Source: Rhizobiales bacterium Ga0077556 (lineage in GTDB: Bacteria; Pseudomonadota; Alphaproteobacteria; Rhizobiales; Phreatobacteraceae). Taken from it: DNA of 32,272 nucleotides. Positions 1 through 32,272 of the stretch are shown one piece after another. The translations under genes and the position numbers were made by a program. Numbering within the stretch: the stretch's first letter is position 1; every line of letters starts with the position of its first letter. The stretch is from NCBI GenBank assembly GCA_001464235.1, contig LNFH01000266.1, positions 1 to 32,272 on the forward strand, in the 5' to 3' direction. The notes under the pieces were generated by a model. The model saw nothing but the letters and a program-made list of their open reading frames with translations, was not told the DNA's origin and did not search any database.

Positions 1-40
1 CCGCGATATGCGTCCAGGCGATGTCGACGACGAGGTTCAT
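1..40 (-). CDS. ABC transporter permease (FtsX/MacB type), N-terminal fragment
   Basis: Only the first 13 codons lie in the window, and the gene runs off its left edge on the minus strand. The readable start is MNLVVDIAWTHIA. Its ATG overlaps the stop codon of the adaptor gene (ATGA), so the two are translationally coupled. This N-terminus, followed at once by an amphipathic stretch, is common in inner-membrane permeases of MacB/FtsX-type ABC exporters, which are regularly encoded just after a periplasmic adaptor. The identification is inferred mostly from the neighbour and the short N-terminus. An RND or other inner-membrane partner is not excluded. Confidence 0.5.
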   Translation of the reverse strand, partial: MNLVVDIAWTHIA

Positions 41-1035
41 GGTGCGACGCGCACCCGTTCCCCGCCGCGCCAGCGCGCCTCGGCCGGCACGGCGATGCGG
101 TCGCCCGCGGCGATGCCGGAGCGGATCTCGGTGAGGCGCGTGCCGCGGATGCCGGTCTCCACCGGGCGGCGGACGATGCGTCCGGCATCGACCGTGAAGA
201 CGGCGCCGCCGATGATCGCCTCGTTCGGCGCCAGCAGCACGTCCTTCGCCTCGCGGGTGACGATGTTGGCCTCCACCGACATGCCGAAATGCAGCGGCGT
301 GTCGTCGGGAAGGGCGATGCGGATGCGGAAGGTCTTGGTCGCCGTATCGCCCATCGGCGTGATGTCGCGCACGGTCCCGTCGAGCGGCCGGTCCTTGAAG
401 GCGTCGGTGCGCAGCAGCACCGTCTGCCCCACCCTGACGCGCGGGATGTCCTCCTCGGCCACGTCCGCCGTGACCTGCAGGGGGCGCGGATCACCGACGC
501 GGAACAGGATCTGGCCGACGTCGGCGATCTCGCCGACCTCGCCGTCCTGCCGCAGCACGACGCCGTCGCGCGGCGCGAGGATCTGGTAGTTGCCCAGCCG
601 CTCGTTGGTGGCGGCCACCAGCGCCCGCATCTGCGCGAGATCGGCGGTGGCCTTGTCATAGGCCTGCTGGGTGGCGACGCCGCGCTGCAGGAGCTGGCTC
701 ACCCGGTCCACCTCGCGCTGGGCGAGGGCGAGGCGCGCCTGCTGCTCGGCGAGATTGGCGCGCACCTCCCGGTCGTCGAGGCGGGCGAGCATGTCGCCCT
801 CCTTCACCGTGCGGCCCTCGCAGGCGCAATGGGCGACGATGCGCTCGCGCGCCATGGAGGCCATCTTGGCCCAGCGCACCGGCTCGACGACGCCCGTCGC
901 GTAGACGATCTCGGCGGCCGTGCCGCGCCCGACGGCCTGCAGCTGGATCTCGGCCCCGCGGCCGTAGCGCCAGAAGACGGCACCGCCGACAGCGGCCGCG
1001 ATCAGCAGCAGGATCAACCAGGAGCGCAGTTTCAT
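37..1035 (-). CDS. Periplasmic adaptor (membrane fusion) subunit of an efflux/export system
   Basis: A 332-residue HlyD/RND-type membrane fusion protein that would link an inner-membrane transporter to the outer membrane. It starts MKLRSWLILLL, with one N-terminal membrane anchor (about residues 5-25). A lipoyl/barrel-sandwich half follows (VKEGDMLARLDD), then an alpha-helical hairpin rich in Ala, Gln and Arg, the second lipoyl half (ILAPRDGVVLRQDGEVGE), and a beta-barrel plus membrane-proximal domain. The ATG at 1035 is chosen because GGAAGG lies 6 bases upstream and it gives a proper signal anchor. The frame is open further upstream, but that stretch looks non-coding. The downstream permease start overlaps its stop, so the pair probably forms a MacAB-like ABC exporter. 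The substrate cannot be told. Confidence 0.9.
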   Translation of the reverse strand: MKLRSWLILLLIAAAVGGAVFWRYGRGAEIQLQAVGRGTAAEIVYATGVVEPVRWAKMASMARERIVAHCACEGRTVKEGDMLARLDDREVRANLAEQQARLALAQREVDRVSQLLQRGVATQQAYDKATADLAQMRALVAATNERLGNYQILAPRDGVVLRQDGEVGEIADVGQILFRVGDPRPLQVTADVAEEDIPRVRVGQTVLLRTDAFKDRPLDGTVRDITPMGDTATKTFRIRIALPDDTPLHFGMSVEANIVTREAKDVLLAPNEAIIGGAVFTVDAGRIVRRPVETGIRGTRLTEIRSGIAAGDRIAVPAEARWRGGERVRVAP

Positions 1036-1126
1036 CGCCAGCCTTCCGGACCACACAGAAGGTGATCCTAGCAGGACCATATGGGGTCCCGCCTTGATCG
1101 GCGTCAGGTCGGTCGGGCGATGCGGA

Positions 1127-3368
<2,242 letters not shown>

Positions 3369-3505
3369 GGCCCAAGGCAAGTCGGCGCCCCACGCCTGCC
3401 ATGTCCGGACGGTCGCCAGGCTGGGAGACAGCCCTTGACCGCCGTCCGCCGGCACCCCCTCGACTCGCGGCCCTTTAGGGCGCAGCCTCCGGGCGGGAGC
3501 ACTCC

Positions 3506-4204
3506 ATGACCCGCGACGGCTACAACCAGTTCTGCCCCGTCGCGAAAGCCTGCGAACTGCTCGAACCGCGCTGGACCCTTCTCCTGCTCTGCGAGATGTG
3601 GGCGGGCTCGACCCGGTTCAACGAGATCCGCCGCGGCGTCCCCGGCATGTCGCCGACCCTGATGTCCAAGCGGCTCAAGGAGATGGAGCAGCGCGGCCTC
3701 GTCCTGCGCACCAGGCAGCCCTCAACCGGCGAAATCCACTACACGACCACCGCAATCGCCCGGGAACTGGAGCCGATCGTCCATGCCTTCGGACAATGGG
3801 CGCACCGCAACCTCGACGCCGACGTCACGCTCGAGAAGCTCGATGCGCGCCTGCTGATGTGGAACATGCGCCGCAAGATCGAGGTCGGCGCCCTGCCGCC
3901 CGACCGGCGCAGCGTCATCCAGTTCGTCTATCCCGAATTGCCGCGCGAGGAGCGCAACTACTGGCTCGTCGCCAAGCCCGACCGGCCGGTGGACCTGTGC
4001 TCCACCGACCCGGGCCATGCGGTCGACCTTTTCGTGACCGCCGACCTGAAGGCCATGACCTCGGCCTGGATGGGCCTCTCCAGCCTCGCGGCGGAGGTGG
4101 CGCGCGAGAGGATCACCCTCGTCGGCGCCCCCGAGCTCAGCCGCACCATCTCCGCCTGGATGGTGCGCAGCTCCTACGCCGGCGCCTGCCCGGCCGCTCC
4201 ATAA
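3506..4204 (+). CDS. HxlR-family winged-helix regulator with C-terminal SCP2-like domain
   Basis: A 232-residue transcription factor. Residues about 8-100 form an HxlR winged helix, with the N-terminal signature FCPVAKACELLEPRW, a helix-turn-helix around TRFNEIRRGVPGMSPTLMSKRL, and a wing ending EIHYTTT. HxlR proteins usually have only 100-130 residues. Here about 110 more follow, resembling an SCP2-type lipid-binding fold, a known combination in proteobacteria that may bind a hydrophobic ligand. Cys10 is the position used by some HxlR members to sense oxidants or electrophiles. Whether it does so here is not shown. The ATG has GGGAG 7 bases upstream. A methyltransferase gene follows after 107 bases and may be a target. 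Confidence 0.9.
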   Translation: MTRDGYNQFCPVAKACELLEPRWTLLLLCEMWAGSTRFNEIRRGVPGMSPTLMSKRLKEMEQRGLVLRTRQPSTGEIHYTTTAIARELEPIVHAFGQWAHRNLDADVTLEKLDARLLMWNMRRKIEVGALPPDRRSVIQFVYPELPREERNYWLVAKPDRPVDLCSTDPGHAVDLFVTADLKAMTSAWMGLSSLAAEVARERITLVGAPELSRTISAWMVRSSYAGACPAAP

Positions 4205-4243
4205 TCTGTACCGCGACGCTCCAGTTTCTACACTAGGCGGTCC

Positions 4244-4263
4244 GGCCGACTGAGCGGCCTTCT
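4244..4263 (+). terminator. Weak hairpin after the HxlR gene
   Basis: GGCCG and CGGCC pair across a six-base loop, followed by TTCT. The stem is only five base pairs and the T-run is short. It may be a weak terminator or attenuator between the regulator and the methyltransferase genes, or chance in GC-rich DNA. Confidence 0.25.
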
Positions 4264-4311
4264 GGGGCGCGAGGCGACATCATCGTCGCACCCGTCCGGA
4301 GGACCGCCACC

Positions 4312-5139
4312 ATGCAAGCGACATTGACCCCGCCCGTCGTGCTCGACATTGCCGCGCTGAAGAGCCGGCAGCAGGCCGCCTGGTCGTCGGGAGACTATGC
4401 GGTGGTGGGAACCACGCTGCAGATCGTCGGCGAGACGCTCTGCGAGGCGATGGATCTGCGCGCCGGCAGCAAGGTTCTCGACGTCGCCGCCGGCAATGGC
4501 AACGCCTCGCTGGCGGCAGCGCGCCGCTGGTGCGACGTCACCGCGACGGATTATGTCCCCGAGCTGCTCGAGAAGGGCCGCCTGCGCGCCGTCGCGGAAG
4601 GCATGACCATCCGTACCGAGACGGCCGACGCAGAGAACCTTCCCTATGCGGACGGGGCCTTCGACGCGGTGATCTCCACCTTCGGAGTGATGTTCACGCC
4701 CGATCAGGAGAAGGCGGCGGCCGAACTCGTCCGTGTCTGCCGACCCGGCGGGCGGATCGGCCTCGCCAACTGGATGCCGGCCGGGTTCATCGGGCAGGTG
4801 TTCAAGGTGATCGGCAGCCATGTTCCCCCGCCCGCCGGCGCGCCCTCGCCGGCCCTGTGGGGCACGCCCGCACGGCTGGAGGCGCTGTTCGGCGCCGAGG
4901 GCGAGGTGCGGATCGCCGAGCGGTCCTTCGCCTTCCGCTACCGGTCGCCGGCCCATTGGCTGGACGTGTTCCGCACCTGGTACGGTCCCGTGCTCAAGGC
5001 CTTCGCCGCCCTGCCGGCCGAGGGCCAGGCGGCGCTCGCCGCCGACCTCCTCGCCCTCGTCGGGCGGGCCAATGTCGCCGTCGACGGCACGGTCGTGATC
5101 CCCAGCGCCTATCTCGAGGTCGTCGTCGTCCGGCGATAG
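4312..5139 (+). CDS. Class I SAM-dependent methyltransferase
   Basis: A 275-residue cytoplasmic methyltransferase of the UbiE/COQ5-like type. Motif I is LDVAAGNGN (residues 56-64), the acidic end of strand 2 is in VTATDY, motif II lies around AENLPYADGAFDAV, and motif III around RVCRPGGRIGLANW. The C-terminal third (FAFRYRSPAHWLDVFRTWYGPV) would form the substrate cap. Members act on small molecules such as quinone precursors or lipids, and the substrate cannot be told here. GGAGG lies about 10 bases before the ATG. It is encoded downstream of an HxlR regulator on the same strand and ends 31 bases from a convergent gene. Confidence 0.9.
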   Translation: MQATLTPPVVLDIAALKSRQQAAWSSGDYAVVGTTLQIVGETLCEAMDLRAGSKVLDVAAGNGNASLAAARRWCDVTATDYVPELLEKGRLRAVAEGMTIRTETADAENLPYADGAFDAVISTFGVMFTPDQEKAAAELVRVCRPGGRIGLANWMPAGFIGQVFKVIGSHVPPPAGAPSPALWGTPARLEALFGAEGEVRIAERSFAFRYRSPAHWLDVFRTWYGPVLKAFAALPAEGQAALAADLLALVGRANVAVDGTVVIPSAYLEVVVVRR

Positions 5140-5170
5140 GCGGAAGGCTGACCGGGGCCCCTCCTGCGCC

Positions 5171-6763
5171 TCAGCAGCGGGGCCCGCCGTTGATGGTCGC
5201 CCCCGTCTCTTCGCTGATGACGCAGGAATGGCCGGGGCTGCCCTCCGGCGCCGGCACGCCGCGCAGCAGGAGGAAACGGACGGAGTGCGCCCCGTGCAGC
5301 CCTGCCGGAAAGCGAATGCGCTCGCGGATCAGGAATTCTCGCGAGCCGTTCGTCCCCAGCGCGCCGCGCATCAGCAGCTGCATCAGGCCGGCCTGCGCAG
5401 GGAGCACCTCATAGGGCGCGGCCGGCAGGCTGGAGACTGTCTGCGCCGGGTCGATCCGCACGAGCCCGCCGCCGTAGAAGCGGTCGAAGTCGCGCCGCAC
5501 CGCGGCGATGGCGGCCGTGCCGTCGGGCGCGTCGGGCCGCGGAGTTCCCGCCCATTCGCGAATGACCGCTTCGCTCGAAGGAGCCGCCGCGCTCCTGAAC
5601 GTCCCTGACGGCAGGTCGACGAGGGAGATGGCGTAGCGGCCCGCCACGACGCCGGGCTCCTTGCCCGTTTCGGCCCGCACCATCGCGATCGTCACCGCCG
5701 CCTGGCCGGACGGGACCTCCGAGAAGTATCGCAGGCAGTTCACGCGTGCGACGAAGGTGACCCTGTCGGCCGGCAGACCGACGGCCCCCACGAGAGGCGC
5801 CCCCTGGGGGGCCACGGCTCTGTTCGACGACATGACGACGCGCTCCAGCCGGTCGACGGCGCCGGTGAAGCGCCAGATCGTCGGCGAGTAGGTCGAGAGC
5901 ACGAGGTAGAGCGGCTGGCGACCGGGCGCGACATGGATGGCCGCGGTGCGCGTTTCGACGGCCTGCGATCCGATGGTCGCGGTCGAGAGGGCGTCGCCCT
6001 CGTAGCCGGAGATCACGACGACCTCGGCGGCCTCGCTCGCCCGCGGCATGTTGCAGACCGGCCGGTCCTGCACTGCCGCGGATCGCCGGCGCACCTCGGA
6101 GGCCTGCTGCTGATAGGCGGCGAACTCCTCCTGGGAGATCGTGCCATTGCCGTCCGTGTCGATGGCCCGCACGGCCGTCTCCACGAGGCTCGTGAACTCC
6201 TCCTCCGTGAGAGCACCGCCCGTTCGGCCGACCGCCGCCAGCAGCCCGCCCACCTGAGCGGTGCCGGGGAAGGTCGCGGCCGGTCGCTGGGGCACCGCCG
6301 CGGCGGCCTCGCTCCAGCTGACGCGACGATCGCCGTCCTTGTCGGCTGCGGTCCACTGGCGCAGGCTTTCCGCCAGCTGCCTTTCGACCTGCGCGCGCCG
6401 GGGACCGTCGAGAAGGCGCTGCTCGAAGCTGAGCTTGGCGACGAGTTCGGCTTCGGTCACGAAGCCGTCTCCGTCGAGATCGGCCTGCATCATGCGGCTG
6501 GCGGCCGCCGCACGCACGGCCGCCAGGTACGAGGCGTCGTGCAGGGCGACATCGGCCGCATCCAGGCGTCCGTCGCGGTTGGCGTCCAGATGACGGAATG
6601 CGGGCGGGGTGCGCTGCCGTATCGTGCCGACCGATGCGCCCGGTTGAACGAAGGGCGCCAGAACCATCGGCAGCATCTCAGGCGCCAGCCGCGGGGACTG
6701 CGCCCGCGCCGGGCCCGCGAGAACCACGGCCCCGACGACGGCGGTCAAGACACCCATGCGCAT
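5171..6763 (-). CDS. Exported protein with four EF-hands and a large uncharacterised C-terminal domain
   Basis: A 530-residue secreted protein. Residues 1-21 form a signal peptide with AxA cleavage (GPARA-QS). Four calcium-binding loops follow: DANRDGRLDAAD (60-71), DLDGDGFVTEAE (95-106), DKDGDRRVSWSE (141-152) and DTDGNGTISQEE (202-213). All have Asp at position 1 and an acidic residue at position 12, so calcium binding is likely. The remaining 310 residues have three or four cysteines and beta-rich segments that I do not recognise. Two start codons (MRM) are possible, and the first follows AGGGAGAAG. The protein may act as a calcium-dependent periplasmic or surface factor. Function is unknown. 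Confidence 0.9.
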   Translation of the reverse strand: MRMGVLTAVVGAVVLAGPARAQSPRLAPEMLPMVLAPFVQPGASVGTIRQRTPPAFRHLDANRDGRLDAADVALHDASYLAAVRAAAASRMMQADLDGDGFVTEAELVAKLSFEQRLLDGPRRAQVERQLAESLRQWTAADKDGDRRVSWSEAAAAVPQRPAATFPGTAQVGGLLAAVGRTGGALTEEEFTSLVETAVRAIDTDGNGTISQEEFAAYQQQASEVRRRSAAVQDRPVCNMPRASEAAEVVVISGYEGDALSTATIGSQAVETRTAAIHVAPGRQPLYLVLSTYSPTIWRFTGAVDRLERVVMSSNRAVAPQGAPLVGAVGLPADRVTFVARVNCLRYFSEVPSGQAAVTIAMVRAETGKEPGVVAGRYAISLVDLPSGTFRSAAAPSSEAVIREWAGTPRPDAPDGTAAIAAVRRDFDRFYGGGLVRIDPAQTVSSLPAAPYEVLPAQAGLMQLLMRGALGTNGSREFLIRERIRFPAGLHGAHSVRFLLLRGVPAPEGSPGHSCVISEETGATINGGPRC

Positions 6764-6909
6764 CGCACTTCTCCCTGACGCGGACCCGCGCCGCGCGAGA
6801 CGGGACGATAACGCGATCCGCTTGCCCGAATACGACCAGAGCGAGCAGACTTCGTGATGTCGTTACCCGATGGCAAACGGCTTGCCGCGCAAAACGCGGC
6901 GGGACCCGC

Positions 6910-7596
6910 TCAGCCGTTCAGCGCCTGTCCCGGCCAGCCCTCGCCGGCGATCTTCGAGGCGGCGATGACCGCCTGGGTGCGGCTGTCGACCCCGAGCTTG
7001 GTCAGGATCGCCGAGACATGGGCCTTCACGGTCGCCTCGGAGACGGAGAGCTCGTAGGCGATCTGCTTGTTGAGAAGCCCCTCCGACAGCATCATCAGCA
7101 CCCGCACCTGCTGCGGGGTCAGGCTCGCGAGGCGGGCGGCGAGCTTGGCGCTCTCCGAGTCCCGGCTCGCCGACAGATCCACGTCGGAGGGCACGAAGCT
7201 GCCGCCGTCCAGAACGATCTGCACCGCCTGGCGCATCTCCTCCGTGCCGAGCGTCTTGCGGATGAAGCCCGAGGCGCCGAACTCGAAACAGCGCCGGATG
7301 ACGTCCGGATCCTCGGTGGCGGAGACGATGACCACGGGCACGCCGGGATGCTGGGCGCGCAGGTACATGAGCCCGGAGAAGCCCTTCACGCCCGGCATGG
7401 TCAGGTCGAGGAGCACGAGGTCGACGTCCGGATCGGCGCCGACGATCTCCTGCATCTCGGCGAAGGAGCCCGCCTCGGCGATGGTGAGCTGACGCGGCAG
7501 GCCGGCCACGGCCTCCCGCAGGGCGCCGCGAAACAGGGGATGGTCGTCGGCGATGACGATACGATAGGTCGAAAGTGCGGTGTCCACGCCGCTCAC
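6910..7596 (-). CDS. NarL/FixJ-type response regulator (orphan)
   Basis: A 228-residue two-component response regulator. The receiver domain (about 10-128) has acidic residues D17-D18, the phospho-acceptor D64 in LLDLTMPG, and K114 in the SGFIRKTL loop. The output is a LuxR-type helix-turn-helix (about 159-215) with LTPQQVRVL, NKQIAYEL and TVKAHVSAIL. The protein would bind DNA as a dimer once phosphorylated. It starts at GTG (7596), and another GTG three codons later is possible. No sensor kinase is encoded beside it, so the partner is elsewhere in the genome. Confidence 0.95.
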   Translation of the reverse strand: MSGVDTALSTYRIVIADDHPLFRGALREAVAGLPRQLTIAEAGSFAEMQEIVGADPDVDLVLLDLTMPGVKGFSGLMYLRAQHPGVPVVIVSATEDPDVIRRCFEFGASGFIRKTLGTEEMRQAVQIVLDGGSFVPSDVDLSASRDSESAKLAARLASLTPQQVRVLMMLSEGLLNKQIAYELSVSEATVKAHVSAILTKLGVDSRTQAVIAASKIAGEGWPGQALNG

Positions 7597-7852
7597 CCCG
7601 GTGTTGCCTCACTGCGGCTTTCTGGCGCGCCGCCTCGGACGAATTGTCGCCCCTTGCCCGCCACAACACAAGGCCACATTGATGACCCGGGGTCGTCGTC
7701 GACGGGGGCCGCAACCGCGCCCGAATCCGCCCGCCTCGGGAAAAGAGGTCCGTTGCGGCAACCGCCGATTGACATGAGCCCTGACGCAGGGGTCTGTTAA
7801 GGATCAGCAGACCGGCGAAGGGGCCGGGGGGCGCGACCTGAAGAGGTGTTTC

Positions 7853-8668
7853 ATGGTGCGGCTCGGTATCGGACGTCCCCGACAGGTGATCGCGGCCGTG
7901 GCGGCGGTCGCCCTTCTCGCCGGCGTCGGCGAAGCGGCCGCGGTCATGCGCGGCGAACCCGCCCGCGACCCCAACGGCACCCGCCGCTCCACCGTCCTCA
8001 TCGAGACGCCCGAGGGCATCTGCACCGGCGCCATCGTCGGGGCCGACCTCGTGCTGACCGCGGCGCACTGCGTTTCGGCCGGCGGCCGCTACCGGGTGCG
8101 CTACCTCGACCGTTCCTTCCGCCGCGTCGCGGTGGCGGTGAAGCGCACCGCCGCACATCCCGGCTTCGACCCCCGCCATGGCTTCGCCTCCGACGACGTC
8201 GGCCTGATCCAGGTGGCCCGCCCCTTCGGCGTCGATGCGCGCCCCGCCGCCCTGCCCCCGTCCGGCTGGGGCGTCGCCTGGTTCGCAGGACGGCCGACGG
8301 GCGAGGAACTGATCATCGCCGGCTTCGGCTCGACGGAGCGGTCGCGCTCGCGCGACGGCGTGCTGCGCGAGGCCCTGATGCGCACCTCGGAGCCGAGCGT
8401 TCCCGGCCGCGGCTTCGCCGGCCTCACCGGCGAGGACGGCCAGCAGCGCCCGGGGATGTGCGTGGGCGACTCCGGCGGTCCGGTCTACCGGCGCACGGGC
8501 CGCACCTTCACGGTGGTCGGCGTGCTGAAGGGCGGCACCACCGATCCCGGCCGCGAGTGCACCTCGACGCCGATCTTCGTCCCCGTGAAGGACTACGTCT
8601 CCTGGGTCCGGGAGACCGCGGCCGGCTGGAATGCGCCGCTCGGCGGCGCGGTGGAGATGCGGCAATAG
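7853..8668 (+). CDS. Exported trypsin-like serine protease (S1 family)
   Basis: A 271-residue chymotrypsin-fold protease. An N-terminal signal segment (about 10-30, ending GEAAA) directs export. The catalytic triad is complete: H72 in LTAAHC, D115 in DDVGLI and S207 in GDSGGP. Four or more cysteines (C57, C73, C-V-G-D, C near the end) suggest disulfides as in trypsins. AAGAGG lies 6 bases before the ATG. A TTGACA at 7769-7774 could be a -35 element, but no convincing -10 follows. The gene ends 13 bases from the convergent M3 peptidase gene. Substrate is unknown. The short mature chain has no PDZ domain, so it is not a DegP homologue. Confidence 0.93.
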   Translation: MVRLGIGRPRQVIAAVAAVALLAGVGEAAAVMRGEPARDPNGTRRSTVLIETPEGICTGAIVGADLVLTAAHCVSAGGRYRVRYLDRSFRRVAVAVKRTAAHPGFDPRHGFASDDVGLIQVARPFGVDARPAALPPSGWGVAWFAGRPTGEELIIAGFGSTERSRSRDGVLREALMRTSEPSVPGRGFAGLTGEDGQQRPGMCVGDSGGPVYRRTGRTFTVVGVLKGGTTDPGRECTSTPIFVPVKDYVSWVRETAAGWNAPLGGAVEMRQ

Positions 8669-8681
8669 GCGAGGCGCCGGC

Positions 8682-10730
8682 TCACGCCGCCGTCGCCAGC
8701 CCCCGCTTCACCAGCAGCGCTTCCGGATCCGGCTCGCGGCCGCGGAAGGCGACATAGGCCTCCATCGGGTCGCGGCTGTTGCCGGCGGAATAGACGTAAG
8801 TGCCGAGGCGCCGCGCGAGGACCGGATCGAACGGGTCGCCCGTCTCCTCGAAGGCCGAGAAGCCGTCGGCGTCCAGCACCTCCGACCACATGTAGCTGTA
8901 GTAGCCGGCCGAATAGCCGTCGCCCGAGAAGACATGGGCAAAATGCGGCGTGCGGTGGCGCATGACCAGCCCCTCGGGCATGCCGATGCGCTTCAGCTCT
9001 TCGGTCTCGAAGGCGATGGGGTCGATCCCCTCCGCCTGATCGAGCGAGTGGAAGGCGAGGTCGACCAGAGCCGAGGAGACATATTCCACCGTCGCGCAGC
9101 CCTGGTTGAAGGTGCGAGCGGCGGTGAGCTTGTCGATCAGCGCCTGCGGCATGGCCTCGCCGGTCTCGGCATGGACGGCGAACTCGGACAACACCTCGCG
9201 GCGCTCCAGCCAGTGTTCGTAGAGCTGGGAGGGGAACTCGACGAAGTCGCGCGCCACCGAGGTGCCGGACAGCAGCGGATAGGTGACGTCCGACAGCAGG
9301 CCGTGCAGCCCGTGGCCGAACTCGTGGAACAGGGTGCGCGCATCGTCGAAGGAGAGGAGAGCGGGCTGGCCCTCCGGGGGCTTCGCGAAGTTCATCACGT
9401 TGACGATGATCGGCCGCACCGCGCCCGACAGCTTCTCCTGGCTGCGGAAGGCGCTCATCCAGGCGCCCGAGCGCTTGGTGGACCTCGCGAAATAGTCGCC
9501 GAGGAAGAGGCCGACATGCTCGCCCCCGCGCAGCACCTCGTAGGCGCGCACGTCGGGGTGGTAGACCGGCACGTCGTCGCGGCGGCGGAAGGTGACGCCG
9601 AACAGCTTCGTCGCAACCGCGAAGGCGGCCTCGATCATCCGGTCGAGTTGGAAATAGGGTTTCAGCGCCGCCTCATCGATGGCGTAGCGCTTCTGGCGCA
9701 CCTTCTCGGCATAGAAGCGCCAGTCCCAGGGCTGGATCGCCTCGTTCATGCCCTCCTCGCGGGCGATGGCGGCAAGATCCGCCTTCTCCTCGCCGGCACG
9801 CACCACGGCGCGGCTCCAGACCCTCTGCAGCAGGGCGCGCACGGCCTCCGGCGTCTTGGCCATGGTCTCGTCGAGCTTGAAGGCGGCGAAAGTCGGATAA
9901 CCCAGCAGCTTCGCCCGCTCGATGCGCAGCTTCACGGTCTCCGCGACGATGGCGCGGTTGTCGGTCTCGCCGCCCATCTCGCCGCGCTTCACCCAGGCCT
10001 TGAACACCGTCTCGCGCAGGTCCCGGCGCGGCGATAGCGTCAGGAAGGGTTCGACCATGGAGCGACCCAGGGTCATCACGTAGCCGTCGCGGCCACGGTC
10101 TTTGGCGGCCTGGGCCAGCGCGCTTTTCAGAAAGTCCGGCAGGCCCGCGACGTCGACCTCCGACAGGTCCAGGGACCAGGAGGATTCGTCCTTCAGCACG
10201 TTCTGGCCGAAGGCCGTGCCGAGGGTGGCGAGGCGCTCGGTGACTGCGCGCATGCGCTCCTTGCCCTCGGCGTCGAGGGCCGCACCGCCACGCACGAAGT
10301 TCTTGTAGGTCTTCTCCAGCACCCGCATCTGCTCGGAGCTGAGGCCGAGGTGGTCGCGCCGTTCATGCAGCGCCCGGACGCGGGCGAAGAGGCGGGCGTC
10401 GAGGGTGATGGCGTTGGAGTGCTGCGCCAGCAGCGGCGCCATCTCGCGCTGGATCGCCTGGATGGCCTCCGTCGCGTCCGACCCGGCGAGGTTGTAGAAC
10501 ACGCCGCACAGCCGGTCGAGCGCGTGTCCGCCGGTCTCCAGCGCGTCGATCGTGTTGGCGAAGCTCGGCGCGTCCGGATTGGTGGCGATGGCCTCCACCT
10601 CGGCCCGGTGCTCCGCCAGCGCCCGCTCGAAGGCGGGGCGATAGTCGTCGATGGTGATGTCGGTGAAGGGCGCGATCCCGAACGGCGTGGTCCAGGGGCG
10701 GAAGAACGGGTTGTCGGTGCTCTGGGTCAT
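8682..10730 (-). CDS. dcp: M3-family zinc metallopeptidase (oligopeptidase A / peptidyl-dipeptidase Dcp)
   Basis: A 682-residue cytoplasmic oligopeptidase, full length for the family. The start MTQSTDNPFFRPWTTPFG is the usual N-terminus. The active site is HEFGH (H469, E470, H473), and VEFPSQ about 25 residues later supplies the third zinc ligand region. It degrades short peptides made by larger proteases. OpdA/PrlC and Dcp are hard to separate by eye, so the symbol is tentative. The frame is open well upstream of 10730, but that part crosses an inverted repeat and has no family similarity, so the ATG at 10730 is chosen. There is no strong ribosome site. Confidence 0.95.
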   Translation of the reverse strand: MTQSTDNPFFRPWTTPFGIAPFTDITIDDYRPAFERALAEHRAEVEAIATNPDAPSFANTIDALETGGHALDRLCGVFYNLAGSDATEAIQAIQREMAPLLAQHSNAITLDARLFARVRALHERRDHLGLSSEQMRVLEKTYKNFVRGGAALDAEGKERMRAVTERLATLGTAFGQNVLKDESSWSLDLSEVDVAGLPDFLKSALAQAAKDRGRDGYVMTLGRSMVEPFLTLSPRRDLRETVFKAWVKRGEMGGETDNRAIVAETVKLRIERAKLLGYPTFAAFKLDETMAKTPEAVRALLQRVWSRAVVRAGEEKADLAAIAREEGMNEAIQPWDWRFYAEKVRQKRYAIDEAALKPYFQLDRMIEAAFAVATKLFGVTFRRRDDVPVYHPDVRAYEVLRGGEHVGLFLGDYFARSTKRSGAWMSAFRSQEKLSGAVRPIIVNVMNFAKPPEGQPALLSFDDARTLFHEFGHGLHGLLSDVTYPLLSGTSVARDFVEFPSQLYEHWLERREVLSEFAVHAETGEAMPQALIDKLTAARTFNQGCATVEYVSSALVDLAFHSLDQAEGIDPIAFETEELKRIGMPEGLVMRHRTPHFAHVFSGDGYSAGYYSYMWSEVLDADGFSAFEETGDPFDPVLARRLGTYVYSAGNSRDPMEAYVAFRGREPDPEALLVKRGLATAA

Positions 10731-10793
10731 GGGCGCAATGTGGCGGCGCGGGAGAATGTCGGCAAGGGTGGGCGAGAGTCCGCATGACGGGTA

Positions 10794-10981
10794 GCCCTGC
10801 ACAGCCGAAGTGCGTCCTTCGAGGCTCGCTGCTCCGGACGATGCTGACGCATCGCCGGAGGCTCGCACCTCAGGATGAGGAGGGCGGACAACTGCATAAC
10901 CCGTTTCGATGGGACGCTCCGGCGATGCATCAGCATCAGCCGGCGGCGAGCCTCGAAGGACGCACTTCGGCTGTGCAGGGC
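10794..10981. repeat. Long imperfect inverted repeat with perfect 36-base outer arms
   Basis: The outer arms 10794-10829 and 10946-10981 are perfect reverse complements over 36 bases (GCCCTGCACAGCCGAAGTGC onward). Pairing resumes inward to 10860 and 10917 with a few mismatches and a two-base offset. The central 56 bases hold CACCTCAGGATGAGGAG. A related fragment lies at 14014-14046. Elements of this sort, with a CTTCGAGGCTCGC core, are scattered through intergenic regions of Bradyrhizobium-like genomes, and the match is from memory of that family. It has no coding capacity or transposase. It could fold into a long hairpin downstream of two minus-strand genes, or ahead of the M3 gene. Confidence 0.85.
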
Positions 10982-11011
10982 GGCGAGAGCCGCGTGTCGC
11001 CGCCCGCCCTT

Positions 11012-11455
11012 TCACAGCACGGTAGCGAGGCCCACCGGATAGAGCGCCCAGCCGCGCGTCGCGAGGTCGGCCGGGCTGTACCAGCCGGCCCGGCAGGCCT
11101 CGCCGTTCGATTCGGTGAAGCTGACCGTTCCGGCCGCGTAGAGCGTCTCGTCCAGAAGATCGATCTCGGCCACGAAGACGATCTCGTGGCCGGTTGCCCC
11201 TTCGTGCACGAACAGGTTCTCCAGCGCGTGCCAAGGCCCGCGGATGGCGATGGCGCAGCCGAGCTCCTCGCGGAACTCGCGATGCAGGGCCTCCTCGCGG
11301 GTCTGGCCGAAATCGATGGAGCCGCCGAGCGGCCGGACACCGGTGACCCGGCCGTCCGCCCCTGTGACCTCGGCGGCGAGGATTTGCGCGCCCCGGCGGG
11401 CGAGCCCCAGAACCTTCACGCTGATCTGCTGCGGAGGCGTCCAGACCGCGCTCAC
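11012..11455 (-). CDS. Nudix hydrolase
   Basis: A 147-residue Nudix-fold hydrolase (cleaves nucleoside diphosphate linked to X). The Nudix box is visible as GGSIDFGQTREEALH then REFREELGC. The invariant REUxEExGU part is intact, but the first box glutamate is Gln. It starts at a GTG (11455) that overlaps the TGA of the upstream dihydropyrimidinase gene (GTGA), so it is translationally coupled. The frame is open far upstream inside the dihydropyrimidinase gene in a non-native frame. The pairing with a pyrimidine-ring opening enzyme could mean nucleotide salvage or sanitation. The substrate is not known. Confidence 0.88.
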   Translation of the reverse strand: MSAVWTPPQQISVKVLGLARRGAQILAAEVTGADGRVTGVRPLGGSIDFGQTREEALHREFREELGCAIAIRGPWHALENLFVHEGATGHEIVFVAEIDLLDETLYAAGTVSFTESNGEACRAGWYSPADLATRGWALYPVGLATVL

Positions 11456-12933
11456 AGCACCTTGGCGCCGAAGTTCCGCGCCGGGTCCATGTCGGCGGTC
11501 AGCTTGCCCGTCGGCTCCGCCGCCCAGCCGCCGGTGCGCTTCATCCAGCGGCCCTCGCCCGGCTTGCCGGCGAGCGTGCCCTTCGACACCACCTCCCGGC
11601 CGCGCACCAGCACCGTCTCGGGCCAGCCCTTCACGGTGCGGCCGGCAAACGGCGTGTAGCCCGTCAGATCGTGCATCAGCGCGTCGGTGATGGTGACCGA
11701 CTTCTGCGGGTCCCAGATGGCGATGTCGGCGTCGAAGCCGGGCGCGATCTGGCCCTTGCCCGGCAGGTTGTAGATGGAGGCGGGCTGTGTCGCGGTCAGG
11801 GCGACGAACGCCTCGAGGCCACGGCCCGAGAATTCCGGCCGGCCCTGCGAGACCATGGCGTCGAACATCAGCGGCAGACGCACCTCCAGCCCCGGCAAGC
11901 CGTTGGCGATGGTCTTGAAATTCGCGTCCGGGCCGGCCGAGAGCTTGCCCGTCTCGTCGAAGCGGTAGGGCGCGTGGTCGGAGGTCACGGTCTGGAGGTC
12001 GCCCAGCGCCAGGGCCTGCCACAGCGCGTCCTGGTCCTCCTTTTCGCGCGGCGGCGGCGAACACATCCACTTGGCGCCCTCCATGCCCGGCTTGTCGAGG
12101 TCGTGACGGGTCATGAACAGGTATTGCGGGCAGGTCTCGGCGAAGACCTTCAGGCCCTGCGCCCGCGCGTCGCGCACCACCTTCGCGCCTTCCGCGGTGG
12201 AGACGTGGAAGATCATGATCGGCTGGTCGATCAGCTCGGAGAGCGCGACGAGCCGCGTGAAGGCTTCCGACTCCGAACCGCGCGGGTGGCTGATGGCGTG
12301 GTACTTCGGCGCCACATAGCCCTTCTTGACCAGCCGCTTGCCCATCCAGGAGATCATGCCGTGGTTCTCGGCATGGACGCAGACCAGCGCGCCGTTCTCA
12401 CGCGCCGTCAGGAGCACGTCGAGCAGCGGCTCGTCGTCGACCTTGATGAGGTCGTAGGTCATGAAGATCTTCACCGAGGCGTGGCCCTCGCCGATCAGCT
12501 CGGGAAGATCCTTGGAGATGGTCTTCTCGTCGGGGTTCGCGACGATCAGGTGGAAGGCGTAGTCGATCAGCGAGCCGCGCTTCGCCAGAACCGCATAGTC
12601 GTCGACGACCTTGCGCAGGTCCTTGCCGCGATGCTGGGCGGCGAAGGAGATGACCGACGTGTTGCCGCCGAAGGCCGCCGAGGTGGTGGCGCTCTCGAAG
12701 GTGTCGGCGTTGAGCAGCCCGCCGGCCGAGACCTGCTCGATATGGGTGTGGGTGTCGATGCCGCCCGGCAGGACGAACTTCCCCGTCGCGTCGATCTCGC
12801 GTGCGCCGGCATCGAGGCCGAGGCCGATCGCCGCCACCTTGCCGTCGCGGATGCCGACATCGGCGGCATAGCGTCCGCTCGCCGCCCCCACGGTTCCGCC
12901 GCGGATGACGAGGTCGAAGGGCGAGGCAGGCAT
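11452..12933 (-). CDS. hydA: Dihydropyrimidinase / D-hydantoinase
   Basis: A 493-residue cyclic amidohydrolase that opens the ring of 5,6-dihydropyrimidines or hydantoins to N-carbamoyl amino acids. All binuclear-zinc ligands of the family are in place: H62 and H64 (GIDTHTHIEQ), carboxylated K155 (ASVKIFMTYD), H187 (CVHAEN), H243 (FHVSTAEG) and D319 (TSDHAPY). The length is normal. The ATG at 12933 follows GGAG-like sequence and gives the expected N-terminal small beta domain (LVIRGGTV). Nudix is coupled downstream, and a hydantoin racemase gene diverges 71 bases away. No N-carbamoylase gene is present, so the pathway would need to be completed elsewhere. Confidence 0.95.
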   Translation of the reverse strand: MPASPFDLVIRGGTVGAASGRYAADVGIRDGKVAAIGLGLDAGAREIDATGKFVLPGGIDTHTHIEQVSAGGLLNADTFESATTSAAFGGNTSVISFAAQHRGKDLRKVVDDYAVLAKRGSLIDYAFHLIVANPDEKTISKDLPELIGEGHASVKIFMTYDLIKVDDEPLLDVLLTARENGALVCVHAENHGMISWMGKRLVKKGYVAPKYHAISHPRGSESEAFTRLVALSELIDQPIMIFHVSTAEGAKVVRDARAQGLKVFAETCPQYLFMTRHDLDKPGMEGAKWMCSPPPREKEDQDALWQALALGDLQTVTSDHAPYRFDETGKLSAGPDANFKTIANGLPGLEVRLPLMFDAMVSQGRPEFSGRGLEAFVALTATQPASIYNLPGKGQIAPGFDADIAIWDPQKSVTITDALMHDLTGYTPFAGRTVKGWPETVLVRGREVVSKGTLAGKPGEGRWMKRTGGWAAEPTGKLTADMDPARNFGAKVL

Positions 12934-13004
12934 GTCGTGCTCCGGCTGGACGGGAGAAATTTCCGGCCCGACAATAGACCGACCCAGAGCCGAAGCGGAA
13001 CCTC

Positions 13005-13664
13005 ATGGCACGCAGACCCCGTATCCTCGTCATCAACCCCAATTCCAACGAGGCCGTCACCGAGGGCCTTCGCCAGGCGGTGAAGCCGCTGACCTGGGCC
13101 GACGGGCCGGAGATCGTCTGCGAGACGCTGGCCGAGGGACCCTTCGGCGTCGAGACGCAGGAGCACGTGGAGAGCGTCACCCTGCCGCTGCGCCGCAAGG
13201 TGGAATCGACCAACGACGCCGACGCCTTCATCATCGCCTGCTATTCCGACCCCGGCCTGTTCGTCGCCCGCGAGGGCACCAGCCGCCCGGTCTTCGGCAT
13301 CGCCGAATGCGGCGTGCTGACCGCCCTCTCCCGCGCCGACCGCTTCGGCGTCATCGCCATCAAGTCACGCTCCATTCCCCGCCACATCCGCTATCTCCGC
13401 CAGATGGGGCTGATGGAGCGGCTCGCCGGCGAGCGGCCGCTGGAAATGTCGGTGGCCGAAACTGCCTCGGGCGACGGCACGCTCGCCCGCATGATCACCG
13501 TCGGCCGCGAGCTGAAGGACCTCGACGGCGCCGGCGCCATCGTCATGGGCTGCGCCGGCATGGCCCGGCACCGGAAGCCGCTGGAGGACGCGCTGGGCAT
13601 CCCGGTGATCGACCCGACGCAAGCCGCGGTGACCATGGCCATCGGCACGCTGGCGGTGGGGTGA
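13005..13664 (+). CDS. Hydantoin racemase (aspartate/glutamate racemase superfamily)
   Basis: A 219-residue enzyme of the Asp/Glu/hydantoin racemase superfamily. Two catalytic cysteines are seen: C79 (FIIACYSDPG) and C183 (VMGCAGMA), one for each face of the substrate. The start RILVINPNSNEAVTE matches hydantoin racemases. It converts D- and L-5-substituted hydantoins, so a dihydropyrimidinase can use both. The divergent position opposite hydA supports this role. CGGAA lies 7 bases before the ATG. Maleate isomerase or allantoin racemase activity is an alternative for this fold. Confidence 0.9.
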   Translation: MARRPRILVINPNSNEAVTEGLRQAVKPLTWADGPEIVCETLAEGPFGVETQEHVESVTLPLRRKVESTNDADAFIIACYSDPGLFVAREGTSRPVFGIAECGVLTALSRADRFGVIAIKSRSIPRHIRYLRQMGLMERLAGERPLEMSVAETASGDGTLARMITVGRELKDLDGAGAIVMGCAGMARHRKPLEDALGIPVIDPTQAAVTMAIGTLAVG

Positions 13665-13736
13665 GGCGGGGGGCACAACGGCGGCGCAGCCTCCTCTCCC
13701 CGGCAATCGAACCTTTTCGCCTCGCCCCGGGTGGCC

Positions 13737-13826
13737 GGGCTCCTCCTTCACCTCTCCCCGCATGGCGGGCTCCACTTTCACCTCTCCCCGCGTGGCGGGG
13801 CACCACCTTCACCTCTCCCCGGCGGG
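13737..13826. repeat. Three tandem ~30-base units (TTCACCTCTCCCCG core)
   Basis: Units begin at 13737, 13767 and 13797, each carrying TTCACCTCTCCCCG. The first two differ at only a few positions, and the third runs into the palindromic element that follows. The exact 30-base period suggests local duplication of one arm of the palindrome. Confidence 0.8.
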
Positions 13827-13933
13827 GAGAGGTCGACGAGCGCAGCGAGGCGGGTGAGGGGGAGAGCGAAAGACAGAGGGGAACTTGCCCCCTCACCCGG
13901 CCTTCGGCCGACCTCTCCCCGCCGGGGAGAGGT
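13811..13933. repeat. Paired palindromes, RIME-like intergenic mosaic element
   Basis: Two palindromes, ACCTCTCCCC then GGGGAGAGGT with 3-base loops, lie at 13811-13833 and 13911-13933, exactly 100 bases apart. Between them CGGGTGAGGGGG (13851-13862) pairs perfectly with CCCCCTCACCCG (13888-13899). The core CCTTCGGCCGACCTCTCC is typical of palindromic intergenic elements seen in rhizobial genomes (RIME class); the name is from memory, not a search. RNA from this region would fold strongly. Confidence 0.8.
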
Positions 13934-14013
13934 GACGGGCGCCTCACCCGCATCGCGATCACCCGATGCCAGTCGTCGTGCCGCGTTTCTGAGCGCGTGA
14001 GCCAATCGGCGAA

Positions 14014-14046
14014 CGAGCCTCGAAGGACGCACTTGCGCTATGCGGG
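14014..14046. repeat. Partial copy of the 10794-10981 repeat
   Basis: CGAGCCTCGAAGGACGCACT matches an arm of the inverted repeat near 10948, then diverges into TGCGCTATGCGGGA. It is a degenerate or truncated member of the same family. This shows the element is a dispersed repeat in this genome. Confidence 0.7.
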
Positions 14047-14245
14047 ACGCGGCTGTTGCGCGCGGTCACCGGGGGCTGCTAGGGGATGGCCGAGGCTGAT
14101 ACGGCCTGCCGCTCGCGCCCGTCCCCGGGTCCGGTGAACGTGTCGACGACCGAACGCTCTTCCCCGATCCCTCCGCGGACAGGCGAAGCGTCAGCAATGC
14201 GAGCCCTGACCCCGATCGCCTGAACATGTGAGAGGATCGGCAACG

Positions 14246-14806
14246 ATGCGTTCGTTCCGTGATGCCAAGGCCATGGCCAAGACCCTGCGTGAGGCGCTGG
14301 CCGCCCAATCCCACGACATTCCCCACGCCCTCGCCCTCGAACTGGTGGCCAAACAGTTCGGCCTCGCCGACTGGAACACGCTCGCCGCGCGGGTCGACGC
14401 CGCGTCCCCCGCGCCCGCCGCAGAGCCTCCCGGCATCGCCATCCGCCCCGCCATTCCCGTCATCCGCTCCTTCGACGAGGCCAAGGCGCGCGAGTTCTAC
14501 TGCGACTTCCTCGGCCTCGCCGTCGACTGGGACTACCGCGCCCACCCCTCGGCTCCGCTCTACATGCAGCTCTCGCGCGGCGATCTGCTGATCCACCTCA
14601 CCGAACACCACGGCGACGCCAGCCCCGGGGCGACCTGCTTCGTGCGGATGAGCGGCATCCGGGAGTTCCACGCGGAGCTGCGGGCGAAGAAGTACCGCTA
14701 CAACCGGCCCGGGCTCGAGCAGATGGACTGGGGGCTGGAGGTGACGGTGAACGACCCCTTCGGCAACCGCATCCGCTTCTGCGAACAGAACGCCCACGGC
14801 GTCTGA
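14246..14806 (+). CDS. Glyoxalase/bleomycin-resistance fold protein with helical N-terminal domain
   Basis: A 186-residue protein. The first ~50 residues ([18 protein letters not shown], then [19 protein letters not shown]) form a helical domain often fused to glyoxalases in alphaproteobacteria. Residues about 65-180 form a vicinal-oxygen-chelate fold, with [24 protein letters not shown] and [13 protein letters not shown]. Residues H, E and D in the second half may bind metal or drug. The ATG at 14246 is preferred because AGAGGA lies 9 bases upstream. A GTG at 14228 would add six residues. The substrate is unknown. The gene stands 44 bases before yejB. Confidence 0.88.
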
Positions 14807-14850
14807 CGGCGGCTATTGACGGCTCACTCCGCACACACGAGTCTGCCGCC

Positions 14851-15945
14851 ATGCTGACCTACATCATCCGGCGCATTCTGCTCATGATCCCGACCATCCT
14901 CGGGATCATGCTGATCTCCTTCCTCGTGGTGCAGTTCGCGCCGGGCGGGCCGGTGGAGCGCGTCATCGCCCAGCTCACCGGCAACGACGTCTCGGCGACG
15001 CAGCGTGTCTCGGGCGGCGGGGCGGACGCCGCCCAGGCGACCGCGGCGGAGGCCGCCAACAGCACCTATCGCGGCGCCCAGGGGCTCGACCCGCAGTTCA
15101 TCGCCCAGCTCGAGAAGCAGTTCGGCTTCGACAAGCCGGCCCACGAGCGCTTCCTCCTGATGATCTGGAACTATGCCCGCTTCGATTTCGGCAAGAGCTA
15201 TTTCCGCGACGTCTCGGTGCTGCAGCTCATCGGCGAAAAGCTCCCCGTCTCCATCTCGCTCGGGCTCTGGCTGACGCTGCTGACCTATCTCGTCTCCATC
15301 CCGCTCGGCATCCGCAAGGCGATGAAGGACGGCTCGCGCTTCGACGTCTGGACCTCGGCGATCATCATCATCGGCTATGCGATCCCCGGCTTCCTCTTCG
15401 CCATCCTGCTGATCGTGCTCTTCGCCGGCGGCTCCTTCCTCGACTGGTTCCCGCTGCGCGGCCTCTGGTCGGACAACTGGGCGGAGCTGAGCCTCGGCCA
15501 GAAGATCCTCGACTATCTCTGGCACCTCGCCCTGCCGCTCACCGCCATGGCGCTCGGCGCCTTCGCCACCATGACGCTGCTGACCAAGAACTCGTTCCTC
15601 GACGAGATCCGCAAGCAGTACGTGATGACGGCCCGCGCCAAGGGCCTCGACGAGACCCAGGTGCTCTACGGCCACGTCTTCCGCAACGCCATGCTCATCG
15701 TCATCGCCGGCTTTCCCGGCGCCTTCGTCCATGCCTTCTTCACGGGGTCCCTGCTGATCGAGACGATCTTCTCCCTCGACGGCCTCGGCCTCCTCGGCTT
15801 CGAGAGCGTGCTGAACCGCGACTACCCCGTGGTCTTCGCGACGCTCTTCATCTTCTCGCTCGTCGGCCTGGTGGTGAACCTCATCTCGGACCTCATGTAC
15901 ACCTGGGTCGATCCGCGCATCGACTTCGAGGCGCGGGAGGTCTGA
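14851..15945 (+). CDS. yejB: Peptide/microcin-C-type ABC transporter permease YejB
   Basis: A 364-residue inner-membrane permease of the DppB/YejB group. The N-terminal helix starts [15 protein letters not shown]. Then comes the YejB-type periplasmic stretch (about 50-80, rich in Ala, Gly and Gln), followed by four or five membrane helices. The cytoplasmic EAA-like loop is in [22 protein letters not shown], where the ATPase docks. The YejABEF system takes up peptides and related compounds such as microcin C. yejE follows after 2 bases. No yejA binding-protein gene precedes it in the window. Confidence 0.95.
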
Positions 15946-15947
15946 CG

Positions 15948-17114
15948 ATGAGCACCGCCGTCCTGCGACAGGCCGACAGCGCGCCGGCCCGCCCCTTCCT
16001 CTCGCCGCTCAACCAGCGCCGCCTGGCCAATTTCCGCGCCAACCGCCGCGGGCTGTGGAGCCTCAGGCTCTTCCTGCTCCTGTTCGCGGTGACCCTCTTC
16101 GCCGAGCTCATCGCCAACGACCGGCCGCTCTTCATCCGGCTCGAGGGGCAGAACTTCTTCCCCGCCCTCGTCAGCTATTCGGAGAAGCAGCTCGGCGGCG
16201 AGTTCGAGACACCGGCGGACTACAAGGACCCGTTTCTGCTCGACCATTTCGACGCGAAGCAGGCCTTCGTCCTCTGGCCCCTGGTCCGGCACAACTACGC
16301 CTCCACCGTGAAGGACCCGGTGACGCCCTTCCCCTCGGCACCGACCTGGGCCCAGCGCGAGAGGCTTCCCGACTGCGCGGCGGCGCGGGCGAAGCCGCGG
16401 GGCGAACGGCCGCAGGGCGCGAGCTACTGCGAACTCGGCAACTGGAACTGGCTCGGCACCGACGACCAGGGCCGCGACGTGCTCGCCCGCGTCATCTACG
16501 GCTTCCGCATCTCCGTGCTCTTCGGCCTCGCCCTGACGATCATCTCGTCGCTGGTCGGCATCGCGGCAGGCGCCGTCCAGGGCTATTTCGGCGGCTGGAC
16601 GGATCTTCTGTTCCAGCGCTTCATCGAGATCTGGACCGCCATTCCCTCGCTCTATCTCCTGCTCATCATCTCCTCGGTGCTGGCCCCGAGCTTCTTCGTG
16701 CTCCTCGGCATCCTGCTGCTCTTCTCCTGGGTGACGCTGGTCGCCGTCGTGCGCGCCGAGTTCCTGCGGGCCCGCAACTTCGAATATGTCAACGCGGCAC
16801 GGGCGCTCGGCATCGCCTCCTCCACCATCATGGTCCGCCACCTCCTGCCCAACGCCATGGTGGCGACCATCACCTTCATGCCTTTCGTCCTCTCGGGCAG
16901 CGTCATGACCCTCACCGCCCTCGACTTCCTCGGCTTCGGCCTGCCCGTCGGCTCGCCCTCGCTCGGCGAGCTCCTGCAGCAGGGCAAGTCCAATCTCCAG
17001 GCGCCCTGGCTGGCACTCACCGGCTTCTGCACGCTCGCCGTCATGCTCTCGCTGCTCATCTTCGTCGGCGAGGCGGTGCGCGACGCCTTCGACCCGCGCA
17101 AGACCTTCGCGTGA
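15948..17114 (+). CDS. yejE: Peptide/microcin-C-type ABC transporter permease YejE
   Basis: A 388-residue permease of the DppC/YejE type, partner of YejB. After a cytoplasmic N-terminus (PLNQRRLANFRANRRG) and a first helix, a long periplasmic insert of about 130 residues follows, typical of YejE. Then come WLGTDDQGRDVLARVIYG and the C-terminal membrane core. The EAA loop is in NAARALGIASSTIMVRHLLPNAM. GGGAGG lies about 8 bases before its ATG. The gene is followed after 20 bases by an antitoxin-like gene rather than by yejF, which is unusual. Confidence 0.95.
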   Translation: MSTAVLRQADSAPARPFLSPLNQRRLANFRANRRGLWSLRLFLLLFAVTLFAELIANDRPLFIRLEGQNFFPALVSYSEKQLGGEFETPADYKDPFLLDHFDAKQAFVLWPLVRHNYASTVKDPVTPFPSAPTWAQRERLPDCAAARAKPRGERPQGASYCELGNWNWLGTDDQGRDVLARVIYGFRISVLFGLALTIISSLVGIAAGAVQGYFGGWTDLLFQRFIEIWTAIPSLYLLLIISSVLAPSFFVLLGILLLFSWVTLVAVVRAEFLRARNFEYVNAARALGIASSTIMVRHLLPNAMVATITFMPFVLSGSVMTLTALDFLGFGLPVGSPSLGELLQQGKSNLQAPWLALTGFCTLAVMLSLLIFVGEAVRDAFDPRKTFA

Positions 17115-17134
17115 GGCTGTGATAAGCTTTCCCC

Positions 17135-17455
17135 ATGAACGAAGTGGTCCGAAAGCTCGCGTCGGTGGGGGACCTTCCCGAGGCGCTTCGGGAGGGTTTC
17201 GATCCGGCGCGCCCGGTCGAGATCGTGCAGTCCGTGCAGGAGGACCGCCACCGCGGCACGGACCCATCCGAGGAGATGGCGGCACGGCGGCAGCGGGCTC
17301 AGGACTGGCTCGACAGCCTGCGCGCGGCGCGCGGCGACCGGCCGCCGGCGTTCCGCTCCATGGACGAGATCGTCGATTACGTGCGGGCCGTCCGGGACGG
17401 CGGAGACCTTTCCAGATGGCTTGGCGATCCGCCTATCTCGACGCCAACGCGGTGA
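17135..17455 (+). CDS. Small antitoxin-like protein upstream of a PIN-domain gene
   Basis: A 106-residue charged protein with no fold I can name. It is rich in Arg, Asp and Glu, is likely helical in the middle (about 48-66), and its C-terminus has MDEIVDYVRAVRDGGDLSRW, a form seen in antitoxins of PIN toxins. It overlaps the PIN gene by 40 bases in another frame, the usual order and spacing of type II toxin-antitoxin pairs. The ATG has no clear Shine-Dalgarno site. It lies inside the yejBE-yejF operon. A DNA-binding domain cannot be confirmed by eye. Confidence 0.75.
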   Translation: MNEVVRKLASVGDLPEALREGFDPARPVEIVQSVQEDRHRGTDPSEEMAARRQRAQDWLDSLRAARGDRPPAFRSMDEIVDYVRAVRDGGDLSRWLGDPPISTPTR

Positions 17456-17846
17456 TCGGCGCTCTCGAGAGAGACGATGGCCTGCAGTTCTCCGCCCTGC
17501 TCGACATCGCCCAGGTGGCCGATTTCTACACCAGCGAGATTACCCTCCACGAGGTGCTGGTCCACCCCCTCCGGCGCGGCGACCGCAATCTGGCCGCGGC
17601 CTTCAGCGCCTGGTTCGACACGGGATCGATGCTGACGGTCGTGCCGGTGTCGCGCCCGGTGCTCATCCGCGCCGCAGAACTTCGCGCCGGCTCGAGCATG
17701 AAGATGCCCGATGCGATCCACGTCGCCAGCGCCGACCTGTCGAACTGCGACGCAGTCGTCTCGCACGATCGGCGCCTCCACCTTCCGCCCCCGCTGGAAC
17801 GGCTCGACCCGACCCCGCGTGCCCTGGACGAATGGCTCCGCCGGAC

Positions 17847-17850
<4 letters not shown>
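17416..17850 (+). CDS. PIN-domain ribonuclease toxin (VapC-like)
   Basis: A 144-residue PIN-fold protein. The acidic active-site set is present: D9 (YLDANAVI), E46 (TLHEVLV), D99 (KMPDAIHVASA) and D118 (VSHDRRL). With Mg2+ this is expected to make it an endoribonuclease, as in VapC toxins. GGAG lies about 10 bases before the ATG. Its stop codon overlaps the yejF ATG (ATGA), so translation of the ABC ATPase is coupled to it. Whether it is toxic is not known from sequence. Confidence 0.88.
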
Positions 17851-19477
<1,627 letters not shown>

Positions 19478-19481
<4 letters not shown>

Positions 19482-20416
19482 ATACCCTGCTTCTCGGTAT
19501 CGGCGCCTGGGACCCGGAACCCTGGCGCGCCCGTTTCCAGGCGGTGCTGCCCGGCTGGCAGGTGGTCCTGCCCGGCGAGATCTTCGACCGCCGCGCCGTG
19601 CGCTATGCCGCGGCCTGGAAGCAGCCCGAGGGCACCTTCGCCGACCTGCCGCTGCTCGACGCGATCTTCTCCCTCGGCGCCGGCGTCGACCACCTGTTCA
19701 AGGACCGGCGGCTGCCCGAGGGCGTGCCCGTGGTCCGCGTCGTCGATCCCGACCTCACCACGCGCATGTCCGAATATGTGGTCATGCACTGCCTCATGGC
19801 CCTGCGGAGGGTGCGCGTCTATGACGGCTTCCAGCGCGAGCGCAAATGGATCGACCTGCGCGACCAGCCGCAGGCGAGCGACATCCGCGTCGGCCTGCTC
19901 GGCATGGGCGTACTCGGCCAGGACGCCGCCGCCAAGCTGAAGACCATGGGCTTCCAGGTCGCCGGCTGGAGCCGCCGCGATGGCGTCGCCATGCATCACG
20001 GGGCGGAGGGCCTCGACGCGCTCGTCGCGGCCTCCGACATCCTCGTCGCCATGATGCCGCTGACCGCCGACACCGCGGGCATCCTCGACGCGAAGCTCTT
20101 CTCCAGGCTGCCGAAGGCAGAGGCCATCGGCGGCCCCGTGCTGATCAACGTCGGTCGCGGCGGCCTGCAGAACGAGGCCGACATCCTCGCGGCGCTTGAG
20201 AGCGGCACCCTCGGGACCGCGGTCCTCGACGTCTTCCAGACCGAGCCCCTTCCCGAGGACAGCCCGCTCTGGTCGCACCCACACGTGACGGTGACGCCGC
20301 ACAATTCGGCGATCTCCTCGCCCCCGGCCATCGCCGCCTATGTCGCCGCCCAGATCAGGGCGCACATGGATGGCCAGCCGCTGGTGAACGTCGTCGACCC
20401 CGCGCACGGCTATTGA
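19478..20416 (+). CDS. ghrA: 2-hydroxyacid dehydrogenase, GhrA-like (glyoxylate/hydroxypyruvate reductase)
   Basis: A 312-residue D-isomer specific 2-hydroxyacid dehydrogenase. The Rossmann motif is VGLLGMGVLGQDAA (about 130-143), the catalytic arginine lies in LINVGRGG, and the active-site His in VTVTPHNSA. The N-terminal part (MNTLLLGIGAWDPEPW) resembles GhrA, which reduces glyoxylate and hydroxypyruvate. The GTG start overlaps the yejF stop. The coupling suggests it acts with the transporter, for example in peptide or hydroxyacid use, but this is inference. Its exact substrate is not shown. Confidence 0.9.
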
Positions 20417-20445
20417 TACAAATTTCCCTAGGGTAAGCTAAGCTG

Positions 20446-20466
20446 CCGTGCCAGAACGGTTTTTTT
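20446..20466 (+). terminator. Possible weak intrinsic terminator of the yej operon
   Basis: CCGT and ACGG pair across a six-base loop and are followed at once by seven T residues (20460-20466), in an AT-rich gap. The stem is very short, so termination efficiency would be low. The placement after ghrA and before the chemotaxis gene fits. Confidence 0.4.
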
Positions 20467-20512
20467 CCGGGCGGCATATGATACCTTAGGAGTAAATTTA
20501 CGCAGGTCTCAG

Positions 20513-22642
20513 ATGGTGATCGGCGACATGCCGTCCCGGAGATCAGCCGTGTTCAATCGCCTCACCGTCAGCGGCCTCGTCAGGGCCGTTGTGTCCGTCC
20601 TCGCGCTGGTGCTGGTCGCCCAGCTTTCGTACGGGGCGTGGTCGTCCTGGACCCAGTATCGCAAGTCGCAGCGCATCGCGGCCGTGGTCGACACCACGAC
20701 CCACATGTTCACCGCGCTCCACAATCTGCGCGTCGACCGGTCGAACTCGCGGCGCGCCCTGATCCTCGACGACGTCCACCCGACGGTGCCGCGCACCATC
20801 GCCCCGCACCGCGAGGCCGAGATGCCGGCGCTGCGCGCGGCGCTCGCCACGCTGCGGACCATCGACTATCCCGGCGCCGCCGCGGCGATCTCGCAGCTCG
20901 ACCAGACGATCAAGCGCATCGACGAGATGCAGGCCGAGACGGCCCGCGCCATGGCCCAGCCGAAGGCGCAGCGCCGGGCGGGCATCGCCGACGAGTACTT
21001 CAACCTCACCGACGGCGCGATCAACCTCCTCGACCGCCTGTCCGGCGAGCTCACCAAGCTGATCAAGCTCGACGATTCTCTGATCGACCAGCTCATGGAG
21101 ATCAAGCAGAACGCCTGGATCGCCCGCCAGGCGGCTGGCGACACCTCGGTCTTCATCTCCAACCCCCTCGCCGGCCTGCCGCTGCCCGAGAACCCGCTGG
21201 TCGGCTACACGGTCCTGACGACGCGCATGGAGACCGCCTGGGCCGGCGTCGAGCAGCTGGCGGCGAGCCTCGCCCTGCCGCCGAGCTTCAACGCCGCCCT
21301 CCAGCAGGCCCGCAGCGGCTTCCTCGACCCCGAATTCGCCAAGGTCCGCCTGGCGACGCTCAATGCCCTGATCAACAAGCAGCAGCCCGCCTTCACCGCC
21401 AACCAGTGGTCGCTGATGGCGGTGCCGAAGCTCGGCACGATCCTCGCCGCCGCCGACGCCGCGCTGGACACCGCCCGCAGCCATTCGGACGCCTCCCGCA
21501 CGGCCGCATTCCGCAGCTTCGTCATGCAGGTGACGGCGCTGGGTCTCGCCCTTGCCTTCGCCGTCGGCGCCCTCGTCCTGGTGTCGCGCCGGGTCATCGG
21601 GCCGCTGACCGAGATCAAGGACTCCATGCTGCGTCTCGCCAACGGCGACACGACGGTGGAGAGCCGCTTCGCCTCCCGCCGCGACGAGATCGGCGCCCTG
21701 GCCGGCGCCATGCAGACCTTCAAGGACAACATGCTGGAGGCCGAGCGGCTGCGCAGCGAGCAGGGCGCCGCGGAAGCGCGCCTCGCCTCCGAGCGCCGCG
21801 CCGCCATGCTCCAGCTCGCCGACGCCTTCCAGGGCACGGTGGGCGGCATCGTCCAGACGGTCTCGCGCGCCTCCGCCGAACTGGAGGCCGCCGCCACCAG
21901 CCTGTCGAAGACCGCCGAGAACACCCAGGGCCTCGCGACCGTCGTCGCCTCCGCCTCCGACGAGGCCTCGGCCAACGTCCAGTCGGTGGCCGGTGCCGCC
22001 GAGGAGATGGCGAGCTCGGTCAGCGAGATCGGCCGTCAGGTGGAGGAATCGAGCCGCATGTCGGGCGAGGCGGTCAAGCAGGCCGAGAAGGCCGACCAGC
22101 GCATCGCCGAGCTCTCCCTCGCCGCCGGCCGCATCGGCGACGTGGTGAAGCTGATCACCGCCATCGCCGAGCAGACCAATCTCCTCGCCCTCAACGCCAC
22201 CATCGAGGCGGCCCGCGCCGGCGAGGCCGGCAAGGGCTTCGCGGTCGTCGCCTCCGAGGTCAAGCAGCTCGCCACCCAGACGGCGAAGGCCACCGAGGAG
22301 ATCGGCGCCCAGATCGCCACCATGCAGGCGGCGACGCAGGACTCCGTTGCCGCCATCAAGGAGATCGGCTCGACCATCGATCACCTCGCCGGCATCGCCG
22401 CGGCCATCGCCGCAGCGGTCGAGGAACAGGGCGCGGCGACGCAGGAGATCTCCCGCAACGTGCAGGAAGCAGCTCAAGGCACCGCCGAGGTCGCGAGCAA
22501 CATCGCCAGCGTCAACAGCGGCGCCGCCGAGACCGGCTCGGCCTCCAGCCAGGTGCTCAGTTCCGCCCAGTCCCTGTCCCGCGAGAGCGAGATCCTCCAG
22601 CGCGAGGTGGCACGCTTCATCGAGACGGTGAAGGCCGCCTGA
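20513..22642 (+). CDS. Methyl-accepting chemotaxis protein
   Basis: A 709-residue transmembrane chemoreceptor. TM1 lies at about 19-40. A roughly 300-residue periplasmic helical ligand-binding region follows, then TM2 (about 338-360) and a HAMP domain (about 361-413). The cytoplasmic signalling domain carries the conserved hairpin tip ([21 protein letters not shown], near 545-570). It relays ligand binding to CheA/CheW. The C-terminus ends ETVKAA, so no CheR/CheB docking pentapeptide is seen. The ATG at 20513 or one at 20528 may be the start. The ligand is unknown. Confidence 0.94.
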
Positions 22643-22661
22643 CGTTTTTTGCCTCCGTCGC

Positions 22662-22690
22662 GCCTGCCGTCACGCAGGCTTGATTGTTCA
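22662..22690 (+). terminator. Intrinsic terminator-like hairpin after the chemotaxis gene
   Basis: GCCTGC and GCAGGC form a six-base-pair stem with a six-base loop (CGTCAC), followed by TTGATTGTT. It lies 20 bases after the receptor stop codon and is the best terminator candidate for that gene. Confidence 0.5.
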
Positions 22691-22692
22691 GG

Positions 22693-22723
22693 GAACGGCC
22701 GCGCCACGATGGTGCGGCCGTTC
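22693..22723 (+). other. Strong hairpin between the receptor and DsbA-like genes
   Basis: GAACGGCCGC (22693-22702) pairs perfectly with GCGGCCGTTC (22714-22723). The inner bases add a G-U pair and three more pairs, leaving a 3-base loop. There is no T-run after it. It sits 20 bases before the DsbA-like start codon, so it could act as a 5' leader structure, an operator palindrome or a terminator lacking its U tract. Confidence 0.55.
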
Positions 22724-22743
22724 GCATGTCGGAGAACCGTTCC

Positions 22744-23436
22744 ATGGCCCTCACCCGCCGTTCCGCCGCCCTCGGCGGCCTCGCCGCCCTGACCGGGCTC
22801 GCCGGCCTGCGTCCGCTGGGCGCCCAGGAGGGGTGGTATGCGCTGAAGGACGAGGCAGGCCGGCCGATCCAGAACTTCCGCGTGCCCATCGAGCTGCAGA
22901 CCGAGATCATGGCGCTGGAGAACGGCGTCACCTTCGGCGCCCGCCAGGCCGATCTGACGCTGATCGAGGTCTACGATTCCAACTGCCCCTATTGCCGCAC
23001 GGCCGTGGCCGAGATGAAGCAGATGATCGCCCGCGACCGCGAACTCGCCGTCACGGTCATCAACGCGCCGAGCCTCGGCCTCCCCTCCGTCCTGGCGGCG
23101 CGGGTGGAATATGCCGTGAAGCTGCTCGGCGGGACGGACAAGGCCCGCGCCTTCCACGAGGCGTCCATGAGGACCCGCGGCGTTCTCGACGGCCGCCGCG
23201 CCCTGGAACTCGCAGCCGACATGGGCCTCGACCGGGCGAAGGTGGAGGAGATGGCCGACCGCCCGGAAACAGGCCAGGTCGTGGCGCGGGCGGTGCGCCT
23301 CGCCAATGCCAGCAATCTCGCCGCGACGCCCTCCTGGCTGGTCGCCGGCACCGCCGTCATCGGCTGGCCGGGACGTCCGACGATGGAGCGGATCGTCGCC
23401 GCCGTGCGCGATTGCGACAAGCCGGTCTGCGGCTGA
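22744..23436 (+). CDS. DsbA-family thiol-disulfide protein, exported
   Basis: A 230-residue thioredoxin-fold protein. The N-terminus MALTRRSAALGGLAAL carries an RR-type (Tat-like) signal ahead of a hydrophobic stretch and the GAQ cleavage region. The active site is C81-P-Y-C84 in SNCPYCRTA. The cis-proline follows threonine (T195-P196 in ATPSWLV). The helical insert between them fits DsbA-like and ScsC/BdbD-like proteins. It would act in the periplasm as a disulfide oxidase, reductase or isomerase. A start at 22726 would add six residues, but GGAGA 8 bases upstream favours 22744. It ends 3 bases from the convergent peptidase gene. Confidence 0.88.
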   Translation: MALTRRSAALGGLAALTGLAGLRPLGAQEGWYALKDEAGRPIQNFRVPIELQTEIMALENGVTFGARQADLTLIEVYDSNCPYCRTAVAEMKQMIARDRELAVTVINAPSLGLPSVLAARVEYAVKLLGGTDKARAFHEASMRTRGVLDGRRALELAADMGLDRAKVEEMADRPETGQVVARAVRLANASNLAATPSWLVAGTAVIGWPGRPTMERIVAAVRDCDKPVCG

Positions 23437-23439
23437 CGG

Positions 23440-24306
23440 TCAGGGCCGCCTGACGCTGGTGACCTCGCCGTAGGACTTGTCGCGGATGCGGGCGATGGCC
23501 CCGCTCAGCGGCTCTTTCACCACCATCATGTGGTGGCCGTTGGCGTGGAGCAGTTCGTCGGGTCCCGACACGATGCCGACATGGCCCTTCCAGAACACGA
23601 GGTCGCCGCGGGCAAGCGCCGCCACGTCGCCGGCGAACGGGACCGGCGTTCCGATAGCCTTCTCCTGCATGTCGGTATCGCGCGGCACGGGTGTGCCGCA
23701 GGCCTCGAACGCCGTCTGCACCAGGCCCGAGCAGTCGATGCCGAACGTGGTTCTGCCGGCCCAGAGGTAGGGCGTGCCGAGATAGGTCTCCGCCACCGCG
23801 ACGAAATCCTTCTCGACCTCGCCGATGGGGGCGAGATGGGCGGCGATGACGTGCGCGCCGGTGTCGGTGACGGCGAATTCGCTGGTCTCGCGCTCGATGG
23901 TCAGGAGGCTGTTGCGATGGGTCACCCAGTTCGGCGGCAGCTTGATGCTGGGGCCGGGATAGAGATGGGTGCGCGCCACCTTGACCCGGTGCGTGGCGGG
24001 TCCCCGCCGCGGCCGGAAGGCACCCGCGATGGCATAGCCGACATAGCCGTCGCGGTCAGACTGCACATAGGCGAAGCCGCCGTCCTCGTCATAGACCATG
24101 ACCTCCTCGCCGAGCAGCAGTTCGCTGTCGCGCGCCGCGTTCATCAGCCGGGAGGGCGCGAGCGGGACCAGCGGGAGCTCGACGCGCATGGGTCGCCCCT
24201 CGACGAAGCGGGCGCTCTCCACCTGGCCCTTCAGGTGGGCGGCGGCGAGGTCGGCGCGGGCGGGGGTCAGGCGGCGGTCGAGGCCGGGCGGCAGGGCGAA
24301 GGTCAT
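23440..24306 (-). CDS. NlpC/P60-family C40 peptidase with SH3-like domains
   Basis: A 288-residue cell-wall peptidase. The N-terminal 150 residues hold bacterial SH3-like segments (LLLGEEVMVYDEDGGFAYVQ). The C-terminal NlpC/P60 domain has the catalytic C192 in GIDCSGLVQTAF, H242 in WKGHVGIV and H254 in LLHANGHHM. Enzymes of this type cut peptidoglycan stem peptides such as D-Glu-diaminopimelate or recycle muropeptides. No signal peptide is seen, so it may act in the cytoplasm as a dipeptidyl-peptidase VI. A MarR gene lies 33 bases upstream on the same strand and may control it. Confidence 0.93.
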   Translation of the reverse strand: MTFALPPGLDRRLTPARADLAAAHLKGQVESARFVEGRPMRVELPLVPLAPSRLMNAARDSELLLGEEVMVYDEDGGFAYVQSDRDGYVGYAIAGAFRPRRGPATHRVKVARTHLYPGPSIKLPPNWVTHRNSLLTIERETSEFAVTDTGAHVIAAHLAPIGEVEKDFVAVAETYLGTPYLWAGRTTFGIDCSGLVQTAFEACGTPVPRDTDMQEKAIGTPVPFAGDVAALARGDLVFWKGHVGIVSGPDELLHANGHHMMVVKEPLSGAIARIRDKSYGEVTSVRRP

Positions 24307-24339
24307 GGGTGGAATGCTATCACGGTGGCGGTTAACGGC

Positions 24340-24690
24340 TCAGGGTGGCAGGAGGCCTGCCTGGCGGGCGACGAGGTCTCCCAGCCTCTCGACGGCGAGC
24401 GCGCCCTTCACCGTGCGCTGGATCACCACGTCGCGGCGATCGTTCTCGTCGCGGCGGCGTGAGACGAGCTCCAGCTTGCCCATGCTGTCGAGGGCCCGGG
24501 TGATGACCGGCTTGGTGACGCCGAGCTTCCTGGCGAGATCGCGCACGTGGTGCGGCGGCGGCTCGAGATAGATGGTCAGCAGGATGGCGAGCTGGCGCGA
24601 CGACAGGTCGGGCTCGCCGTCGCGCACCAGGGCCAGCGACACGTCGTGCATCAGCTTCATCGCCTGGGACGGGCGCAACGCGACGGCCAT
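24340..24690 (-). CDS. MarR-family winged-helix regulator
   Basis: A 116-residue transcription factor. The helix-turn-helix is in HHVRDLARKLGVTKPVITRALDSM and the wing in SRRRDENDRRDVVIQ. The N-terminus (AMKLMHDVSLAL) would form the dimer helix. It starts at ATG 24690. The frame is open upstream with no start codon, and ATG 24660 is a shorter alternative. It is encoded just before the NlpC/P60 gene and divergent from a YqaA-type membrane protein, so it may control either. A perfect palindrome GGGTTAACCC lies at 24792-24801 in the divergent gap. Confidence 0.88.
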   Translation of the reverse strand: MAVALRPSQAMKLMHDVSLALVRDGEPDLSSRQLAILLTIYLEPPPHHVRDLARKLGVTKPVITRALDSMGKLELVSRRRDENDRRDVVIQRTVKGALAVERLGDLVARQAGLLPP

Positions 24691-24791
24691 GGGGAACGCA
24701 ACCGGGAGACGCGGGAGGAACTCGTTTCGGACCCGTATTAAACGGCCCGCCGGCCCACTGTGCAAGCTCGCCCTGCCATGGCATGAGGCGA

Positions 24792-24801
24792 GGGTTAACC
24801 C
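24792..24801. promoter_or_regulatory. Palindrome GGGTTAACCC in the MarR/YqaA divergent gap
   Basis: A perfect ten-base palindrome 10 bases before the GTG of the YqaA-like gene. MarR proteins bind short palindromes near divergent promoters, so this could be an operator. It also overlaps the ribosome-binding area (GGAG at 24802-24805). A chance palindrome of this length cannot be excluded. Confidence 0.25.
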
Positions 24802-24811
24802 GGAGCGCCCC

Positions 24812-25285
24812 GTGGTCGCCGACCTCGCCACGCTGACCACCATGGCGATCGCCGCCTTTTCCGCCGCCACCCTCCTGCCCGGAGGGTCGGAGGCCGTCTT
24901 CGTCGCGCTGCTGGCGGCGGGCACCGCCAATCCCTGGGCGCTGTTCCTCGTGGCGGCTTTGGCCAACACGGCTGGCGGCATGACCAGCTGGTGGATCGGC
25001 ACGCAGATCGCCCGCGGCGCCGATAGCGAGCGCGGCCACGCCTGGATGCGGCGCTTCCGCCTGCCGCCGGAGAGCTTCGCCCGCGCCACCCGGCTCTTCA
25101 CCCGCTGGGGCTGGGCGACGCTGCTCCTGTGCTGGATGCCGGTGATCGGCGATCCCGTCACCCTGGTCGCCGGCATGGCCCGCTATCCCGCCCTGCCGAC
25201 GGCCCTGATCACCGGGCTCGCCCGCACCCTGCGCTATGCCGCCGTCTGGGCTGCGGCGGCCGGCATCATCGCCTGGTGGGGATGA
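24812..25285 (+). CDS. YqaA-type small integral membrane protein
   Basis: A 157-residue membrane protein related to the SNARE-associated/DedA-like YqaA group. Helices are visible at about 8-28 (ATLLPGGSEAVFVALL), 34-56 and 80-140. Motifs LPGGSEAV, NTAGGMTSWW and MPVIGDPVTLVAG are typical of YqaA, whose role is unknown. GTG 24812 is chosen because CGGAG lies 6 bases upstream and it gives the full first helix. ATG 24842 is an alternative that loses ten residues. It is divergent from the MarR gene. Confidence 0.85.
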   Translation: MVADLATLTTMAIAAFSAATLLPGGSEAVFVALLAAGTANPWALFLVAALANTAGGMTSWWIGTQIARGADSERGHAWMRRFRLPPESFARATRLFTRWGWATLLLCWMPVIGDPVTLVAGMARYPALPTALITGLARTLRYAAVWAAAAGIIAWWG

Positions 25286-25382
25286 GCCGATCGCGCCCCC
25301 GGCCCGCGCCACCGCCCCTGTACCTCACCTTTGAAATGCACTAATCACGGCCCGTTCCCCGTGACTGCGAGAGGCTATCGCG

Positions 25383-26345
25383 ATGCAGACCTACGACCGG
25401 CTCGTCACCGTCTTCGGCGGCTCGGGATTCGTCGGGCGGCACATCGTCCGCGCCCTCGCCAAGCGTGGCTTCCGCATCCGCGTCGCCGTCCGCCGCCCCG
25501 ATCTCGCCGGCCACCTGCAGCCGCTCGGCATGGTCGGCCAGATCCACGCCGTCCAGGCGAATCTGCGCTATCCGGATTCGGTGCGCCAGGCGGTGGCCGG
25601 CGCCGAGATCGTCATCAACTGCGTCGGCATCCTCTACGAGACCGGCCGGCAGAAGTTCGATTCCGTCCAGGCGCGCGGCGCCGCGACCGTGGCACGCGCC
25701 GCGGCCGAGGCCGGCGCCCGCCTGATCCACATCTCCGCCATCGGCGCCGATGCCGAGAGCGAGTCGATCTACGCCCGCACCAAGGCCGCCGGCGAGGCCG
25801 CCGTGCTGCAGGAGGTGCCGGACGCGGTGATTCTCAGGCCCTCCATCGTGTTCGGCCCCGAGGACGACTTCTTCAACCGCTTCGCCGGCATGGCCCAGAT
25901 GTCGCCGGTCCTCCCCCTCGTCGGCGGCGGCGAGACGAAGTTCCAGCCGGTCTTCGTCGGCGACGTCGCCGAGGCGGTGATGGCCGCCGTGGACGGGCGT
26001 ACGACGCCCGGCGCGGTCTACGAGCTCGGCGGTCCCGCGGTGAAGAGCTTCCGCGACCTCATGGAATTCGTGCTGGCCACGACCCAGCGCAAGCGGCTGC
26101 TCGTGCCGCTCTCCTTCGGCCTCGCGACGCTGCAGGCCAAGTTCCTCCAGCTGCTGCCGAAGCCGCTTTTGACCGAGGACCAGGTCGAACTCCTGCGCCA
26201 CGACAACGTCGTCGGCGCGGCGGCCAAGGCGGAGGGCCGGACGCTGGACGGTCTCGGCATCCACGCCCAGTCGGTGGAGGCCGTGGTGCCGACCTATCTG
26301 TGGCGGTTCCGCCGGCAGGGCCAGTTCACCGCGCCGGTCGCCTGA
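25383..26345 (+). CDS. NAD(P)-binding NDUFA9-like protein (complex I accessory type)
   Basis: A 320-residue extended SDR protein. The nucleotide site is TVFGGSGFVGRHIV (residues 9-22), followed by INCVGILYETG and HISAIGADAES. This resembles the complex I NDUFA9 subunit, for which alphaproteobacterial homologues exist. A role at the respiratory chain or in another NAD(P)H reaction is inferred from similarity. GAGAGG lies 8 bases before the ATG. It ends 6 bases before the convergent uppP. Confidence 0.9.
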   Translation: MQTYDRLVTVFGGSGFVGRHIVRALAKRGFRIRVAVRRPDLAGHLQPLGMVGQIHAVQANLRYPDSVRQAVAGAEIVINCVGILYETGRQKFDSVQARGAATVARAAAEAGARLIHISAIGADAESESIYARTKAAGEAAVLQEVPDAVILRPSIVFGPEDDFFNRFAGMAQMSPVLPLVGGGETKFQPVFVGDVAEAVMAAVDGRTTPGAVYELGGPAVKSFRDLMEFVLATTQRKRLLVPLSFGLATLQAKFLQLLPKPLLTEDQVELLRHDNVVGAAAKAEGRTLDGLGIHAQSVEAVVPTYLWRFRRQGQFTAPVA

Positions 26346-26351
26346 CCGGCC

Positions 26352-27155
26352 TCAGCGCATCAGGTAGAGCCCGACGAGGCCCGCCGAGCCGACGACGATC
26401 CGCCACACCGCGAAGAGCGTGAAGCCGTGGCGGCTGACGTAGTCGAGCAGGAAGCGCACGACGAAGAGCCCGGAGATGAAGGCGGCGACGAAGCCGACGC
26501 CGATCGTCGTGACGTCGGAAAAGTCCAGCACCCGGTAGTTCTTGTAGAGATCGTAGGCGAAGGCTCCCGCCATGGTCGGCATGGCGAGGAAGAACGAGAA
26601 TTCGGCCGCGGCGCGTTTGGTCGTGCCCATGAGCAGCGCGCCGACGATGGTCGCACCCGAGCGCGAGACGCCGGGAAAGAGCGCGGCGCACTGGCACAGG
26701 CCGATCTTGAAGGCCAGCCAGGGCGAGAAGCGGAAGGCGTTGTCCTCCTTCGCCTCGAGCTTCAGCCGGTCGACGACCAGCAGCACGATGCCGCCGAGGA
26801 TGAGGGCGACGCAGACGAGGTCCGGCCGCTCGAACAGCGCCTTGATGCGGCTGTGCAGCACTGCGCCGAGCGCCGCGGCCGGAAGGAAGGCGACGATGAC
26901 GGAGACGACGAAGCGCCGCGCCCAGGCATCGGTCGGCAGGCACAGCACGACGCCGAGCAGGCGGGAGAAATAGACCAGCAGGATCGCGAGGATGGCGCCG
27001 AGCTGGATCAGCACCTCGAAGGTCTTGCCGGTCGACTGGAAGCCGAGGAAATGGCCGATCAGGATGAGATGTCCGGTGGAGGAGACCGGAATGAACTCGG
27101 TCGCCCCTTCCACCACGCCGAGGACCAGCGCCTTGGCCAGATTGACGATGTCCAT
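26352..27155 (-). CDS. uppP: Undecaprenyl-diphosphate phosphatase UppP (BacA)
   Basis: A 267-residue inner-membrane phosphatase that recycles undecaprenyl diphosphate, the lipid carrier for peptidoglycan and O-antigen. The first active-site motif is [16 protein letters not shown] (residues 14-29), containing E16, E20 and H29. The second is [11 protein letters not shown] in the middle third, with the catalytic arginine. Eight hydrophobic helices are seen. Length is normal for the family, and loss would raise bacitracin sensitivity. [13 protein letters not shown] at 27155 is the expected start. It is convergent with the NDUFA9-like gene. Confidence 0.96.
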
Positions 27156-27436
27156 GATGACCCCGGTCGCCTCGAAACGGCCGGAACGCCGGCCTCTCGT
27201 CGTGTGATAGGCGCGACTGTCTTCATGTCCGGTTAAGCATGCGCCTCCGTGAAAATGCTGAGGCCCGGAGCGGGAGGCGGCGTTCACGCTCCATCAACCA
27301 TGACGGATCGTGAAGGCTCTCCGCCGAATCCGCCGGTTGTTTCGCCGCCCTCATGGCGCTATGCACCCGCCTCCCGCATTGTCATCGAAAAACCATATCG
27401 GGGCCCTCGATTGCGGGCCCTTCAGGTCTGGAGCGC

Positions 27437-28129
27437 ATGGGACTGATCCTCCATCATCGCTACTTCTGCCCGCATTCCCGCTTCGTGCGCCTCGTGCTCA
27501 CCGAACGGGGTTTCGAGGCGGACCTGGTCGAGGAGAGGCCCTGGGAGCGGCGCACCGATTTCCTCAGGATCAATCCCGAAGGCACCACACCCGTGCTGGA
27601 ACTGGCCGACGGGGTCGCCATTCCCGGGCCCGACGGCGTCGCCGGCTGGCTCGACGACACCGACACGCTTCCCGCCGGCCGCCGCCTCATGCCGGAGAGC
27701 ATCGCCCACCGCATCGAGGTGCGCCGGCTGATGCGCTGGTTCCACGGCAAGTTCTTCGAGGAGGTCTCGGGGCCGCTGGTCGAGGAGAAGATCGACAAGC
27801 GCTTCATTCCGGCCGAATACGGCGGCGGCGCGCCCAACACGACGGCGCTGCGCGCGGCGCGCGCCAATATCCGCTATCATCTGGCCTATGTGGGCTGGCT
27901 CGCCGCGCGCAACGACTGGCTCGCCGGCCCCACCATGAGTTACGCCGATCTGGCGGCCGCCGCGCATCTCTCGGTGGTGGACTATCTGGGCGAGGTTCCG
28001 TGGAACGACGACGCGGCGGCGAGGGACTGGTACGCGCGGGTGAAGTCCCGCCCGTCGTTCCGCACGTTGCTGAACGACCGCGTGGTCGGCATGCAGCCGA
28101 GCGCGAGCTACGCCGATCTCGACTTCTGA
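27437..28129 (+). CDS. Glutathione S-transferase family protein
   Basis: A 230-residue cytosolic GST-fold protein. The N-terminal thioredoxin-like domain has [18 protein letters not shown] and the glutathione-binding region [11 protein letters not shown] then [10 protein letters not shown]. The C-terminal half is all-helical ([30 protein letters not shown]). It may conjugate glutathione or act as a disulfide reductase, and the substrate is unknown. The ATG at 27437 is chosen because the family N-terminus begins there, although the frame is open earlier. Its stop codon overlaps the likely CTG start of queG. Confidence 0.92.
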
Positions 28130-29238
28130 GCGATCCCGCCGCCCTGCGGCAGGCCATCGCGGCACAGGCCCGCGCCGAGGGCTTCGACGCCGTCGGCTTC
28201 ACCTGGCCTGACGCCATTGCCGAAGCCGGCCCGCGCCTGGCAGAGGCGGTTGCGGCCGGGCGCCACGGCTCCATGGACTGGATGGCGGAGACGCTGGAGC
28301 GCCGCTCCCATCCCAACGCCATGTGGCCGGACGGGCGCTCGCTGATCATGCTCGGCGTCAACTACGGGCCGGACGAGAACCCGCTCGACGGCCTGAAGGA
28401 CAAGGGCAGCGGCCTCATATCGGTCTATGCCCGCGGCGACGACTATCACGAGGTCATCAAGGCCCGCCTGAAGGCCTTCGCCCGCTGGCTGGTGGACGAG
28501 ACGGGCTGCGAGCTCAAGGTCTTCGTCGACACTGCGCCCCTCATGGAAAAGCCGCTGGCGGCCGCCGCCGGCCTCGGCTGGCAGGGCAAGCACACCAATC
28601 TCGTTTCCCGCGACTTCGGCTCGTGGCTCTTCCTCGGAGCGGTCATGACGACGCTGGAGATCGCCCCCGACGCGCCGGAGCGCGACCATTGCGGCTCCTG
28701 CACCGCCTGCCTGTCGGCCTGCCCCACCGACGCCTTTCCCCGCCCCTACGCCCTCGATGCGCGGCGCTGCATCAGCTACCTCACCATCGAGCACAAGGGC
28801 CCGATCCCGCGGGAGCTCCGCGCGGCCATGGGCAACCGCATCTATGGCTGCGACGACTGCCTCGCCGTCTGTCCGTGGAACAAGTTCGCCGAGACGGGCC
28901 GCAACATGAAGCTGGCGGCGCGCGAGCACCTGAAGCGGCCCGCCCTCGCCGACCTCGCCCGGCTCGACGACGCCGCTTTCCGCGCCTTGTTCACGAAGAG
29001 CCCGGTGAAGCGCATCGGCCGCGACCGCTTCGTGCGCAACGTGCTGGTCGCCATCGGCAACAGCGGCGATCCCGCCTTGGCGCCGGTTGCCGCGGATCTC
29101 CTCACCGATCCCGCGCCGGTCGTGCGCGGCGCGGCGGTCTGGGCGCTCGGGCGGCTCGACCCCGGCCGCCTTGCCCTCTCCCCTCCCGGCGGGGAAACCG
29201 ATCCGGACGTGCTCGCCGAATGGCCGCAGAGCCCGTAA
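28126..29238 (+). CDS. queG: Epoxyqueuosine reductase QueG
   Basis: A roughly 370-residue enzyme for the last step of queuosine tRNA modification, reducing epoxyqueuosine with cobalamin and two [4Fe-4S] clusters. Cluster cysteines are C189, C192, C195, C199 ([11 protein letters not shown]) and C242, C245, C249 (CDDCLAVC), with RCISYL adding another. D135 ([11 protein letters not shown]) is the likely catalytic acid. The C-terminus has HEAT-like repeats ([17 protein letters not shown]). The conserved N-terminus [20 protein letters not shown] starts at codon 2, but no ATG, GTG or TTG exists there. The CTG at 28126 overlapping the GST stop (CTGA) is the best start. ATG 28273 would lose 49 conserved residues. 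Confidence 0.93.
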
Positions 29239-29268
29239 GCTTCGCCCGGACATCAACGGCAAGCATCC

Positions 29269-30156
29269 ATGACGCATCTCCTCATCTTCGGTCTCGGCTA
29301 CTCCTCGCGCGCGGTCGTCAGGGCCGTCCCGCCCGGCATTACCCGCATCACCGCCACCGTGCGGTCGCCCGAGCGCGCCGCCGCCCTCTCCGCCGCACCC
29401 GTGGAGGGGCGGCAGGTCAGCGTGCTGCCCTTCGACGGCTCCGCCATGCCGGAGGCCCTCGCCGACGCCATCGCCACGGCCGACCACATCCTCGTCTCGG
29501 CGCCGCCCGACGCCTCCGGCGATCCCGTGCTGAAGGCCTGTTCGGGTGCGCTGGCCGCCCATCGGCCGAAATCCGTCGCCTATCTCTCCACCGTCGGCGT
29601 GTATGGCGACCATGCCGGGGGGTGGGTCGACGAGACCACCGAGCCCCGGCCCGCGAGCCCGCGCAGCTTCGAGAGGCTGGAGGCCGAGCGTGCCTGGCAG
29701 GCCTATGGCGCGGCGCACGGCGTGCCGATCGCCATCCTGCGCCTCTCCGGCATCTACGGGCCGGGACAGAACGCACTCGTCAACCTCGCCCGCGGCACGG
29801 CCCGGCGAATCATCAAGCCGGGCCAGGTCTTCAACCGGATCCACGTGGACGACATCGCCCAGGCGGTGCTGGCGAGCTTCGCCCGCGGCTATGACGGCAT
29901 CGTCAACGTCACCGACGACGAGCCCTCGCCGCCCCAGGACGTCATCACCTATGCGGCCGAGCTGATGGGCGTGGCGCCGCCGCCGGAGGTGCCCTTCGAG
30001 GAGAGCGGCCTGTCGCCGATGGGGCGGAGCTTCTATGGCGAGTGCAAAAGGGTCAGCAACATGAAGCTGAAGGGTGAACTCTTCGTTAAGCTCTTGCACC
30101 CAAACTTCAAGTCGGCGCTCCGGGCATTGGCCGCCGGGGGCGACGGCAGGCGCTAG
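29269..30156 (+). CDS. SDR-type NAD(P)-dependent oxidoreductase/epimerase
   Basis: A 295-residue extended short-chain dehydrogenase. The nucleotide-binding start is HLLIFGLGYSSRAVV, an altered GxGxxxR form as in YeeZ-like proteins. Then come VAYLSTVGVYGD with a catalytic-type Tyr, and ILRLSGIYGPGQNAL. It may act on a nucleotide sugar or small carbonyl. The substrate is unknown. It follows queG after 30 bases and is likely co-transcribed with it. Confidence 0.9.
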   Translation: MTHLLIFGLGYSSRAVVRAVPPGITRITATVRSPERAAALSAAPVEGRQVSVLPFDGSAMPEALADAIATADHILVSAPPDASGDPVLKACSGALAAHRPKSVAYLSTVGVYGDHAGGWVDETTEPRPASPRSFERLEAERAWQAYGAAHGVPIAILRLSGIYGPGQNALVNLARGTARRIIKPGQVFNRIHVDDIAQAVLASFARGYDGIVNVTDDEPSPPQDVITYAAELMGVAPPPEVPFEESGLSPMGRSFYGECKRVSNMKLKGELFVKLLHPNFKSALRALAAGGDGRR

Positions 30157-30316
30157 GGAGTTCCGCAGAGTCATCTTGTTATTGCATTGCAGCATAGCCG
30201 CGACAGTATTGCTGCGACGCACAAATCACGGAACCATACCCCTCGATCGTCAGCCGCACGCCCCAGACGGCCGGTGCAGCGGATGACGACCGTCACCTGA
30301 GCCTTAGGGGTATGTC

Positions 30317-30439
30317 ATGATGATCGACATCGGCATTGCAGACCTGGCCATCATTCTCATCGGTCTCGGCGTCGGCGCGGCTCTCGCGCTCTTCGTCGTC
30401 GACACCGCCAAGCAGATGAATCTGCGCACCGACCCGTAA
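30317..30439 (+). CDS. Small single-helix membrane protein (40 residues)
   Basis: A short frame ATG ATG ATC... of 40 codons ending TAA at 30437-30439. It begins MMIDIGIADLAIILIGLGVG and continues with Ala, Leu, Phe and Val to about residue 28, then DTAKQMNLRTDP. That is one membrane-spanning helix with a short charged tail. A good ribosome site (TAGGGG) lies 6 bases upstream. The composition and strong signal suggest a real gene. It lies between the SDR gene and rlmJ. Function is unknown, and homologues were not searched. Confidence 0.65.
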   Translation: MMIDIGIADLAIILIGLGVGAALALFVVDTAKQMNLRTDP

Positions 30440-30446
30440 GCTGAGA

Positions 30447-31286
30447 TCAGGACGCGTCGCCGGACACGAGAAGCCGGCCCGCGGGAACGTTCAGGGCGTT
30501 CCACAACAACTGACCGGCCGCGCGGATCTGAGGCGCGAGCGTGAAGGGCGCGTTGACGGTCACGAGACCGGCGCCCGACAGCCGCTGTCCGTCCACGACG
30601 CGCCAGGTCGCCTCGATGGTGAGGCATTTCGGAATCGCGAGCTCGGCGATCATCCGGTGGAAGCGCTTCACCTCGACCGGGTCCTTCACCGGGTACCAGA
30701 GCACGAAGACGCCGGTGGCGAACCGGCGCACGCCCTGGGCCAGCGCCTCGGCCAGCCGGTCGTAGTCGCCGCGCCGCTCGAAGGGCGGATCGATCAGGAT
30801 GAGCCCGCGGGTCTCCTTCGGCGGCAGGAAGGCCTTGGGCGCCAGCCAGCCGTCGATCTCGATGACCTTCGCCCGCTTCTCCCGCCCGTAGAGCGCCGCG
30901 AGCGTCTGTGAATCCTCCGGGTGCAGCTCGCAGAAGGTGAGACCGTCGGTCGGCCGGGTCATCAGCCGCGCGATCTCCGGGCTGCCGGGATAGTGGGTGA
31001 GCCGCCCGTCGGGATTGAGCCGCGCGACGACGTCGAGATAGGGGTCGAGGAAAGCCGCCAGCGGCTCGGGCAGCTCCTTGCCCCACAGGCGGCCGATGCC
31101 CTCCACCCATTCGCCCGTCCGCTCCGCCGGGTCGGAGGTGAGGTCGTAGCGGCCGATGCCGGCATGGGTATCCACCACGCGGATCGCCGGCTCCTTCTGC
31201 ATCATGTGCGCGAGGATGAAGGCCAGCACCGCGTGCTTGACGACGTCGGCCGGGTTTCCGGCATGAAAGGCGTGGCGATAGTTCAT
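30447..31286 (-). CDS. rlmJ: 23S rRNA (adenine-2030-N6) methyltransferase RlmJ
   Basis: A 279-residue rRNA methyltransferase. The N-terminus MNYRHAFHAGNPADVVKH is the family signature. The SAM-binding part is VVDTHAGIGRYDL (about 38-50), and the catalytic motif is D166-P-P-F-E170 in LILIDPPFE. RlmJ methylates A2030 of 23S rRNA. Length is normal for the family. It ends 7 bases from the convergent small membrane protein gene and lies 42 bases downstream of a methyltransferase gene on the same strand. Confidence 0.96.
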   Translation of the reverse strand: MNYRHAFHAGNPADVVKHAVLAFILAHMMQKEPAIRVVDTHAGIGRYDLTSDPAERTGEWVEGIGRLWGKELPEPLAAFLDPYLDVVARLNPDGRLTHYPGSPEIARLMTRPTDGLTFCELHPEDSQTLAALYGREKRAKVIEIDGWLAPKAFLPPKETRGLILIDPPFERRGDYDRLAEALAQGVRRFATGVFVLWYPVKDPVEVKRFHRMIAELAIPKCLTIEATWRVVDGQRLSGAGLVTVNAPFTLAPQIRAAGQLLWNALNVPAGRLLVSGDAS

Positions 31287-31328
31287 GGGCGACAGGCTGT
31301 GACCGGCAATCGCGTCGGGGTCAACGCC

Positions 31329-32258
31329 TCATCCCTTCGCCCCCACCACGCAGAGCCCCGGAACCGGCTCGCCGGCCTCCTGCCGGATCGCCGCCGGTTC
31401 GACCAGCAGCGGCCGGAGCCCGCCCGCGGCGAGTGCCGCCCGCACCGTTGCGTCGCCATGGGCGTAGCGCAGGGCGGCGCCCAGCACGACGCCCTCCCCG
31501 CCATGGGTCTCGACGGTGAAGGTACAGAGGCCGCCGGGCGACAGGACGCGCCCGGCCTCCCGCAGGATCGCCGCGATGTCGGCGCAGTAGATGAAGACGT
31601 CGGCGGCGGCGACGAGATCGGCCACGCCCGCCTCGCGCCCACAAAGGAATGCGCCGAGGTCGCCGACCGCGACGCTGCGATAGGCCTGCCGGCGCCGCGC
31701 CTGGTCCGCCATGCGCGCCGACAGGTCGACACCGTCGATGGCGCCGGCGACCGGCGCAAAAACCTCTCCGGCGAGGCCTGTGCCGCAGCCGAGGTCCAGC
31801 ATGGTCCCGAAGCGCAGCGGACGGTTTTCCGCCGCGCAGGCGCGTGTCACAGCGTCGAGCAGGATTTCGGGCCCGCGATAGGAGAGGCGGCGGCGCAACG
31901 CCTCCTCGAAGCGCGGCGCATAGTCCTCGTAGAGGGCCGTGACATAGGCGGGGCTCATCGCCTGGCCGGGATCGTCCATCCCAAGCCGGGCGAGCATCAG
32001 CCGCGCGCCGAGCGTGTCGGCGGGATCGATGGCGAGGGCCCGCCGGAAAGCCTGCGCCGCAGGTTCGGCGGCGCCGCGCCCCGCCTCCACCTCGCCGAGG
32101 GCGAACCAGCCGGCAGCCCAGCCCGGCGCGATCTCGAGGGCCTGCGCGAGGAGGTCGGCGGCGGCGGCCAGATCGCCGTCCGCCTTCGCCGCCATGGCGT
32201 AGTCGTAGCGGCGGTCGGCCAGAAGGTCGCCCGAGGAGCGGAAGGCGGGGGGAAGCAT
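31329..32258 (-). CDS. TPR-containing SAM-dependent methyltransferase
   Basis: A 309-residue protein. The N-terminal ~85 residues carry two TPR-like repeats (AMAAKADGDLAAAADLLAQA, then WFALGEVEAGRGAAEPAAQA), probably for protein contacts. The C-terminal domain is a class I methyltransferase with motif I LDLGCGTGLAG (about 144-154). Such TPR-methyltransferases are conserved in alphaproteobacteria, with unknown targets. Its ATG overlaps the TGA of the gene upstream (TGATG), indicating an operon running in from the right. rlmJ follows after 42 bases. Confidence 0.9.
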   Translation of the reverse strand: MLPPAFRSSGDLLADRRYDYAMAAKADGDLAAAADLLAQALEIAPGWAAGWFALGEVEAGRGAAEPAAQAFRRALAIDPADTLGARLMLARLGMDDPGQAMSPAYVTALYEDYAPRFEEALRRRLSYRGPEILLDAVTRACAAENRPLRFGTMLDLGCGTGLAGEVFAPVAGAIDGVDLSARMADQARRRQAYRSVAVGDLGAFLCGREAGVADLVAAADVFIYCADIAAILREAGRVLSPGGLCTFTVETHGGEGVVLGAALRYAHGDATVRAALAAGGLRPLLVEPAAIRQEAGEPVPGLCVVGAKG

Positions 32259-32272
32259 CAGTCGTCGGCCGA
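32258..32272 (-). CDS. C-terminal end of an upstream minus-strand gene
   Basis: The last four codons and stop (SADD then TGA) of a gene read on the minus strand, overlapping the ATG of the TPR-methyltransferase by one base. Too little is present to identify it. Confidence 0.3.
   Translation of the reverse strand, partial: SADD

Follow-up and report, generated by a model that had tools for sequence, protein, structure and literature searches.

Where does translation of queG begin if its reading frame holds no standard start codon close to the conserved N-terminus of the product? The question is raised by a gene junction in the window, that is, the whole stretch of 32,272 nt analyzed here (Rhizobiales bacterium Ga0077556, assembly GCA_001464235.1, contig LNFH01000266.1, positions 1 to 32,272, forward strand). 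The initial annotation proposed a coupled start at a CTG that overlaps the stop codon of the upstream gene. On the comparisons described below, we judge the chances about even that queG starts instead at GTG 28000-28002, in a 130-base, out-of-phase overlap with the upstream fzlA-like gene. Ribosomes would then initiate at GTG 28000, inside the fzlA-like gene and in the other frame, and QueG would be made with a 42-residue N-terminal extension.

Genes, candidate starts and the terminal Phe

By family-model scores, the downstream gene is queG, predicted to encode epoxyqueuosine reductase: the part of the product encoded from 28126 scores 444 bits against TIGR00276 (cut-off, 200), and both the QueG N-terminal domain PF08331 and the double 4Fe-4S binding domain PF13484 are matched above their cut-offs. 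The upstream gene had been named a GST, and its product does carry GST_N and GST_C domains, but the best match is the FtsZ-binding protein FzlA (NF050814, 249 bits, residues 4 to 230); because this score falls short of the curated cut-off of 300, the gene is called fzlA-like here. Across the 12 genomes of the genus, the window's included, the fzlA products are 70 to 100% identical to that of the window. Divergent from the fzlA-like gene and upstream of it lies uppP (undecaprenyl-diphosphate phosphatase; 26352-27182, minus strand). Elsewhere in the window, at 14851-17111, two adjacent permease genes best match the microcin C ABC transporter protein YejB (552 bits against a cut-off of 445) and its partner (438.1 bits against 439, thus marginally below the cut-off). 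The features on which the start of queG turns are as follows.

27437-28129, plus strand: fzlA-like gene, C-terminus ...YADLDF-stop
27992-27995, plus strand: GAGG, Shine-Dalgarno-like, 4 bases before GTG 28000
28000-28002, plus strand: in-frame GTG, the favored start; CCG TGG in the FzlA frame
28000-29238, plus strand: queG as read from GTG 28000, start placed by comparison; 412 aa, residue 43 being the CTG codon
28124-28126, plus strand: TTC, last sense codon of the fzlA-like gene (Phe); its third base is the first base of the CTG
28126-28128, plus strand: CTG, the start proposed initially and a rival start; shares CTGA with TGA 28127-28129
28273-28275, plus strand: ATG, first standard start downstream

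The queG frame is open from 27304 to 29238. A frame scan bears out the initial report that it contains no ATG, GTG or TTG between 28021 and 28272, and the CTG does overlap the upstream stop codon as CTGA. The conclusion that queG is without a standard start holds for that span; GTG 28000, which lies in frame 21 bases above it, within the neighboring gene and 126 bases upstream of the CTG, had not been weighed. In one member of the genus (L004), the queG frame is closed six bases above the GTG, which is the sole standard start upstream of the CTG there. Alignment of the window's QueG to a solved QueG begins at residue 7 and leaves the N-terminus unsettled.

As had been noted for the window, no Shine-Dalgarno pairing precedes the CTG, and this holds throughout the genus, in 12/12 genomes (duplex energy, +0.3). 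Before the GTG, the duplex energy is -5.8 in nine of the genomes, a pairing strength attained by 10 to 25% of fzlA positions and so not exceptional, and -2.5 in the three that have no GAGG. RNA openness slightly favors the CTG: its surroundings are modestly more accessible than in synonymous shuffles (mean z of 1.25 over 12 related genomes), whereas the GTG does not stand out in this respect (mean z of 0.2); at the junction of the window itself, the RNA structure is no more stable than in shuffles (z of 0.30).

For comparison with relatives, 226 loci with queG were fetched and 16 that did not hold both genes were dropped, leaving 210, of which six are duplicates (among them L031, a Phreatobacter MAG whose stretch is the one also found in L003, a member of the set of 12, so that the genus is probably Phreatobacter). 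A terminal Phe is found in the upstream protein at all 210 loci, the last two residues being Asp-Phe, as in Caulobacter FzlA, at 209 and Glu-Phe at one; the last codon is TTC at 179 loci and TTT at 31. Because the terminal codon is TTC or TTT, a four-base overlap with TGA is limited to CTGA or TTGA, and the usual ATGA and GTGA overlaps are closed to the fzlA-queG pair as long as the protein ends in Phe. Where TGA stands in the right frame (98 loci), CTG occurs 84 times, TTG 14 times, and ATG and GTG not at all, so the comparison for which the initial annotation had called yields no relative with ATG at this place. An ATG there would replace the constant terminal Phe, and CTG is found in 12/12 genomes of the genus; decay of queG expression through an ATG-to-CTG change, the other possibility raised initially, is therefore unlikely, and a base-call error at the CTG is not credible. 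A synonymous change from TTC to TTT would turn the CTG into TTG, and TTT is found at 11 of the 92 loci where this would matter, compared with 18/112 elsewhere, that is, with no enrichment that would point to selection for TTG over CTG. The importance that we ascribe to the terminal Phe rests on its constancy among the sequences compared. If correct, it suggests a rule by which the last residue of a protein limits the start-stop overlaps open to its neighbor.

Unchanged stretches in the genus

The GTG at -126 (126 bases upstream of the CTG) is present in all 12 genomes of the genus, in two of them despite a Pro-to-Ser replacement in the FzlA frame; among the 67 other fourfold-degenerate columns of fzlA in these genomes, one is all G and three never hold C. 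Of 194 codon windows along the last 215 fzlA codons, only two regions have five informative codons unchanged in all 12 genomes, and one begins at the GTG while the other runs up to the CTG (fzlA codons are numbered back from the C-terminus).

27998-28015, plus strand: stretch of fzlA without synonymous change, codons -43 to -38
28094-28126, plus strand: second unchanged stretch, codons -11 to -1
28108-28129, plus strand: invariant 22-base run ending in CTGA

The 22-base run is the longest in the 1,695-base fzlA-queG alignment of the 12 genomes, the next being 14 bases, and it is kept although TAC, GAT and CTC are minority codons in these genes. Synonymous change over the last 15 informative fzlA codons is 0.056, compared with 0.320 elsewhere, the lowest value of 162 windows. 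Conversely, codons -33 to -17 are roughly as variable as the body of the gene (0.295 versus 0.309; at fourfold sites, 0.271 versus 0.383), and because of that most of the N-terminal extension would appear to be under little constraint. In the Bradyrhizobium-like and mixed groups, the reduction of synonymous variation along the tail was not significant. Stop codons were also counted in the extension; their avoidance is not significant in the genus alone (0/118 versus 8/376; P = 0.21) and was discarded as evidence for an extension, the argument being largely circular since the loci had been chosen as open.

A predicted structure model of the long QueG (27 sequences; mean pLDDT, 79.6) contains a helix at residues 30 to 44, and residues 1 to 29 have a pLDDT below 50. 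Read in the queG frame, the second unchanged stretch falls in the predicted helix segment. On this model the long form would account for both stretches and a CTG start for one, with the caveat that an Arg/Glu/Leu-rich segment is easily predicted as a helix.

The site 126 bases upstream in relatives

At loci where CTG is the only candidate near the junction, the queG frame is open up to a standard start upstream in 64/64 cases, compared with 71 of the 112 other loci; with third-position GC restricted to 0.8 to 0.9, the counts are 52/52 and 43/54. Among loci without a near start, the one locus of this frame that is closed (L185, from the order set) has a TAG stop and no CTG; by reading of its translation, it has a GTG at -99. 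CTG-only loci with the frame closed upstream were also sought by a tail pattern, which matched 84 of 385 genomes from the class. Both genes were present in 28 of the 70 stretches inspected, and in 7 queG was in this frame; in one of these queG lay 405 bases away (L247), and the others had a standard start between +3 and +27.

The commonest upstream standard start at loci without a near one lies 126 bases up, where a Pro-Trp pair conserved in the upstream protein (CCN TGG) would create the NTG. Most of the comparisons at this site were chosen after the data had been seen, so the P values serve as guides, and codon positions outside the genus were counted from the C-terminus without a gap check. 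Outside the genus, 56 loci have queG in the same frame but lack a standard start close to the CTG; of the 55 with Pro at this place, 44 use CCA, which gives ATG, against a background of 2 to 5% CCA at the other Pro codons of the same genes. The codon test had used sets of 22 and 17 rows picked by junction type, the second of which included a locus of another family (L146); repeated on two whole coded families, with any junction, it finds CCA at this position in 16/18 and 16/19 loci, where CCA makes up 1.4% and 2.6% of other Pro codons. In the last 215 fzlA codons of these families, no other codon with a usage below 5% reaches 80% of the rows. CCA was absent from the other Pro-Trp pairs read, at 0/17 loci in fzlA and 0/8 in queG.

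Counted per genus, the base at -126 is other than C in 24/26 genera of the class without a near start and in 33/58 others (P = 0.001), and it is A in 15/26 and 11/58, respectively (P = 0.0007); in these counts, coded and named genera may include one genus twice (Bradyrhizobium), and a genus may sit in two classes. Counts of coded genera only are 19/21 versus 19/31 for a base other than C (P = 0.027) and 13/21 versus 5/31 for A (P = 0.001). Neither association was significant in a tree-based pair test of 202 loci, which yielded only 13 supported pairs, few independent contrasts on which to rest the association, and left out L023 and L154, where no Trp follows the codon. On average, 2.0 pairs went the same way and 0.4 the other way for a base other than C, and 1.7 and 1.1 for A. 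Furthermore, CCA exceeds its background where queG adjoins in another frame (12/74 Pro codons versus 3.6%), and 11 adjacent loci with queG not joined carry it too; because of these loci, CCA may be retained for something besides a queG start, or by plain inheritance.

Several groups of relatives have other arrangements. At four Bradyrhizobium-type loci (L015, L043, L046 and L061), CCA is kept at codon -43 even though roughly 130 bases, containing several standard starts, separate the fzlA stop from the conserved part of queG. In the Bradyrhizobium-like group (L034-like loci), another in-frame start is kept 48 bases upstream of the CTG, as GAA TGG (ATG) in 20/22 loci and GAG TGG (GTG) in 2/22, and could replace the -126 codon as the start there. 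At many loci outside the lineage of the window (L251, L273, L282, L283 and others), an fzlA Tyr codon (TAT GNN) in the third frame supplies the queG frame with an ATG 16 bases before the overlap point.

Alternative starts and known systems

The main alternative, possible but less probable, is the one proposed initially, in which ribosomes that end fzlA at the TGA restart on the overlapping CTG 28126 by termination-reinitiation, with no Shine-Dalgarno sequence. Natural CTG starts are rare in bacteria. The genus-wide CTG, the 22-base run at CTGA, the low synonymous change just before it and the somewhat open junction all fit such a start, as does TTG at the same place in some relatives. The upstream stop is TGA in 50/59 genera with queG in this frame, compared with 36/58 others (P = 0.007), and in 23/27 genera of the class without a near start (P = 0.043); TGA as the commoner stop would suit a CTGA or TTGA start, but the excess fades when only coded genera are counted (P = 0.08 and 0.20). 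Against a CTG start stand the absent ribosome pairing, the lack of enrichment of TTG over CTG and the CCA evidence at -126; moreover, 4 of the 68 loci without a near start have CTA or TTA at the CTG position, and their upstream codons are ATG, ATG, ATG and GTG. GTG 28000 fits more of the comparative evidence, and we favor it over reinitiation at the CTG because ATG is strongly enriched at the -126 site, while TTT is not enriched at the junction. What speaks against the GTG is that the codon in the genus is GTG, not ATG, and the invariant run at CTGA, the CCA of the 11 unjoined loci and the nonsignificant tree test all count against certainty.

The two unchanged stretches of fzlA, of which the first begins at the GTG and the second ends at the CTG, would also be explained by dual initiation, with GTG 28000 giving a longer QueG and CTG 28126 a shorter one, but the second stretch may simply encode the predicted helix of the extension, and we regard the use of both starts as unlikely. 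Least probable is a start at ATG 28273, at another unusual codon or by frameshifting out of fzlA, or a decayed queG. Although ATG 28273 is the first standard start downstream, it would cut 49 residues from QueG, whereas the TIGR00276 match begins already at residue 11 of the part from 28126, and residues 2 and 3 after the CTG are Ser-Asp or Asn-Asp in 12/12 genomes of the genus. No slippery sequence was recognized by eye at the junction, and the QueG of the window is 75 to 90% identical to those of the other 11 genomes of the genus, which makes decay unlikely. Returning to the GTG start, the same situation may extend to several Hyphomicrobiales lineages, in which the terminal Phe would bar ATGA and GTGA, the 130-base overlap would be real and the start base would be selected through a rare Pro codon of fzlA; we hold this wider proposal more tentatively than the start in the window. 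Either outcome, a genus-wide CTG start or a 130-base co-directional overlap, would be uncommon, and the choice bears on the annotation of queG starts in several Hyphomicrobiales lineages. The function assigned to QueG or to the FzlA-like protein is unaffected.

In the library of open-licence papers searched, none was found on FzlA together with queG or on a "CTG start codon" with Alphaproteobacteria, which is no proof of absence. The upstream protein resembles FzlA of Caulobacter (PMC5760450), its best HMM match, in the common Asp-Phe C-terminus; it scores below the curated cut-off, and its FzlA role is predicted. In the accessible part of that paper, division in Caulobacter requires the penultimate Asp of FzlA, being severely impaired by D227K; F228 makes contact with the hydrophobic core, but the F228A single mutant is viable.

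Termination-reinitiation at four-base overlaps of the ATGA type, as described in the available portions of PMC6728339 and PMC10666635, likewise involves adjacent co-directional genes that share four bases. Here, however, the shared bases begin with C, or with T in some relatives, because of the terminal Phe of the upstream protein, which would have to change to give ATGA or GTGA; the available portion of PMC6728339 contains no occurrence of CTGA. The portion of PMC10666635 available argues that long overlaps in this phase are usually reduced to ATGA, a reduction that the terminal Phe would block in the fzlA-queG pair.

The prior against long co-directional overlaps is high: as far as the accessible text of a survey of 338 genomes goes, 715 co-directional overlaps longer than 60 bases were all judged to be errors and none real (PMC2478687). 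With a start at 28000, the fzlA-queG pair would overlap by 130 bases and so belong to the class surveyed, and the rule used there, which compares length with orthologues, would, as it reads in that text, call the GTG a wrong start, given the many relatives in which a standard start lies near the CTG. The overlap proposed here differs from those described in the same text in that no standard start lies between 28000 and 28273 and in that the start base is kept in relatives.
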